Shown here one piece after another: positions 1 to 64,000 of a stretch of 64,000 nucleotides of DNA; the first letter of the stretch is position 1, and every line of letters begins with the position of its first letter. The stretch lies in the NCBI RefSeq assembly GCF_000337595.1, contig NZ_AOIL01000018.1:1-64000 (forward strand), read 5' to 3'. Below the pieces are notes generated by a model, which saw only the letters and a program-made list of their open reading frames with translations, was not told the DNA's origin and ran no database searches. A program made the translations under genes and the position numbers. Source of the DNA: Natrialba taiwanensis DSM 12281 (GTDB lineage: Archaea; Halobacteriota; Halobacteria; Halobacteriales; Natrialbaceae).

Positions 1-884
1 AGAAGAATCTGGTCTTCCTTCGCTCGGACGGCACCTCGCTGTACCCGACGCGGGACCTGGCCCACCACGAGTGGAAGTTCGACAACTACGACCGCGCGGT
101 GACGGTGCTCGGCGAAGATCACAAACTACAGGCCAGACAGCTCCGGACGGCGCTCAAACTCCTCGGTAACGATACCGATCCGCTCCGCCAGGTGCTGTAC
201 TCCTACGTCAACCTTCCCGAAGGGAAGATGTCGACCCGCCGCGGCACCGGCGTCGACTTGGACGACCTGCTCGACGAGGCGATCGACCGCGCCCGCGAGG
301 AGGTCGAAGACCGCCTTGACGACCGTATCCGCGACGACGATCTGACCGACGACGACATCGAGCGAATCGCCCATCAGGTCGGGATCGGTGCCGTGCGCTA
401 CGACATCGTGGCCAAACAGCCCACGAAGGCGATCACTTTCGAGTGGGATCGCGCACTCGATTTCGAGGCCCAGTCAGCACCCTACGTCCAGTACGTCCAC
501 GCCCGCTGCTGTGGCATCCTGGCGGAAGCCGGCTTCGACCCCGCGGAACCGCTCGCCGCCGCCGGCCAGCGTGCTGAACTCGATCTCGACGCGCTCGACG
601 CCGACCTGCTCGGCACGCCCGCAGAACAGGCGTTGCTCGAGACGATCGCGCGCTTCCCGGCCGTCATCGACGAAGCAGCAGCGGACCTCGAACCCCACCA
701 GATCGCGACCTACACGCGCGAGTTCGCCGATCGGTTCAACGCCTTCTACCGGGAGTGCCCGGTGCTCGCGGACGATGTCGATCCCGCGGTTCGCGAGACG
801 CGGCTGGCGCTCGTCGCGGCCTCGAAGCACACGATGGCGAACGCGCTGTCGATCCTCGGCGTCGCTGCGCCGCGGTCGATGTAG
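1..884 (+). CDS. argS: Arginyl-tRNA synthetase, C-terminal part (5' truncated by window)
   Basis: Class I aminoacyl-tRNA synthetase that charges tRNA-Arg in the cytoplasm. The frame is open from base 3 and ends in TAG at 882-884, so about 294 codons of a protein usually near 560-600 residues are present. The visible part starts in the catalytic Rossmann domain ([13 protein letters not shown]), carries the KMSKS-type loop as KMSTR near base 226, and ends with the DALR anticodon-binding domain, with the typical ArgS stretch [15 protein letters not shown] around bases 460-510. The 3' end faces the lipoprotein gene on the opposite strand. No frame damage is seen. The family call is very secure; only the N-terminal half is missing, because of the window edge. 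Confidence 0.97.
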
Positions 885-1043
885 CGCGGCGTCGCAGTTT
901 CCAGTATTTTGTGGGTCGCACTCGATCGTGCCAGCCGCGCCGGTCAGCATCGCTCACGGTCGGGCTGGGTCGAGTCGAGTTGCGGCCCGGCTGGTCTCTG
1001 GTCGCCCCACACGCACGTCCGACAGAACAGCGGGTGTCCGCGG

Positions 1044-1565
1044 TCAGTCCGCCGACGCGCGGATCTTGTCGGCCAGTTCTTCGCGCGAAATTTCGTCTTC
1101 GAGGTAGTCGAAGACCCACTGGACATCGACGTACAGTCCGACAACTCGGCTGCCCTCGTATTCGAGGACCCACTCGACGGTATCGATCTCGGCTTTGAAT
1201 CTCTCGGGGTCGACGATCGCGGTCACGAGGTCTTCGGCCACGCTCTCGATCTCCGCGTAGAGTTCTTCGGTCTCGGTGACCTGCGTGCTCACGAGGATGT
1301 CGACCGTCCCGCCGCTTCGGTTGATCTCCATGACGGACAGCTTGTCGCTGCTGAGATCGAACTCGTCCTTGTCGAAACCGGGAACGTCGTCGGAATCGGA
1401 GTCCGAGTCCGGATCGGAATCCGACGATCCGTTGCCGCCGGTTCCGGAACTGCCGTCGGAACTGTCGTCATCGGAGTTCGGTTCATCTGTTTCGCTACTC
1501 GAACAGCCTGCGAGTACGGTTGCGAGTGCGGCGCCACTTCCGAGGAGGATCTTTCGTCGCTCCAT
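1044..1565 (-). CDS. Haloarchaeal lipoprotein of unknown function
   Basis: 173 residues. The N-terminus (MERRKILLGSG, then LATVLAGC with the lipobox Cys at residue 21) is a lipoprotein signal. The double Arg suggests Tat export, the usual route in haloarchaea. A Ser/Asp/Gly-rich linker of about 40 residues (SDSDPDSDSDSDD) follows and would hold the folded part away from the membrane. The C-terminal 110 residues form a small mixed alpha/beta domain with no recognised catalytic motif, apparently a haloarchaea-specific domain. An AT-rich tract (taattactaatt) about 30 bases upstream of the ATG fits a TATA element with a short or absent leader. Function unknown; location outside the membrane is inferred from the signal. 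Confidence 0.85.
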   Translation of the reverse strand: MERRKILLGSGAALATVLAGCSSSETDEPNSDDDSSDGSSGTGGNGSSDSDPDSDSDSDDVPGFDKDEFDLSSDKLSVMEINRSGGTVDILVSTQVTETEELYAEIESVAEDLVTAIVDPERFKAEIDTVEWVLEYEGSRVVGLYVDVQWVFDYLEDEISREELADKIRASAD

Positions 1566-1943
1566 GGACGAGCCATCGAGAACGGGTAGAATTAGTAATT
1601 AGCTCGTACCGTTTCTCTGGGTGAAAAATCGATTTTTCGGGAACGAGGGTTCGAAGAACTCCGGTTAGAGCCGTATTTCTGTCCGGATAGGGGCGAATTC
1701 CGACGTTCATGAAATCGAATCAGTTAGTTCCAAACACAGTCGTAAAACGGCAACAGTCCTGTCGTGGCTGTAGTCATCGAAACCGATGGAACGACGGTGT
1801 TGGTAGCGATTTCGGGAGTTCAGGCGGTGCCTACCGACCGAGATTCCCGACATCTCCAAGATCCCGGAGAGTTCCGAGATGGCTGTGTCGAGGAGAGCGG
1901 TGCGTAATGAGAGTGCAGCGGACGACGTGCATTCGTCTGTTCG
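1566..1943. other. Intergenic region without a convincing gene
   Basis: 378 bases between the minD-like stop and the lipoprotein start. An 86-codon plus-strand frame (1709-1969) is basic and Arg/Cys-rich, unlike the acidic proteome, and overlaps the minD-like 3' end, so it is not called. The part near 1590-1605 is AT-rich and probably holds the lipoprotein promoter. A weak inverted repeat (CATCT...AGATG) lies near 1849-1880. Confidence 0.5.
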
Positions 1944-2849
1944 TTAGTGATCCGATTCGGCTTCTGTGATCGCACTCGAGACATCATCGGTAGCAGATGT
2001 CTCGTCGGTGCTTTCGGGGCTGTTCCCGTCCTCGGTTTCTGATCCAGCCGCGTCTTCAGCGGTGGCTGTGTCGGTATTGTCGTTGTCGCCGGTGTTGTCG
2101 TTGTCGTCGGCGTCGGTATCGTCTGCAGTGCCGGCGAGTTCGATGCCGGCGAGTTCAGCGGCGAGGTGTCGGTAGGCCGTTGCGGCGGGGCCGTTCGGTT
2201 CGTAGGCGACAAGGGGGGTACCGGCGTAGACGCTCTCGCGGGCGGCGCTGTCTTCGGGGATGGTTTCGAGCAGTGGGAGGTCGAGTCGGTCGGCGAGGTC
2301 GGGGTGGGAGATGTCGCTGCCCGGGTGGGTGCGAGTGAGGACGAGTCCGGCGACGGTGCCGCCGGCGCGGGCGGTGAGTTCGATCGTTTTCCGTGAGTCT
2401 TGAATAGCGGCGGGTTCGGGCGTGGAGACGAGCACGACGGCGTCCGCGAGTCCGAGCGGGAGAACGGTTTCGTGGCTGATGCCAGCGCCGACATCGAGGA
2501 GGACGTAGTCGTACGTCGACCGGAGTTCGGAGACGACTTCGCGCAAGCCCTCCGGCGAGGTCTCTGCGTACTCGTCCAAGCCGATGCCGCTCGGGACGGC
2601 GACGATGTTCTCCGCCAGTCGGTAGGTTGCGTCCTCGACTGATGCGTTGCCGGCCAGTACGTCGTGGAGTGTCGTCGAGTCGGGGGAGAGGCTGACGAAC
2701 CCGGCCAGATTCGCCATGCCGAGATCGACATCGACGATGGCGACGCGCTTGCCCGCCTGTGCGAGCGCGGTTCCCAGATTCACCGTCGTCGTCGTTTTCC
2801 CGACACCGCCTTTCCCGCTCGCGATGGAATATACCGTCTCGTGAGACAT
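1944..2849 (-). CDS. minD: MinD/ParA-family P-loop ATPase with acidic C-terminal tail
   Basis: 301 residues. Deviant Walker A motif GKGGVGKTTTT at residues 12-22 with the signature Lys13 of the ParA/MinD class, switch I DVDLGMANLAG near residue 40, and a switch II DVGAGIS. These ATPases dimerise on ATP and position cellular structures; haloarchaeal MinD paralogues are known to affect placement of motility and chemotaxis assemblies rather than division, and no MinE exists. The last 65 or so residues are an acidic low-complexity tail (DDTDADDNDNTGDNDNT), and the amphipathic membrane-targeting helix of bacterial MinD is not evident. The tail recalls tailed haloarchaeal paralogues such as MinD4, but which paralogue this is cannot be told. 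A perfect palindrome lies over the expected transcription start. Confidence 0.9.
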   Translation of the reverse strand: MSHETVYSIASGKGGVGKTTTTVNLGTALAQAGKRVAIVDVDLGMANLAGFVSLSPDSTTLHDVLAGNASVEDATYRLAENIVAVPSGIGLDEYAETSPEGLREVVSELRSTYDYVLLDVGAGISHETVLPLGLADAVVLVSTPEPAAIQDSRKTIELTARAGGTVAGLVLTRTHPGSDISHPDLADRLDLPLLETIPEDSAARESVYAGTPLVAYEPNGPAATAYRHLAAELAGIELAGTADDTDADDNDNTGDNDNTDTATAEDAAGSETEDGNSPESTDETSATDDVSSAITEAESDH

Positions 2850-2857
2850 ATTCGATT

Positions 2858-2891
2858 ACTGTCCGGACAGTGGAACGGGAACACCTTAAAT
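2858..2891 (-). promoter_or_regulatory. minD promoter with 14-bp palindrome (candidate operator)
   Basis: ACTGTCCGGACAGT at 2858-2871 is a perfect palindrome ending 9 bases upstream of the minD ATG. On the minus strand a TATA-like ATTTAAGG (2884-2891) lies farther upstream, which would place the transcription start inside the palindrome. That layout suits a repressor that blocks initiation. The sequence is directly visible; the regulatory role is inferred. Confidence 0.5.
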
Positions 2892-3087
2892 CGTCACCAC
2901 AGCGGACCGCCCGTGGCTCCCGTCGAATCCACAGCGATCCGTCCCCGACCACCGTCGAATTCACAACAGCCCATCACGACCCGCCATCGAATCAGCGTCG
3001 TATAGCGGCGTGTTTCCCGGTACTGTCCCGCATACGGCCGGGTGCGTGTCAAAGAATACTTACCCGCAGCTCCGCTTTGTATGGATA

Positions 3088-4347
3088 ATGAGCCAGGAGG
3101 GAGAACGGGAGCAATCCGACCGGAAGAAATACGAGTTCCGGAAGGTCATCGAGGATCTCAAGGATTACGATGGCTCCGGGACACAACTCGTCACGATCTA
3201 TATCCCCGACGATAGACAGATCAGTGACGTGGTCGCACACGTCACGCAGGAACACAGCGAGGCGGCAAACATTAAGTCCAAGCAGACTCGAACGGCTGTC
3301 CAGGACGCGCTGACGAGCATCAAGGACCGCCTTCGGTACTTCGATACGTTCCCGCCGGAAAACGGCATCGTACTGTTCTCCGGGGCGGTCGACTCCGGCG
3401 GCGGGCAGACCGAGATGGTCACTCGCGTCCTCGAGAGTCCGCCACAACCGATCGAGTCGTTCCGCTATCACTGTGACTCTGACTTCCTCACGGAGCCGCT
3501 AGAGGAGATGCTCGCGGACAAGGGCCTCTACGGCCTGGTCGTCCTCGACCGGCGCGAGGCGAACGTCGGCTGGCTGCGTGGCAAGCGCGTCGAACCGGTC
3601 AAGTCCGCCTCCTCGCTCGTCCCCGGTAAGCAGCGAAAGGGTGGCCAGTCAGCCCAGCGATTCGCCCGCCTGCGCCTCGAAGCGATCGACAACTTCTACC
3701 AGGAAGTCGCCGGAATGGCAAACGACCTGTTCGTTCCCAAGCGCCACGAACTCGACGGCATCCTCGTCGGCGGACCCTCACCGACGAAAGACGAGTTCTT
3801 GGACGGCGATTACCTCCATCACGAGATTCAGGACAACGTGATCGGCAAGTTCGACGTGGCCTACACCGACGAGTCGGGGCTGTACGACCTCGTCGACAAC
3901 GCGGAGGACGCGCTGGCCGACGCCGAGGTGATGAAGGACAAAAAGCAGATGGAGGAGTTCTTCGAGGAACTCAACGCGGGCGACCTCGCAACCTACGGGT
4001 TCGACCAGACTCGGCAAAATTTGATGATGGGGGCGGTCGACCGACTGCTGATCAGCGAGGATCTGCGAAAGGATGTCATCACCTACGAGTGCGGGGAGTG
4101 TGGCAACACCGACCGCGAAGTGATCGACCGGCGCAAGGCCACCCCCGAGCACACCTGCAGCGAGTGCGGAACCAATATCGAGGCGACCGAAGAGGACCGC
4201 GAAGACGCGATTGACCACCTTATCCAGATCGCCGAGCAGCGCGGCACCGAGACCAAGTTCATCTCGACCGACTTCGAGAAGGGCGAGCAGTTGTACAACG
4301 CGTTCGGTGGCTTCGCCGGCATCCTCCGGTACTCGACCGGCGTGTAA
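3088..4347 (+). CDS. prf1: Peptide chain release factor aRF1
   Basis: 419 residues, normal length for archaeal/eukaryotic class I release factor. It recognises all three stop codons in the ribosomal A site and triggers peptidyl-tRNA hydrolysis. All hallmark motifs are present: NIKS in domain 1 (EAANIKSKQ), YxCxxxF as YHCDSDF, and the catalytic GGQ loop (KGGQSAQRFARL) in domain 2. Domain 3 includes a four-Cys minidomain (CGECGNT...CSECGT). The frame is open to an ATG at 3010, but the upstream residues do not match the family. The ATG at 3088 begins MSQEGEREQS and gives the expected N-terminus, with an AT-rich promoter about 30 bases upstream. Single gene, divergent from minD. Confidence 0.97.
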   Translation: MSQEGEREQSDRKKYEFRKVIEDLKDYDGSGTQLVTIYIPDDRQISDVVAHVTQEHSEAANIKSKQTRTAVQDALTSIKDRLRYFDTFPPENGIVLFSGAVDSGGGQTEMVTRVLESPPQPIESFRYHCDSDFLTEPLEEMLADKGLYGLVVLDRREANVGWLRGKRVEPVKSASSLVPGKQRKGGQSAQRFARLRLEAIDNFYQEVAGMANDLFVPKRHELDGILVGGPSPTKDEFLDGDYLHHEIQDNVIGKFDVAYTDESGLYDLVDNAEDALADAEVMKDKKQMEEFFEELNAGDLATYGFDQTRQNLMMGAVDRLLISEDLRKDVITYECGECGNTDREVIDRRKATPEHTCSECGTNIEATEEDREDAIDHLIQIAEQRGTETKFISTDFEKGEQLYNAFGGFAGILRYSTGV

Positions 4348-4412
4348 ATCTCCTCTTTCTCCCTCACATCGTCCATCCGTTTGCGACTGCGTTTGTCTCT
4401 TCGGTCGCCTCC

Positions 4413-4451
4413 GTGGACGAACCCCCGTGGACGAACCTTTGTGGACGAACC
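4413..4451 (+). repeat. Three phased direct repeats GTGGACGAACC upstream of a regulator
   Basis: The 11-mer GTGGACGAACC occurs at 4413, 4427 and 4441, exactly 14 bases apart, with only the 3-base spacers differing (CCC, TTT, GGC). The array lies after the prf1 stop and 85 to 123 bases before the FilR1-type regulator start. This looks like an iterated protein-binding site, possibly autoregulatory, although a recent tandem duplication with no function is possible. Confidence 0.6.
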
Positions 4452-4535
4452 GGCACACGTTTGTCGCACTGGCAACGTTCGTAACGGCCAGTACGCTCTT
4501 GGCTCCCGAGCGGGAGAACGCAAACGTCGTTTTCG

Positions 4536-5324
4536 ATGCACCAGTCGAACCCGACCGACGATGTCGTTCGGACGGTCATTCGCCGAACGGAGCTACTCGC
4601 GGCGCTCGCCGACCAGCCACAGTACAAACGCGACCTCGTCGAAGCGCTCGCGTGCTCCCGTTCGACGATCGACCGTGCGATTCGTGAACTCGAGTCCCTC
4701 GAGTTCATCGCGCGGACGGAGGCGGGGTATCAGTTGACGGCGGGGGGACGACTGGCACTGTCGGAGTATCGACGGGTGGAGCAGGCGTTTACGGCGATCG
4801 AGGAGAGTGGGAGTTTGCTGCGGCACGTGCCGGCAGGAGCACCGCTGTCGACGACGTTGCTGGACGATGCACGGACGTACGAGGTGAAGCCACATGCGCC
4901 GATCGAGCCGCTTCAGGAACTGGTTTCGCGCTTCGAGACGGCGACTCGGGTTCGAGGGTTTGCTGCGGCGGAGCGGATTCCGACGACGCGGATGCGCTTG
5001 TACGAGCGAACTGTCGAAGAGGATCTCACTGTTGAGGCGGTTTTCACCGAGGATCTCGCGGAGTTTCTTTTCGCGGAGTATCCAGAGCAGGTGCGCAGTT
5101 CTGCGACAGAGGGGGCGTTCGACATGTACGCGATCGAGTCGATACCGTACGAATTGACGCTTATCGAGCAATCGGATGTGCAGTACGTGTTCGTCTTCGT
5201 GTTGAACGAACGGACGGAGATAGAGGGAGTGATTAGCAACAACACGCAGGCGGCGTTCGAGTGGGGTGAGTCCGTCTTTCGGGAGGTGCGTTCGGCTGCG
5301 AGATCGGTGTCACCGCCGGAGTAA
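4536..5324 (+). CDS. Winged-helix transcriptional regulator, FilR1-middle-domain family
   Basis: 262 residues. A winged-helix DNA-binding domain covers about residues 10-75 (KRDLVEALACSRSTIDRAIREL is the helix-turn-helix). It is followed by the middle domain seen in methanogenesis regulator FilR1 and many haloarchaeal regulators, about residues 100-255, thought to be a ligand-sensing module. The gene stands alone, downstream of prf1 and convergent with the PRC-barrel gene, so its target is not evident. The phased GTGGACGAACC repeats just upstream may be its own operator. The 3' half of the gene has less of the strong third-position GC bias than its neighbours. The family is clear; ligand and regulon are unknown. 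Confidence 0.85.
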   Translation: MHQSNPTDDVVRTVIRRTELLAALADQPQYKRDLVEALACSRSTIDRAIRELESLEFIARTEAGYQLTAGGRLALSEYRRVEQAFTAIEESGSLLRHVPAGAPLSTTLLDDARTYEVKPHAPIEPLQELVSRFETATRVRGFAAAERIPTTRMRLYERTVEEDLTVEAVFTEDLAEFLFAEYPEQVRSSATEGAFDMYAIESIPYELTLIEQSDVQYVFVFVLNERTEIEGVISNNTQAAFEWGESVFREVRSAARSVSPPE

Positions 5325-5365
5325 CGGCGGCCGACTGATGTCGGTCAGTAGTCGACAGCACACGC

Positions 5366-5617
5366 TCAAAGCGTCCCGCGGAGTCGAACGGCGTCGTCGG
5401 TGATCTCCTCGATGCTGCCCTCGTCGAGCGGGTGGGCGCTCTCGGTTATATCGCCCCAGCCGAGTTTCGACTTGATCGTTTTCGTGATCGTTGGCTCGGG
5501 ATCGACGTAGCCGCGCCCGTCCTCGACGGCGACGATCCGGCCGACTTCCGTCCCGTCGATATTCAAGACTCGTTTTCCCTTGTCGGCGGCCGTGAGCGTG
5601 TGAGCGTCCTGAGTCAT
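5366..5617 (-). CDS. PRC-barrel-like small protein
   Basis: 83 residues from the ATG at 5617 (MTQDAHTLTAADKGKRV). The frame is open further to a GTG at 5680, but those residues are Arg/Leu/Pro-rich and unlike the family. The sequence KGKRVLNIDGTEVGRIVAVEDGRGYV is the small beta-barrel pattern of PRC-barrel domains, here followed by a helical tail (EGSIEEITDDAVRLRG). Haloarchaea carry many stand-alone PRC-barrel proteins. They are soluble and probably protein- or RNA-associated, but the role is not established. Convergent with the upstream regulator gene. Confidence 0.8.
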   Translation of the reverse strand: MTQDAHTLTAADKGKRVLNIDGTEVGRIVAVEDGRGYVDPEPTITKTIKSKLGWGDITESAHPLDEGSIEEITDDAVRLRGTL

Positions 5618-5944
5618 AGCAGTGAGCGGTAGAGTGCCGGGTCGGGGCATCAGCAGCGCCTTCCGCGAGTGATAGCGCACTGTCGCCCCCGCGTTCGCGT
5701 CCCATCACCACGGAAGAACACGAGGACAATAAATCGCACAAACCGTCATGCTGGCCCACTGAACCGTTATACTGCAACGCGACAGTAAGTAGTGATTACC
5801 GGACAGGGCCTGGCATGTACCCACCTCCTACGCTCGCTCGCCGTCGAGCGAATCGTTCGGTTGCGATGGTAATCCGTTTCTTCTACCGTCGCTGTGAGCA
5901 CAACGGAAGCGTTATGGCGCTAGTCCCGTATTACTATCCGATCG
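5618..5944. other. Intergenic region, divergent promoters
   Basis: 327 bases between the divergent PRC-barrel and TraB-like genes. Open frames here are Arg-rich shadows. The AT-rich segment 5765-5795 (GTTATACTGCAACG, AGTAAGTAGTGATTACC) and a CCGGACAG half-site near 5800, resembling half of the minD palindrome, are the only notable features. No RNA gene is recognised. Confidence 0.5.
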
Positions 5945-6841
5945 ATGGACGAGTCTCCGTTTCGCCCCGAATCGGTCGACGACCCGCGGATTACCGGGCA
6001 ATTCTGCCGGCGCGTCTCCGGTCCAACCGGCGACTGCTACCTCCTCGGCGTCGTTCACGACCACCCCGCGAGTATCAACCGCGTCATGCGCGTTGCCGAC
6101 GCGGTCGACCCCGCCGTGCTCGCACTCGAACTCCCACCGGCAGCCCTCCCGCTGTACCGCGTCTACGCCCGCGACGGCGACTCGAGTGCGTCCGCTACGC
6201 GTACCGTGCCCGCGACGGATACCGATCCCGACCGCTCGAGCGACACGGCGCAATCTCCGCCACCGACGCACCCGACGCACACCCCACCAGCACACGGCGG
6301 CGAAATGAGCGCCGCGATCTCCGCCACCGACGCTGAACTCGTCGGAATCGACGCCCCGAACTGGTCGTTCTTGCGGCGACTCGTGACGCGTCTCGTCGCT
6401 GACCGCGTCTCGGCTGGAACGGCGCGTCGCCTCCTTTCGAGCCTCGGTGGGGCGACGCGAGATGCACTGCGCTGTCGCATCGCGGCGACGCTGACACACG
6501 CCACCTCGATGACGATCACGCGAGGCGACCCGATCGAGTACGACTGCGACTTCGATGACCCGCCGGAAACGCAGGCTGCTCACGAGCGCGCTCACGTTGC
6601 AAGCGTCCAGGCACTCCTCGGAAGCGTGCAGACGGACGATAGCGCGCTCGCCTACCGAGACGAGACCCGCGAGCGCTGTATGATCGACCGACTGGCCGAA
6701 ATCCGCGCGGAGAACGACGGCACTGTCCTCGCTATCGTCGGTATCGACCACCTCGAAACGCTGGCTACTGCGCTCTCGGCCGACGAGATGGCGACTACCG
6801 AGACGAGCTACCACACCGACTCGTCAACGCCATCACCGTAA
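5945..6841 (+). CDS. TraB/PrgY-like domain protein
   Basis: 298 residues. The N-terminal block YLLGVVHDHPASINRVMR with the following ALELPPAALPLY resembles the GTAH...E pattern of TraB/PrgY/GumN-like proteins. The C-terminal LAIVGIDHLETLA matches the conserved VVGxxH element of that fold. Between them lies a low-complexity insert rich in Thr, Asp and Pro (about residues 78-120) that is probably disordered. Unlike the archaeal PrgY homologues with C-terminal membrane helices, no transmembrane segment is seen, so the protein looks soluble. TraB-fold proteins include putative metalloproteases, but activity is unproven. Monocistronic. Confidence 0.65.
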   Translation: MDESPFRPESVDDPRITGQFCRRVSGPTGDCYLLGVVHDHPASINRVMRVADAVDPAVLALELPPAALPLYRVYARDGDSSASATRTVPATDTDPDRSSDTAQSPPPTHPTHTPPAHGGEMSAAISATDAELVGIDAPNWSFLRRLVTRLVADRVSAGTARRLLSSLGGATRDALRCRIAATLTHATSMTITRGDPIEYDCDFDDPPETQAAHERAHVASVQALLGSVQTDDSALAYRDETRERCMIDRLAEIRAENDGTVLAIVGIDHLETLATALSADEMATTETSYHTDSSTPSP

Positions 6842-6877
6842 TCACGTCGCTTCTGACCGTAATTACGCTCGCTTCTA
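6835..6877 (+). repeat. Imperfect tandem direct repeat at the TraB-like stop
   Basis: Two near-identical units, ACCGTAATCACGTCGCTTCTG (21 bases, spanning the stop codon) and a 22-base copy starting ACCGTAATTACGCTCGC, lie head to tail. The second copy is wholly non-coding. This is most simply a slippage duplication of the gene's end; a role in 3' end formation is conceivable. Confidence 0.5.
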
Positions 6878-6926
6878 ACCGAGTCCAGCCATCCCGACGA
6901 CTGTCCGTGCCCGCAGCGTCCACGCG

Positions 6927-7268
6927 TTACCGCCGTAACGTCGTCACACAGTTCCAGCAGTACGTATACGTCTGATCAGCTACGTTCTGTGCCCCACAGT
7001 GGGGACACCGCATCGTCTCCCCGTCGAGTTCGCGATCCCTGTTGCTGGCCGATGGGTCGCCGGCATCGCTGGCGTCTCCAGAATCATCAGTGTTCCCTGG
7101 GTACCGATCGGTGTGGCGCGAGGCGTGCGAGGGGCCGCGATTGGGATCGGCAAACGAAGGTGACCTCGCCTCGTCACCGTCTGCACGGCGCACGTAGACG
7201 TAGTACAATAGCAGATGGAGGAGGGCAAACACGATCACGTATCCGATGAGCCAGCCCCAGCGTTCCAT
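6927..7268 (-). CDS. Membrane-anchored zinc-ribbon protein
   Basis: 113 residues from the ATG at 7268 (MERWGWLIGYVIVF); an in-frame upstream start at 7289 is less likely. One transmembrane helix (about residues 6-27) is followed by a polar, Asp/Ser-rich linker and a C-terminal zinc ribbon with two CxxC pairs (RCPHCGAQN and YCWNCVTTLR). This anchor-linker-ribbon layout recurs in small haloarchaeal proteins of unknown function. The ribbon most likely faces the cytoplasm. It is downstream of and co-directional with the acyltransferase gene (100-base gap), so the two may be co-transcribed. Confidence 0.75.
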   Translation of the reverse strand: MERWGWLIGYVIVFALLHLLLYYVYVRRADGDEARSPSFADPNRGPSHASRHTDRYPGNTDDSGDASDAGDPSASNRDRELDGETMRCPHCGAQNVADQTYTYCWNCVTTLRR

Positions 7269-7368
7269 CACCGTGACATAGGTTCTCAAGGCACTTGGAT
7301 ATTCCCTGATTCACCAGTAGCTGACGGTCCTCTCGAACGGACGGTCCCGATTCGGTACCGATCGCGAG

Positions 7369-8268
7369 TCAGTTCTGGGGCCGCAAATCGCGGCGGAACT
7401 CGTCGAAGACCTCGAGTTCGTCGGGGACGGAGTAGGGGAGGTGGCGCTCGTCCTGACGGTTGACGCCGGCCTCGTCGATGGGGGTGGCGACCGACTCCCA
7501 GCCGGGTTTGATTTTGACGCTCGTCGCGGGCATGCCGACGGCGATGTGGTGGGCGGGTACGTCGTGTTGGACGACGCCACGGGCACCGACGATGGCGTTT
7601 TCGCCAACCTTGTTGCCGGCACGGACCATCGAGTCGTAAGTGAGACGCACGTCGTCTTCGACGATCGTGTGGTAGTTTCGGACCTCGGTCTGGTCGACGA
7701 CGTCGTGATCGTGGCTGTAGATATGAACGCCGTCGGAAATCGAGACGCGGTCGCCGATGGTCAATTTCCCGCGGTCGTCCAGATGGACATCGTCGTGAAC
7801 GATCGTATTGTCGCCGATGGTGATGTTGTGGCCGTAGGTAACCGAGATGCCCTTGAAGAACCGACAGTTCTCCCCACACTCTTCGAAGAGATGATCCGCA
7901 AGCATCCGTCGAAACCGCAGCGCGAACTCGACGTTGTCCGCGATCGGCAGGCTATCGAACTGCCGCCAGAGCCACTGGAGGTGCTTCGACCGCCGAAACA
8001 GGTCTTCGTTTTTCTCAGCGTAGTACTCACTCTCTAGGGTCGTGTTGCAGGGATCGTAGCTCTGCAGCCGAACCCGTTCTGCTGCCGAAACCGATTCGCC
8101 TGCTTGCCAGCGATCGTAGGCCTCGCGATCACCGGACAGATCGATCAGTACGTCCTCGACGACCGAACACGTACTCTCGTCGCTTGCAAGCCGTCGGTCG
8201 ACCTCGTCGATGAACTCGCGCATGCCCGCCTCCGCCTCGTCGGGGAGCGAGACGTACCGCTTTGTCAT
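7369..8268 (-). CDS. Left-handed beta-helix (hexapeptide) acyltransferase
   Basis: 299 residues. The C-terminal half has the imperfect hexapeptide repeats of LbH acyltransferases (ITIGDNTIVHDDVHLDD, LTIGDRVSISDGVHIYSH). It also has the maltose/galactoside O-acetyltransferase signature, with the likely catalytic His in the HIYSHDHDV segment and the terminal HIAVGMPATSVKIKPGW. The N-terminal 130 residues resemble the Mac region of such enzymes but are longer than in MAT/LacA (usually about 185-200 residues in total). It probably transfers an acetyl group from acetyl-CoA to a sugar or related acceptor; substrate unknown. Single or two-gene unit with the zinc-ribbon gene. Confidence 0.88.
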   Translation of the reverse strand: MTKRYVSLPDEAEAGMREFIDEVDRRLASDESTCSVVEDVLIDLSGDREAYDRWQAGESVSAAERVRLQSYDPCNTTLESEYYAEKNEDLFRRSKHLQWLWRQFDSLPIADNVEFALRFRRMLADHLFEECGENCRFFKGISVTYGHNITIGDNTIVHDDVHLDDRGKLTIGDRVSISDGVHIYSHDHDVVDQTEVRNYHTIVEDDVRLTYDSMVRAGNKVGENAIVGARGVVQHDVPAHHIAVGMPATSVKIKPGWESVATPIDEAGVNRQDERHLPYSVPDELEVFDEFRRDLRPQN

Positions 8269-8400
8269 ACACCGGGATATTGTCCGCGGAGTTGATAGGG
8301 GTTCGGTTGTGCCGCCGAATCTGCCGAGACTGCTTCGCTACTGGTACTTTCCATTGGATATTGAATCTCGGGATCGTCGGTTAGGTTCCACGAAACGCCG

Positions 8401-8610
8401 TCACTCATCAACACCGTGCCACTCCGCAAACAGTAGCGCCGGGAGCGAAATCGTCCCGATCAGCAGCAACGCTGTGACGACGACCGTTCCCAGCGTGACC
8501 CGATGCGGACTGATCTCGAACTGGGTCAGCGCAAGCGGCAGGAGCACGACGACGGCGAGAACGACGCCGAGCAGCCATCGCCCGGTCGTCGTCCGACAGA
8601 TACCGACCAT
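8401..8610 (-). CDS. Small two-helix membrane protein
   Basis: 69 residues from the ATG at 8610 (MVGICRTTTGRWLLG). The longer frame to 8715 adds an Arg-rich N-terminus that is not typical. Two hydrophobic segments (WLLGVVLAVVVLLPLAL and VTLGTVVVTALLLIGTISL) form a hairpin. There are no catalytic motifs or cysteine clusters. Function unknown. It sits between the acyltransferase gene and the region with the large hairpin. Confidence 0.65.
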   Translation of the reverse strand: MVGICRTTTGRWLLGVVLAVVVLLPLALTQFEISPHRVTLGTVVVTALLLIGTISLPALLFAEWHGVDE

Positions 8611-9053
8611 ACGCAAACGTCTCAGCGACAATACAAGAGTGGTTCGACTCACTGGGTCACCAGACCTGATTCGATCAGGTAGTCGCCGCCACCATCCCAT
8701 CATGGAACGGTTCACTGATTCGCTGTGCGGTCGACCGAAGGGAGCGAGCGGGCCGACGACCGACCCGTAGGGGGGGAGGAGTTCTTTTCATCGAAGTTTT
8801 GCCGAGGGTCAGCTTTGCTGGCCCGCAGCGCAAAAGTTCGATCTGCACGTCTAGTCGCTGGCAGATTCAGCGAAACATGAGTAGAACTACTCTTCAAGTG
8901 ATCTTTGAAAAGCGTTTAGCGCACGGTCCACTGCCGTCCCAACTTATCGTCACTCCGCCCAGCACGACGGGGCGATAGCAAACCCGAACGAGTTCGGATT
9001 CCGCGCTCGCACGTTCCGTACTCCATAAGGTTCCTCGCTACGAAGGCCCGAAC
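8611..9053. other. Long intergenic region with hairpin and REP-like sequence
   Basis: 443 bases with no convincing gene. It contains a CGAAGGGAGCGAGCGG stretch (8735-8750) of the GAGCGA type repeated in haloarchaeal genomes, a G-rich run (GGGGGGAGGAG near 8770), a large hairpin (8790-8842), and the aldo/keto reductase promoter just before 9054. It could be the relic of a palindromic element or encode a small RNA. Confidence 0.55.
8790..8842. repeat. Large imperfect hairpin, possible small RNA or palindromic element
   Basis: The arm ATCGAAGTTTTGC...GGGTCAGC (8790-8813) pairs with GCTGGCCC...GCAAAAGTTCGAT (8817-8842) around a TTT loop. The apical eight pairs (GGGTCAGC/GCTGGCCC, one G-U) and the basal ATCGAA-TTTTGC pairs are continuous, with a small internal loop between. 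It stands about 210 bases before the aldo/keto reductase start and is followed by no strong U-run, so a simple terminator is less likely than a repeated palindrome or structured RNA. Confidence 0.5.
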
Positions 9054-10148
9054 ATGCAGCACAGTGAACTCGGTGACTCCGGTGTCGAGGTGAGCGAAGT
9101 CGGGTTCGGCGCGTGGACCGTCGGCACCGACTGGTGGGGCGATCGCTCCGAGGAGGAGGCGATCGAGATGCTCCGGTACGCCGTCGATCAGGGCATCACC
9201 TACTTCGATACGGGCGACGTCTACGGCCACGGCCGCAGCGAGGAGCTGGTCGGAAAGGCGCTGGCCGACGTCCGCGACGACGTGACGATCGCGACCAAAG
9301 TCGGCTACGACTTCTACAACAATCCCCAGGCCGGACACGGCGAGATTCCCAAGCAGATGACTCCCGAGTACCTCCGGGATGCCGTCGAGCAGAGCCTCGA
9401 CCGACTCGGACTGAACTCGATCGACGTCCTTCAGCTCCACAACGCCAACGTCGACGAGATCACGCCCGACGTGCTCGAACTGCTCGATGAACTCGAAGAG
9501 GAAGGGAAGATCGACGCCACAGGACTGGCGCTTGGCCCCTCGATCGGCTGGCTCGCCGAGGGTGACTTCGCCATCGAAAAGGAGTTCGACTCCGTCCAGT
9601 TGGTGTGGAACATGCTCGAACAGGAGGTCGGCACCCACTTCCTCGAAACCATCGCGGAGACGAACTCATCGACGAGTCTCATCCCGCGAGTCCCACACTC
9701 CTCCGGCATCCTCAACGAGCAGGTTACACCAGAAACTGAACTCGGCGAGGGCGATCACCGCGGCTTCCGTCCCGACGAGTGGTACGAAACCGGGTGGGAG
9801 AAACTCGAGAAACTGCGCTTCCTCGAACGCGCGGAGCCACGCTCCGCGAGCGAAGCGAGCGACGGAAGCGACCGCGAGCGGACGATGGGCCAGGCTTCGA
9901 TCGCGTGGCTCCTCTCACACGACGCCGTTGCAACCGTCACGCCGACGTTCCGGACGACCGATGATATCGACGAATGGGCGGCGGCGAGTGACGTTCCGAA
10001 ACTCTCGACCGAGGAACTGGATCGCGTCGCTGAACTCTACGAGAACGACTTCGGAATCGACCGCGACGACGGCATGGACTCCCTCCGTACGTCGGTCGAC
10101 GGTGCTGACATCGAGTCGGCCGGACTGGACAAACTTGCGGCCGACTGA
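9054..10148 (+). CDS. Aldo/keto reductase
   Basis: 364 residues, soluble NADPH-dependent oxidoreductase of the TIM-barrel AKR family. The tetrad is visible: Asp52 and Tyr57 in YFDTGDVYGHG, Lys82 in ATKVGYD and His129 in LQLHN. Cofactor-side elements follow, including the QASIAWLLSHDAVATVTP block. Compared with usual members (about 310-330 residues) it has an insert near residues 259-276 (EPRSASEASDGSDRER). The DNA there is a hairpin plus GAGCGA repeats, which looks like an in-frame palindromic insertion just before the conserved QASIAWLL strand. Substrate unknown. Monocistronic, with an AT-containing promoter (CCATAAGG) about 25 bases upstream. Confidence 0.93.
   Translation: MQHSELGDSGVEVSEVGFGAWTVGTDWWGDRSEEEAIEMLRYAVDQGITYFDTGDVYGHGRSEELVGKALADVRDDVTIATKVGYDFYNNPQAGHGEIPKQMTPEYLRDAVEQSLDRLGLNSIDVLQLHNANVDEITPDVLELLDELEEEGKIDATGLALGPSIGWLAEGDFAIEKEFDSVQLVWNMLEQEVGTHFLETIAETNSSTSLIPRVPHSSGILNEQVTPETELGEGDHRGFRPDEWYETGWEKLEKLRFLERAEPRSASEASDGSDRERTMGQASIAWLLSHDAVATVTPTFRTTDDIDEWAAASDVPKLSTEELDRVAELYENDFGIDRDDGMDSLRTSVDGADIESAGLDKLAAD
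9830..9882 (+). repeat. Palindromic element inserted in frame in the aldo/keto reductase gene
   Basis: CGCGGAGC (9830-9837) and GCTCCGCG (9841-9848) form a perfect 8-bp stem with a 3-base loop. They are followed by GAGCGAAGCGAGCGAC-type repeats up to 9882. It encodes about 18 Ser/Arg/Glu-rich residues absent from ordinary AKR sequences. Elements of this GC-rich type are repeated in haloarchaeal genomes; that this one is a mobile insertion is inferred. Confidence 0.6.
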
Positions 10149-10288
10149 CGTGCGATAGCGGTTGTGGCTGCGTACTGGTTTGACCGGCCAGCGCTTGGAT
10201 TTTGCTGGGATTCCGGCTTGGTATCGATTCATTTATCATCACGCGTACATCCATGGGTGAGTATGACTATCGAGGAGGAGCCAATCCG

Positions 10289-11275
10289 ATGAACGTGCTA
10301 CGACTGGGAGAGCGTATCGGCGAGTTCACGAGCACGTACTTCGTCGTCTGGATCCTGCTCGGGTCGGCCGTTGCGCTGTACTCGCCGGCGACGGTCACGC
10401 CGCTCGGTGACCACATCGCCCTGTTCCTCGGCGTCATCATGCTCGGGATGGGGCTCACGCTGACGCCGGCGGACTTCCGGCGAATCCTCGATCGACCACG
10501 GGACGTTCTTATCGGTGCACTGACCCAGTGGGTCTGCATGCCGGTGTTCGCGTATCTGCTCGTTACGCTCCTTGATCTCCCGTGGGAACTCGGTATCGGA
10601 CTGCTCCTGCTCGGGGCTGCACCGGGTGGGACGGCCTCGAACGTGATGACCTACCTCGGTCGGGGCGACGTTGCCCTCTCGGTGACGATCACGTCGGTGA
10701 CGACGCTTGCCGCTCCGCTCGTCATGCCGGCGTGGATCGTGCTGCTCGCAGGCGAGGAAATTACAGTCACCTTCAGCGCGATGGCCGAAGAGATCCTGCT
10801 GATCGTCCTGATTCCAGTCGTCGCCGGGTTAGTCCTCCGAGTGCTTCTCGATCGGTATGCACCGACGGTAGCGAAGGCGGGGCTCTCTATCTTCCCGGCG
10901 ATCAGCGTGCTGACGATCGTCCTCATCGTCGCGGCAATCGTCGGTCTCAACGTCGACGAAATCTACAGCGCGAGCGCCGTCGTCTTCCTCGCGGTCATCG
11001 TCCACAACGCGCTCGGCCTCGGAGCGGGCTACGGCGTCGGTCATCTGACCGGAATGAGCGAGGAGCGAGCGCGGACCTGCGCGTTCGAGGTCGGTCTGCA
11101 GAACAGTGGCCTAGCAGTCGCGCTGGCCGTGGCGTTTTTCGATCCCATTACTGCCCTCATTCCGGCGCTGTTCAGTGTCTGGCACAATGTCACCGGTCCG
11201 GCGCTGGCAACAGCATTCGCTCGTACTGATGGAACGCCAGTTCCGACAGCTGATGGGGCGTCGACAGCGGATTGA
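10289..11275 (+). CDS. Bile acid:sodium symporter (BASS) family transporter
   Basis: 328 residues with about nine or ten hydrophobic helices. Family marks are GVIMLGMGLTLTPADFRRIL near the N-terminus, the GAAPGGTASNVMTYLGRGDVAL substrate/Na+ site motif, and the C-terminal FEVGLQNSGLAVALA. BASS proteins are secondary transporters that co-import organic anions (bile acids, 2-keto acids, pantoate and others) with Na+, plausible in a Na+-rich habitat. The start was chosen at 10289 because a GGAGGAG ribosome-binding site lies 8 bases before it; the frame extends up to 10202. Substrate unknown. Downstream of and co-directional with the aldo/keto reductase, 140 bases apart. Confidence 0.9.
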   Translation: MNVLRLGERIGEFTSTYFVVWILLGSAVALYSPATVTPLGDHIALFLGVIMLGMGLTLTPADFRRILDRPRDVLIGALTQWVCMPVFAYLLVTLLDLPWELGIGLLLLGAAPGGTASNVMTYLGRGDVALSVTITSVTTLAAPLVMPAWIVLLAGEEITVTFSAMAEEILLIVLIPVVAGLVLRVLLDRYAPTVAKAGLSIFPAISVLTIVLIVAAIVGLNVDEIYSASAVVFLAVIVHNALGLGAGYGVGHLTGMSEERARTCAFEVGLQNSGLAVALAVAFFDPITALIPALFSVWHNVTGPALATAFARTDGTPVPTADGASTAD

Positions 11276-11427
11276 TACTATGTCAATATACGCCCCAAAA
11301 TAGCACGCACAACCAATTATAGAACTAATACCAGACCTCACCACAACCCCATGCGCGAATTTCCTTAGTCTCTCTTAATCTCCTTGGAGATACGCTTTTC
11401 ACGCTGGTCGTTGCGAGACGCGGTAGC

Positions 11428-11895
11428 ATGGCAGACCCCACGTACGTACAGAAGGCATGCGCCTACATTACTCGCGAATCCGGCGAGTTATTGGTGTTCG
11501 AGGGACCGGAACACGACGGCCTTCAGATCCCGAAGGGGACACTCGAACCGGGTGAAACCCCACGAGAAGCACTCTTCAGGGAAGTTATCGAGGAGAGCGG
11601 CCTCGGAACGCTCAACGCGACCCGACACCTCTCGACCGACGTCTGGACTCGACGACACTCCCCGCCGAAGTGGTACGTCCGCCACTTCTTCCACGCGACC
11701 GTCTACGAACCGCGCGATCGATGGACCCACACCGTCACCGACGGCGGCGACGAACACGGCGCCGAGTTCGAACTCTACTGGATTCACCCGTCGACCGCCC
11801 GCGAGTTCGCCCTCGACCTCGACGATTACGTGCAGTTGCTCCCGCTGCCCGACCGGGCCGGCGAACGCAACGCTGAACTCGCGGCCTCGGATTGA
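11428..11895 (+). CDS. Nudix hydrolase
   Basis: 155 residues with a complete Nudix box at about residues 37-59 (GTLEPGETPREALFREVIEE, followed by SGL), fitting GX5EX7REUXEEXGU, so Mg2+-dependent hydrolysis of a nucleoside diphosphate derivative is expected. The N-terminal strand (YVQKACAYITRESGELLVFEG) and the WYVRHFFHATVY strand complete the fold. The specificity loop does not point to a known substrate, so a house-cleaning pyrophosphohydrolase is the most one can say. Convergent with the FAU-1 gene, 41 bases from its stop. Confidence 0.92.
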   Translation: MADPTYVQKACAYITRESGELLVFEGPEHDGLQIPKGTLEPGETPREALFREVIEESGLGTLNATRHLSTDVWTRRHSPPKWYVRHFFHATVYEPRDRWTHTVTDGGDEHGAEFELYWIHPSTAREFALDLDDYVQLLPLPDRAGERNAELAASD

Positions 11896-11936
11896 CGCGC
11901 TTCGCTCGTTGCTACGGGCCATCTGCCAGCCACACA

Positions 11937-13403
11937 CTACGTCGAAAGCGCCCGTTTGACTGCCGTCGCGACGGTCGTTGCCTTCTCCGCGAGTGCAGCC
12001 GAGACGAGGCCGTCGTCGACGGCAGCCTCGAGTTCAGCTTCGTCGACGATGTCGACGGTTCCGTCGGGAGTGCGGATTACGTCGACGTAGAGGTCGACGT
12101 ACCGGACCGTTTCGGGGAAGAGTTCGACCGGCGTGCAGACGTTGACGTAGGTGCCTTTCGTCGAGCCGTCGGCTGCCGTGTAGGTCGTCGGATACCACCA
12201 GCGCCCTTCGCGGAACTTCGTGACGGCGGTGTCGCCCGCTTCCTTCGGCGTGCCGAGGGCGTCGTAGGTGCCGCCGCCGCTCATCGTGCGCTCGAGCGTG
12301 AGTTTTCCCTCGGGGTCCCAGTCGGTCACGTCGCCGTACCCGAGCGAGATGCGCCTCCCGTCGGGTTTGCCGTGGCCGATTTCGAGTCGGTCGTCCGAAA
12401 CGGGACCGAACTGGCGAGCGACGGCGTCGAAGGGGAACGCGCCGTCCGCGTCCGCGTCCAGGTCAGCCGCGACCGAGCCACAGATCGCTTCCGCGAAGTC
12501 CACGGCTGAACTCGCCGCCCTGTCGGCGGCCTTGGTTCGGTGGTGGCCCGGCATCGTCGTTTCGACGGCGCGGCGGGCGTCGTCCAGGGCGAACCGGGAT
12601 TGCCGGCCGAACCAGAGCCACGCGGTCGTTCGAGGGGCGGCGAGCAGTTCTGGTTCGCCGGGTTCGGCCGGTGCGTCGGCGAGTTCAGTTTCGAGTTCGC
12701 GGGCGCGTTCGACGAGGCGTTCGAGGCCGGCTTCCATCGCTTCGAGATCCGCGTCGGCGGCGGCGTGGTGCCAGCGGAGTCCCCAGTCGTCCGGAACGTC
12801 CGCGGAGAGCAGGTCGGTCATGCCGACGAGTTCGTCGGCGCGCTCGCCACGAAGTGCGGCTGAAACGCCGGTTCGATCCCGCGAGAGGGTTCCGAGGCCG
12901 CTACGAACGGCGAGGGTCGGGGTGACCCGCGGCTCGTCGTCGGCCCACGGCGGAGCGGGTTCCGTGACCTGCACCCGGTAGCGGTTTCCGGTGTCGACGT
13001 AGCCGTCGACGTCGTCGTAATTCAGGTAGCCGCGGCGACCGTCGCCGAGGTCGACGACGGCACCGCTGCCGCCAGCGGCGTCGATCACTTCGGCGTCGAA
13101 GACGGCTCCGCGGGGAATGGTCGCAGTCCACCGGAAGGTATCGATCCCGACTGTGAGCGTGTCAGCAACGGGTTCGACGGCATCGCCGTCGCCCGACACC
13201 GACAGCCCCTGTCTGTCTCGAGTCGTCTCGATCGCCACGTCCGCCGGTGCAGCGTCGAACGACTGTGTGAAGCGCTCGCGGATCGGCTCGGATGCCTGGA
13301 CGACGCTGTACTCGTTCTCGGAGTCGTTCCCACCCGCGTCCTCGAGCAGATGCGTTACTGCCGTGGTGTAGATGCCGCGAACGCGAACCGCCGTCTCGGT
13401 CAT
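11937..13403 (-). CDS. FAU-1 family RNA-binding protein / ribonuclease (S1-like and DUF402)
   Basis: 488 residues, matching archaeal FAU-1. That protein binds AU-rich RNA and has been linked to RNase E/G-like 5S rRNA processing. An RNase E/G-type S1 region is seen around residues 98-150 (FDAEVIDAAGGSGAVVDLG, then RRGYLNYDDVDGYV). The C-terminal 150 residues are a DUF402 domain with its characteristic GTYVNVCTPVELFPETVRYV and DLYVDVIRTPDG, then VDEAEL. The middle part is Ala/Glu-rich and helical. Cytoplasmic. The upstream gene on the same strand (13492-13875) is 88 bases away and may share its transcript. Family assignment is good; the precise enzymatic activity here is inferred from homologues. 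Confidence 0.85.
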   Translation of the reverse strand: MTETAVRVRGIYTTAVTHLLEDAGGNDSENEYSVVQASEPIRERFTQSFDAAPADVAIETTRDRQGLSVSGDGDAVEPVADTLTVGIDTFRWTATIPRGAVFDAEVIDAAGGSGAVVDLGDGRRGYLNYDDVDGYVDTGNRYRVQVTEPAPPWADDEPRVTPTLAVRSGLGTLSRDRTGVSAALRGERADELVGMTDLLSADVPDDWGLRWHHAAADADLEAMEAGLERLVERARELETELADAPAEPGEPELLAAPRTTAWLWFGRQSRFALDDARRAVETTMPGHHRTKAADRAASSAVDFAEAICGSVAADLDADADGAFPFDAVARQFGPVSDDRLEIGHGKPDGRRISLGYGDVTDWDPEGKLTLERTMSGGGTYDALGTPKEAGDTAVTKFREGRWWYPTTYTAADGSTKGTYVNVCTPVELFPETVRYVDLYVDVIRTPDGTVDIVDEAELEAAVDDGLVSAALAEKATTVATAVKRALST

Positions 13404-13491
13404 CGAAAGCGAGCCCCTTCCGTCGCGTCGGTCACAATACGGGCAACCGCAGTCATGGACACAGTGGAAATCGGAGCTACGGCCATGACGA

Positions 13492-13875
13492 TCACCGCAG
13501 CGTCTCGCGGTCTGCCGCGAACCGAACGCGGCCGTTGATCGTCGGCCCGAGCGTCAACTCGACGAACTCGCTCTCCGCATCGAGTACACGCCCATCCTCA
13601 ACGTAGACGCCCCACGTATCGAACCGGAGCCAGCCGCGCATCTCGGCTGCGTGTGTCGTGATGTCGATGAACTCGACCGTATGTTCGGGATAGTCAGAGG
13701 CCGAGTGAGCCATGTCTATGTCGGAGTAGACGGTATCGTGCTCGTCGAAAAACGCTTCCAATGCCCCCGCGTCCTCCTCGACGAACTCGACGACGGCGTC
13801 GGACGCCGCCCGGAGGTCGTCGGTGTCGAGACCGACTGCCCGCAGTGCCTGCTGCGTTCGCTGGTCGAAGTGCAT
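13492..13875 (-). CDS. Haloarchaeal conserved protein of unknown function
   Basis: 127 residues, acidic, soluble, starting MHFDQRTQQALRAVGLDT. An N-terminal helical part (to about residue 45) precedes a beta-rich part (HTVEFIDITTHAAEMRGWLRF, TWGVYVEDGRVLDAESEFVELTLG). There are no Cys, membrane segment or catalytic motif. It resembles short haloarchaea-only families (DUF7532-like, tentative). It lies upstream of the FAU-1 gene on the same strand, so a link with RNA metabolism is possible but unsupported by motifs. Confidence 0.7.
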   Translation of the reverse strand: MHFDQRTQQALRAVGLDTDDLRAASDAVVEFVEEDAGALEAFFDEHDTVYSDIDMAHSASDYPEHTVEFIDITTHAAEMRGWLRFDTWGVYVEDGRVLDAESEFVELTLGPTINGRVRFAADRETLR

Positions 13876-13972
13876 ACCGGCCCGTTTGGACGGCAGGCCT
13901 TTGTGGATTCCGAGTCCGTCTCGTGTGACGGACTACTGAACGTTTGACTCAGTCGGCCAGTAGTGTCGATCG

Positions 13973-14146
13973 TCAGTCGTCGGCAAGAGCCGACTCTGGC
14001 GTGTCGGTGGTGTCCGATCGAGACTGACCGGCAGTGGCAGGGTCCGTCTGCTCGCGGCCGGCGGCGGCTGTCGTGTCGTCGTCATCGCGCTCACCGTCCG
14101 GATCCGGTGGGGCAGTGTAGTGGATGCCGCGACGTGCATTGTACAT
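13973..14146 (-). CDS. Small acidic protein (57 residues), unannotated-type ORF
   Basis: ATG at 14146 to TGA at 13973: MYNARRGIHYTAPPDPDGER continuing DDDDTTAAAGREQTDP... and ending ESALADD. The composition (Asp/Glu/Thr/Ala, few Lys) and codon choice match real haloarchaeal genes, unlike the overlapping Arg/Pro/Thr-rich frame from 14157. The N-terminal MYNARRGIHYTAPP is the only likely ordered part, and the rest is probably disordered. No function can be assigned. The divergent PrsW gene begins 119 bases away. Confidence 0.6.
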   Translation of the reverse strand: MYNARRGIHYTAPPDPDGERDDDDTTAAAGREQTDPATAGQSRSDTTDTPESALADD

Positions 14147-14265
14147 GTATCGGTCATGGCCGGTGGACCAGCATAAACATCGCCCTTATACGAACATGAG
14201 ACTCAATATCATACTAGGATCTCTGACGGCGAACGCTTACCGGACCGGCCGTTGTATCCCCGTTC

Positions 14266-15291
14266 ATGCAACGGAGGCGTGACCCAGTCGAACGAGCAGC
14301 CGACGAGTCGGAGGATCTGTACGATATCTCGACGTGGGAGCCACGGTCAGTCACCGACCGGCTCGCCTACTCGGTCTACAACGGGCTTAACTACGGCCTC
14401 CGCGCGATCGTCCTCATCGTCGCCACTGCGATCACGCTGTTCGTCCTCGTCCAACCGGCAGTTCTCGTCTCCGAAGACCCGTCGATAGCCGTCTTCTTCG
14501 GCCTCTCGATCATCCCCGCAGCCATCCTCGCGGCGTTCATCTGGTACTCGGATATCACGACCAACGAACCGCTCGGCGTCCTCGTCGCCACGTTCGTCCT
14601 CGCGGTCCTCTTTACCGCGTTCGCCGCTCTCGTGAACTCGACCGTCGGGCTTTGGGTCCGGGCGATTCCGGGAATCGGAACGATCCTCTTTTTCTACCTG
14701 ATCGTCGGTCCGGTCGAAGAAACCGTCAAACTCCTCGCCGTCCGCGTCTTCGCCTACCGTCGGGACACCTTCGACGCCGTCATCGTCGGCGCGGTCTACG
14801 GCGCGGTCGCCGGCCTCGGCTTCGCAGCGATCGAAAACGCGACCTACATCGCCAGCACGGTCGCCGAAATTCAGGCCCAATCCCAGACCGGACTCGGCCC
14901 GACCGCCGCGGCGACCAGCATCGCGGCCCTCCGCGCACTCGTCGGTCCCGGCCACGTCATCTACTCCGCCATCGCCGGCTACTACCTCGGCCTCGCGAAA
15001 TTCAATCCCAAATACGCCGGCCCACTCGTCGTCAAGGGCCTCCTTATCGCAGCGTTCATCCACGCCACCTACAACGTCACCGTCGGCATCGTTCCCGACC
15101 TCCTCGCCGCCGTCCTCCCCGTCGGCTTCGGCCTGGCGTTTCTCGGCTACGTCATCGCGTACAACCTCGGTGCCGGCTACTTCCTCTACCGGAAACTCTC
15201 CCGCTACCGCCGGCACTATCGGGACGTCAGGGACGACATGGAACCTGCGCCGCGGTCCGAACTGACCGAGTTCGAGCCACCACAGCGATAG
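14266..15291 (+). CDS. PrsW-type intramembrane metalloprotease
   Basis: 341 residues, multi-helix integral membrane protein. The PrsW/CAAX-protease-like motifs are all there: EExxK in GPVEETVKLLAVR, AIENATY, the membrane His in GHVIYSAIAGYYLG and FIHATYNV. In Bacillus, PrsW cleaves an anti-sigma factor inside the membrane; in archaea the substrate is unknown and may be a membrane-tethered regulator. About eight membrane segments are seen, with a short cytoplasmic N-terminus (MQRRRDPVERAADESED) and an acidic C-terminus. The HD-domain gene follows 58 bases downstream on the same strand and may be co-transcribed. Confidence 0.9.
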   Translation: MQRRRDPVERAADESEDLYDISTWEPRSVTDRLAYSVYNGLNYGLRAIVLIVATAITLFVLVQPAVLVSEDPSIAVFFGLSIIPAAILAAFIWYSDITTNEPLGVLVATFVLAVLFTAFAALVNSTVGLWVRAIPGIGTILFFYLIVGPVEETVKLLAVRVFAYRRDTFDAVIVGAVYGAVAGLGFAAIENATYIASTVAEIQAQSQTGLGPTAAATSIAALRALVGPGHVIYSAIAGYYLGLAKFNPKYAGPLVVKGLLIAAFIHATYNVTVGIVPDLLAAVLPVGFGLAFLGYVIAYNLGAGYFLYRKLSRYRRHYRDVRDDMEPAPRSELTEFEPPQR

Positions 15292-15349
15292 TCCCGCCGC
15301 CCCTCGACGCAACAATCGTTCTTTTACACCGCGGCCCGATGGCTCGCGC

Positions 15350-15901
15350 ATGAGCGAAGACACGGTCCGGACGGCATTCCCCGAACTCGATACTATCGAA
15401 GACGACGACCTGCGGGCCCGGGTCGTCGATGCCTGGACGACAGCTATCGCGGAAAACGAGATCGACGACCTCACCGCAATTCCCTGGCTGCCGCCGACAC
15501 AGCGCGAACTGGGGCTGCACAACGAGTTCCTGGTCGACCACGTGCGAGACGAGACCGCCTGCGCCGTCGCGCTCACGGAGACCCTCCTGGAGCGGCGAGC
15601 ACTTCCCCTCTCGCTGGATACGGTCATCGCAGGCGCACTCGTCCACGACGTGAGCAAACTCGCCGAGTTCAACGGCATGGACGAGACGGCCGTCTATAGC
15701 CTCCTCGGACATCCCTACTACGGCGTCCACGTCGTCACCCGGGCGGACTTGCCGATCGAACTCGCCCATATCGTCCTCTCGCACACGAGTCGAACCGCGG
15801 TCGAACCGGCGACGATCGAAGCCGAACTCGGCAGGCGGGCCGATGAGGTCGCGGCGGCCGCCATCCGCTCTCAGTCGACTGACGACCGCCGAACCGTCTA
15901 A
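15350..15901 (+). CDS. HD-domain metal-dependent phosphohydrolase
   Basis: 183 residues. HD superfamily signature: LHNEFLVDHVRDET gives the first His, ALVHDVSKLAEFNG the paired His-Asp, and GHPYYGVHV and VLSHTSR supply later His ligands. Such proteins hydrolyse nucleotides or cyclic nucleotides with divalent metal ions. There is no second domain that would suggest the substrate. The protein is soluble and acidic. It is convergent with riboflavin synthase and follows the PrsW gene. Fold and metal site are secure; the reaction is unknown. Confidence 0.85.
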   Translation: MSEDTVRTAFPELDTIEDDDLRARVVDAWTTAIAENEIDDLTAIPWLPPTQRELGLHNEFLVDHVRDETACAVALTETLLERRALPLSLDTVIAGALVHDVSKLAEFNGMDETAVYSLLGHPYYGVHVVTRADLPIELAHIVLSHTSRTAVEPATIEAELGRRADEVAAAAIRSQSTDDRRTV

Positions 15902-15960
15902 GAGAACAGACCGGTCCCGACGCACCTCTCTCACCACCGCATCACCACACGCCAGCAACG

Positions 15961-16626
15961 TTACTCGAATCGCGACTCGAGCAACCGCTCGACGTACTTC
16001 GCGAGCACATCGACCTCCAGGTGTACCGGGTCGCCGACCGCCTTCTCCGACAGCGTCGTGAACTCGTAGGTCGTCGGAATGATCGCGACCGTCACTTGGG
16101 CACGCCCGTCCCCGTCGGTTTCTAGATCGGCAACGGTCAGACTGATTCCGTCGAGCGTGATCGACCCTTTCTCGACGACGTACTGACCGTACCCGTCGGG
16201 GAGTTCGAACTCGAAGAACCAGTCACCTCCCGATTCGTCATCGGTCGGTTCGTCCGAAGCACGTGGTGCTTCGCTTTCCGCTACGGATTCGATCCCCGAA
16301 ATCGTCGCGACCGCATCGACGTGACCCTGCACGACGTGACCGTCGAATCGCCCGTCCGCCGGCATCGCTCGCTCTAAATTAACCGCGTCACCTTCCTCGA
16401 GTTCACCGAGATAGGATCGGGCGACGGTCTCGGCCGCGAGAAAGACCTCGAACCACGCGCCCGCTTCGTAGCGTTCGACCGTGAGACAGACGCCGCTGAC
16501 GCTGATACTCTGTCCGTGTTCGAGGCCGGTAGCGACCTCGTCGGCGGCGATCCGAAGCCGGAGCCCGTCGGCAGTTTGCTCCCGTCCGACGATCGTCCCG
16601 GTCTCTTCGACGATTCCCGTGAACAT
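15961..16626 (-). CDS. ribE: Riboflavin synthase
   Basis: 221 residues. It converts two 6,7-dimethyl-8-ribityllumazine molecules into riboflavin plus the pyrimidine by-product. This is the bacterial-type trimeric enzyme with two homologous lumazine-binding domains: MFTGIVEETGTI starts the first, which contains SVSGVCLTV, and the second repeats the pattern as ITLDGISLTV. Note that many other archaea use the unrelated RibC-type enzyme. An extra segment of about 20 residues (112-134, EAPRASDEPTDDESGG) interrupts the second domain between VDAVATISGI and DWFFEFELP, and its DNA holds a perfect hairpin, suggesting an in-frame insertion into a surface loop. Convergent with the HD gene. Confidence 0.95.
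   Translation of the reverse strand: MFTGIVEETGTIVGREQTADGLRLRIAADEVATGLEHGQSISVSGVCLTVERYEAGAWFEVFLAAETVARSYLGELEEGDAVNLERAMPADGRFDGHVVQGHVDAVATISGIESVAESEAPRASDEPTDDESGGDWFFEFELPDGYGQYVVEKGSITLDGISLTVADLETDGDGRAQVTVAIIPTTYEFTTLSEKAVGDPVHLEVDVLAKYVERLLESRFE
16255..16273 (-). repeat. Hairpin inside an extra segment of the riboflavin synthase gene
   Basis: CGAAGCAC (16255-16262) and GTGCTTCG (16266-16273) form a perfect 8-bp stem with a GTG loop. The hairpin lies within codons that add about 20 residues relative to the usual family length. On the coding strand the core reads GCACCACGTGC, similar in shape to the hairpin in the aldo/keto reductase gene. Confidence 0.55.
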
Positions 16627-16738
16627 ACTCGAAGGTGCCAGTCGACCCCTAAATCCGTTCCGATACCGTCATCCATCCCACTTCTGTGATAGAGCGCAGT
16701 CGTCGACCTTTTGATGACACCCACCGTAGCCCGGCGCA

Positions 16739-17023
16739 ATGGCCGGCATCCTCGATACGATCAAGCTCGCTGGCGTCCTCGTCCTGGCGATTCCCGCCGC
16801 ACTCGCTGGACTTGAGTTCGCCCTCGTCCGCGGCGACCCAACTACGGGCGTGATCTTGCTCGGGTTGGCCGCCGGACTCGTCGTCGTCGAACGATGGATA
16901 ACGATGCCGTCGGATATTCCCGAACTCGTTGCCAGCCGCGTCGTCGGATCGGTTGTCACGGATCCAGAGTCGGCAGACGATGAGAGCGAGACGGAGACGA
17001 CTGATACTGCAAACGGGCGCTAG
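16739..17023 (+). CDS. Small haloarchaeal membrane protein
   Basis: 94 residues, ATG at 16739, divergent from riboflavin synthase. Two hydrophobic helices (KLAGVLVLAIPAALAGLEFA and TGVILLGLAAGLVVVERW) separated by a short RGDPTT turn are followed by a cytoplasmic, acidic tail (ESADDESETETTDTANGR). It resembles small haloarchaeal membrane families (DUF7533-like, tentative). No enzymatic motif. Convergent with the M24 gene. Confidence 0.7.
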   Translation: MAGILDTIKLAGVLVLAIPAALAGLEFALVRGDPTTGVILLGLAAGLVVVERWITMPSDIPELVASRVVGSVVTDPESADDESETETTDTANGR

Positions 17024-17064
17024 TTGGACGTTCCTGATTCTGGATCGATCGACCTGCCGAGTTC

Positions 17065-18357
17065 TTACGAGTTCGGTTCTCGAACGGCGTTCGGATCGAG
17101 TGATCGTGACGGTGCAGCGAGCCAGTTGGTGGGAGTGGATTCGCTGTGTTCGCTGTATTCGCTGTGTTCGTCGGCATCGCCAGCCACCTCAGATGCCTCA
17201 CCGACCGCGAGTAGATCCGCGATCCGGAGCCAGGCTCCGTCCGCGACGTGAACCGCCGATTCGAGCCGGACGACGTGACCGGGTTCGATATCGTCGCCGA
17301 CGGCTCGCGGGAACTCGGTCGGTTCGAGCCCGACACCCGAGACGCGGGTCGTGACCGCGTCGGCCTCCTCGAAGCCGAACGCGCGGACCTCGGCCTCGAG
17401 ATCGGCCTCGACGGCACCGACCGTTTCGGTGGCCGCGGTCAGCATGGCCCGTGCCGAGCGAAACGACTGCGTGACGCCGACGTGTGCTCTGCGCTCGCGG
17501 CCCCCGTCGCTGTCGACGACGAACGTGCGGACGAGCCCACCGTGGTACCCGGACGGTCCGCGGGGTGCGGCCTCGATGACGATGAGGTCGTCGGGGGCAA
17601 ACGCGGTTTCACCGTCCGTGGCAGTTGTGGACGTGTGATCCCGTTCGAGAGAGACGACCGTATTGCCGGCGGGGAACGCGCCCGCTGCGACGATGGCCTC
17701 GTCGACCGCCGTTCGAAGCCGCTCGGGGGTCAGTGGGCTGTCGTCGTTGACGAGTTCACCGTCGCGTACCGTCGCCGCCGCGAGCAGGGTTGCTGCTCGT
17801 CGGATGCCGGCGCTTGCGGCCGCCTGCGCGGCCGCAATTTCCTGCCGTTCGGATGGTGTTTTCTTCGCACGAGCGCGTTCGAGAACCGTCGTCGAGGCGA
17901 GCGCGAGCCCGGCGTTCTCGAGGTAGAGCGCGGCATCGTGTGGAATCGAGGGCGGCGTCAGCACCGTGGCCGAGCCGAGGCGCTCTGCCAGCGTCGTGGC
18001 GAGTTCAGAAGCGGGGTGGGGCGACGAGTCGTCGGTCGGTGCCCGAGTGCGGACGAGCCACCGGCCGGCCGATTCGGCGGCGGACCGGCTCTCCGCCGGC
18101 CGAACGAAGGCGACTGCAACGAGTGTCGATGGTGCCGGGGCGGACGGGGACTGGAGTCTCGGTCTCGATTGTGATTTCGAGTCCGAGATGAACTCGGGTC
18201 CGGCGTCAACGTCGACTCCGCTGTGCGCCACACAGTAGCGAATCGCCGGTTCGCGAAGCGGTCCGACGTGGACGAACGCCGCGGCCTCGCGGCGCTCAAC
18301 GGCGTCGCTGAGGAGTGCACCGTCCCCGTCGTTCGGATCGAATTCGTCCGCGGTCAC
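17065..18357 (-). CDS. M24 (pita-bread) peptidase-fold protein lacking metal ligands
   Basis: 430 residues, GTG start at 18357. The C-terminal region (about residues 165-400) has the creatinase/aminopeptidase P fold pattern: helical ERARAKKTPSERQEIAAAQ, then LIVIEAAPRGPSGYHGGLVR and GDDIEPGHVVRLESAV. In active M24 enzymes two Asp, one His and two Glu bind metals. Here the first Asp position is Glu (VIEAAP), the second reads GG, the GHGIG His region reads VSGVGL and the last Glu reads RIADLL. Proteolysis is therefore unlikely, and a binding or scaffold role is possible. The C-terminal tail has a 9-bp tandem repeat giving EHSEYSEHSES. It starts 9 bases after the helicase stop, so the two genes form an operon. 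Confidence 0.78.
   Translation of the reverse strand: MTADEFDPNDGDGALLSDAVERREAAAFVHVGPLREPAIRYCVAHSGVDVDAGPEFISDSKSQSRPRLQSPSAPAPSTLVAVAFVRPAESRSAAESAGRWLVRTRAPTDDSSPHPASELATTLAERLGSATVLTPPSIPHDAALYLENAGLALASTTVLERARAKKTPSERQEIAAAQAAASAGIRRAATLLAAATVRDGELVNDDSPLTPERLRTAVDEAIVAAGAFPAGNTVVSLERDHTSTTATDGETAFAPDDLIVIEAAPRGPSGYHGGLVRTFVVDSDGGRERRAHVGVTQSFRSARAMLTAATETVGAVEADLEAEVRAFGFEEADAVTTRVSGVGLEPTEFPRAVGDDIEPGHVVRLESAVHVADGAWLRIADLLAVGEASEVAGDADEHSEYSEHSESTPTNWLAAPSRSLDPNAVREPNS
17140..17170 (-). repeat. Nine-base tandem repeat in the M24 gene tail
   Basis: TTCGCTGTG, TTCGCTGTA, TTCGCTGTG and a partial fourth unit lie head to tail at 17140-17170. Read on the minus strand they encode the alternating EHS/EYS tail. 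In-frame slippage that varies tail length is expected. Confidence 0.7.
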
Positions 18358-18366
18358 AGTGTGGAC

Positions 18367-20244
18367 TTACGGCGCTTCGGCTTCGAGTTCGTCCTCGCTC
18401 GTCGCGTCTGCATCGGTCGGTTGCTGGGCCGTTTCGATCAACTCCTCGAGCGGCGTCTCGGTGAGCCGGTTGTGGAGCAACACGTCGATCGGCAGCGTCG
18501 GTGCGCCGTCGACCAGGTTTTCGAGTATGACGAGCCGTTCGCGGGCGCGGGACATGCCGACGTAGAAGACGCGACGTTCGTTGTCCGTCAGGACAGGGAC
18601 GGGCGAGGTCGTCTTGGTGAACTCTTCGCAGCCGGGAACGTCCGTGGGGTCGTCGACGGTTGCGACCATCTGTTCGACGACCTTCTCGGTGAGGTCGGTG
18701 CCGACGATGACGTGGTCGGCCTCACGGCCCTTCGCGGAGTGGATCGTGCCGACGCGGACGCGGTCGGTATCCATGCCGGTGTACTCCCCGATACCGAAGT
18801 ACGAGCGGATGCTCTTCTTCTGGAAGTTCGTCACCTTGCGCAGCATGTCGCCGGCCGAGGACGGGCCGGGCATGAACGGCGCGTGGTCCTCGATGACTTT
18901 GGCGGGGATCATGAGTTCCTGCAGATCGTCGATCCCCGTCTCTTCCTGGCGCTCGTCGATCGTATCGAACAGTTCGTCGCGCTCGTTGGTCCCGAAGGCG
19001 GACTCCTGGAGCATATCCGCAAGACGACGCGCCTGCAGGCCCGTTACGTCGTCGCCTGCGTCGATCGCCTCGACGGCGCGAACGTACTGGGTGAGTCGAT
19101 CGGTCCACATCCGCTGATCCGTCAGCGAGGTAAACGGCACCCCTTCGGTGATGAACTCATCGATGAACTGGAACATCTGGTAGCGCGCCCGGAAGAGGAT
19201 CATGATCGTCCCCGCGTCCGCGGCGAGCGTGCGCCGGACCATCCGGACCACGTCGAGCATCGAGGCGTTCCGCCGCGCTTCGACTGCGCCGCCTTCCTTG
19301 CGCGGCTTGAGGTCTTTGTCTTGTCGGTGGTCAATGTGGCGAATCTCCTGGTTGACCGCGTTGAGCACGTTCGACGGTAGCCGGTACGAGTTCGGCAAAA
19401 TCACGTCGTCGTCGACCGATTCTTCGAGCAAGAGCGCGGGGTCTGCGCCCTGCCAGGAGTAGACGACCTGGTCGTCGTCGCCGGCGATCAGGACCTGCTC
19501 CATGTGGGACTTCCACTCGTCGTACACGTCGTACTGGAGCGTGGTGATGTCCTGGAACTCGTCGATCACGAGGTAGTCGACGCTCGGGAGCAGCGATCGC
19601 TGCCGGACCCGCTCCAGCATGTCTGCAAAGCCGATCTTGCCCTGCTCGCCCTTATAAGAGCGCCAGGCGCGAATCGCCTCCGGAACGTCGATTCGATCGT
19701 CGTCGCTCGGCCAGGTCGGCGTGTACTTGTTGCCTTCCTGTGCGTTCGGGTCGATCTCCGGCGGCAGTCGGACCTCCTCGTCGTCCCACTGGAACGGCAC
19801 GTCGTACCAGTCGGAGACGTCCCGTCGCGTTCGCTGGAGCCACTGACTCGTCGCGATAACCTTGTTTCCGATCGTCGTCGACCGGGCGGTCCGGCGACCG
19901 GCACCGCTGTACTCGTCCTCGAACTCGAGACCGAAGTCCTCGCAGAACTCCTCTTTGTCCGACTCGCCGATAACGTCGCTTCGAGAAAGATCGAGAAGAT
20001 CGTAGGCCTTGGCGTGCATCGTACAGACGTTGCCCTGCAGTGCACGCGGACTCTCGCCGAGTCGGTCGGCCAATCGTTCGCGAACCTCCTGTGCTGCTGC
20101 TCGCGTATAGGAAACGACGAGGATGTCCCGAAACGTCACACCGTCCTGCTCTAGAATCTCTTCAACGTGGTCGAGAAGCGCTGTCGTCTTTCCGCTCCCC
20201 GGACCACCGAACAACCGGGTCACCTTCGTCTCCGTGGTAGCCAT
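18367..20244 (-). CDS. UvrD/Rep-family superfamily 1 DNA helicase
   Basis: 625 residues. Motif I is GGPGSGKTT at residues 13-21, motif Ia VVSYTRAAAQEVRERL, motif II YLVIDEFQDIT, motif III LIAGDDDQVVYSWQGAD, motif V VGTIHSAKGREADHVIV and motif VI RRVFYVGMSRARERLVIL. It is an ATP-driven 3'-5' DNA translocase for repair or recombination. It is shorter than bacterial UvrD (about 720) and lacks a recognisable nuclease domain. The M24-fold gene follows after 9 bases. The start ATG at 20244 is preceded by about 360 bases without genes. Helicase identity is certain; the pathway is not. Confidence 0.93.
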   Translation of the reverse strand: MATTETKVTRLFGGPGSGKTTALLDHVEEILEQDGVTFRDILVVSYTRAAAQEVRERLADRLGESPRALQGNVCTMHAKAYDLLDLSRSDVIGESDKEEFCEDFGLEFEDEYSGAGRRTARSTTIGNKVIATSQWLQRTRRDVSDWYDVPFQWDDEEVRLPPEIDPNAQEGNKYTPTWPSDDDRIDVPEAIRAWRSYKGEQGKIGFADMLERVRQRSLLPSVDYLVIDEFQDITTLQYDVYDEWKSHMEQVLIAGDDDQVVYSWQGADPALLLEESVDDDVILPNSYRLPSNVLNAVNQEIRHIDHRQDKDLKPRKEGGAVEARRNASMLDVVRMVRRTLAADAGTIMILFRARYQMFQFIDEFITEGVPFTSLTDQRMWTDRLTQYVRAVEAIDAGDDVTGLQARRLADMLQESAFGTNERDELFDTIDERQEETGIDDLQELMIPAKVIEDHAPFMPGPSSAGDMLRKVTNFQKKSIRSYFGIGEYTGMDTDRVRVGTIHSAKGREADHVIVGTDLTEKVVEQMVATVDDPTDVPGCEEFTKTTSPVPVLTDNERRVFYVGMSRARERLVILENLVDGAPTLPIDVLLHNRLTETPLEELIETAQQPTDADATSEDELEAEAP

Positions 20245-20602
20245 TATCCCTGTTCAGGGGCGCGACACCCATAAGTGACGTGGGTTTTCCCCGAGCGCTA
20301 GATGGGCTGTACACGCTTCTCACGGCCGGACTCCGGACGACAATTGCCAGCACGCAGACGGACTGCTATTAGTCAGTGCCGGCGCACCCCGACCCGTCCA
20401 GCGGTTGCGCCGGGAAATCGGTACAGCAGCCCGTCTCACAGTCGATACTGACAGCACAAATTGCAATTGCAGATGGTGCTCTAGTGCTGTGCCAGTAGCG
20501 GTGGCAGCGACTGTATTACGGTCGGTAGCGGTACAGCCGCCGCCTCGAAGCCGCTCCCGGAGACGCCCATAGCGCGTCAGCACCGGTACCGACAGCCACA
20601 AC
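20245..20602. other. Intergenic region upstream of the helicase
   Basis: 358 bases between the helicase start and the stop of the small zinc-finger gene, both on the minus strand. Only Arg/Ser-rich shadow frames run through it. GGTACAG occurs twice (near 20419 and 20531), and an AT-rich palindrome-like AAATTGCAATTGCAG is at 20457-20471. No tRNA or recognised RNA is present. Confidence 0.5.
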
Positions 20603-20761
20603 TCACGTGGTTCGTGATGAGCGGGCGGTTCGAACGTCCGCTCCGTCGCGAATCTTGTCCTCACACTCCGGACAGACGCGGGGCTCATCGACGTTACGGG
20701 GCGTAAAAACGCGGGCGTACGCATCCGTCACGAACGACCCACAGTTCTGGCATTCCGGCAT
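20603..20761 (-). CDS. Tiny zinc-finger protein (haloarchaeal DUF7563-like)
   Basis: 52 residues from the ATG at 20761. Two CxxC pairs (PECQNCGSFVT and RVCPECEDKIR) frame a basic-aromatic middle (DAYARVFTPRNVDEP), a treble-clef or ribbon zinc site. Short proteins with this exact plan are widespread in haloarchaea and often occur in several copies. The frame extends 12 codons upstream to 20797, but the shorter start fits the family. It could bind nucleic acid or a protein partner; no target is known. Confidence 0.8.
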   Translation of the reverse strand: MPECQNCGSFVTDAYARVFTPRNVDEPRVCPECEDKIRDGADVRTARSSRTT

Positions 20762-20856
20762 AGGTCCTCTTCGGTGACCTATTGGTGAGCTATCCATTAT
20801 AATTGTATCGTCACCGGCTGGCGGAAATTACCGGCGTCGGCCGCCGTCAGCCAGCC

Positions 20857-21039
20857 CTATACCGATGGCTCCCATCCACAGACTGTACACGAACTCGCAG
20901 AAAGGTCGTGGAGTCCGCTACACTCGGGACACTGTTTCTTATTATACTCGCGTTCCCAGCCGACTTCATCGACAGCGTGCCCGCGGTCAGTAAGGAACTG
21001 GTCGAAAACGTCACCGGCATCATCGGGTGCGGATGCCAT
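20857..21039 (-). CDS. HVO_0416-type small zinc-finger protein
   Basis: 60 residues, starting at the ATG at 21039 (MASAPDDAGDVFDQFLTDRG). The C-terminal half carries CPECSGLHDLSASSCTVCGW, two CxxC motifs of a zinc ribbon, preceded by WEREYNKKQ. Length, N-terminus and motif match a conserved haloarchaeal small-protein family (HVO_0416 family by recollection). Upstream in-frame codons to 21201 are Ser/Arg-rich and are not counted. Role unknown. Divergent from the ubaA gene. Confidence 0.85.
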   Translation of the reverse strand: MASAPDDAGDVFDQFLTDRGHAVDEVGWEREYNKKQCPECSGLHDLSASSCTVCGWEPSV

Positions 21040-21248
21040 GGGTGTGTGAAAGACAGGCACAGTCTTAAATTGTGGGGTCGCTGAAGACGCTGCCGATATC
21101 TTGGGACTATAACTCACACGTACATACACACCCCTGCTCGAACCACTTCCGGAGATGCACTGACGGACACTACGAGAACGAGACAGCGACAGCGTACTCA
21201 CTCCGTCCGACCCGCGAACTTTTCCACCTCTCGCCCGAACACTCGACT

Positions 21249-22085
21249 ATGAGCGACCTGCGTCTGGATGCCACCCAACTCGATCGCTACTCGCGACACG
21301 TGATCATGGACGAAATCGGTCCCGAGGGCCAACAGCGCCTGCTCGAAGGCAGTATCCTCGTCGTCGGCGCAGGCGGTCTCGGTGCCCCGGCGATCCAGTA
21401 CCTCGCAGCCGCAGGCGTCGGCCGCCTCGGCATCGTCGACGACGACATCGTCGAACGATCGAACCTCCAGCGCCAGATCGTCCACCGCGACGAGGATGTC
21501 GGCCGCCCGAAAGTCGACAGCGCCGCCGACTACGTCGCCGCACTCAACCCTGACATCGACATCGAAACCCACGAAACGCGTCTGACCGCGGCAAACGTGA
21601 CTGAACTCGTCGCCGACTACGATCTCGTCCTCGATGCGAGCGACAACTTCGCGACGCGCTATCTGCTTAACGACCACTGCGTACTCACCGAAACGCCGCT
21701 CTGTCACGGTGCGATCTACCGATTCGAGGGACAAGTGACGACGTTTACGAACGAACGCAGCGGCGACGACGACCCACCGTGTTACCGGTGTATCTTCCCC
21801 GAGGCACCCGAACCCGGAACCGTTCCCGACTGTGCGACCACCGGCGTCCTCGGGGTGCTCCCCGGAACCGTCGGTTGCATCCAGGCGACCGAAGCCGTCA
21901 AGTACCTGCTCGGGAAGGGAGACCTCCTCGAAGGCCGTCTCCTCCTCTACGATGCGATGGACATGACCTTCGAGACGGTGGACGTGCTATCGAATCCATC
22001 CTGTCCCGTCTGCGGCGACGATCCCGAGATCGAATCCGTCGAAGACGTCTCCTACGACGGAACCTGTACGATCTCGGCCGACTGA
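21249..22085 (+). CDS. ubaA: E1-like adenylyltransferase UbaA/MoeB/ThiF
   Basis: 278 residues. It adenylates the C-terminal Gly of small archaeal modifier/sulfur-carrier proteins (SAMPs). In Haloferax, UbaA drives protein sampylation and also sulfur transfer for molybdopterin and tRNA thiolation. Seen here: N-terminal helix (LDRYSRHVIMDEIGPEGQQ), Rossmann GxGxxG as VVGAGGLGAPAIQYLAAAG, the adenylation Arg/Asp region (DDDIVERSNLQRQ, DASDNFATR), two zinc-binding CxxC pairs (CYRC and CPVC), and the likely catalytic Cys in PDCATTGVLGVLPG. The start ATG at 21249 gives MSDLRLDATQL; the longer frame from 21072 is not family-like. Monocistronic. Confidence 0.93.
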   Translation: MSDLRLDATQLDRYSRHVIMDEIGPEGQQRLLEGSILVVGAGGLGAPAIQYLAAAGVGRLGIVDDDIVERSNLQRQIVHRDEDVGRPKVDSAADYVAALNPDIDIETHETRLTAANVTELVADYDLVLDASDNFATRYLLNDHCVLTETPLCHGAIYRFEGQVTTFTNERSGDDDPPCYRCIFPEAPEPGTVPDCATTGVLGVLPGTVGCIQATEAVKYLLGKGDLLEGRLLLYDAMDMTFETVDVLSNPSCPVCGDDPEIESVEDVSYDGTCTISAD

Positions 22086-22142
22086 TAGCTAACTCGTCGA
22101 ACTTGCGGACGCCGTTGTAATTTCTCGACTGGCTCACTCGAC

Positions 22143-23147
22143 TCATGCGGTCACAGCATCGCGCACCTCTCCGACACCGACGAGGGCGATGCAGGAGACG
22201 AACGCGGTCGTCCCGAGTTTGCCGCCCGCACCGGCGACCGCCGGCATCACCGCGAGATAGACGAGTCCACACAGTCCGCCGGCAACCCCGACGTGACCCG
22301 CCGTCGCCAGCCGCTCCGTACTCGACATGCCGACGAAAGAGGCACAGAACGCGACGGTCGCAAGCGTCGTCCCGAGTTCAGCGAGCGCGAGCGGGAACGC
22401 GATTCCGGCGACGGTGCCCACGAGCGCGGAGCCGACGACTGTTCCCAGTTCGAGGTGGAGACTCAGGACGACGGTCGCGACGGCGGCGACGGCCGCGACC
22501 GGAACGACGATCGGAACAAGATCCCACGCGGGCGAGCTCGTCGCGCCGTATTCGAGACCCAGACACGCGACCGTTGTGATGCAGCCGAAGAGGGCGATCG
22601 TGCCGAGTTTGCCGCCGAAGCCCCCGAAGGACTCCGCCGTCGCCACGAACGCGAGGCCGGCAAGCAGGCCGGCGACCGCGACGAATTCGGGGCCGGGAAA
22701 CACCGCCGGCGAGGCCATGCCGACGAACGAACCGCAGTAGAGCGGGACCGCGACCCGCGGGAGGGCGAGGCCGGCGGCCAGTCCGACCAGCGCGGACGCA
22801 AGTACCGGCCCGAGTTCAGCGCCGACGCTCGCACCGTAGGTGACGAGGGCACCGACGGTGACTGCGATCACGTCGTTGCCGTCCGTTCGGTCGAAACCGG
22901 CGGTATCGAGAGCGAGCTCATCGACGACGCGATCGCGTTCCGCGGCGGCCGCGACGGTCCCGGTGAGGGTGAGCGCGATCCCCGTCTGTACGCTGAGGCT
23001 TTCCGCGGAGAGACTAGGAAGACCGGCGACGGCGCTGGCGAGCAACGTGGCGGGCGTCAGGAGAAGCGCGACGTAGCCTGCGAACTGGATCGGACGATAT
23101 ATAGACGCGAATTCGGGTGCGGGCACGGACTCTGACACACGCCCCAC
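22143..23147 (-). CDS. Polytopic membrane protein with internal duplication, family not recognised
   Basis: 334 residues, about ten hydrophobic segments. Two halves repeat the same order of motifs. First half: ELGPVLASALVGLAAGLALP (111-130), CGSFVGMAS (138-146), GGFGGKLGTIALFGCI (175-190). Second half: ELGTVVGSALVGTVAGIAFP (233-252), CASFVGMSS (268-276), GAGGKLGTTAFVSCI (306-320). Pseudo-twofold membrane repeats are typical of transporters, and the Gly-Lys-Leu-Gly and Ser-Phe-Val-Gly-Met turns would sit at matching places in each half. No family name can be given from the motifs. The gene is alone between ubaA (convergent) and an SDR gene (same strand, 54 bases upstream). Confidence 0.75.
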   Translation of the reverse strand: MGRVSESVPAPEFASIYRPIQFAGYVALLLTPATLLASAVAGLPSLSAESLSVQTGIALTLTGTVAAAAERDRVVDELALDTAGFDRTDGNDVIAVTVGALVTYGASVGAELGPVLASALVGLAAGLALPRVAVPLYCGSFVGMASPAVFPGPEFVAVAGLLAGLAFVATAESFGGFGGKLGTIALFGCITTVACLGLEYGATSSPAWDLVPIVVPVAAVAAVATVVLSLHLELGTVVGSALVGTVAGIAFPLALAELGTTLATVAFCASFVGMSSTERLATAGHVGVAGGLCGLVYLAVMPAVAGAGGKLGTTAFVSCIALVGVGEVRDAVTA

Positions 23148-23201
23148 TCCCCGGAGGGCGACCGAGTACGTTACGATCTGTGACGCTCAACCGAGCAATT
23201 A

Positions 23202-24029
23202 CTAGCTGCGTAACAACCCCCCGTCGACCGGCACGGCAGCCCCGGTAACGAAACCCGCGCGCGAACTCGCGAGGAACGCAACCACGTCGCCGAGTTCAGT
23301 TGGCTCGCCGAGTCGCTCCATCGGTACGTCGCGGTCGAGTGCAGTGGTGTCTACCTCGGTATCGGTGTCGGTATCGGTATCAGTGCCGGCGTCGGCCTCG
23401 ACCTCACCCTCGGCAGTATCCCTACCGCTGACAGCAGCACCAGGGACACCGTCACGAGACGTTTCGAACCGCCCCGGCAGAACCGCGTTCGCGCGGATCG
23501 CCGGCGCGAATTCGCGGGCGAGCGTCTTCACGAGACCGATGACGGCCCGTCGGACCGAGTTCGACAGTACCAGTCCATCGCCAACCTCACGAACGGTGTG
23601 TGCGGTGAGACAGGTGATCGAACTGTTCGTCCCATCGAGCAGGTGCGAATGCGCCGCCTCGACCGTCCAGACGACGCTCATCACGAGTAGGTCGTAGGCC
23701 CGGTACCAGTCCTGTTCGTCCGTTTCGAGAAACGTTGTCCGCGGCGGCCAGCCGGCATCGGTGACGAGGTGGTCCAGCGAGCCGAACTCGTCGGCGGTCC
23801 GACTCACGAGTCGCGAGATCGCGTCGGGGTCCGTGAGGTCGGCGTCGAGTGCGAGAACGTCGCCGGCTCCCGTGACGTCGAGTTCATCGCGTGCCTCCGC
23901 GAGGCGATCCGCGTCTGGGCCGCAGATAGTGACGTTCGCGCCCTCCCCAGCCAGTGACCTGGCGCTCGCGAAGCCGAGACTGCTGGCGGTAGTGACCAGT
24001 GCCGTGTCATCGGCCAAATCGAGGTCCAT
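23202..24029 (-). CDS. Short-chain dehydrogenase/reductase with atypical active site
   Basis: 275 residues from the ATG at 24029; a TTG two codons earlier is less likely. Rossmann-fold SDR: nucleotide loop TTASSLGFASARSL replaces TGxxxGIG, and the NNAG element reads TDAGWPP. The usual YxxxK catalytic pair is replaced at LVLSNSVRRAVIGLVKTLA, where Tyr is absent and Arg takes the Lys place. This SNSxR variant recurs in a subgroup annotated as 3-oxoacyl-ACP reductase-like, so it may use different chemistry. The C-terminal MERLGEPTELGDVVAFLAS and VDGG are standard. A TDTDTDTDTEVD insert (about residue 218) comes from a hexanucleotide repeat and is probably a disordered loop. Confidence 0.88.
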   Translation of the reverse strand: MDLDLADDTALVTTASSLGFASARSLAGEGANVTICGPDADRLAEARDELDVTGAGDVLALDADLTDPDAISRLVSRTADEFGSLDHLVTDAGWPPRTTFLETDEQDWYRAYDLLVMSVVWTVEAAHSHLLDGTNSSITCLTAHTVREVGDGLVLSNSVRRAVIGLVKTLAREFAPAIRANAVLPGRFETSRDGVPGAAVSGRDTAEGEVEADAGTDTDTDTDTEVDTTALDRDVPMERLGEPTELGDVVAFLASSRAGFVTGAAVPVDGGLLRS

Positions 24030-24146
24030 AGCCAAGCGACGACGCGGAGAACCAAATTGATCGGGGGCTGCCGGCGTCGAATCTCATGTTCCCGTTCTCA
24101 CCGTTTGGCCTCATCCCCGGCCGTTCGGCACCGCTCGTCGCGGTAC

Positions 24147-24611
24147 TTACTCGCCGTCCTGGTGGCGAACGCGAACCATCCCCTCCGAGGTCACACCGAT
24201 GATCAGCGGCGTCGAAATCTGTCGGCCGGTGACTGCCGGCCCCGCTGCGTCACTGACGACCTTCATCAGATCCGGTGCGGTGTGATCGACTTTGACACCG
24301 GCGTCGTCGCAGGCGTCGTAGACTCGGTTCGGGACATCGTACAGGTCGGTACCGGCCGGAACGCGAACGCGTACCGGCGCACGAAGTGCCTCCGCAAAAG
24401 CAACCGTCTCGCGGGCTTTTTCGACGTTCTCGCGGGCGCTCGCCTCGATCGAAGAGACGTTCGCCCGCGAGGTCCCGAGTGCGGCCGCAATATCGGCCTG
24501 GGAAGTCCCCCGCTCGCGCAACGCGAGCACCTGGGCCTGCCGATCGGTCAGCACGCTCGTCTCGGCCTCGAAACCGATCTCCGCGAGCAACTCGTCGACT
24601 TCGTCGATCAT
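24147..24611 (-). CDS. Tfx family DNA-binding regulator
   Basis: 154 residues. N-terminal helix-turn-helix, about residues 20-60 (SVLTDRQAQVLALRERGTSQ followed by ADIAAALGTSRANVSSIE), like the sigma-70 region 4 type motif of Methanothermobacter Tfx, which binds the fmd (molybdenum formylmethanofuran dehydrogenase) promoter. The C-terminal half (PVRVRVPAGTDLYDVPNRVYD, APDLMKVV) is the conserved Tfx ligand/dimer domain. Haloarchaea lack the fmd operon, so the target here must differ. ubaA (MoeB-like) lies 2 kb away, but a molybdenum link is speculative. Monocistronic. Confidence 0.88.
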   Translation of the reverse strand: MIDEVDELLAEIGFEAETSVLTDRQAQVLALRERGTSQADIAAALGTSRANVSSIEASARENVEKARETVAFAEALRAPVRVRVPAGTDLYDVPNRVYDACDDAGVKVDHTAPDLMKVVSDAAGPAVTGRQISTPLIIGVTSEGMVRVRHQDGE

Positions 24612-24959
24612 GGATATCGTGACCGCCTCCGTGTACCGGCACCACTACCGACGGGACGGCTCCGCTCGTCCTGAACTCGCGTGCTCATATGGCGTATTCG
24701 AACTAAACGGAGGCGGGATCAAAGCTCTCCCGGTCGCTCCCTCAAACTGACGCTCTGGGGAACGAACCGGTCGCCAACGGATCGCAGAATCGAGTTCACT
24801 GACCGCATGACTGTCCGATTGTGGGCTGGGCGTGGGTGGCCCGGATAGCTGGTGACGATGATGGCGGGGCGGTGGCCGCAATCGGTGTCCGTGTTCCGTG
24901 TCCGGTGACCGACGGTCGACTGTCCACTCGAAACGTGTGGTCCCGGACTCAGCAGCCGA

Positions 24960-25490
24960 TCAGGAGCCCCAGAAGTTCTCGCGGCTGCCGAGGCGTTCAC
25001 GGGTCTGGCTGCTGTCGGTGTCAGTGTCGGTCTCGGTCTCAGTCTCAGTCTCAGTACTACCGTCGCTATCCTCGTCCGCTGTGTCGTCCGAATCCGTGTC
25101 TGCAGCCGTCTCGTCAGTGTCGGGTTCGTCCCCATTCGACTCGTCGAGTTCACCGTTCATCGGGAGCAGTTCTAACTCCTCTGCACGCGCGTGGTTGCTG
25201 TGTACCCGCGTAATCTCCACGCGAGCGCGTGCTTCCGGGAGCACACCGTCGACCATGACGATGAACCCGTCCTCGGTTCGCCCGACGCCGGCACCGCTTT
25301 CGTGCATGTCGACGACGTCGATGACGACTTCCTCGCCGGCTTTGACCGGCTGTGTCTTCAGGTCCTCGATCGGCTGGCTGTAGTGGTTACACCACTCTTT
25401 ACCGCCGCGGTCGCCGTAGTGTTGACAGCCCATTCCCGAGATCCGTTCGGAGAAACTCGGACAGTCGTCGGCCAGTGGACAGTCTGCCAT
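24960..25490 (-). CDS. TRAM-domain RNA-binding protein with four-Cys N-terminus
   Basis: 176 residues from the ATG at 25490; the frame is open to 25826, but that extension is unlike the proteome. Cys at residues 4, 10, 22 and 34 form a probable metal or Fe-S site. A TRAM domain (about 46-108: PVKAGEEVVIDVVDMHESGAG ending LPEARARVEITRV) is a small beta-barrel that binds RNA, as in TrmA/RumA and MiaB tails. The acidic tail includes a long ETETETETDTDTD stretch coded by a slippage-prone hexamer. Stand-alone TRAM proteins in methanogens act as RNA chaperones, so a similar role is plausible. Divergent from etfBA. Confidence 0.85.
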   Translation of the reverse strand: MADCPLADDCPSFSERISGMGCQHYGDRGGKEWCNHYSQPIEDLKTQPVKAGEEVVIDVVDMHESGAGVGRTEDGFIVMVDGVLPEARARVEITRVHSNHARAEELELLPMNGELDESNGDEPDTDETAADTDSDDTADEDSDGSTETETETETDTDTDSSQTRERLGSRENFWGS

Positions 25491-25725
25491 ACGGTGTACT
25501 ACCGGTGGCGGCGTTAAACCGTTTCCGTCTTGTGTGCGCGTGGTGGCCGTCGAGCCGCCGATCTTCGTCGCTCGTGTGTCCGCTGGCCGATGCCGGTCGC
25601 TCGGATTCGCCTCTCGGCCACGAACGCGGACGGGACAGACCAGAATCGATGTGTCAAGTGAACGCCGACTCCAATACTGTGCGTTTCGAAAACGTTTACG
25701 GGGGGTGACGTGCGAGTGATAAACG

Positions 25726-26517
25726 ATGAAGATCCTCGTTACGGTCAAGGAAGTTGCGACCGTCGAAGACGAGTTCGAAATCGAGGGAACGGAGATTGCA
25801 GACCAGTACCTCGGTGCCGATCTCAACGAGTGGGACGATTACGCCGTCGAAGAGGCCGTCCAGCTCCAGGAAGCTGGCGTCGCCGACGAAGTCGTGACGG
25901 TAACCATCGGCCCCGAAGACTGCGAACAGACCATCCGCCAAGCACTCGCCAAGGGCGCGGATCGCGCGGTTCGCGTCTGGGACGATTCCCTCGACGGTGT
26001 CGACTTGCTCGATGTCGACGCCAAGACCGAAATTCTGCGCGCCGTCGTCGAAGAAGAGGACCCCGATCTCGTGCTAACCGGCGTCCAGGCCGGCGACGAC
26101 AGCTTCGGCGCGACGGGCGTCTCCCTCGCCGCGGACATCGGCTACGAGTGGGGCGCTGTCGTCAACCACCTCGAACACGAGTTCGACGGCGACGTCGCCT
26201 CGGTCCGACGTGAACTCGAGGGCGGTGTCGAGGAACTCACGGAAATCGAACTGCCCGCCGTCTTGACGATCCAGACGGGGATCAACGAACCGCGCTACGC
26301 GAGTCTGCGCGGTATTCGCCAGGCTCAGCGCAAGGAACTCGACGTGCAGACGCTCGCCGATCTCGGCGTCGACGAGAGCGCCGTCGAGTCCGCCCTCGAA
26401 CTCACCGACATGTACGAACCCGAGAGCGAGAGCGATGTCACGGTCTGGGAGGGCAGCGCCGACGAGACCGCCGCGGAGTTAGGTGAACTGCTCCGCGACA
26501 AGGGGGTGGCCCCATGA
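25726..26517 (+). CDS. etfB: Electron transfer flavoprotein beta subunit
   Basis: 263 residues, usual length for EtfB/FixA. With EtfA it carries electrons from acyl-CoA and related dehydrogenases to the quinone pool. It starts MKILVTVKEVATVEDEFEIE, then DLNEWDDYAVEEAVQLQE, the AMP/FAD-adjacent loop LTGVQAGDDSFGATGV, and IELPAVLTIQTGINEPRYASL, all family hallmarks. Cytoplasmic heterodimer. A GGGGGGTGA stretch about 20 bases upstream may help ribosome binding. The stop overlaps the etfA start by 4 bases (ATGA), so translation is coupled. Confidence 0.95.
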   Translation: MKILVTVKEVATVEDEFEIEGTEIADQYLGADLNEWDDYAVEEAVQLQEAGVADEVVTVTIGPEDCEQTIRQALAKGADRAVRVWDDSLDGVDLLDVDAKTEILRAVVEEEDPDLVLTGVQAGDDSFGATGVSLAADIGYEWGAVVNHLEHEFDGDVASVRRELEGGVEELTEIELPAVLTIQTGINEPRYASLRGIRQAQRKELDVQTLADLGVDESAVESALELTDMYEPESESDVTVWEGSADETAAELGELLRDKGVAP

Positions 26518-27467
26518 CCGATATCCTCGCAGTCACTGACCACCGCCGCGGCGAACTGCGCGACTCCAGCTACGAACTCATCACCGCGGGTCGCCAACTC
26601 GCCGACGAGACCGGCGGCGACCTCCATCTGGCCGTCATCAGCGGCACCGTCGACGAGTTCGCCGAGAAGGTAAACCGCGAGGGCGTCGACGCAATCCACA
26701 CCGTTTCCCACGGCGAGGAGTTCAACCACGACGTCTACACGCAGGCGATCACGCAGCTCTACGACGAACTCGCCCCGCAGTACGTTCTCACGCCCAACAG
26801 CGTCAACGGCCTCGACTACGCGCCCGCCGTTGCAAACCGACTCGGACTGCCGGTCGTCACCGACACGGTCGACCTCGCGACCAGCGGCGAGACGCTGACC
26901 GCGACCCGCGAGATGTACGGGGGCAAGGTCGAGACGACGAACGAACTCGACGGCGAGGCCGTCGTCACGATCCGCGAGGCAGAGTGGCCCGCTGCGGAAG
27001 GAACCGGCGATGCGTCCGTCGAAGCGTTCGACGCCGATATCGACGAGGACGCGGTCGGCTCCACCGTCAACGGCTTCGAGGAAGTCGGCGGCGGCGACGT
27101 CGACATCAGCGAGGCGGACGTGCTCGTCTCTGTCGGCCGTGGGATCGAGGAAGAGGAGAACCTCGACATCATCCGCGATCTCGCGGATGCACTCGACGCG
27201 ACGGTCTCCTCGTCGCGCCCGATCGTCGACAACGGCTGGCTGCCGAAGAACCGGCAGGTCGGCCAGTCCGGAAAGGTCGTCACGCCCGACGTCTACATCG
27301 CTATCGGGATCTCCGGTGCGGTCCAGCACGTCGCTGGCATGAAAGGCTCGGATACGATCGTCGCAATCAACACGGACCCCAACGCGCCGATCATGGACAT
27401 CGCCGACTACGCAATCCACAACGACCTCTTCGACGTCGTCCCGGCACTGACTGAGGAATTCCAGTAA
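26514..27467 (+). CDS. etfA: Electron transfer flavoprotein alpha subunit
   Basis: 317 residues, partner of EtfB. The N-terminal half is the Rossmann-like domain ([20 protein letters not shown]). The C-terminal half holds the FAD-binding domain with [61 protein letters not shown] and [17 protein letters not shown], the classic ETF-alpha signature. No ferredoxin or FixCX genes are adjacent, so this is a stand-alone etfBA pair. In haloarchaea it may serve fatty acid and amino acid oxidation. A 317-base gap follows. Confidence 0.96.
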
Positions 27468-27784
27468 CGAACTCTCCTCACTGCGGCTTTGTGGCGGTTA
27501 CGTGATTGTACGGGCACGGACGCAGTGTCGAGCGAGTGCAATCAGTGTGGACGCTGATTCGCGCTCCCCACTAGTAGTCATAAACGAGGATTATAGAGGG
27601 GGATTTCTGCAGGGGACTGTCTATAGAATATCAGTTCCGTACCGCTGGTTCCGGCTCTCGGACAATCACGTGTGTAGCTAACACTGGACAATGATTAATC
27701 ATTTGAAGAGAGTGTCAGATATATTTATACAGTTTTTGGTGACTGTACAGCACAATTATAAACCAGTAATCTGATAGCACGGAT
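27468..27784. other. Intergenic region holding the chemoreceptor operon promoter
   Basis: 317 bases after etfA. No gene. The left part is ordinary; the right part (27690-27780) becomes AT-rich and carries a palindrome and TATA box described separately, plus CTGTACAG at 27743-27750 between the TATA box and the start codon. Confidence 0.55.
27690..27730 (+). promoter_or_regulatory. Promoter with 14-bp palindrome and TATA box for the chemoreceptor pair
   Basis: AATGATTAATCATT (27690-27703) is a perfect palindrome. ATATATTTATAC (27719-27730) is a strong archaeal TATA box, predicting a start near 27750 and a leader of about 35 bases before the ATG at 27785. The palindrome sits just upstream of the TFB-recognition (BRE) position, where haloarchaeal activators such as Bat or GvpE bind, so activation is a reasonable guess. 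Confidence 0.55.
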
Positions 27785-29059
27785 ATGACGTTCCGACCGA
27801 ATCGCCGGGAACTCTTGGTGGGGGCCGGTACCGCATCACTTGGCGGGCTTGCCGGATGCCTTTCTGACGTTCCCGTGCTTGGCACGGATGAACAAGCCGA
27901 CGACAGTGTCGGTGGTACAGACAGAACACTCAAACTCGGGATACTGAGTCCACTCAGCGGCGGTCTCGAGGGGATCGGTACAGCGACTCGAGATGCTGCG
28001 TTGTTACCGATCGAACGATTCGAGGACGAAACAGACCTGTCGATAGACTATCAGGTCGGCGACACGGAGACCTCGCCCAGCGCGGGCGTCCAGAGTGCGA
28101 ACGACCTCGTCAATGCGGGATACCCGATGGTCAACGGGCCACTGGCCTCCGACGTGACGCTGCAGGCGACCCAGCAGGTGCTGATTCCGTACCGGGTCGT
28201 CAACTGCTCGGCCGGCGCGACCTCGCCGACGATCACCTCGGTGAACGACGCCGGACTGAGCTTTCGCACCGCGCTGTCGGACTCGTTGCAGGCCGTCGCG
28301 CTCGCCGAACAGGCCGTCGCGGACTTCGGTGCCGAGAGCGCGGCGTCCCTGTACGTCGACAACGACTACGGCTGGCAGCTTACACAGTCGTTCTCGCAGG
28401 CGTTTGAATCCGAACGGGACGGCACGGTCACTGCTAAAGTGGCCGTTACGGAGGGTGCAGACTCCTACGACGATGCGCTCGATACTGCATTGGCGGACGA
28501 TCCCGACCTCCTGGTCGTCATCGGCTACCCCGATACCGGGGCGCAGCTGTTCGACGACCTGGCCGACCGCGGTGCGCGCGATGATGTCGATGTCCTCGTT
28601 ACCGAAGGAATGCAGGAGAGCACGCTCCACGAACGCACCGAGCACTCGCTCGACGGAATCCGCGGGACGGCACCGCTCGCAAGCGGGCCGGGCTACGACG
28701 AGTTCAGCGAGCAGTACGTCGACGCCTACGACGAGGAACCGGGGCTTTTTACGGCCCACTCCTACGACGCGTCGGCGGTCCTGTTGCTCGCGAACGCCTA
28801 CGCCGGGCAAAACGACGGGACGGCAATCAGAAACGCGATGCGATCCGTGACGTATACGCCGGGGGAGACGATCACGCCGGCGTCGCTCGCCGAGGGACTC
28901 GAACGCGCAGCGCAGGGTGAGAACGTCGCCTACGAGGGCGCCTCGAGTTCAGTCACGTTTGATGAGAACGGTGACGTGATGGGGGCGAACTTCTCGTACT
29001 GGGAGTTCGACGAACAGGCAGATGGCGGTATTACAGAACTCGAGCAGGTGAGCGCCTGA
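27785..29059 (+). CDS. Substrate-binding lipoprotein (branched-chain amino acid/BasB-like)
   Basis: 424 residues. A Tat-type signal ([12 protein letters not shown]) with lipobox LAGC, Cys25, anchors it outside the membrane. The mature part is a type I periplasmic-binding fold of the LivK class ([58 protein letters not shown]). No ABC permease or ATPase is next to it. Instead its TGATG overlaps the start of a chemotaxis transducer gene. In Halobacterium the BasB-BasT and CosB-CosT pairs have this arrangement, in which the binding protein presents amino acids or compatible solutes to the receptor. Ligand here unknown. A promoter palindrome lies upstream. Confidence 0.88.
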
Positions 29060-31716
29060 TGTCGGCGCTTTCGAAACTGGTGCCGTCGTTCATCAGACGG
29101 CGATACCTGTTCAAGTTCGTGATCTCGATCCTGGCGGTTGTGCTCGTGATCGGTGCCATCGGTGCGGTGAGCTACGCCCAGATCGACCAGACGGTACGGG
29201 ACGATTCGAGCGACCAGCTCCAGTCGACCGCCGAGTTACAGGCTGAAGCGATCGGCGACTGGGTCGCAAACATGAACGTTCAGACGCGGACTGCGTCCGC
29301 AACGCCGGCCGTCCAGGACGGCGACGTGCAGGCGATCCAGGGCGCGATCGTCGAAGAACAGGCGCGGATGGGCGTCGACGTGCGGGCGATCCACTACGTC
29401 GATACCAGCGAGGGTGAAGTCCTCACGAGTACGGACGCCCAACTTCGCGGCACCGAACTCGACGCCGTCGAGGACCCGTGGTCCGAGACCGACTTCGAAG
29501 ACGAACTCACGCTCGACGAGGACGTCTGGAACTCGGAGCAGGCCTACGAATCCGCGGCCCTGAACGATCAGGTGATGGCCTTCGCGAGTCCGGTCCCCGA
29601 GCGGGACGACCACGTGATGGTCGTTATCGGAACGCTCGAGTACCGCGTCGACCAGCTTCAGCAGGACGGGGCAGCCGGATCGACGGCGATCGTCGACCAG
29701 CGCGGTGATGCCGTGCTCCAGACCGGTTCGGGCGAGTTCACGAATCAGACCGACGAGGACGCGATTGAAGACGCTCTCGGCGGTCGGTCGAGCCAGATCG
29801 AAGACGAGGACGTCGTTCAGGCGTACGTCCCCGTCGGGGACACCGAGTGGGTCGCGGTCACGACCGTTCCGACGGAGCAGGCCTACGGCGTCGCGAGCGA
29901 CGTCGGCACGAACGTCATCGTGATGGTCCTCGTGAGTCTGGTCGCGCTCGGACTCGTCGGCGTCGTGCTCGGACGACAGACCGTCGTCCCGCTCACCGAA
30001 CTTCGTGACCGGGCGGCGGCGATGGAAGGCGGCGATCTCGAGGTCGACCTCGAAACGTCCCGTATCGACGAGATTGGGCGTCTCTACGACGGCTTCGACA
30101 GCATGCGCACGTCGCTGCGAGACCAGATTCAGGAGGCCGAATCCGCCCGCGCGGATGCCGAGAAAGCACGCGCCGAGACCGAGGCGATGAATCACCACCT
30201 CGAATCGAAGGCCGACGAGTACCGCGACGTGATGGAACTGTGTGCCGAAGGCGATCTCACGCAGCGACTCGATCCCGAAAGCGATAACGAAGCGATGACC
30301 GACATCGCCGTCGCGTTCAACGAAATGGTCGACGAACTCGAGGAGACGACGGCACACGTCAAGTCTTTCGCAGACGAGGTGGCCGCAGCGAGCGAGGAAG
30401 TCACAGCGAGCGCCGAGGAGGTTCGCTCCGCGTCCGGGCAGGTCAGTCACTCCATTCAGGAGATTTCCGACGGCGCGGACCGACAGAACAAGAACCTGCA
30501 GGCAGTCTCCGACGAGATGAGTGGCCTCTCGGCGACCACCGAACAGATCGCCGCCTCATCGAACCAGGTCGCCGACATCGCCGAACAGACGGCCGAAACC
30601 GGCCGATACGGTCGCGAAGCGGCCCGTGAGGCGATCGAAGGCATGCACGAAATCGAAGCCGAATCGACCGAGACCGTCGAGGCCATCGAGGACCTCACCG
30701 CCGAGATGGAACAGATCGACGAACTGATCGAGTTCATCACGGAGGTCGCCCGCGAGACGAACATGCTCGCGTTGAACGCGAACATCGAAGCGTCCCGGAG
30801 CGGCAGCGGCGACAAGAAAGGCGAAGGGTTCGCCGTCGTCGCCGCCGAGGTCAAGGAACTGGCCGCCGACACGAAGGAGACGGCCGAGGACATCGAGACG
30901 CGTCTCGAACGGATCAACGACCGCACTGAACGGACGGCGACGGAGGTCGAGAAGACGGCGGACAAGATCTCCTCGCACGTCGACGCGGTCGAGAACGCCG
31001 CGGAGGCGCTTGACGAGATCGCCGACTACGCACAGGAGACCAACGACGGCGTCCAGGAGATCTCCGCAACGACCGAACAGCAAGCCGCCTCGACCCAGGA
31101 GGTCGTCGCCATGGTTTCGACGGCGACGGACATCTCCGAATCGACGGCGACCGAATCCCAGCGCGTCGCCGCCGCTGCTGAGGAACAGACCTCCGCCCTC
31201 TCGGAGGTCACGAAAAGCGCCGGCTCGCTCGCCAACCAGGCCTCGCACCTGAACGAGATGCTCGACCGCTTCGACACCGATTCCGCGGTCGAGTCGGCGG
31301 GCGTCTCGCCCAGCGAACTCGTCGACGGCGACTACGAGCCAACGCTCGAGTTCGACGAGACCGATCTCGAAACCGACGCCGGTACCGACGACGCGTCGGC
31401 TGAACTCGCGACGACCGATGCGACCGGTGACTCGGGCACGATACTGGACGAATCGACAAGCGACGACACGGCCGATACCGAGGCGGCAAGTGGGGAGAAA
31501 CCTGACTCAGAATTCGACTCAGAAGCTGACTCCGAAACTGAGTCCGCGTCTGAACCCGATTCCGACTCGAACGACATCGAAACCGAATCCAGCGACGATA
31601 CCGATGCCGATGCCGATGCCGATGCCGAGACGGATACGGACGGCGAGACGACCGAAACGGACGACGAACCGGTCGATCCGTTCACCTACGACGAAGTCGA
31701 CGACGGGAGCAACTGA
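29059..31716 (+). CDS. Methyl-accepting chemotaxis transducer (Htr)
   Basis: 885 residues. TM1 at about 19-40, an extracellular Cache-like sensor (41-280), TM2 at about 283-304, a HAMP domain (305-358), a second HAMP-like segment (385-435), then the signalling coiled coil with its hairpin tip around [20 protein letters not shown] and [14 protein letters not shown]. The methylation helices have several Glu/Gln pairs. The last 150 residues are an acidic, probably disordered tail ([18 protein letters not shown]) from a GATGCC-type repeat; most Htrs end shortly after the coiled coil. The gene overlaps the binding-protein gene by one base, so the two are translated in tandem. It signals to CheA/CheW encoded elsewhere. 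Confidence 0.94.
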
Positions 31717-31813
31717 CGGCTCGAGTCGCGTGAACGGGGCGAACTGAGACACGCACTCACGAACCCTCGACCGAACCGTCACGTACTTTTTCCCACCTTC
31801 CCAAACGCTGGCA

Positions 31814-32656
31814 ATGGAACTTCTGGAGCGCAGACGGGCGCTAATCGAGGAACGTCTCCGCGACGTGGTCGAGGGTATCGACCCCGAGGCGCTCTCCGAG
31901 GAAGTGCGCCACGTCACGCTCTCCGGAGGCAAACGCGTCCGGCCGATGGTCACCATTCTCGCCTGTGAGACCGTCGGCGGCACCGCCGAGGACGCAGTCG
32001 AGTTCGGCGTCGGCATCGAACTCGTCCACACCGCCTCCCTCGTCGTCGACGACATCATCGATCGCTCGGAACTGCGCCGCGGCACCGAAAGCGCCTGGGC
32101 CGCCTTCGGCCACGGCCCCGCGATCATCACCAGCGACGGCCTCCTCGGTGAGGCTTTCGACCTCTTCGCCGCCGATCCCGACGCGATGCGCGCCGTCACC
32201 GATGCTATGGTCGAACTCGGCGTCGGCGAAGCGACCGAACTCTCCGCCCAGCCCGCCTCCGAAGCGGAGTACATGACGCTCGCGAGACGAAAGACCGGCG
32301 CGCTCTTCCGAGCCGCGGCTGAACTCGGGGCGATCGCCGCCGATTCGGAGCCGGAGACGGTCGAGGCGCTCGGCGAGTATGCCGAACGAGTCGGCGTCGC
32401 CTTCCAGATCAGAGACGACGTGCTGGACGCGGTTGCCGATGCCGAGGAGTTAGGAAAGCCGACCGGCCACGATGCCGCCATGGAGCGCCCGTCGGTCATC
32501 CAGGTAACCGACCTCTCGCCCGAGGAGGCAAATGCCCGTGCGCAATCTGAAGCCGATCGAGCGTTAGCCGCCCTGGATCGAGTCGATGCCGCCGATCCAG
32601 AGGCCAGCGCGTATCTGCAACAGTTGGCAGAGTTCGTCGTCGAACGGGAGCGATAG
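31814..32656 (+). CDS. Trans-polyprenyl diphosphate synthase (IspA/IdsA family)
   Basis: 280 residues. It condenses isopentenyl diphosphate with allylic diphosphates to make chain precursors for archaeal lipids or quinones. Both Asp-rich motifs are present: DDIID at residues 79-83 (VVDDIIDRSELRRG) and DDVLD at 201-205 (FQIRDDVLDAVAD). The substrate-binding SGGKRVRP is at 38-45. Product length depends on residues before the first motif (HTASL), which are small, so a chain of C20 or longer is plausible. It is somewhat shorter than the main haloarchaeal IdsA (about 350), so it may be a paralogue. Convergent with the DUF373 gene. Confidence 0.9.
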   Translation: MELLERRRALIEERLRDVVEGIDPEALSEEVRHVTLSGGKRVRPMVTILACETVGGTAEDAVEFGVGIELVHTASLVVDDIIDRSELRRGTESAWAAFGHGPAIITSDGLLGEAFDLFAADPDAMRAVTDAMVELGVGEATELSAQPASEAEYMTLARRKTGALFRAAAELGAIAADSEPETVEALGEYAERVGVAFQIRDDVLDAVADAEELGKPTGHDAAMERPSVIQVTDLSPEEANARAQSEADRALAALDRVDAADPEASAYLQQLAEFVVERER

Positions 32657-32769
32657 CGGTCGATATGAACGCGAGTGGGGATGGAGGTGGGAGAGGATGG
32701 GATGCAACCGCAACGTGCACCCGGTGTGACGACGGTGGATTATCGATGGGTATCGAGAATCGTCGAGGA

Positions 32770-34041
32770 TTAGGGAGGGTTGTCCGTCGCATGTCGCTCC
32801 TCCGATTCCGCCTCAGCTTCCGACTCCGTATTCGTCGCCGATCTTGCGTTCAGGTGTGCGTTTGCGTTTGAACTCGGCTCTGGCCCCGGACCCGGGCCCG
32901 GCCCAAGATCCGAGTCCGACGGGGAACCCGCACCAGTTTCGGTTCCTCTCTCCGAGCCCGCGTTCGAGTCGGCAAATTTCGACTCGGCGACTGCAAAGAG
33001 CAGGGTGCTTCCGATACCGAGGAGCGTGCCGGCTGTCAGCGCCGTTGCGAGATACGTGATCGTGACGGTGCCGAGGAAAAAGGCGCTCACGGCGTGGAGG
33101 ACGATCGCAATCGAGAGCACGTAGAACGGTGCGTTGAGGTAGCGCCATTCGAAGGTCCCCGCGATGTACTCGTCGGTGATTTGGCCGAGACTCGTCGTAA
33201 TCCCGGCCGCCGCGAGCCACTGAATCGACCCGTAGACGAGCGCGGCGACCATGACTGGCGCGCTCACGCGGCCAGTAGTCTCACGCTGCACTCGTTCCAA
33301 GGTGTTCAGTCCGTTCATCCCACCGAGGGTGAACAGCGCGGCGGCGACGACATACGCGAGCAGTGTCGTCCGACCGGCATACAACGAGCGGCGAGCGCGT
33401 TCGACCGCCGCGTCGAGTCGCTCGCCGAGACCCAACCCGCGCGAGATGAGATAGAGACCGAGGAGTGCCGAAGTCGTTCCAAGCACCAAGCCGGGCATCT
33501 CGAGCGCGCTCCCGAGCAGTGCGAGCGGGTAGATGAGCAGCAGGATTCCGAGCGGGATCAACACGGTTCCCCGCGTTTCGGGGTCGTCGAGAACCTGCTT
33601 GATGGTGTAGTACATCGACTCCAGATTCTGGGCTTGCCTGACCACGACCCGACGGACGCCGTCGATCGGAACTCGCGAGCGGATGATCGGGATCACGGAT
33701 TCGTCCTGTGCACCGTCGGTGACGACGAGCGTGGTAACGTCTTCCGCCGTCGAGAGGCTCGCAAGCACGGTATCGACCTCGTCGCCGACCTCCCGGTTGG
33801 CCTTGACATCGCCCTCGTCGTTCCCGGTGACGACGGCGACCTCGACGCTCTCGTCGCGCTCGTCTAAGTCGTCGTAGATGTGCAACCCCTGGAAGATGAC
33901 GTTGACATCCGAGTCCTCCGGATCTGCGGTCGCGAGCGCGACGGCTGCCTCTTCGACGGGCTCGCGGCCGATAACCGGCGTCGAAAAGCCCGTCTTGCGA
34001 CCGAGGTCATCGTCGAGATCAACACACAGGACCAGCAGCAT
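32770..34041 (-). CDS. DUF373 family membrane protein
   Basis: 423 residues from the ATG at 34041 (MLLVLCVDLDDDLGRKTG); an upstream start at 34116 is not family-like. The N-terminal 150 residues form a cytoplasmic Rossmann-like domain with an Asp-rich nucleotide/metal-type motif CVDLDDDLGRKTG and FQGLHIYDDL. Around seven transmembrane helices follow, and then a disordered, Ser/Pro/Asp-rich tail (GPGPGPGPEPSSNANAH). This is the archaeal predicted membrane protein family DUF373 (COG2237), whose function is unknown. Divergent from the radical SAM gene. Confidence 0.88.
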   Translation of the reverse strand: MLLVLCVDLDDDLGRKTGFSTPVIGREPVEEAAVALATADPEDSDVNVIFQGLHIYDDLDERDESVEVAVVTGNDEGDVKANREVGDEVDTVLASLSTAEDVTTLVVTDGAQDESVIPIIRSRVPIDGVRRVVVRQAQNLESMYYTIKQVLDDPETRGTVLIPLGILLLIYPLALLGSALEMPGLVLGTTSALLGLYLISRGLGLGERLDAAVERARRSLYAGRTTLLAYVVAAALFTLGGMNGLNTLERVQRETTGRVSAPVMVAALVYGSIQWLAAAGITTSLGQITDEYIAGTFEWRYLNAPFYVLSIAIVLHAVSAFFLGTVTITYLATALTAGTLLGIGSTLLFAVAESKFADSNAGSERGTETGAGSPSDSDLGPGPGPGPEPSSNANAHLNARSATNTESEAEAESEERHATDNPP

Positions 34042-34175
34042 CGATGGGATGTTTGTCGGCGCGGTATATGCCTTTTCTGGGCTGACCGAGTGTACAGGGA
34101 TGCCACAATGGCCCAAACAGGCCGCGGTCCGATCCGTGCAGTTTTTGAACGCGGCCCGACAACCCAGTATACTGA

Positions 34176-35171
34176 ATGATATCGAAGGGCTGTGAGCAGT
34201 GCGCGAAGGGCGGCAAGATGGTGCTGTTCGTCTACGGTTACTGCGACCAGCGCGACTGCTTTTACTGCCCGCTCGGCGAGAACCGCAAGAACGTCACCGA
34301 CGTCTACGCGAACGAGCGACTCGTCGAGTCGGATGAAGACGTTCTCGAACAAGCCCACCGAATGGACGCGCTCGGAACCTCGATTACGGGCGGCGAACCC
34401 CAGGAGGCTCTCGACCGCACCTGTCACTACCTTGAGTTGCTCACGGACGAGTTCGGTGAGGATCACCACACCCACCTCTATACGGGCATCCCCGGCGGCC
34501 GCGAGAACATGCGCCGCCTCTCCGAGGCCGGTCTCGACGAGATTCGCTTCCACCCGCCGTACGAACAGTGGGGCGACCTCCACGGCACCGAGTGGGAAGA
34601 CATCCTCTATATCGCCCGTGAAGAAGGACTTACTCCGGCCTTCGAGATCCCCGGTATCCGCGCCGAAACGGAGTTCCTCGACTTTCTCGACGAGGGCGCT
34701 GCCGACTTTTGCAACGTCAACGAGTTCGAGATGTCCCAGGGGAACTACCGCCGGATGCAAGAGCAGGGCTTCGAACTTAAGGAGGGCCACATGAGCGCCG
34801 TCGACGGCTCCCGGGAGGACATTCTCGACGTAATGGGCGACCACGAGCGCGTCTACTTCTGTACCTCGGTGTTCAAGGACGCCGCCCAGCACCGCCGCCG
34901 ACTCAAGCGCATGGCCCGAAACGTCCGCCGCGAGTTCGACGACGTGACCGACGACGGGACGCTAGTCTACGGCAAGACCTACGCCGAACCGGAGCGCTTC
35001 GCTGAACTCGGGGTGCCGGAGGAGTTCTATACCGTCAAATCGGCGCACGTGGAGGTCGCCTGGTGGCTGTTAGAGGAGATGATCGAGGAGGGCGATCTGG
35101 AAGAGGGTGAAATCGTCGAGCAGTATCCGAGTTACGACGGACAGGTCGTCGAGCGAACGCCGCTGGCCTGA
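34176..35171 (+). CDS. Radical SAM protein of the archaeal COG2108 type
   Basis: 331 residues. The N-terminus has SKGCEQCAKGGKMVLFVYG, then the cluster motif YCDQRDCFYCPLGENRKN. The Cys are at 23, 28 and 31, spaced CX4CX2C rather than the canonical CX3CX2C, and a further CxxC pair sits at 6 and 9. The TIM-barrel elements GTSITGGEPQEAL (SAM-binding GGE) and EIPGIRAETEFLDFL follow. The family is annotated as related to pyruvate-formate lyase activating enzyme and has no known substrate. It sits alone, divergent from DUF373, which gives no functional hint. One extra residue between the first two Cys could be tolerated, since atypical spacings are known in other radical SAM families. Confidence 0.85.
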   Translation: MISKGCEQCAKGGKMVLFVYGYCDQRDCFYCPLGENRKNVTDVYANERLVESDEDVLEQAHRMDALGTSITGGEPQEALDRTCHYLELLTDEFGEDHHTHLYTGIPGGRENMRRLSEAGLDEIRFHPPYEQWGDLHGTEWEDILYIAREEGLTPAFEIPGIRAETEFLDFLDEGAADFCNVNEFEMSQGNYRRMQEQGFELKEGHMSAVDGSREDILDVMGDHERVYFCTSVFKDAAQHRRRLKRMARNVRREFDDVTDDGTLVYGKTYAEPERFAELGVPEEFYTVKSAHVEVAWWLLEEMIEEGDLEEGEIVEQYPSYDGQVVERTPLA

Positions 35172-35521
35172 CCGCGTCCGAGACGACAGCAAGACGACAA
35201 CAAGGTGCGTACCCTTTTGTGCGCTGTGAGTGATGAAACATAAAACAGCAACCCAATCGAGCGGCGTCCGCTGTAACGCTGTGAGTATCTGCGACCAGGA
35301 ACAGGAACAGGACCCAGCGAGTAAACGACCACGGGTCGGGTGACCCGTTGAACTCTCGCTGTTCGCTTTACTCTGTAGACCCAATAGACTGACCGTTCCA
35401 CAGCGGCCAACACTGCAGAATCAGCCAGTTCGAGCCGGAACAAGCCCGTCAGCCGACAATCGAGCCAGTGTCGCTTATCCACGTCGTAATAATGGCCCGT
35501 CGGCGTGACCGAACGGTTACG
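35172..35521. other. Intergenic region, no gene supported
   Basis: 350 bases. A 36-codon frame (35234, MKHKTATQSSG) and upstream extensions of the lipoprotein frame (starts at 35468 and 35492) are possible but unconvincing. The segment 35225-35275 is relatively AT-rich. TATA-like and T-rich signals are weak. Confidence 0.45.
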
Positions 35522-36298
35522 ATGCAGTTCAGGAAACTCGCTGTCGTCGCGGTTGCACTACTCGTGGTCCTCTCGGGGTGTAGTGCCTTCGGTGGATCAC
35601 AGCCGGACGCGTCGAACGAGTCGACGGCAGATGATACTGATACAGGCCCAAATGCAGATGGAGACACAGGTGACAACGGAACCGAGAATACCAACGACAC
35701 GACTCACTCGAACGGAACCGCGGATACAGGGTCCGAAACGGGCGACAATAGTGGTAATACAGCCGGCGATGGCAATGAAGCCACCGACGGCGAAGACGAA
35801 ACGGCCACCGAGGACTGGTCGCCCCCTCAGGAACCGAACCGGCCACTGGAGGACAAAAGTGAGGATCGGATCGAGAGCGTCGAGTTCGTCGACACGGAAC
35901 CCGCAGCAGACGGGGGGGGCTACTCGAACTTCAATCTCGAAGTCGTCGCCAATACCAGCATGGAGAACGTGGACCCGCCGGAACACGGCGACGTGATCGG
36001 CGAGCCGTACTTCTTCGTCAAAATCAACGAGGGACCGGGTGAGCGAAAACTCATCGAACGAACCGGTCAGGTCCAAATGGAGGACAACGGCACGTACCAC
36101 ATCGACGTACGACCGGCCGGAATCGAGGAGTTCGCCGATAGAGACCTGTCTCTCGAAGTCTTCTTGATGGACGAGGACAAGGACTGGGACGACATCTACG
36201 ACGCCGTCGGCACGAGCATTCAGTTCAACCCGGAGACGGAAACCGAGGGCGAAACCGAAACCGAGACGACAACTAACTCGACGTCGAACGACAAGTAA
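35522..36298 (+). CDS. Secreted lipoprotein with long Thr/Asn/Asp linker
   Basis: 258 residues from the ATG at 35522 (MQFRKLAVVAVALLVVLSGC, lipobox Cys20); longer starts add a basic, non-family stretch. Residues 25-110 are a low-complexity linker (NDTTHSNGTADTGSETGDNS) with many N-glycosylation sequons, so a heavily glycosylated stalk is likely. The C-terminal 150 residues (SVEFVDTEPAADGGGYSNFN, EPYFFVKINEGPGERKLIER) form a beta-sandwich-like domain of unknown function. The family is not recognised. It is convergent with the membrane HTH gene and belongs to a block of surface genes. Confidence 0.8.
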   Translation: MQFRKLAVVAVALLVVLSGCSAFGGSQPDASNESTADDTDTGPNADGDTGDNGTENTNDTTHSNGTADTGSETGDNSGNTAGDGNEATDGEDETATEDWSPPQEPNRPLEDKSEDRIESVEFVDTEPAADGGGYSNFNLEVVANTSMENVDPPEHGDVIGEPYFFVKINEGPGERKLIERTGQVQMEDNGTYHIDVRPAGIEEFADRDLSLEVFLMDEDKDWDDIYDAVGTSIQFNPETETEGETETETTTNSTSNDK

Positions 36299-36330
36299 CC
36301 CGCCGTAACTGGAGATCAATTTCGTCCAGA

Positions 36331-37677
36331 TCAGTCGATCTCGGTTGGGTCCACTTCCGGTAGCGTAATCAGGTTCTCGCGCCCGATCCGTAACTTCTCG
36401 ATCTGATCGTCCTCATCCATCTGCGAGAGCAACTGCGAAACCTTGGCGTTCGACCACCCCGTCTCCGAAACGATCGCCGCCTGTTTCATCCGCCCACCGT
36501 TCCTGGTGAGCATCCGTTGTACCCGCTCTTCGTCGCTCAGCAACTCCGGATCAATATCCTCGTTTACCGGCTCGGTGAACTCGAACTGCGTCCCCTCGCC
36601 TTCCGACGGCACATCTGCAGCCGGCTCCCGTGGGGGCCCGGTGCTCTCAGTGCCACTCCGAACAGCATCTGAATCGGCTGCAACACCCGGTTCGCCATCA
36701 GGAGACTCATCTCGTTCAAACGAAAGTATCCCTTCGAGCGATGACCGAACCTCGTCCCACGTCTTTCCGTTCCGGGACGCCACCGCCCGGCCCAGGACAA
36801 TGATCGCGATAATACCCACCAATGCAATGACCGCCAGTACCGGTCCATCGGTAATCAGACCCCAAATGCCGGTACTCGGCTGGGCACCGCGGAGGAAGAC
36901 AATTTCGAGTTCGTTCTCACTGAACTCGTGGGGACCGTTCCAGGTGAGCTGCGTTGGCGTGTCGAGGCCGTAGTTGTCCGGTGATTCGATGACGAGCCGC
37001 TGGCCGCTAGAGAGCGTCGAGATTACATAGTCGTTCGAATCCGTCTGCAGCGCCTCGCCGAAGTAGATGCGATCGCCCTCGATCGTTGCAAAGTTCGTCC
37101 AGGTGAAGGTGTAGGAAATGATACCTATTTTAGCGCTCTCGTAGTCAGTACTGTCCGTATCGTCTGTCTCGATGGCATCCTCGTACGGTTTCACGTCGTA
37201 CTCGTTCCAGCCTGCATCGGTGATCGACATGTCTTGGTTAGTCGAGTTACTGGCTTCGCTCGCCTGTTGACGGAACTCTTGGATCGGGAAGTCGGTGTCT
37301 GCATCTCGTTGACCATCGGTGACCGCCGCTGCATAATCGGTGAAGGCGTCGACTTCATCCTCATCATCCAGGATGACGCGGTGTTCTATGGCCCAGTGTG
37401 TGTCGCCGTCATCGGTGACGTTGATGCGTATGATTTGGTCGAGTTGGTCGCCATAGCTCGCGTATGCGTAACGTTTCTCCGTGTTTCCATAGCTATCGGC
37501 TAGCGTGGCGGCTTCGGCCGTAGATGCAGTAGGTGACTGCTCAACTGTTGCCTGTGGCTGCTCGATTCCAGCAGAAGGGGTGCCGGCGCGTGCTGACGGC
37601 GCCGCAGCCACCGAACCGAATGACGTGGTGGCAAGGAGGGCGATGAGGGCAAGTGTTCCGGCGGTGGACAACCGCAT
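36331..37677 (-). CDS. Membrane-anchored winged-helix receptor-regulator
   Basis: 448 residues from the ATG at 37677; a TTG three codons upstream is less likely. A Sec-type signal peptide (MRLSTAGTLALIALLATTSF, cleaved near SVAAAPS) is followed by an extracellular domain of about 245 residues (IEHRVILDDEDEVDAFTDYA), one transmembrane helix (about 278-298), an acidic linker, and a C-terminal winged helix (380-440: RVQRMLTRNGGRMKQAAIV, then SETGWSNAKVSQLLSQM). It is a single-polypeptide receptor with the DNA-binding domain inside the cell, a design known from haloarchaeal DUF7345/DUF7343-type proteins. The ligand is unknown. Divergence from the secreted protein and pilin genes makes them candidate targets. 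Confidence 0.85.
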   Translation of the reverse strand: MRLSTAGTLALIALLATTSFGSVAAAPSARAGTPSAGIEQPQATVEQSPTASTAEAATLADSYGNTEKRYAYASYGDQLDQIIRINVTDDGDTHWAIEHRVILDDEDEVDAFTDYAAAVTDGQRDADTDFPIQEFRQQASEASNSTNQDMSITDAGWNEYDVKPYEDAIETDDTDSTDYESAKIGIISYTFTWTNFATIEGDRIYFGEALQTDSNDYVISTLSSGQRLVIESPDNYGLDTPTQLTWNGPHEFSENELEIVFLRGAQPSTGIWGLITDGPVLAVIALVGIIAIIVLGRAVASRNGKTWDEVRSSLEGILSFERDESPDGEPGVAADSDAVRSGTESTGPPREPAADVPSEGEGTQFEFTEPVNEDIDPELLSDEERVQRMLTRNGGRMKQAAIVSETGWSNAKVSQLLSQMDEDDQIEKLRIGRENLITLPEVDPTEID

Positions 37678-38024
37678 ATCTATCAACTGGTGGTTTCCCG
37701 GGGGAAAAAACGCTTTCCATCGACAATTAAAGCGTTATCACGACTTGCAAACGGTATCTTCGTCCAACAGCAGTTCGTAGTTTGATGGTTGCATACTATA
37801 GAATTCTCACGTGAAACGTCTTCTTCTGTACTATCAGCCGTCTAAAGTCACATGAAAAGTAATCCATACGATATGTATCCCAATGACGAACCGACCGCTT
37901 CACACCGGCAACGAGGACGAAACGTCTCCGGTCACCCGACCGGTGATATTTTTGTATTGTGTTGGGAACCGGTGATTTCGCAAGTGCGACTCGTTTTTAT
38001 ATCATGAATTCATAAGCCCAGACA
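37678..38024. promoter_or_regulatory. Divergent, AT-rich promoter region
   Basis: 347 bases between the membrane HTH gene and the secreted-protein gene. TTTTTATATC (37994-38003), centred 27 bases before the ATG at 38025, indicates a leaderless transcript. ACCGGTGAT occurs twice (37939 and 37968, 29 bases apart), nearly three helical turns, as a candidate binding site. A 51-codon frame at 37852 is not supported. Confidence 0.55.
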
Positions 38025-39263
38025 ATGAACAACGCGGCTCCTGCCCTCCTCGCGTTGCTTCTCGTCTGTTCGCTGCCTGTGATGACAGTCGTCGCAGCAT
38101 CACCCGAACAGGAAGCAAGTACTGGCGGTAGCGCGAACCAGCACTATCGTCTGCAAGAGGGGGCCCAAACAACGCCGATAGCGATCGAGAATACGACGAA
38201 CCAACTTCCGCTATCGGGCGGTATACAAGGATCACACGCCGAAACGGGAGCAGACCTTGGTGCCTCACTCGCGAGTAGCAGTGTTCAAATGCAGGTCGAT
38301 TACGAGCAGTATACTCTTGTCGATCAAGAGTTCGCCCAAGCAACGAATGACGAGCAAGTAGCGATGATCCAAGCGGCATACAACCGCACTCAGGAGCGAA
38401 TCAACGCTCTTGACGAACGTGAACGCACCGCTGTCAGGGCCCATGCAGACGGCGATTTAAGCGATAGAGAATTAATCCAGGTTTATTTAGAGACCTATCA
38501 TGAGGCAGTTGTGCTTTCTGACTTGCTCACAGACCTGAAGGTCCGGGCCGACCAGGTGTCAGATTACTCACTTCCCGCTCAACAGCCGCGTACTGACCAG
38601 AAGACCCTCGATTTCTACACATCGACGATACGGACGAACATCGCCGATGCATCACAATCAATTAGATCCGGTAATACGTATGAATACCGGATTCAGACGT
38701 CACAGAACGGCTATAGGCTTTCGACACTGAGCGGTGATTCGTATCTCATCGAGACGGCACGGTTCGACAACCGCGATACGACTGAACAGAATCAGTACCA
38801 GTCTCAAGATGAGGCACAAGAGCGCCTCAAGGAACTCTACCCCTGGACGCTCAGCCATCGAGGCTCTCACACGCAGGACAATAGCGTGGAGAATTTCTAT
38901 TGGCTCTCTCTCGATCATCCACACGGTGAACTCAGTACGTATCTTGATGGCGGGACGGGTGATATTTACCAAGAGATACAAGTAGTCTCAGCCGACTCCT
39001 TACCGACAGTAGAATCCAAGACGAAGTCCTGGAACTCGAGTTTCGAGGTGACGCTGAACAAGACGCCAGCGAATGGTCCAGTCCAATTAACGGCCACCGA
39101 TATAGATACGGGTGAGCCAATACAGGCAACAATTATGATTGACGGCGTCGAGATCGGTGAAACCGATGAGAACGGACAACTCGAATATCTGCCACCCGCC
39201 GAAACGTATGATCTCGCCATCAACGGTGAATCGAGTCGTGTGAGTACGGGGATCCCGTGGTAG
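38025..39263 (+). CDS. Secreted haloarchaeal protein of unknown function
   Basis: 412 residues. Signal peptide MNNAAPALLALLLVCSLPVM with cleavage near VVAASPEQ. A helical N-terminal half (QAAYNRTQERINALDERERT, HEAVVLSDLLTDLKVRADQV) is followed by a beta-rich middle and a C-terminal Ig/carboxypeptidase-regulatory-like domain (LTATDIDTGEPIQATIMIDG, GETDENGQLEYLPPAETYD). That last pattern is typical of surface-exposed, protease-resistant stalks. There is no anchor, so it may be released or held by partners. Haloarchaea carry related two-part proteins (DUF7096-like, tentative). Codons such as TTA, AGA and AGT are used more than in neighbours. The pilin gene follows 77 bases downstream. Confidence 0.75.
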   Translation: MNNAAPALLALLLVCSLPVMTVVAASPEQEASTGGSANQHYRLQEGAQTTPIAIENTTNQLPLSGGIQGSHAETGADLGASLASSSVQMQVDYEQYTLVDQEFAQATNDEQVAMIQAAYNRTQERINALDERERTAVRAHADGDLSDRELIQVYLETYHEAVVLSDLLTDLKVRADQVSDYSLPAQQPRTDQKTLDFYTSTIRTNIADASQSIRSGNTYEYRIQTSQNGYRLSTLSGDSYLIETARFDNRDTTEQNQYQSQDEAQERLKELYPWTLSHRGSHTQDNSVENFYWLSLDHPHGELSTYLDGGTGDIYQEIQVVSADSLPTVESKTKSWNSSFEVTLNKTPANGPVQLTATDIDTGEPIQATIMIDGVEIGETDENGQLEYLPPAETYDLAINGESSRVSTGIPW

Positions 39264-39306
39264 TCGTGGCGAAACTCGGTTCGTGACAACGGAGCGTTGA
39301 TCCGAT

Positions 39307-39316
39307 ACTTTATATC
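39307..39316 (+). promoter_or_regulatory. TATA box for a leaderless pilin transcript
   Basis: ACTTTATATC is centred about 28 bases before the GTG at 39340, so transcription should start at or next to the start codon. This supports the GTG as the true start. Confidence 0.5.
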
Positions 39317-39339
39317 AGAAACCGAATCCAGTCTGGCAC

Positions 39340-39864
39340 GTGACTATCGGTTCCGCTGTATCAGCAGCATCAGTAAGGGATGATGCACGCGCTGACCGTT
39401 CTGGTACCCGTGCAATTAGCCCCGTTATTGGGGTTGTCTTACTCCTTGCCGTTACTATCTGTCTTGTTGCAGTTGTCACCGCCGGTATCGCGACGTGGTC
39501 GATCGATACGCCGGCGCCAACTGCGGCATTCGAACTCCAGGCCGACGGCGACGATTCGACGATCACCCTCGAACACATCGCTGGCGATTCAGTCACCGTC
39601 GACCAACTCTCACTGACGGTTCGTATTGACAATACTGAACTCGAAAAACAGCCGCCGATTCCGTTCGTCGGAGCGGAGGGATTTCGTGGAACGCCGGACG
39701 GACCGTTCAACGCTCAAGCGGATTCAACGTGGCAAACCGGTGAGCGAACCACCATTACACTCGCTGGGAACAATACGCCATCACTGAAGAGTGGCGACAC
39801 AGTGACCGTCACGCTCGGGTTTGATGGCCAACTGCTAACGGAAGTAGAAACGACGGCAACGTAA
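39340..39864 (+). CDS. Archaeal type IV pilin
   Basis: 174 residues, GTG start. The class III signal is RDDARADRSGTRAISPVIGV followed by VLLLAVTICLVAVVTAGIA: a basic leader, the prepilin peptidase site just before the ISPVIGVVLLLAVT hydrophobic helix, and then a beta-rich head. This is the archaeal pilin N-terminal domain (DUF1628/PilA class). After removal of the leader the helix would pack into a pilus filament used for adhesion or a similar surface function. No pilus ATPase or platform gene (PilB/PilC) is nearby, so assembly would use machinery encoded elsewhere. Probably separately transcribed (own TATA box). Confidence 0.9.
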   Translation: MTIGSAVSAASVRDDARADRSGTRAISPVIGVVLLLAVTICLVAVVTAGIATWSIDTPAPTAAFELQADGDDSTITLEHIAGDSVTVDQLSLTVRIDNTELEKQPPIPFVGAEGFRGTPDGPFNAQADSTWQTGERTTITLAGNNTPSLKSGDTVTVTLGFDGQLLTEVETTAT

Positions 39865-39920
39865 GAGCGGACTGACTGCCGGCAGGTGGTTTCGAGTATC
39901 AAGCAACTTCTCGGGACGCG

Positions 39921-40544
39921 TTACTTTGGCGCGCGTCCAATCGTTGTAATCGCAACATCCGGGTTGTACGACGGTCCGAGGAACGCGTGTTTCACGTTGT
40001 CAAAGCCGGCCCGTTTGAACATCCGGTCGGCCTCGTACTCGTCGTAAAACAGCATGATCGAATCGACCAGTCGCTGTGCCAGTACGTTATCAGGATAGTT
40101 TGGCCCGACAACGAGCACCTGGCCGCCGGGTTTGAGCACGCGTCGAATTTCCCTGAGTGCGAGGATCGGATTTGGCCAGTACTCGATCGATCCGGAGGAC
40201 CAGACGACATCGAACGTGTCGCTCGCGAACGGGAGGCGTTCGGCGTCGCCACGGTGGAAGTGGATCGGTGGTGCGCGTTTCCCAAACTTCGCGTAGGCCT
40301 GTTCGAGCTGATGGTTGCTTTGATCGAGCGCGTACACTTCCTCGACGTGATCGAGGAGGCCTTCGGTCGCGAAGCCGGTTCCACAGCCGAGGTCGAGTAC
40401 CGTCATCTCCGAATCGAACTCGAGCAAGGAAAGCGCGTCCTCACGCATCTCCTCGTTCCAGATGAACGGGTTCACCTGATCGTAGACCGTCGAGAGGTAC
40501 TTATAGAACAGCCGTGCCCTGGCTTTGTTCTCGAGGATTCCCAT
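39921..40544 (-). CDS. Class I SAM-dependent methyltransferase
   Basis: 207 residues. Motif I is VLDLGCGTGFATEGLL (residues 50-65), the acidic end of strand beta2 is VYALDQS, motif II is FASDTFDVVWSSGSIEYW, and motif III is LREIRRVLKPGGQVLVVGPN. The N-terminus (KARARLFYKYLSTVYDQVNP) resembles UbiE/MenG and MPBQ quinone methylases, so a quinone or other isoprenoid substrate is plausible but not shown. Soluble. It is convergent with the pilin gene and divergent from the ATP synthase operon. Confidence 0.85.
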   Translation of the reverse strand: MGILENKARARLFYKYLSTVYDQVNPFIWNEEMREDALSLLEFDSEMTVLDLGCGTGFATEGLLDHVEEVYALDQSNHQLEQAYAKFGKRAPPIHFHRGDAERLPFASDTFDVVWSSGSIEYWPNPILALREIRRVLKPGGQVLVVGPNYPDNVLAQRLVDSIMLFYDEYEADRMFKRAGFDNVKHAFLGPSYNPDVAITTIGRAPK

Positions 40545-40695
40545 TGAGAGTTCGATTTTCGTCCAACCGGGATATGTCTGCTGTTCCGTCTCGCGGTGTC
40601 TGACCAGTGGACGGCTAGTGTTCGACTAGAGATGCTCGCACGTAACACAGAGACCGAATTTCGAGGCCAGTGAACCCGAGACGCTTTCGCAACTA

Positions 40696-40703
40696 CCATA
40701 TAC
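40696..40703 (+). promoter_or_regulatory. Probable promoter of the ATP synthase operon
   Basis: CCATATAC lies about 35 bases before the first operon ATG at 40735, giving a leader of roughly 5-12 bases. No other promoter-like TATA element is seen closer to the start. Confidence 0.4.
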
Positions 40704-40734
40704 GCGCTGTCGCAAACGTTCCCTTGCTTAGAGT

Positions 40735-41067
40735 ATGCCGAGGCCACAGGTTCTCGAACGAATTACGTCGGCGGAGGAAGAGGCCGACGAGATCGTCGCA
40801 TTGGCAGAAAACGACCGCGACGAGCGAATTACCGAGGCCCGGGAACGTGCCGAGGAGATTCGCACGGAAGCGGAACAAGAGGCGCAAGATCTCAAAGAAC
40901 GCCGTCTGGAGGAGGCGCGCGACGAGATCGACGCGGAGTGTGAACGCGTCCTCGAAGAGGGCGAACAGGAGCGCGAGGCGCTCGCCGAGCGTGCCCAAGA
41001 CCGGGTCGACGAAGTAACAGACCACGTCGTCTCCCTGTTCCAGGAGGACGTCCATGCTCAGACCTGA
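40735..41067 (+). CDS. atpH: A-type ATP synthase subunit H
   Basis: 110 residues, almost wholly one long coiled coil with heptads of Glu, Ala and Arg (RITSAEEEADEIVALAENDR, LKERRLEEARDEIDAECERV). With subunit E it forms the peripheral stalk that holds the A1 head against rotor torque. First gene of the operon; its 3' end overlaps the atpI start by 14 bases (ATG at 41054), indicating translational coupling. No membrane segment, as expected. Confidence 0.93.
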   Translation: MPRPQVLERITSAEEEADEIVALAENDRDERITEARERAEEIRTEAEQEAQDLKERRLEEARDEIDAECERVLEEGEQEREALAERAQDRVDEVTDHVVSLFQEDVHAQT

Positions 41068-43372
41068 GCGGATGAGCAAGGTCTCGGTGACCGGTGCAAA
41101 GGGCATCATGCCCACGGTCATCGAGACGATTCACGAACTGAATCTGGTCCATCTCTCGGACTACGACGGGTCCTGGGAGGGCTTCGACAACGGCAACCCA
41201 ATCGAGGGTGCCGACGACGCCTCCGAAAAACTCGTCACTGTCCGAGCACTCGAGAGTACGCTGGATCTCGCGGACGCGGAGACCCCCGCTCCCCGGGGCA
41301 CGCTTGCGGACAACTGGGAACAGCGACTCGAGGAAGTGCGCACCCGAGTCAACGAACTCGACGACCAGCGCACCGAGATCCGCGAAGAACTACGCCAGGT
41401 CGAAGACCGAATCGACCGCGTATCTCCCTTCGCCGAACTCGGAATCGATCTCGACTTGCTCTCGGGATACGAAACGGTTGACATCCTCGTTGGCGAGGGC
41501 TCACCCGGCGAAATCGAAGCCGAACTCGATGCCGCCGAGGACATCCGCGCCTACGAAACGTTCACCAGCGGCGATGTCATCGCGATCGTCGCCGCACCGA
41601 CCGACGCCGTCGAGGCGGCTGTCGATGAAAGCGAAAGCGGAAGCGAAGACGACGGCAACGTCATCGACGATGCCCTCGTCGGAATCGAGTTCACTCGTTA
41701 CGACGTTCCGGACACCGACCAGAGCCCGTCAGGCTACGTCGCCGAACTCGAAGAGCGAAAAACCGACCTCGAGTCGCGTCTCACCGAAATCGACGATGAA
41801 CTCGAGCGCATCGAACGCGAGGACGGCCAGTTCCTGCTCCAGCTCGAAGAGGAACTGACGATCGAGGTCCAGCGCGCGGAAGCCCCGCTGCAGTTTGCGA
41901 CCAGCAACCGGGCGTTCATTGCGGAAGGCTGGGTGCCATCCGACGAGTTCGGTCGACTCACTACGGCGCTGCGGAACGCCGTCGGTGACAGCCTCGAGAT
42001 CGAAGAACTCGAGCGTGCGAGCTACGACCGTCACGGTGCACACTCGCACACGGAAGAGATCCAGAAAGGAACCCCGGAGGGAGACGCGGATGCGCCAGCA
42101 CAGACTGACGCAGACGCCACCGCCGATGACGAGGCCGCCGACGGCGAGAAACAGACGGCTGTCACGGACGGCGGCTCGGCGGTTACGATGGGCGATGAGC
42201 CTCCGACGATCCAGGACAATCCCTCTGCAGCCAAACCGTTCGAGGTGCTGGTTCAGGCGGTCAACCGTCCGAAGTACAGTGAACTCGATCCGACGATATT
42301 CCTGTTCCTGACGTTCCCGGCGTTCTTCGGGTTCATGATCGGGGACGTGGGATACGGGCTCCTGTACGTGGCCATTGGTGCGTACATGGCCACCCAGTTC
42401 GACAGCAAGGGAATTACGAGTCTCGGCGGCGTCGCCATCTGGGCGGGGCTGTTCACGATCCTGTTTGGGTTCATCTACGGCGAAATCTTCGGGTTACACG
42501 TGCTCGGCGAGGTGCTCTGGCACGACACGCTGCACGTCGACTTGCTCCCGTTGAACAAGGGACTTGAGCCGGCGGCCGCCGACTTCGCGCTCGGCTGGAT
42601 GGTCGTAAGCGTGATTGCCGGCATCGTCCACCTGAACATCGGGTACATCCTCGACTTCTACGAGAACATGAGCCACGGCGTCAAAGACGCCGTCATGCAC
42701 AGCGGTTCGTGGCTTCTGATGCTCAACGGCATCTGGATCTGGATCTTCTCGGCGCAGGCCAGGGGATCGAAACCGGACTTCCTGTTCAACACGTTCGCGA
42801 GCGACGGGCCGTTCCCGATCGGGTTCACCGGATTCCCGGAGTGGGGACTCGTGACGATTCCGCTGGGAGTTACTGAATTCCTGCTTACAGCACCGTTGCT
42901 CGTCTTCCTGATCGGCTTCGTTATGCTCCTCGTCACTGACACCGTCGAGGCGGTCGAGGCGCTCGACGTCATCGTCAACGTGTTCTCGTACACCCGGATG
43001 GGCGCAGTGTTGCTCGCGAAGGCCGGCATGGCGTTCGTGGTCAACCTGCTGTTCTTCGGTGCGTACCGGGACCCAGATGGCGCGTTCCACTTCCTGCGGA
43101 CCCACGAGCCAAGTTACGTCGCCGAACACTACGGCGACGGTGCCGAGGTCATCTTCAACGGCCTCATGCACTCGGGGACCGCAGCGCTTGTCGGCGGGCT
43201 CGTCATTCTCGTCGTCGGTCACCTCGTTGTGCTAGCGCTTGGCGTGACAAGCGCCGGCTTACAGGCTGTACGCCTCGAGTACGTCGAGTTCTTTAACAAG
43301 TTTTATGAAGGCGGTGGAGCGAACTACGAACCGTTCGGACACGATCGAAACGACACTGAGGACCACTACTAA
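41054..43372 (+). CDS. atpI: A-type ATP synthase subunit I (stator, a-subunit)
   Basis: 772 residues. The N-terminal cytoplasmic arm (about 1-395) is a coiled-coil hairpin that docks with the peripheral stalks (EERKTDLESRLTEIDDELER). The C-terminal half has about eight helices (FLFLTFPAFFGFMIGDVGYG, GVAIWAGLFTILFGFIYGEI, FSYTRMGAVLLAKAGMAFVV). The conserved Arg in the ISYTRMGAVLLA-like helix faces the c-ring Glu and is present as FSYTR. A Thr/Ala/Asp-rich linker (about 340-375, ADAPAQTDADATADDEA) joins the two halves and is likely disordered. Ion (H+ or Na+) specificity is not readable here. Coupled to atpH and atpK (2-base gap). Confidence 0.95.
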   Translation: MLRPERMSKVSVTGAKGIMPTVIETIHELNLVHLSDYDGSWEGFDNGNPIEGADDASEKLVTVRALESTLDLADAETPAPRGTLADNWEQRLEEVRTRVNELDDQRTEIREELRQVEDRIDRVSPFAELGIDLDLLSGYETVDILVGEGSPGEIEAELDAAEDIRAYETFTSGDVIAIVAAPTDAVEAAVDESESGSEDDGNVIDDALVGIEFTRYDVPDTDQSPSGYVAELEERKTDLESRLTEIDDELERIEREDGQFLLQLEEELTIEVQRAEAPLQFATSNRAFIAEGWVPSDEFGRLTTALRNAVGDSLEIEELERASYDRHGAHSHTEEIQKGTPEGDADAPAQTDADATADDEAADGEKQTAVTDGGSAVTMGDEPPTIQDNPSAAKPFEVLVQAVNRPKYSELDPTIFLFLTFPAFFGFMIGDVGYGLLYVAIGAYMATQFDSKGITSLGGVAIWAGLFTILFGFIYGEIFGLHVLGEVLWHDTLHVDLLPLNKGLEPAAADFALGWMVVSVIAGIVHLNIGYILDFYENMSHGVKDAVMHSGSWLLMLNGIWIWIFSAQARGSKPDFLFNTFASDGPFPIGFTGFPEWGLVTIPLGVTEFLLTAPLLVFLIGFVMLLVTDTVEAVEALDVIVNVFSYTRMGAVLLAKAGMAFVVNLLFFGAYRDPDGAFHFLRTHEPSYVAEHYGDGAEVIFNGLMHSGTAALVGGLVILVVGHLVVLALGVTSAGLQAVRLEYVEFFNKFYEGGGANYEPFGHDRNDTEDHY

Positions 43373-43374
43373 TA

Positions 43375-43644
43375 ATGATTGAAAACGCAGCAGACTTCGC
43401 AAATATCGTCCTGCAGAATGGTACCGTCGAAGAAAGTCCGTTCCTGACCGACGCCGGGGCCGCAGCGCTTGCCGTCGGTCTCGCCGCGCTCGCATCGGGA
43501 TACGCAGAGCGCGGGATCGGTGCAGCTGCAGTTGGCGCACTCGCGGAAGACGATGACCTGTTCGTGCCGGGACTGATTATGACAGTCCTGCCGGAGACGC
43601 TCGTGATCCTTGCGCTGGTCGTCGTCTTCATCGTCGGCGCGTAA
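43375..43644 (+). CDS. atpK: A-type ATP synthase subunit K (c-ring proteolipid)
   Basis: 89 residues, two transmembrane helices forming a single hairpin (AAALAVGLAALASGYAERGI and LIMTVLPETLVILALVVVF). The ion-carrying carboxylate is Glu in VLPETLVI of helix 2. The N-terminal 25 residues form an extra segment. Copies assemble into the rotor ring. It starts 2 bases after the atpI stop. The length is the short, single-hairpin form rather than the duplicated 16-kDa kind. Confidence 0.93.
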   Translation: MIENAADFANIVLQNGTVEESPFLTDAGAAALAVGLAALASGYAERGIGAAAVGALAEDDDLFVPGLIMTVLPETLVILALVVVFIVGA

Positions 43645-43664
43645 CCACACCCCTTCTCTCACCA

Positions 43665-44246
43665 ATGAGTTTGGACACAGTTGTCGAAGACATTCGAGAA
43701 GAGGCTCACGCGCGTGCGGAGGACATCCGTGAAACTGGCGAGACACGCGCTGAGGAGATCGAATCGGCAGCCGAGGCCGACGCCGAGGAGATCGTTGCCG
43801 AGGCCGAGGCCGAGGCCGATCGAGAGATCGAGCAGTTGCGCGAACAGCGACTCTCCAGTGCGAAACTGGAGGCGAAACAAAAGCGCCTGGAGGCCCGCCG
43901 TGACGTTCTCGGCAACGTCCGCGAGGAAGTCGAAGCCGAACTCGCGTCCCTCGAGGACGACACCCGCGAAGAACTCACCCGCGATCTCCTCGACGCCGCG
44001 AGTTCGGAGTTCGACGAGGACGACGATGTCAGCGTCTACGGTCGGAGCGACGACCGGGAACTGATCGAGTCGATCCTCGCGGACTACGACGGCTACGAGT
44101 TCGCCGGCGAGTACGACTGTCTCGGTGGCGTCGTCGTCGAGAGCGAGCAGTCCCGCGTTCGAGTCAACAACACGTTCGACTCGGTGCTCGAGGACGTCTG
44201 GGAAGACAACCTCCGGGAGATCAGCACCCAACTCTTCGATCAATGA
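43665..44246 (+). CDS. atpE: A-type ATP synthase subunit E
   Basis: 193 residues. The N-terminal 100 residues are a coiled coil (AEEIESAAEADAEEIVAEAE, REIEQLREQRLSSAKLEAKQ) that pairs with subunit H as the peripheral stalk. The C-terminal globular part (VSVYGRSDDRELIESILADY, GGVVVESEQSRVRVNNTFDS, LEDVWEDNLREISTQLF) binds the A1 head. This is the usual E-subunit length and domain order. A gap of about 70 bases separates it from the chosen atpC start. Confidence 0.95.
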   Translation: MSLDTVVEDIREEAHARAEDIRETGETRAEEIESAAEADAEEIVAEAEAEADREIEQLREQRLSSAKLEAKQKRLEARRDVLGNVREEVEAELASLEDDTREELTRDLLDAASSEFDEDDDVSVYGRSDDRELIESILADYDGYEFAGEYDCLGGVVVESEQSRVRVNNTFDSVLEDVWEDNLREISTQLFDQ

Positions 44247-44316
44247 GCACGGTCGTTACCACTCGCATGGCTCGTGAGCCACTCCCTGCAAACACTCACC
44301 ACACGTGGTGGTTCGC

Positions 44317-45399
44317 GTGAGTGTCGGTGCCTCGAATCCGGAATACGTGAACGCTCGCGTTCGGTCCCGCCGAGCCTCGCTGTTCGCAGACGAAGACTAT
44401 CGGAAGCTGATCCGGATGGGGCCGAGCGAAATCGCGCGGTTCATGGAGGAAACGGAGTACGAACGCGAGATCAACGCACTCGGTACGCGTTTTTCGGGGG
44501 TCGATCTGATCGAGTACGCCCTCAACCAGAATCTCGCCAAGCACTTCGACGATCTGCTGGAGTGGTCGGACGGACGACTGTACGACCTCATCTCCCGGTA
44601 CCTCCGAAAATTCGACGTCTGGAATCTCAAGACGATCATCCGCGGTATCTACACCGACACCGGTTCCGAGGAGATCGAGACGGACCTCATCCGTGCCGGT
44701 GAACTCGACGATCGAACGCTCGACCGCCTTCTCGAAGTCGATACGATCGAGGACGCGATCGAGATTCTGTCGGGAACGCTCTTCTACGAGCCGCTTTCGG
44801 GAGCGTACGCGGAGTTCGAGGAGACCGAAACCCTCGTCGCACTCGAGAACGCGCTGGATCGCGAGTTCTACGAGCACTTACTCGAGGACGTTGGACAATC
44901 GCCGGGACAGCTCCAACCCCAGACGCTGCCCCAGGAGGGGCCGATGGGGCGCTACGTCGAGTTCTTGCAGGCCGAAATCGACTTCCGAAACGCGCGGAAC
45001 GCGTTGCGGCTCGCCCGCAGCGGTGCGGATCTCGATCCGGCGGCCTACTACATCGACGGCGGCGTCCTGTTCGACGAATCCGATTTGAACCGGCTCGTCG
45101 CGGACTACGATGAACTCGTTGACCATATCGCGGAGAACAAGCGGTACGGCGACCGGTTGTCGGGCGCGCTGGGTCGATTGCGCGATGCTGACAGCCTTAT
45201 CCAGTTCGAGCACGCACTAGACGCTGCGTTGCTCGAGTACGCCGATACGCTCTCGAGCATCTATCCGGTCTCGATTTCGGCCGTGCTGTCGTACATCCTC
45301 GCGAAAGAACGCGAGGTCGAGAACATCCGTGCGATCGCGCGGGGTCGGGAGGTCGGGCTGACAGAGAGCGAGATCGAAGAGGAACTGGTGATTCTATGA
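44317..45399 (+). CDS. atpC: A-type ATP synthase subunit C
   Basis: 360 residues with the chosen GTG at 44317, which gives MSVGASNPEYVNARVRSRRA and matches the usual start of haloarchaeal C subunits; GTG at 44305 is an alternative. Subunit C is the funnel-shaped adaptor between the rotor ring and the central stalk D/F. It is mainly helical, with three similar helical modules (RKLIRMGPSEIARFMEETEY, KRYGDRLSGALGRLRDADSL, SYILAKEREVENIRAIARGR). It ends in a 4-base overlap (ATGA) with atpF. Confidence 0.94.
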   Translation: MSVGASNPEYVNARVRSRRASLFADEDYRKLIRMGPSEIARFMEETEYEREINALGTRFSGVDLIEYALNQNLAKHFDDLLEWSDGRLYDLISRYLRKFDVWNLKTIIRGIYTDTGSEEIETDLIRAGELDDRTLDRLLEVDTIEDAIEILSGTLFYEPLSGAYAEFEETETLVALENALDREFYEHLLEDVGQSPGQLQPQTLPQEGPMGRYVEFLQAEIDFRNARNALRLARSGADLDPAAYYIDGGVLFDESDLNRLVADYDELVDHIAENKRYGDRLSGALGRLRDADSLIQFEHALDAALLEYADTLSSIYPVSISAVLSYILAKEREVENIRAIARGREVGLTESEIEEELVIL

Positions 45400-45764
45400 G
45401 TCAGGAAATCGCAGTCGTCGGCAGTCCGGAGTTTACGACCGGATTCCGACTCGCAGGCGTCCGTCGATTCGAGAACGTCCCGGACGACGAGAAAGATGCT
45501 GCACTCGATGATGCCGCCACGACGGTGCTCAACGACGACGAGGTCGGGATTGTCGTGATGCACGATGACGATCTCGAGTTCCTCTCGCGCAACGTCCGTC
45601 AGAACGTCGAGACGAGCGTCGAACCGGTCGTCGTCACGATCGGCAGCGGAACCGGTGGTGGCGGGCTACGCGAGCAGATCAAGCGAGCGATCGGGATCGA
45701 CCTGATGGACGAGAGCGAGGGCGAAACCGAGGAGTCAGCGCAGGCGAACGCAGACAGTGAGTAA
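45396..45764 (+). CDS. atpF: A-type ATP synthase subunit F
   Basis: 122 residues, small Rossmann-like protein of the central stalk that rotates with D and helps catalytic regulation. It starts SQEIAVVGSPEFTTGFRLAG and contains VGIVVMHDDDLEFLSRNVRQ and VVVTIGSGTGGGGLREQIKR, typical of the family. The C-terminal acidic tail (DESEGETEESAQANADSE) is haloarchaeal. It overlaps atpC by 4 bases and precedes atpA by 3. Confidence 0.94.
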   Translation: MSQEIAVVGSPEFTTGFRLAGVRRFENVPDDEKDAALDDAATTVLNDDEVGIVVMHDDDLEFLSRNVRQNVETSVEPVVVTIGSGTGGGGLREQIKRAIGIDLMDESEGETEESAQANADSE

Positions 45765-45767
45765 ACT

Positions 45768-47531
<1,764 letters not shown>

Positions 47532-47533
47532 CG

Positions 47534-48964
47534 ATGAAAGAATACCAGACTATCACGGAGATCAGCGGTCCGTTGGTGTTCGCCGAGGTCGACGAGCCCG
47601 TCGGATACGACGAGATCGTCGAGATCGAGACACCACAGGGAGAGACCCTGCGCGGACAGGTACTGGAATCGAGTGAGGGAGTCGTCTCGATTCAGGTGTT
47701 CGAGGGGACTGGCGGCATCGACCGCAACGCCTCCGTTCGCTTCCTGGGCGAGACGATGAAGATGCCCGTCACCGAGGATCTGCTCGGGCGGGTCCTAGAC
47801 GGGTCCGGGAACCCCATCGACGGGGGGCCGGAGATCATTCCCGACCAGCGCCAGGATATCGTCGGCGAGGCGATCAATCCCTTCTCCCGGGAGTACCCAG
47901 AAGAGTTCATTCAGACCGGCGTGTCCGCCATCGACGGCATGAACACGCTGGTTCGCGGACAGAAGCTGCCGATCTTCTCCGGTTCCGGGCTGCCGCACAA
48001 CGAACTCGCACTGCAGATTGCGCGACAGGCGACCGTGCCGGAGGAGAGTGACGGAGACGGTGACGGTGAGGGCGACGAGGATGGCTCCGAGTTCGCCGTT
48101 ATCTTCGGTGCGATGGGTATCACCGCCGAGGAGGCGAACGAGTTCATGGAGGACTTCGAGCGAACGGGCGCACTCGAGCGGTCGGTCGTCTTCATGAACC
48201 TCGCGGACGACCCGGCCGTCGAACGGCAGGTCACGCCGCGACTCGCACTGACGACGGCGGAGTATCTCGCCTTCGAGAAGGACTATCACGTGCTGGTCAT
48301 CCTGACGGACATGACCAACTACTGTGAGGCGCTGCGCGAGATCGGTGCCGCACGCGAGGAGGTTCCGGGCCGGCGTGGCTATCCCGGATACATGTACACC
48401 GACCTGGCACAGCTCTACGAGCGTGCGGGTCGGATCGAGGGCAAGGACGGCTCGGTCACGCAGATTCCGATCCTGACGATGCCCGGCGACGACGACACGC
48501 ACCCGATTCCGGACCTGACCGGCTACATTACGGAGGGTCAGATCGTGATGGACCGGAACCTGAACAGTCAGGGTATCGAGCCGCCGGTCAACGTCCTGCC
48601 GTCGCTGTCCCGACTGATGGACGACGGGATCGGTGAGGGCCTGACCCGTGAGGATCACGGCGACGTCTCCGACCAGATGTACGCCGCCTACGCGGAAGGT
48701 GAAGACCTGCGCGACCTCGTGAACATCGTCGGTCGCGAAGCGCTGTCCGAGCGGGACAACAAGTTCCTCGACTTCGCCGACCGCTTCGAGACAGAGTTCG
48801 TCCAGCAGGGGTACGATACCAACCGATCCATCGAGGAGACGCTCGAACTCGGCTGGGATCTGCTCTCTGACCTGCCGAAAACGGAACTCAACCGGATCGA
48901 CGAAGAACTCATCGAAGAGCACTACCGCGAAGACGAGCAGGAAGCTGCCGAAGTCGAGGCCTAA
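47534..48964 (+). CDS. atpB: A-type ATP synthase regulatory subunit B
   Basis: 476 residues from the ATG at 47534 ([20 protein letters not shown]); the longer frame from 47468 runs into atpA and is ignored. The non-catalytic partner of A: the P-loop position reads [15 protein letters not shown], lacking the Lys of a working Walker A. Family signatures include [40 protein letters not shown] and the arginine region [15 protein letters not shown] Gly/Asp/Glu insert ([12 protein letters not shown], about 178-189) follows [10 protein letters not shown]; it is coded by GAC/GGT repeats and is probably a surface loop. Unlike most archaeal operons, D does not follow directly. Confidence 0.96.
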
Positions 48965-49207
48965 GCGCCTTCAGTCGCTGTTTACGTTCATTCGTTCGGT
49001 TTGCTATTGATAGCTGGCTCGATGACACACCGGTCCCGCGAGCCACAGTGGCAGCGACGTACCACTTGAAACTGTTTACACACTCGCTCGACAGCTGTGG
49101 ATCAGGTGTGTACTGACTTGCAGTGGCTACTATCGGGTACCGATCCGTGAGCCCAGTACTGCCCCAACCAAAACAACCATAATCATTGTTGGTCCTGGTT
49201 GAGGTGT

Positions 49208-50881
49208 ATGCACAAACCACTGCTCGTGACGGATTTTCTCGACCGGGCACGGCGTCACTACGGGGACGAGGAGGCCGTCGTCGCGACAACGGGGGAACGG
49301 TTCACCTACGCTGAACTCGGGGAGCGCGCGGACCGGTTCGCGTCGATGCTCCAGGATCGCGGCGTCGAGAAGGGTGATCGCGTTGCAGTGCTCGATCCGA
49401 ACACGCACTACCAGCTCGAGGCGGCCTACGGGACGATGCAACTCGGGGCGGTCCATACGCCACTCAACTATCGGTTGACGCCCGAGGACTACGCGTACAT
49501 TCTCGAAGACGCGGGCGTGGACGTGATCTACGCCGACTACGAGTTCGCCGAGAAGGTCGAGGCCATTCGTGAAGAGGTGCCAACGGAGACGTTCATCACG
49601 AACGACATCGATGCCATCGGGACTGAGGGTGGCGATACTGGGGCCTCCGCATCGGACGAATCAGACGCAACCGACGAGGCGTGGGAGTCGTTCGGCGATT
49701 TACTCGCGGACGCAACCGCCGAGTACGACCGCCCGACGATGGCCGAGGACGACATCATCACGATCAATTACACCTCGGGAACGACCGGCGACCCGAAGGG
49801 CGTCTGTCGAACCCACCGCACCGAGTCGCTCCACGCGTACCTGATCTCGATCCATCAGGACATTACGGACGACGATACGTACCTCTGGACACTGCCGATG
49901 TTCCACGTCAACGGCTGGGGCCACATCTATGCCGTGACGGGAATGGGCGCGAAACACGTCTGTACGCGCGGGGTCGATGCCGAGTGGATTCTCGAGACGA
50001 TCCGCGAGGAGGACATTTCGTACCTGTGTGGCGCGCCGACGGTGCTGAACATGCTGATCGACCATTACGAGGACGCGTCCTCGCCCCCGGAAACGAGCGG
50101 GGCGAGCGACGTGCGAATTGCAACGGCCGGGAGCGCGCCGCCGGAGGCGACCATCCGTACCGTCGAAGACGAGTTCGACTGGCAACTGAAACACGTCTAC
50201 GGTGCGACCGAGACCGGGCCACTGATCACGACCTCGGATGCCCGGCGACACCTCGATGCCGATAGCGACGGCCGGTTTGCTATCAAAAAGCGCCAGGGGC
50301 TCGGCTTTCTCGGGACCGAGGTCCGCGTCGTCGACGAAGACGGCAACGACGTCCCCCGCGACAAAACGACTATCGGCGAGGTCGTCGTCCGCGGTAATCA
50401 GGTCATGGAGAAGTACTGGAACAAGCCCGAGGAGACTGCAGCGGCCTTTTCCGAGCGCCTCGACGGGTATTTCCACACGGGCGATCTCGCAACCGTCGAC
50501 GAACACGGCATGATCGCGATACAGGATCGCAAGAAAGATATCATCATCTCCGGCGGCGAGAACATTTCGAGTATCGAACTCGAGGATACGCTGTTCGACC
50601 ATCCCCAGGTTGCCGACGTTGCGGTGATCCCGTCGCCGAGCGACCAGTGGGGAGAGACGCCGAAGGCGTTCGTCATGCCCGCCAGCGGTGACGTGAACGA
50701 ACCCGGCGTATCGGCGGACGAACTGATCGAGTTCACCCGCGAGAATCTCGCGGGGTACAAGGTGGTCCAGCGGGTCGAGTTCGTCACGCAGTTGCCGACG
50801 ACGGCGACGGGGAAGGTACAGAAGTACGAACTGCGCGAACGGGAGTGGGAGGACGAAGAGGGGATGGTCGGGCAGGGATAG
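49208..50881 (+). CDS. AMP-forming acyl-CoA synthetase
   Basis: 557 residues from the ATG at 49208; a TTG three codons upstream is less likely. ANL superfamily: YTSGTTGDPKGV is the AMP/phosphate loop, VYGATETGPLI the adenine pocket, GYFHTGDLATVDE the TGD hinge, and RKKDIIISGGENISSIELED the C-terminal lid, with the catalytic Lys in TATGKVQKYELRE. It activates a carboxylate with ATP and then transfers it to CoA; it most resembles medium- and long-chain fatty-acid CoA ligases. A linker (GTEGGDTGASASDESDATDE) is acidic. It lies between atpB and atpD with its own upstream promoter (243-base gap), so co-transcription with ATP synthase is doubtful. Confidence 0.93.
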   Translation: MHKPLLVTDFLDRARRHYGDEEAVVATTGERFTYAELGERADRFASMLQDRGVEKGDRVAVLDPNTHYQLEAAYGTMQLGAVHTPLNYRLTPEDYAYILEDAGVDVIYADYEFAEKVEAIREEVPTETFITNDIDAIGTEGGDTGASASDESDATDEAWESFGDLLADATAEYDRPTMAEDDIITINYTSGTTGDPKGVCRTHRTESLHAYLISIHQDITDDDTYLWTLPMFHVNGWGHIYAVTGMGAKHVCTRGVDAEWILETIREEDISYLCGAPTVLNMLIDHYEDASSPPETSGASDVRIATAGSAPPEATIRTVEDEFDWQLKHVYGATETGPLITTSDARRHLDADSDGRFAIKKRQGLGFLGTEVRVVDEDGNDVPRDKTTIGEVVVRGNQVMEKYWNKPEETAAAFSERLDGYFHTGDLATVDEHGMIAIQDRKKDIIISGGENISSIELEDTLFDHPQVADVAVIPSPSDQWGETPKAFVMPASGDVNEPGVSADELIEFTRENLAGYKVVQRVEFVTQLPTTATGKVQKYELREREWEDEEGMVGQG

Positions 50882-50906
50882 CGACCAAGTGGTCGTCGGC
50901 CGGATG

Positions 50907-51194
50907 TTACTCTCGGTCGAATTCCCAGCCGTTTCGTGATTCGGCCGGCGGCTCCCTTTTGGAATCCTGTTTTGTCTCGCCGCCGGTAGCAGCACTCTCC
51001 CGAGTGGTCTCCCACGTCGTACGGTCGTTGTCAGTCTCGTGGTCCCGATCGAGTCCGCCCTGTTTCTTTGCTGCCTGTTCGGCCTGGTCTCGGTCCACGA
51101 CGGTCGGATTCGACGTTTCGCTCTCGACCAGGAGATACATGCCGGCCATGAACGCGAACCCAATACAGAGGACGATAATGATGGTGACAGCCAT
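50907..51194 (-). CDS. Small membrane-anchored protein of unknown function
   Basis: 95 residues from the ATG at 51194 (MAVTIIIVLCIGFAFMAGMY). One transmembrane helix at the N-terminus, then a hydrophilic tail with many charged residues (DRDQAEQAAKKQGGLDRDHE, TKQDSKREPPAESRNGWEFD). The upstream extension to 51401 overlaps the divergent Zn-ribbon gene and is rejected. Convergent with the acyl-CoA synthetase. No known family. Confidence 0.65.
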   Translation of the reverse strand: MAVTIIIVLCIGFAFMAGMYLLVESETSNPTVVDRDQAEQAAKKQGGLDRDHETDNDRTTWETTRESAATGGETKQDSKREPPAESRNGWEFDRE

Positions 51195-51264
51195 GGGCGC
51201 TCTTCCATTCTCTGTTCTCACGTAGAGCACAAAACATTTGCTGACGCTCTTCGTAGGCTGTCGT

Positions 51265-51504
51265 ATGATTGATTCCAGTGATGGACCCGAAGACGGCGAC
51301 GGGAGCGAGACTGACAGCGGCTGTCCGAAGTGCGGCCACACGGAAACCGAAGTCGACGATATCTCGACAACAGGAACCGGGTTCTCGAAGTTCTTCGACA
51401 TTCAGAACCGCCGCTTTCGCGTGGTTTCCTGTACGAACTGCGGCTACGCTGAACTCTACAAAGGTGGAAAGACGAGCGACCTGGCCGACCTCTTTCTTGG
51501 ATAG
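51265..51504 (+). CDS. Zn-ribbon nucleic-acid-binding-like protein
   Basis: 79 residues, start at the ATG at 51265. Two CxxC pairs (SGCPKCGHTE and VSCTNCGYAELYKGGK) frame the middle ISTTGTGFSKFFDIQNRRFR. The order matches the predicted Zn-ribbon family typified by YpzJ (COG3478). Such proteins bind nucleic acid in prediction only. The gene is in the same direction as atpD, 97 bases upstream of it, and could share its transcript. Confidence 0.8.
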   Translation: MIDSSDGPEDGDGSETDSGCPKCGHTETEVDDISTTGTGFSKFFDIQNRRFRVVSCTNCGYAELYKGGKTSDLADLFLG

Positions 51505-51601
51505 GCAGGCCGGAGAACAGAACCGTTCGCGAGCGCTACTGTCCGGACGAGCGAACCAACTGTAAACAGTTATCCGACTGGGGGCGCAATCTCGCCACAA
51601 G

Positions 51602-52339
51602 ATGGCCAACGATGTCAAGCCCACCCGCAAGAACTTGATGGCGATCGAGGATCGCATCGAGCTTTCCGAACGCGGGCACGGGACACTCGAGAAGAAACGG
51701 GACGGGCTGATCATGGAGTTCATGGACATCCTGGACAAGGCCCAGGACGTCCGCGGGGATCTGGCCAACGACTACGAGCAAGCCCAGCGAAAGATCAACA
51801 TGGCGCGGGCGATGGACGGCGACGTTGCCGTTCGCGGTGCCGCTGCTGCACTGCAGGAACACCCCGAGATCACGACCGAATCGAAGAACATCATGGGCGT
51901 CGTCGTCCCGCAGATCGAGTCCTCGCGCGTCTCGAAGGACCTGGGCGAGCGTGGCTACGGGATCATGGGGACTTCGGCCCGCATCGACGAGGCCGCCGAG
52001 GCCTACGAAGACTTACTCGAGAGCATCATCCTCGCCGCGGAAGTCGAGACGGCGATGAAGAAGATGCTCCGCGAAATCGAGACGACTAAGCGCCGCGTCA
52101 ACGCACTCGAGTTCAAACTCCTCCCCGACCTCTACGAAAATCAGGAGTACATCGAACAGAAACTCGAAGAGCAAGAGCGCGAGGAAACCTTCCGGCTGAA
52201 GAAGATCAAGGAGAAGAAAGAACAGGAAGAAAAGGAAGCGGCGGCCGAGGACGAATCCGACGACGCAGAAGCCGAGGGCGTCGAGAAAGAGGATATGGAA
52301 CCGCCGGCGACGGGTGGCGTTCCCGGGAACGACGACTAA
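51602..52339 (+). CDS. atpD: A-type ATP synthase subunit D
   Basis: 245 residues. Central rotor shaft of the A1 motor, a long antiparallel coiled coil: [20 protein letters not shown] at the N-terminus and [20 protein letters not shown] near the C-terminus. Its charged tail ([18 protein letters not shown]) is longer than in most archaea (about 200-220 residues). It is separated by 2.6 kb and three genes from atpB, where other archaea have it next to B. Its own promoter presumably lies in the 97-base gap. Adjacent to a DUF6276 gene (6 bases). Confidence 0.95.
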
Positions 52340-52345
52340 CTCGGC

Positions 52346-52846
52346 ATGGCCTGTCCGGTGTGTGGCTCGCCGACTGTCGCGTTTGCGGTTCCGGCTGACT
52401 ACCGATTCGTTTGCTCGTCGGCCGACTCTTCTGCGACGGCTCAGTCGACGGGTGCTGACGCTGATGGTGCTGATACTGGCACCGACACCGACACCACTAC
52501 TGAACTCGTGGCCGAGTTCTGCACGCACTGTCTGCGACTCGAGTGTCCCGCTGACGGTACTGGTACGGGCGACGCCGACACTGACACCGGCACCGAACCC
52601 GGGTTCGCCGCCGTCAGCGAGGCGTTTCCCACGCGTCGAGCACAGGCGATCCCGCTCGCGCTCGCGATCGGACTCGCGAGTTCACTGGCGACGAACCGAT
52701 CGGCGATCGAGACGCTTCTCGAAGATGTCGAACGCGCCGGGACGGACCCGTTGTTGGTGCTGGATCGATTACAGCGCGATCCGTCGGTGGAGCCGGCGAT
52801 CGATCTCGATCGCCGACAGCACCAACTCGAGCAGTTGCTGTACTGA
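52346..52846 (+). CDS. DUF6276-like zinc protein
   Basis: 166 residues. CPVC at the N-terminus (MACPVCGSPTVAFAVPADYR) and CTHC (AEFCTHCLRLECPADG) form a probable zinc site separated by a Thr/Asp/Ala low-complexity loop. The C-terminal half (FPTRRAQAIPLALAIGLASS, AIETLLEDVERAGTDPLLVL) is helical. It matches a haloarchaea-specific family (DUF6276, by recollection) that often follows atpD, as here (6-base gap), so it is likely co-transcribed with it. Function unknown; a possible small factor connected to the ATP synthase locus. Confidence 0.8.
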   Translation: MACPVCGSPTVAFAVPADYRFVCSSADSSATAQSTGADADGADTGTDTDTTTELVAEFCTHCLRLECPADGTGTGDADTDTGTEPGFAAVSEAFPTRRAQAIPLALAIGLASSLATNRSAIETLLEDVERAGTDPLLVLDRLQRDPSVEPAIDLDRRQHQLEQLLY

Positions 52847-52979
52847 GTTGCGAAACGCGGGAAATAAACCGGCTGGCGGTCGGCAGACGGAGGCATCGGT
52901 TGCCAAGTATAGGTGTCAGCGCCAGCGTTAGCGATCCGTTGACAGTTCGGGTTACTGATTTCTTGTTGCCACGTATCGG

Positions 52980-53372
52980 TTACTTCGCCGTCGGCGTCAC
53001 CGCATCGCTGACCGCCCGTTTCACCTGCAGTGCCGCACTTGCAGCCAGCCCGCGGGCAACCTCGTCGCGCTCGTCTGCCGTGATGATCTCCTCGGAGATG
53101 TCCTCCATCTCCGGCGTAAACCCGGCACTAACAGCGTGACCGACAGGCGGCCGAACGGCAACCGTTACCTGCGGGCCGGTCGCACCCGTCGAGACATCGG
53201 CGTCGACGACGTACTCGTTCGGAAGGAACTCGCGAGTTCGGGCGGCGATCCGCGAGACATCGCGGTGAAGGACCCGCTTTTGTGAACTCGAGAGGTCGGG
53301 GATGTCCGCCGCAGCGCGCTGACCAGCAGCTGTTTCCCCCGGAAGCCCTGCATACGGCGTATTTCCGTTCAT
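52980..53372 (-). CDS. DUF5811-like haloarchaeal protein
   Basis: 130 residues from the ATG at 53372 (MNGNTPYAGLPGETAAGQRA). Soluble. Helical N-terminal half (QKRVLHRDVSRIAARTREFL) and a beta strand segment (TGPQVTVAVRPPVGHAVSAG), then an acidic helix (EDISEEIITADERDEVARGL). It resembles the haloarchaea-only family DUF5811 (by recollection), for which no function is known. There are no Cys or catalytic motifs. Upstream in-frame codons to 53408 are unlikely. It is followed at its start side by a GTA-rich microsatellite. Confidence 0.75.
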   Translation of the reverse strand: MNGNTPYAGLPGETAAGQRAAADIPDLSSSQKRVLHRDVSRIAARTREFLPNEYVVDADVSTGATGPQVTVAVRPPVGHAVSAGFTPEMEDISEEIITADERDEVARGLAASAALQVKRAVSDAVTPTAK

Positions 53373-53503
53373 GAGAAGCCTGTCTGCTATCAGGGCCCGG
53401 CGGGTCAAAAGGGTTCGCCTTCGGACACTCTTTGATTTGGTGGGTGTGGTGCGGTAATGGTGATGCGAGAGTGAGACGGACTGCTACCGGCGGCGAGACT
53501 GGC

Positions 53504-53546
53504 GTAGCAGTAGTAGTGGTAGTGGTAATAGTAGTGATAGTAGTAG
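53504..53546 (+). repeat. Imperfect GTA/GTG trinucleotide microsatellite
   Basis: A run of GTA, GTG and ATA-type triplets (GTAGCAGTAGTAGTGGTAGT and continuing) lies in the 216-base gap between the DUF5811-like and pdaD genes. Such tracts slip during replication. No gene crosses it; the Val-rich plus-strand frame is an artefact. Confidence 0.75.
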
Positions 53547-53588
53547 CTCCGATGACAGTGTCGGGAGTCGCAGCGACGGGAGTGGTTC

Positions 53589-54068
53589 TCAACAGATCGG
53601 CTCACTCTCACCATAGACGGCGAGGACGAGCGACGTGGTATAGACGCCCGACTCGGACTGACTGTGTTCGATGGCGACGCGTGGCTCGCCGAACGACCAC
53701 TCACGGAGGTCCTGACCGGCGGCTAACCCCTTGAGAACGCGGTTCTCGACGTCCTCTGGGTCGGTTTCGCCGGCGACTTCGTAGAACAGACCGGGACCGG
53801 AGTCGTCGGCACTGGACCAGGCGAGTGCGGCGCTGACCTGACCGGGACCGGCGGTCGTCGCACAGGCCTCGACGACGGTGAGCCGTTCTCCGGCGGGGCC
53901 GAGCTCCGGAGCGGTTCCGACGTCTTCGACGGGAACGTCGGCGGGAATCACGGAGGAGACGGAGACGAGGTTATAGTTTTCGACGCCGGCAGCCGCGAGT
54001 GCGGCGTCGTAGGAGGCCATCGCTGTCGGGGCTTCCCCGGTGCCCTGAACGATTCGAATCGTACTCAT
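53589..54068 (-). CDS. pdaD: Pyruvoyl-dependent arginine decarboxylase
   Basis: 159 residues. A proenzyme that self-cleaves to form a pyruvoyl group, then converts arginine to agmatine. The processing site is Ser38-Ser39 in NYNLVSVSSVIPADV, followed by the family strands (LTVVEACATTAGPGQVSAAL, GLFYEVAGETDPEDV, VAIEHSQSESGVYTTSLVLA). Agmatine is required in archaea for agmatidine at the wobble position of tRNA-Ile(CAU) and, in some, for polyamines. Slightly shorter than Methanocaldococcus PvlArgDC (165). Upstream of PAN on the opposite end, same strand; 60 bases separate its ATG from the PAN stop. Confidence 0.93.
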   Translation of the reverse strand: MSTIRIVQGTGEAPTAMASYDAALAAAGVENYNLVSVSSVIPADVPVEDVGTAPELGPAGERLTVVEACATTAGPGQVSAALAWSSADDSGPGLFYEVAGETDPEDVENRVLKGLAAGQDLREWSFGEPRVAIEHSQSESGVYTTSLVLAVYGESEPIC

Positions 54069-54128
54069 GCTACCGTGGAATCAGCGCCGAGTGGCGTAAG
54101 GACTTGCGATCCAGCGTCGATGCCGGCG

Positions 54129-55361
54129 TTACTGGTAGAAGTAGCCCGCAGAGGAGATCACGTCGCTCGAATCGTCCGTCTCGATCTTATCGAAGGCGTC
54201 GACGAAGTCTTCGTGGTGGACCTCGTCGCGGTCGTGTCGGATTGCAAACATTCCGGCCTCGGTGGCGAGGCTTTCGATTTCGGCACCGGAGTAGCCCCCG
54301 GTCTCGTCGGCCAGATCGGCGAAGTCGACCCCGTCAGCGATGTTCATGCCGCGCGTGTGAATCTTGAGAATCTGCTCGCGGCCGTCGCGGTCCGGTTCCG
54401 GCACTTCGATCAGGCGGTCGAAACGGCCGGGGCGAAGGATCGCACGATCGAGCATATCGAAGCGGTTGGTCGCGGCGATGATGCGGATTTCCCCGCGGGC
54501 CTCGAAGCCGTCCATTTCGGAGAGGAGTTGCATCATGGTCCGCTGGACTTCCGCGTCACCGGAGGTCTTGGATTCGGTTCGCGTGGTCGCAACAGCGTCG
54601 ATTTCGTCGATGAAGATAATTGCTGGTTCGCGCTCGCGAGCGAGTTCGAAGAGGTCACGAACGAGCCGCGAGCCTTCGCCGATGAACTTGCGGACGAGTT
54701 CGGAGCCGGCCATCTTGATGAAGGTGGCGTCGGTCTGGTTGGCGACGGCCTTGGCGAGCATGGTCTTCCCGGTGCCGGGCGGGCCGTGGAGCAGGACGCC
54801 GCTCGGCGGATCGATACCGACTTCCTCGAAGCGTTCGGGTTGGGTTAGGGGCTGTTCGACGGCCTCCCGGACCTCCCGGATCTGGTCGTCGATGCCGCCG
54901 ATGTCCTCGTAGCTGACCGCGGGGCGGTCGGTGATCTCCATCGCCTGTGCGCGCGCGTCGGTCTCGGTATCGAGGATCGACTGGATGGAAAAGGAATCGT
55001 TGACGGCGACGCGGTCACCGGCTTCGACGCGCTCTGCGATGCGCGGGGAGACCTCGGTGAGCACCTCCTGGTTGTTGCCGTGTTGCTTGACGACGACCTC
55101 GCCGTCGCCGACGACGTCCTCGACGCTCGCGATGTACAGCGACGAACTCTTGAGCGTCTCGTTTTCGCGTTCGACGCGGTCGACGCGCTCGCGAAGGTCC
55201 TCGCGGCGCTCGTCGGTGTCTTCGAGTTGCTCTTCGAGTTGTGCGTTGACATCAACGAGTTCCGTGTAGTGTCCACGAAGCGCCTCGAACCGCTCGTCGT
55301 CGGGGAGATCGGGGTCGATATCGCGGTGAGGTCGTTCGGGGAGAGACGGGCTTCGAGACAT
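54129..55361 (-). CDS. pan: Proteasome-activating nucleotidase
   Basis: 410 residues from the ATG at 55361 (MSRSPSLPERPHRDI); upstream start not needed. AAA+ unfoldase hexamer on the 20S proteasome. N-terminal coiled coil (22-74), OB domain (about 75-145: SSLYIASVEDVVGDGEVVVK), AAA domain with Walker A GPPGTGKT (193-200) and Walker B IIFIDEID (248-255), sensor and Arg-finger regions (ATNRFDMLDRAILRPGRFDR). It ends FYQ, a HbYX motif that docks into the 20S ring. Haloarchaea usually have two PAN paralogues; which one this is cannot be said. The TATA-like TTTATCG on the minus strand is about 30 bases upstream. Confidence 0.95.
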   Translation of the reverse strand: MSRSPSLPERPHRDIDPDLPDDERFEALRGHYTELVDVNAQLEEQLEDTDERREDLRERVDRVERENETLKSSSLYIASVEDVVGDGEVVVKQHGNNQEVLTEVSPRIAERVEAGDRVAVNDSFSIQSILDTETDARAQAMEITDRPAVSYEDIGGIDDQIREVREAVEQPLTQPERFEEVGIDPPSGVLLHGPPGTGKTMLAKAVANQTDATFIKMAGSELVRKFIGEGSRLVRDLFELAREREPAIIFIDEIDAVATTRTESKTSGDAEVQRTMMQLLSEMDGFEARGEIRIIAATNRFDMLDRAILRPGRFDRLIEVPEPDRDGREQILKIHTRGMNIADGVDFADLADETGGYSGAEIESLATEAGMFAIRHDRDEVHHEDFVDAFDKIETDDSSDVISSAGYFYQ

Positions 55362-55573
55362 CTTGACGTGCACGGATAAGTCCCCGACGATAAATGTGCC
55401 TTTGGGTCGCGGACGGTTTTCGGACACCGCGAGTGGTCGGCTGGTCGACCGTTTGGCTGATCTGCTAGTCGGCTAGTCGACTGGGAGAGCCCGACTCCGA
55501 TAGCAGTGAACGCTTGAGAGGAGACGAGACGACGACTCGGGGTGAATACAACTAAGGGAGATAACGGTTCTCG

Positions 55574-57376
55574 TCAGGCCGTCGTAAACTGTTCAAACTG
55601 CGTAACTGCGTAGCGGTACGAGATGATGGCGACGAGAACGCCGCCGATAAGAAGCACCGACCCACCGCCAGTCTGCAAGAGTGTCGGGTCGAGTTCTTGA
55701 ATGCCGTCACCGAGTGCGGTAAACCAGCCGGCCGGCACCGACAACGCGTTGCTGGTCCGACTGGCGAGCAGTTCCAGGAGGAACGCTGGAAGAGTACCGA
55801 ACACGCTTCCCAGGACCGCTCGAGTCAGTTTGGGGACGATGAGAAGCCCTGCAAGCACGGCGCCGGGGAGCACTATCAGTACTGCGTGGACGGCGACGGC
55901 ACTCATCCGGGGTGGGATAACATCGCGACTCTGTCCGACGGAGATTGCGCTGAACCGTGGAAAGGACATCCCGACTGCTGGCGCAATCGTGACTGCGATA
56001 CACGAGAGGAAGACACCCAGGGCGATCAGACCGACACGTTCAGCACCCGTGTACGGTGAGAAGAGCGTCGCGAGTCCGGTTGCGATAGTCACGACCGGGA
56101 GGCCGATCAGGAGCCCCGGAAGGACGAGTCCGCGAACGTACTGTTGTCCTGGGATCGCCGTCAGCGTGACGGGGAGCACTCTGCCCTCGTCGCCGAAGGG
56201 ATTCATTGCAAACAGCGAACCGACAGTCCACGGGAGCGCGACGGCACACAGCGGTGCGGCCATCGTGTCGATCGAGTCGGACTGCATAGCAATATTGACG
56301 ACCGCACTGCCGATAGCGAAGAGGGGTATCATGAGAAAGGTCAACCGATTCGGGTCTCGTCGCGTTCGCAGGATAACCCACTCCGCAACGCGTCGCGTCG
56401 GCGTCGAAAGCATGCGGGGAACGAACAGCGGCGCAACGGCAGTCGCGAGTGCATCGCGAGGGAAGGGAGCCGTTCCGACTGCTGATGCGTCGTCCGCAGC
56501 GCGATCCGTGTCCGTACCCGTACCGGTCACCGTCTCGTCTGAACCGACGCTGATCGGCTCGATAAACCACAACATCGTCGTCAGCCGTTCGATTGTGACA
56601 CCGCCGACGAATAGCACCACGGCACTACCGACAATAGCGCCGAGCCAGCGAATGGGGACTGTCGTTAGTCCCGTCCCGGCGAGCGCGAGGTCGACGACCC
56701 AGCCGATCGGAAGCCACGCGAACGACGACTGGTCGAAGGGGCCGAACTCCGGGAACAGAAACAGGAAGTACCCGCCCATACCGAGCAGCGATGCGATCGT
56801 TCCGAGCACGGTCTTGTGGCGCACGACGAACGGCGACGTTGCCACGAGCAGAGCCACTGCGTACCCGCATGCCGATCCGGCGACGACCACAGTCGATGCA
56901 AAGAACACCGTTGCGACCGGTACGAGAACCAAACCCGCCGGTGAACCGAATAGAACGACGCAGACACCGGTCAACAGGAGTCCCGGCGGTATGAGATAGG
57001 CGAGGATTCGGAGCGTCTCAGCGATAACTAACCCACCGGCGGCCGTCCGCGCCGAAACGCTCGTGAGGACGAACGGTTCGGCGTCGATTCGCCGACGCAT
57101 GGTGACGACGCGCTGGCCGACGAGAAAGATGCCGAATAGCCAGAAGAGCGAGACCGTTCCCCGAATGTGCGCCGGCGACGGCAGCGCCTCGAGTTCAGCG
57201 AGGTGGTCGGCGAACACGACCACGAGGAGAGTACATAGTAGCGACGGTATCGTCGCGCCGAACCCGATCATCGCGATTCGAAGCGGAGCCTGCCGTAATG
57301 CCCGAACCGATCGCCGGAATTCGAGAACCCCGATCTCGAGACTCGTCCGGACCCACTTCGAGTTAGTATTAGTCAT
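55574..57376 (-). CDS. ABC-2-type transporter permease
   Basis: 600 residues, about 12 or more hydrophobic helices in two similar sets, so likely a fused permease in which the half-transporters are joined. Segments such as LCTLLVVVFADHLAEL, LVIAETLRILAYLIPPGLLL and VHAVLIVLPGAVLAGLLIVP are membrane-spanning. A cytoplasmic or extracellular loop (ETVTGTGTDTDRAADDASAV) carries a low-complexity stretch. Its start overlaps the ATP-binding gene's 3' end by 8 bases, so the two are coupled. It probably exports a lipophilic or peptide compound; no specificity marks are visible. Confidence 0.85.
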   Translation of the reverse strand: MTNTNSKWVRTSLEIGVLEFRRSVRALRQAPLRIAMIGFGATIPSLLCTLLVVVFADHLAELEALPSPAHIRGTVSLFWLFGIFLVGQRVVTMRRRIDAEPFVLTSVSARTAAGGLVIAETLRILAYLIPPGLLLTGVCVVLFGSPAGLVLVPVATVFFASTVVVAGSACGYAVALLVATSPFVVRHKTVLGTIASLLGMGGYFLFLFPEFGPFDQSSFAWLPIGWVVDLALAGTGLTTVPIRWLGAIVGSAVVLFVGGVTIERLTTMLWFIEPISVGSDETVTGTGTDTDRAADDASAVGTAPFPRDALATAVAPLFVPRMLSTPTRRVAEWVILRTRRDPNRLTFLMIPLFAIGSAVVNIAMQSDSIDTMAAPLCAVALPWTVGSLFAMNPFGDEGRVLPVTLTAIPGQQYVRGLVLPGLLIGLPVVTIATGLATLFSPYTGAERVGLIALGVFLSCIAVTIAPAVGMSFPRFSAISVGQSRDVIPPRMSAVAVHAVLIVLPGAVLAGLLIVPKLTRAVLGSVFGTLPAFLLELLASRTSNALSVPAGWFTALGDGIQELDPTLLQTGGGSVLLIGGVLVAIISYRYAVTQFEQFTTA

Positions 57377-58163
57377 GTATCATCTCCGTGTTCTCCGTAT
57401 CGAGACCGACTGCATTACTGGTGGAACGGGGCGTTTCTGCCTCGGTCAGTTCGAGGAAGACATCCTCGAGTGTCGCGTCTGCTCCCGTGTCTGCCCGTTG
57501 TGCAAGCACTTCTGGTGTCCCCTCTGCGACCAGGTGTCCGTCGGAGAGAATGCCGACTATATCGGCAACAGCTTCGACGACGGACAGGATGTGTGTCGAC
57601 AGAAAAACGGTCGTCCCCGCATTGGCGAGGGCGCAGAGGCGCTCCCGAATGGTCTTTGCGGCCCGTGGATCGAGACCGGACGTGGGCTCATCGAGGAACA
57701 CGACGTCGGGTTCGTGTAACACGGCCTGTATGAAAGCGACCTTCTGGCGCATCCCTGTCGAGAACTCGTTGATCCGTACGTCTGCGTCGTCTGCAAGATT
57801 CAACGCCACAAGCAGCGAGTCGATCCGTTCTCGGGCCGGCTCCAACGGCAGATCGTGCAACCCGGCGACGTATTCGAGTTGCTCGAGCGCGGTCGCCCGT
57901 TCGTACAGCGGCGGCGTTTCCGGGAGATAGCCGACGTGCGACCGAAGTGCTGAACGATTCGTGATGGAGACACCGGCGACGGTACCATGCCCGCTGGTTG
58001 GCCGTGTGAGAGACGTGAGCAGCCTCATTGTCGTCGTTTTACCCGCCCCGTTTGGGCCGAGAAAGCCGTAGATGGTCCCCTTGGGGATTGACAACTCGAG
58101 GCCGTCGACGGCGACCGTCTCTCCGTACCGTTTCGTCAGTCCGGTCGTCTCGATCACATCCAT
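57369..58163 (-). CDS. ABC transporter ATP-binding protein
   Basis: 264 residues. Walker A GPNGAGKTTTMRLL (about residues 35-48), signature motif FSTGMRQKVAFI replacing LSGGQ, Walker B PDVVFLDEPTSGLDP, and switch His in FLSTHILSVVEA. It belongs to the CcmA/NatA/drug-export branch. It pairs with the adjacent 600-residue permease (8-base overlap). No periplasmic binding protein is near, which supports export. ATG at 58163. Confidence 0.92.
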   Translation of the reverse strand: MDVIETTGLTKRYGETVAVDGLELSIPKGTIYGFLGPNGAGKTTTMRLLTSLTRPTSGHGTVAGVSITNRSALRSHVGYLPETPPLYERATALEQLEYVAGLHDLPLEPARERIDSLLVALNLADDADVRINEFSTGMRQKVAFIQAVLHEPDVVFLDEPTSGLDPRAAKTIRERLCALANAGTTVFLSTHILSVVEAVADIVGILSDGHLVAEGTPEVLAQRADTGADATLEDVFLELTEAETPRSTSNAVGLDTENTEMIHD

Positions 58164-58348
58164 TCGTTACGCCATATCTAATATAAGCATGATAAGCAGT
58201 TCGATTGGAAGTATGGTCGCCTGGATCGTTTCGATTTCGAACGGCTCCGCGGCGTTCAGCCTGGTCTCCCTGTCGATCGGTAACGCTGGCCCATCGTTCA
58301 ATCGATCGCGACTGGCGAGCGCAGCCACGAGTGGCCGACGAAGGACCG

Positions 58349-60160
58349 TTACTCAAGCAGCGCTTCGAGTTCGTCGAGTCGGTCGCCGTAGGTCGAGAGC
58401 GCGCGATCGATCGGGTCGGCACTGCTCATGTCGACGCCGGCGACCCGCAGGAGGTCGAGCGGATACTCGCGCGAGCCCTGCCGGAGGAACTCGCGGTAGG
58501 ACGCGGCGGCGTCGCGGTCCGGTTCGCCGCCGGCTCCATCGGGAAGGATCCCGTCGACGATGGCCAGCGCGGCCGAGATGCCGGTTGCGTACTGGTAGAC
58601 GTAGAACGCGCGGTAGAAGTGCGGAATGCGCATCCACTCCCGGGAAATGCGGTCGTCGACGACCGCGGGCTCGTAGTACTCGTCTTTGAGTCCGCCGTAG
58701 AGTTCGTCCAGTCGGTCCGGGGTGAGCGGTTCGCCCGCCTCCTCGAGTCGGTGGGCCTCGTGTTCGAACTCCGCAAAGAGGGTCTGCCGGTAGAGCGTCG
58801 AGCGGACGCGCTCTAAGAACTCGTTCAGGACGTGCGTTCTGAACTCGGGGTCGTCGACGGTCTCGAGGAGATGGTTCGTGAGCAGGGCTTCGTTGACGGT
58901 GCTTGCGACCTCGGCGACGAAGATCTCGTAGCCCGAGTAGACGAACGGCTGTTCGTCCTTCGTGAGTTGGGAGTGCATCGAGTGGCCGAGTTCGTGGGCC
59001 AGCGTGTACATCGAGGAGATGTCGTCCTGGTAGTTCATCAGGATGAAGGGCTGCGTGTCGTAGGTGCCGCTGGAGTAGGCTCCGGACTGCTTGCCCTCGT
59101 TTTCGTAGACGTCGACCCAGCGCGAGTTCAGTCCCTCGTCGACGCGGGACTGGTACGGCTCGCCGAGCGGTTCGAGCGCGTCGACGACGTACTCGGCGGC
59201 CTGATCGTACTCGACAGTTGGCCCCTCGTCGCCGGTCAACGGCATGTAGAGGTCCCACATCTGGAGGTCGTCGACGCCGAGGGCTCGGCGCTTCAGGTCG
59301 GCGTGGCGGTGGAGTTTGTCGAGGTTGTCGTTGACGCTCTCGACGAGCGTGTCGTAAACCTCGACGGGAACGTTGGGGCCGTCGAGTGCGGCCTCGCGCG
59401 CCGTGTCGTAGTTGCGCGCTCGTGCGGTCTTGACGTCCGCCTTGACGCTGTTTTTGTAGGTCGTGGCCACGGTGTTTCGCATCGACTGCCACTCGTCGAA
59501 GTAGTTCTCGTACACGCGCCGGCGGAACTCGCGGTCGGGTCGCTTGAGCAGGTTCGTGAAGTTGCTCTGGGTGATCTCCACTTGCTGGCCTTCAGCGTCT
59601 TCGGCTGACGGGAAGGTCATGTCCGCGTTCGAGAGCATGTTGTACACGTCGCTGGTCGCGCCGGTGACCTCGCTCAGATCCGCGAGCAGTTCCTCGACTT
59701 CCGCCGAGCGGGTGTGGGGCTTCATCCGAAGCACGTCGTCGACGTAGTGGTCGTAGGTCGCCAGCTCCGGTTCCGCTTCGACCAGTTCGTCGAACGCTTC
59801 GCGGGTCAGCTCCTGAAGTTCGGGATCGATAAAGGAGGCCGCGGACTGGGCGTCGGCCGCAAGCGACTGCGCGCGCGCCGCGAGGGCCTGGTACTGCTGA
59901 TCGGTCGTATCCTCGTCGCGGCGCATGCGGGCGTAGGCCGCGACCGTCGACACCTCGCGCATGATCGAATCGCGCAGTTCGAGGACGGACAGCAACGTCT
60001 CGGCGTCGTCGGTCACCCGCCCCTCGTAGTGCTGTAACTCCTCGACGCTCTCGGCTACCGTCTCGTAGGCGGCCTCCCAGTCGTCGTCGCTCGCGTACAC
60101 GCTCTCTAGGTCCCAGGTGTACTCCTGGTCGATCTCGGACCGCTCCGGAACGGAACTCAT
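58349..60160 (-). CDS. pepF: Oligoendopeptidase F
   Basis: 603 residues from the ATG at 60160 (MSSVPERSEIDQEYTWDLES). M3B zinc metallopeptidase that cleaves peptides of about 7-20 residues in the cytosol. Zinc motif HELGH within YTLAHELGHSMHSQL, with the third ligand Glu in IFVAEVASTVNEALL. The N-terminal oligomerisation region (SSLYASDDDWEAAYETVAES-like) and the helical middle (EPELATYDHYVDDVLRM) match the family. The frame is open for a further 660 codons upstream, where it is antisense to the M28 gene and carries no peptidase motif, so it is excluded. Confidence 0.96.
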   Translation of the reverse strand: MSSVPERSEIDQEYTWDLESVYASDDDWEAAYETVAESVEELQHYEGRVTDDAETLLSVLELRDSIMREVSTVAAYARMRRDEDTTDQQYQALAARAQSLAADAQSAASFIDPELQELTREAFDELVEAEPELATYDHYVDDVLRMKPHTRSAEVEELLADLSEVTGATSDVYNMLSNADMTFPSAEDAEGQQVEITQSNFTNLLKRPDREFRRRVYENYFDEWQSMRNTVATTYKNSVKADVKTARARNYDTAREAALDGPNVPVEVYDTLVESVNDNLDKLHRHADLKRRALGVDDLQMWDLYMPLTGDEGPTVEYDQAAEYVVDALEPLGEPYQSRVDEGLNSRWVDVYENEGKQSGAYSSGTYDTQPFILMNYQDDISSMYTLAHELGHSMHSQLTKDEQPFVYSGYEIFVAEVASTVNEALLTNHLLETVDDPEFRTHVLNEFLERVRSTLYRQTLFAEFEHEAHRLEEAGEPLTPDRLDELYGGLKDEYYEPAVVDDRISREWMRIPHFYRAFYVYQYATGISAALAIVDGILPDGAGGEPDRDAAASYREFLRQGSREYPLDLLRVAGVDMSSADPIDRALSTYGDRLDELEALLE

Positions 60161-60277
60161 AGCCGCGGTTTCGGAACGAAGGTGGTAAAGGGTATCGAAC
60201 CCCGTATCCGACGACACCGATTCGGCGGTTCCTGCGGCCGCACGTGCGCTTTTGTGCGTTCGAGTGAATGTCCCGGT

Positions 60278-61690
60278 ATGGATGACCGCGACCCGCAATC
60301 GCCCGACGAGAGACCGGCCGGTCGGAAACCGACCACCCTGCTCGAATCGGCAGCGATCGAACGCGCGATCGGCCGCGCCTGGACCGACGACCGCCCCTGG
60401 AACCTGCTGACGAACCTGACCGAACTCCCGACCCGCATGGGCGGCTCGCCCGGCGAACGCCGCGCCGCCGAGTTCGTCCGCGACGCGCTCGCCGACATCG
60501 GACTCGAAAACACGCGAATCGACGAGTTCGGGATGCGATACTGGAAGCGGGGGTCCTCGTCGCTCGCGGTCGACACCGAGGGGCCGTCGGGCGAGCGAGC
60601 GTTCGAGACGGTCGCACTCCCGTACTCGCCGGCGGGTGAACTCGCGGGACCGCTGGTCGACGTCGGCTACGGCACGCCGGCCGAAATCGAGGCGGCGGAC
60701 CTGGAGGGCGCGATCGCGGTCGCGAGTACGACGACGCCGGGTTCGCAGCGGTTCGTCCACCGGATGGAGAAGTACGGGCACGCGGTTGAGGCGGGGGCGG
60801 CGGGGTTCGTCTTCGCGAACCACGTCCCCGGACAACTGCCACCGACTGGAGCTCTCCGATTCGACGGCGAAGCGGAGATTCCCGCCGTCGGCGTCAGCGC
60901 CGAGACCGGCGACTGGCTCGGCGAGTACGCGGGTCGGGATCGGGACGCTCGCCTTCGCGTCGACGCCGAGACGACCGCCGGCACGAGTCAGAACGTCCGC
61001 GGGACCTTCGGTCCCGCCACCGACGAGACGGTGCTCGTCCTCGCCCATTACGACGCTCACGACACCGGCGAGGGGGCACTCGATAACGGCTGCGGCATCG
61101 CCACCGTCGTCGGCGCAACGGCGATGCTCGCCGCCATTGCGGACGAACTCGACTGTCAGGTCCGAATCGCCGGCGTCGGCTGCGAGGAGATCGGGCTTCT
61201 CGGCGCGGAAGCGCTCGCGGACGACCTGCATCCGGTGCCGGCGTCGATTCGCGCCGTCGTCAACGTCGACGGTGCCGGTCGGTTCCGCGACCTGCAGGCG
61301 TTTTCGCACGGCTCGGGTGAACTCGAAGACCTCGCGGACGCGGTCGCAACCGACGCCGGCCAGCCAATCGTTCACGAACCGGACCCGCACCCGTTCAGCG
61401 ACCACTGGCCGTTCCTGCGGGCCGGCGTGCCCGCGCTCCAACTCCACAGCGAACCGCCCGCGGGCGGCGAGCGCGGCCGCGGCTGGGGACACACGGCGGC
61501 CGACACCCGCGACAAGGTCGACCCGCGAACGCTGCGCGAACACGCCATCCTGACGGCGTTGCTGGTGCGCGAGTTGACGACAACGGAGATTGCGCGGATC
61601 GACGAGACTGAACTCCGCGAGCGCCTCGAGGCGCAGGCATACGAACCGGGGATGCGCGCGGCCTCGATCTGGCCGACCGGGTGGGAGTGA
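60278..61690 (+). CDS. M28 family aminopeptidase-like metallopeptidase with PA domain
   Basis: 470 residues from the ATG at 60278 (MDDRDPQSPDERPAGRKP), divergent from pepF. A PA (protease-associated) domain (about 125-220: GYGTPAEIEAADLEGAIAVA) lies before the M28 catalytic core. Metal ligands fit the M28 pattern: HYDAHD (His and Asp), DNGCGIA (Asp), the Glu pair in GCEEIGLLGAE, Asp in VVNVDGAG and His in WGHTAADTRDKVD. It probably removes N-terminal residues using two zinc ions. No signal peptide is seen, so it is likely cytoplasmic, unlike many M28 enzymes. Confidence 0.93.
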   Translation: MDDRDPQSPDERPAGRKPTTLLESAAIERAIGRAWTDDRPWNLLTNLTELPTRMGGSPGERRAAEFVRDALADIGLENTRIDEFGMRYWKRGSSSLAVDTEGPSGERAFETVALPYSPAGELAGPLVDVGYGTPAEIEAADLEGAIAVASTTTPGSQRFVHRMEKYGHAVEAGAAGFVFANHVPGQLPPTGALRFDGEAEIPAVGVSAETGDWLGEYAGRDRDARLRVDAETTAGTSQNVRGTFGPATDETVLVLAHYDAHDTGEGALDNGCGIATVVGATAMLAAIADELDCQVRIAGVGCEEIGLLGAEALADDLHPVPASIRAVVNVDGAGRFRDLQAFSHGSGELEDLADAVATDAGQPIVHEPDPHPFSDHWPFLRAGVPALQLHSEPPAGGERGRGWGHTAADTRDKVDPRTLREHAILTALLVRELTTTEIARIDETELRERLEAQAYEPGMRAASIWPTGWE

Positions 61691-61725
61691 GCGGCCACCG
61701 GTCACCGACGACGACGGACGAATCG

Positions 61726-61971
61726 TTACCCGCGGAGTTCGACATCGACAGCAGTCCGGACGGCGCGCGCAACGCCTAACATCGCGAGAAAACAGCCGAT
61801 GAAGACGATCGCGACAAACAGGAGGACCCCGAGTGCAATTGCTGGCGGGTTCGGATAGGAAAGCAGCGGCGCGACGACGGCCTGCGACCCGAGGACGACG
61901 ATCACGATCCCGGCCGCAACGCGAATCGACGCCCGCCAGTACGCACCGTACTCCTTCGGAGAGAGTTCCAT
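61726..61971 (-). CDS. Small two-helix membrane protein
   Basis: 81 residues from the ATG at 61971 (MELSPKEYGAYWRASIRVAA); earlier in-frame starts are Arg-rich. Two hydrophobic helices (VAAGIVIVVLGSQAVVAPLL and AIALGVLLFVAIVFIGCFLA) lie on either side of a YPNPP loop. No catalytic motif. It is downstream of truA on the same strand (98 bases), so it may be co-transcribed, but no functional link is known. Confidence 0.65.
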   Translation of the reverse strand: MELSPKEYGAYWRASIRVAAGIVIVVLGSQAVVAPLLSYPNPPAIALGVLLFVAIVFIGCFLAMLGVARAVRTAVDVELRG

Positions 61972-62069
61972 GATTCGACGTGTGAACCGCGGCATAAAAA
62001 GGGTCCGTCGTCTCGGCGGTCCCGACGGCCTCGCCGGCCCCGCGTCCACCGCGGCGTGATATCTCCGGA

Positions 62070-62933
62070 CTACTGGAGGCCGTCCGCGACGGTTCGCGCC
62101 ACCCGCGAGCCGGTGCGTCGCTCGATCCGTCTCCTCTCGAACACTGCCCGCGCACTCTCGGCCGCCTGTGAATCCACCTCGAATTCGAGTTCAGGATAGC
62201 GCACGTCGGTCAGGACGAGCGGCTCCGGCGGTGCCGGGGCGATGCCCTCGTGACCGGGCAGCGGCTCGGGGCCGAGCGCGCGCTCGACCTTCTCGAGCGG
62301 GGCGTCGCCGGTGCCGACCGCCCGCGCCAGCGAGACGAGTCGACGGACGAGTTCGCGAGCGAACCCGCCGGCGGTGACGGTGACGACGATGAACTCGGCG
62401 TCTCGCGTCGCGGTGAGTGTCGGTGATCGCTCCGTGTTGCGGTCGTCCGGCGTGAGGTTGTGGAAGTCGTGATCGCCGGAGAGGGCGTGACAGGCGCGTT
62501 GGAATCGGTCGTCGTCGACGGCGCGGTCGGGGTCGCCGGTGCTGTCGGCGGTGCCCGACCGCCGTGGTACGTCGTCCGCGGGCGGCGCGTACAACTGGTA
62601 GGTGTACTCGCGGCGGCGCGCGTGGTGGGTCGCGTGGAACTCGTCGGGGGCGTCGGCGGCCGCCCAGGCGCGGATGTCCGCTGGAAGATCGCTGTTCAAC
62701 GCCCGCGGGGTGAGCCAGTCGGGCGCGTCGAACGCGACCGTCTGGGCGAGCGCGGAAACGCCCGCGTCGGTTCGCCCGGCGGCGGCGTAGCCGGTCGGTT
62801 TGTCGGCGTGGGTGGCGAGGACGGAGAGCGATTCCAGTGCGGCAAAGAGTTCGTCCTCGACGGTGGCCACGTCGGGCTGGCGCTGGAAGCCGTGATAGGC
62901 GGTGCCGTCGTAGGCGAGTCGAAACGCGCGCAT
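62070..62933 (-). CDS. truA: tRNA pseudouridine synthase A
   Basis: 287 residues. It converts uridines at tRNA positions 38-40 in the anticodon arm into pseudouridine. The catalytic Asp56 is in AAAGRTDAGVSALAQ, the family core. Other marks are FRLAYDGTAYHGFQRQPDVA at the N-terminus, RREYTYQLY, and the RNA-binding HDFHNLT and VTVTAGGFARELVRRLVSLA region. Length is typical (about 260-290). Divergent from the Tat lipoprotein gene. Confidence 0.95.
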   Translation of the reverse strand: MRAFRLAYDGTAYHGFQRQPDVATVEDELFAALESLSVLATHADKPTGYAAAGRTDAGVSALAQTVAFDAPDWLTPRALNSDLPADIRAWAAADAPDEFHATHHARRREYTYQLYAPPADDVPRRSGTADSTGDPDRAVDDDRFQRACHALSGDHDFHNLTPDDRNTERSPTLTATRDAEFIVVTVTAGGFARELVRRLVSLARAVGTGDAPLEKVERALGPEPLPGHEGIAPAPPEPLVLTDVRYPELEFEVDSQAAESARAVFERRRIERRTGSRVARTVADGLQ

Positions 62934-63034
62934 CGCTGGTAGGTCGAGTGAACCGCTCGAGCGGGTTAGCGTCGTCGACTACGAGGCGATCGACGACCGG
63001 AATACATTTCAACTAGTCTGAATTTTGAACGCGT

Positions 63035-64000
63035 ATGCGCCGTCCTCCATCGTCTTCTCGGAGAGCGTTTCTCACCGGAACCGCGGCGGCCGGAACGGTC
63101 GCGCTGGCGGGCTGTTCGACCGTCTTCAGCGTACTTCCGGATCGAGCCGCGTACGGTCGCACTCGACGGCGGGAGATTCCCGACGTTCCCCCGGCCGTCG
63201 AAACCACGACTGCGTCTCTCGAGGAAACCGCCGACGAAATCGCCGATCACGCCGCGTCCGGTCTCGCGGCCTGGGACCGGATGGAACCACCCGCTGAGCG
63301 GACTACGATCACCGAACGCCAACTCGAGACCGCCGCCGAGTTCGTCGATACGCTCCCGACGGAGCCGCCGGTCGTCAGTACGGTCGAGTCGGCAGGGTAT
63401 CACCTCTCCCAGGCGGCGACCGCGGAGGCGTACGCGCGGTCGCGCCTTGACGAGTTCGACGCCGATCCGACCGCGGGCGTCGCGGACGGGCTCGAAGAGA
63501 CGGCAGCGGTCACAGAGCAGTTCACCTACGAGACGGCCGATATGGAGACGTTCCTCGCCTACGGTCGGTCCGTCGAGTACAGTCTGTCGCAGGCTGAGAA
63601 GGGGCTCTTGCGCCGGCAAGAGACGGATATCGAGTCCCACGGCCGAACGAGCCGCGCCGAACGAGTCGCGACGGTGTACGGCGACGTCCAGCGGAGCCGC
63701 TTGCGCGTTCGCGATGCGAAGGCCTACCGCGACGCGCTTCGCGAACGAGATACCGGCGGCTCCGACGTTCGTGCCTCGCTGGCCGAAAGCCGTGCCGAAC
63801 TGAACGAACGGATTTGCGACCTCCGGGACGACCACCAGGAGTGGAAGACGCGCCTCGAAACCGACGAGTTCGCCGACGATCGACGCGACGTTCACTCGGC
63901 GCTGTACTCGCGTTCGTCTGCCGGACGATCGCCCACCAGTACCGCCGGCAGACACATCGAGAACGGATACGAAGTCCACGGTACCGTCACGCTCGCGCTG
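63035..64000 (+). CDS. Tat-exported lipoprotein, 3' truncated by the window edge
   Basis: 322 codons from the ATG at 63035 with no stop before base 64000, so the C-terminus is missing. The N-terminus has a clear Tat motif SRRAFLTGTAAAG and lipobox VALAGCS (Cys27). The mature part is largely helical and charged (TTASLEETADEIADHAA, ATAEAYARSRLDEFDADPTA, AVTEQFTYETADMETFLAYG), without known catalytic motifs. It would be attached to the outer membrane face by a lipid. The opposite-strand frame across this area (62966-63979) is basic and rejected. Function unknown. Confidence 0.85.
   Translation, partial: MRRPPSSSRRAFLTGTAAAGTVALAGCSTVFSVLPDRAAYGRTRRREIPDVPPAVETTTASLEETADEIADHAASGLAAWDRMEPPAERTTITERQLETAAEFVDTLPTEPPVVSTVESAGYHLSQAATAEAYARSRLDEFDADPTAGVADGLEETAAVTEQFTYETADMETFLAYGRSVEYSLSQAEKGLLRRQETDIESHGRTSRAERVATVYGDVQRSRLRVRDAKAYRDALRERDTGGSDVRASLAESRAELNERICDLRDDHQEWKTRLETDEFADDRRDVHSALYSRSSAGRSPTSTAGRHIENGYEVHGTVTLAL

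Follow-up and report, generated by a model that had tools for sequence, protein, structure and literature searches.

Within the window, that is, the whole stretch of 64,000 nucleotides from Natrialba taiwanensis that was analysed, one gene encodes a membrane protein whose two halves descend from one ancestor by duplication and which belongs to a family sharing this architecture. Our leading reading, tentative and held at slightly under even confidence, is that of an inverted-repeat channel or carrier of five plus five helices, arranged similarly to urea and ammonium channels and most likely serving formate or formic acid. The genes and protein features concerned are collected in Table 1.

Table 1 Genes, repeats and motifs of the membrane protein locus, in coordinates of the window
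Feature	Position	Strand	Remarks
Membrane-protein ORF	22143..23147	-	334 aa plus stop, GTG start; frames of relatives open over equal length
SDR-family oxidoreductase	23202..24035	-	54 bp upstream, same direction; Pfam adh_short
UbaA, SAMP-activating E1 (MoeB-like)	21072..22085	+	convergent; NCBIfam NF047750, 488 bits (cut-off 450)
N-terminal two-helix extension, residues 14-80	22908..23108	-	AlphaFold2 helices 14-41, 50-80; poorly conserved
Repeat 1, residues 87-196	22560..22889	-	helices 87-109, 114-128, 133-142, 153-169, 180-196
Repeat 2, residues 208-333	22149..22526	-	helices 208-231, 236-254, 259-270, 283-300, 310-333
Motif C138-GSFVG-M144, repeat 1	22716..22736	-	end of short helix; near-invariant
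Motif G176-FGGKL-G182, repeat 1	22602..22622	-	K180 starts last helix of repeat
Motif C268-ASFVG-M274, repeat 2	22326..22346	-	conserved among relatives
Motif G306-AGGKL-G312, repeat 2	22212..22232	-	K310 starts last helix

Two homologous halves in an unnamed protein family

The family is represented by a single copy in the N. taiwanensis genome; a plus-strand ORF at 22293-23135 lies antisense to the gene. A sequence-only reading had pointed to three motifs recurring in the same order in both halves. In repeats 1 and 2, respectively, these read ELGPVLASALVGLAAGLALP and ELGTVVGSALVGTVAGIAFP for the first pair, CGSFVGMAS and CASFVGMSS for the second and GFGGKLGTIALFGCI and GAGGKLGTTAFVSCI for the third. 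The repeat was borne out by two comparisons: Smith-Waterman alignment of residues 97-193 with residues 219-323 gave a score of 175 versus 46 +/- 8 (maximum 83) for 2000 shuffles (p ~2e-9), and hhalign, given one profile per half derived from 55 relatives, matched the two over 106 columns with a probability of 99.9 and an E value of 1.4e-34. Within single family members, the profiles of the N- and C-terminal halves each recognize the opposite half, mostly with ~45-90 bits. Among 44 relatives, the invariant columns are V115, C138, G139, F141-M144, G176, G178-K180 and G182 in repeat 1 and V237, F271, G273, M274, G306 and G308-G312 in repeat 2. The places match between the repeats, and nearly all invariant residues of the 44 aligned members lie inside the paired motifs. 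This conservation fits the earlier idea that the Gly-Lys-Leu-Gly turns may form a symmetric site.

Neither the protein alone, nor its alignment, nor the 44 members scanned matched any model in Pfam, NCBIfam or the PDB sequence collection, and the protein thus remains as unrecognized as it had seemed from its sequence. PDB sequence matches at E 0.4 (BLR5658 protein) were weak and judged to be due to chance. Our literature search found no paper naming the family or an alternative formate channel. The family was detected in 76 of 292 haloarchaeal genomes, about a quarter. In a scan of GTDB genomes, Natrialbaceae, Halorubrum, Halorientalis and Haloarcula were among the archaeal carriers; on the bacterial side the scan detected it in Atribacteria, Bacillota, Chloroflexota, Spirochaetes, Izimaplasma and Thermotogae. 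One Bacillota contig (L086) bears two full-length copies in tandem (4917-5933 and 6214-7221).

Predicted fold and split half-genes

AlphaFold2 modelled the whole protein with a pLDDT of 89.6 and its 251-residue core (residues 84-334) with a pLDDT of 96.8 and a pTM of 0.92. In the model, both repeats show an identical helix pattern, i.e., long, medium, short, medium, medium. The content of lysine plus arginine per loop in bacterial members is 0.04, 0.91, 0.13 and 0.70 in repeat 1 and 0.70, 0.04, 1.87 and 0.04 in repeat 2, followed by 3.1 at the C terminus. Equivalent loops therefore swap basic charge between the halves and, by the positive-inside rule, the repeats should be inverted relative to each other. 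The inverted pseudo-twofold symmetry suspected beforehand is thus supported by charge distribution, and the split half-genes described below show the same bias.

When the core model was submitted to Foldseek, the urea transporter 3k3f came first with a probability of 0.98 (next 0.15), the similarity as such being weak (E 0.05, TM 0.47). VIA-align likewise yielded weak scores, with Z values of up to 6.5 for urea transporters (163 residues, 4.8 A), 6.3 for Amt and 4.7 for RnfD. We read these values as reflecting a general arrangement shared with urea and ammonium channels rather than membership in either family. The expectation that a repeat-built membrane protein is probably a transporter or channel gains support from these being the nearest predicted folds. 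A likeness to CLC and MFS proteins, returned by Foldseek for the full-length model, was dismissed as noise (TM ~0.2, ~20 A rmsd), and a search of a viral structure library with the model returned no match.

The family also exists in two pieces. From 348 Bacillota genomes picked regardless of gene context, 25 carry the family, and 25 loci were fetched from 22 of these carriers. In 20 of the 25 loci (L141-L165) two adjacent ORFs are present, half 1 followed by half 2, with one repeat each and usually separated by 0-23 bp, as exemplified by the pair at 6230-6580 and 6586-7017 in locus L154. Internal stops in several Bacillota matches had been considered a sign of broken genes; ORF calling revealed them as boundaries between two intact half-genes. 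An identity with paired membrane proteins of the SpoVAC/SpoVAEb type was also considered and set aside; the half-genes match no Pfam model. The split halves carry an opposite charge bias, with 0.0 basic residues in loop c of half 1 versus 1.75 in half 2 and 0.65 versus 3.75 at the C termini. The first cysteine is not maintained in them, while a basic residue persists in the GGK motif. The position of K180, which does not vary among full-length members, holds K or R in 19 of the 20 half-1 proteins, and that of K310, invariant in A1 and conserved to at least 90% in A2, does so in all 20 half-2 proteins. Two genomes, G412 (L141:7691-8686; L142:6194-7192) and G373 (L164, L165), hold a fused copy beside fdhA together with a split pair beside fdhD.

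In a quick tree of the halves, calculated from few columns, the C-terminal halves join split half 2 (support 95), the N-terminal halves form one group (98) and so does each of the split halves. This fits a single duplication followed by one event of either fusion or fission; as the tree is unrooted, it leaves the order of these two states undecided. A single dual-topology gene of the family has not been found so far. With homologous halves, opposite charge bias and, in 20 of 25 loci, adjacent half-genes, the family falls into the class of inverted two-repeat proteins with split relatives. As half-gene pairs coexist in it with fused inverted repeats, it is a good case for studying the origin of such membrane proteins.

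Gene neighbourhoods

Seeking the substrate through gene neighbours, as the sequence-only reading had suggested, was fruitful in bacteria and Halorubrum and failed in the clade of N. taiwanensis itself. Neighbouring genes in loci such as L080, L085, L092 and L071 were checked against curated cut-offs. In Halorubrum xinjiangense (L092), a gene for the alpha subunit of formate dehydrogenase, above its cut-off, overlaps the family gene by 4 bp, and fdhA genes above cut-off lie near or adjoin it in a member of the Fermentithermobacillaceae (L080) and in Spirochaeta (L085). In Atribacteria (L071), a single run comprises nuoF, fdhA, a gene for an FNT channel (250 bits to TIGR00790), mobA, fdhD and the family gene, the one case of the family beside FocA. 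The order in Dethiosulfatibacter (L081) is formate-THF ligase, a cyclohydrolase-like gene, the family gene and folD. Genes for fdhD above cut-off adjoin the family in L125, L127 and L117, and in several Bacillota loci fdhD is only 17-24 bp away.

In the Bacillota sample, fdhA, fdhD or the gene for formate-THF ligase resides within ~6 kb of the family gene in 16 of the 25 carrier genomes (L081 counted) and in 18 of the 25 fetched loci; by a rough estimate derived from gene counts, the chance rate would be a few per cent. Several of these loci have fdhA or formate-THF ligase and no fdhD. Loci with formate genes nearby recur in scattered parts of the family tree, namely in the split clade, Halorubrum/Haloglomus, Atribacterota, Spirochaeta, Dethiosulfatibacter and other Bacillota. 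At the level of gene content, fdhD is more common in Bacillota carriers than in non-carriers (18/25 vs 159/323, p 0.037), and among fdhD-positive Bacillota the FNT channel is rarer in carriers (2/18 vs 64/159, p 0.019). In one Halorubrum-like genus, the family tracks an extra, second formate dehydrogenase (11/12 vs 2/20, p 7e-6). Note that these Fisher tests ignore common descent and that the p values are therefore indicative only.

Other contexts occur as well. In Izimaplasma (L095, L097, L099) the family gene follows the gene for glycine C-acetyltransferase, accompanied in one case by threonine dehydrogenase (L095:5581-7840), a setting with no link to formate at first glance, and elsewhere [FeFe] hydrogenase genes are found nearby. 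The neighbours in Anaerolineaceae (L079, L094, L100) are constant, with a seryl-tRNA-synthetase-like gene on one side and no formate genes. In one Bacillota genome (G526; L140:25-3504 / L154) the run is selD, fdhD, half 1, half 2, groES and groEL.

In the clade of N. taiwanensis, an SDR gene resides close upstream of the family gene (within 150 bp, same direction) in ~21 Natrialbaceae loci, and the two are probably co-transcribed. SDRs usually have a YxxxK signature. Inspection by eye revealed NSVRRAVIGLVK at the corresponding position of the SDR encoded in the window, and because of this replacement its catalytic tyrosine and lysine look lost. The gene ubaA faces the family gene in 25 Natrialbaceae loci. 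Formate genes were not found near the family gene in Natrialbaceae loci; the N. taiwanensis genome encodes two formate dehydrogenases elsewhere, along with two FNT-family proteins. Over the 292 haloarchaeal genomes, formate dehydrogenase and the family are not associated (51/76 vs 160/216, p 0.30, shared ancestry ignored), a test that lacks signal because 211 of the 292 genomes have formate dehydrogenase. FNT-family proteins occur in 58 of the 76 haloarchaeal carriers, and 25 of the 76 have no formate dehydrogenase above cut-off. Many haloarchaeal FNT-family matches reside in open frames of at least 600 residues (e.g., G000:C13:191136-191849), which suggests that these FNT domains may be fused to another domain.

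Proposed function and comparison with known systems

From the neighbours and the conserved residues, we infer that formate is the substrate. The channel or carrier would feed or drain cytoplasmic formate dehydrogenase and formate-THF ligase, in a direction and with a coupling that we surmise. The anion would be attracted to the basic residues with which the final helices of the two repeats begin (K180, K310), one of which should be located near each side of the membrane by pseudo-twofold symmetry, and would then cross between the short helices bearing the SFVGM motifs. The protein from N. taiwanensis shares ~35-45% identity with formate-linked members and keeps all motif residues including both lysines. 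As the Natrialbaceae lack formate genes nearby, formate as its substrate rests on homology with these distant, motif-keeping relatives, whose substrate it would share.

The presence of a known formate channel gene in the Atribacteria operon counts against formate. A transporter of the same fold may instead handle another solute tied to formate dehydrogenase, i.e., bicarbonate/CO2, molybdate/tungstate, sulfide or a selenium species, given that fdhD, mobA, moeA and selD are actual neighbours in many loci, that the conserved basic residues suit any small anion and that in Haloferax molybdenum cofactor activity depends on UbaA (PMC4443979), whose gene is the conserved neighbour in the clade of N. 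taiwanensis. We consider this unlikely, since in Dethiosulfatibacter the family gene is surrounded by folate C1 genes and formate-THF ligase with no fdhD, mobA or fdhA nearby, and the Bacillota loci with fdhA or formate-THF ligase and no fdhD point in the same direction. Equally improbable, and together with the former the strongest of the rival readings, is a switch of substrate in the haloarchaeal branch. Its members would then move a different small solute, one connected with the SDR encoded in the same transcript, with only the bacterial and Halorubrum branches serving formate. The directly upstream SDR in ~21 loci, the formate-free surroundings in Natrialbaceae and the missing association with formate dehydrogenase in haloarchaea would all agree with such a switch, yet all motif residues, including both lysines, are common to the window protein and the formate-linked members.

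A role other than transport appears distinctly improbable, be it as a factor in the assembly of formate dehydrogenase or hydrogenase or as a membrane subunit of these enzymes, for instance an anchor or electron-transfer subunit resembling RnfD/NqrB, which share the fold of urea and ammonium channels. RnfD is among the structural neighbours, a likeness of NqrB to urea and ammonium transporters has been reported (PMC10643135) and operons with NuoF-type and FeFe-hydrogenase genes exist; however, the invariant and near-invariant columns offer no histidine for haem, the family adjoins formate-THF ligase, and a third or so of the haloarchaeal carriers (25/76, as above) do without formate dehydrogenase above cut-off. 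A urea or ammonium channel, as the nearest folds might suggest, is very improbable indeed: no Pfam model matches, the conserved histidine pair is absent, urease or nitrogen genes were not noticed near the family in the loci read, and the conserved basic residues suit an anion.

With some more reserve than for the formate channel or carrier itself, we regard it as quite possible that the family represents formate channels of a second kind, independent of FNT and based on an inverted repeat like that of urea/ammonium channels, extant in split and fused form, and maybe the missing transporter of some formate users devoid of FNT. Residents of the Lost City have been reported to use formate and to have no known formate transporter, a matter left open (PMC9469722), as was the formate transporter of an acetogen without PF01226 (PMC10213532). 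Being widespread, unnamed and found beside formate dehydrogenase genes, the present family is a concrete candidate for this missing component.

FNT channels (FocA, PF01226) have an aquaporin-like fold and form pentamers. The present family probably shares their substrate and, in L071, their operon, and is on best reading of the sequences unrelated to them, being unmatched by PF01226 and TIGR00790 in the Pfam and NCBIfam scans. In its model the core has ten helices, five in each of the inverted repeats, with urea and ammonium channels as the nearest folds. FNT formate channels place a lysine in either vestibule by quasi-symmetry (PMC7557405), which the symmetric basic residues of the family may in principle resemble.

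Urea transporters (UT, SLC14; dvUT 3k3f), the best Foldseek match, are composed of an inverted pair of five-helix repeats that include short helices, an arrangement which the predicted core may share. They differ in that the family has no sequence-profile match to them, a core of only 251 residues, a conserved lysine pair and a formate gene context. Amt/Rh proteins share the inverted 5+5 helix arrangement, again without a profile match; the two conserved histidines of the Amt/Rh pore have no counterpart in the family, whose invariant and near-invariant columns contain no histidine. For RnfD/NqrB, the fold similarity is weak, no profile matches and rnf or nqr genes were not seen adjoining the family. 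Paired and fused forms within one family are already known from DUF606, for which, according to the summary in PMC3962082 of work by Lolkema (2008), paired genes of opposite orientation and a fused two-domain protein have been described. The present family, unnamed in the literature found, is unrelated to DUF606 and resembles it in combining split pairs and fused forms.
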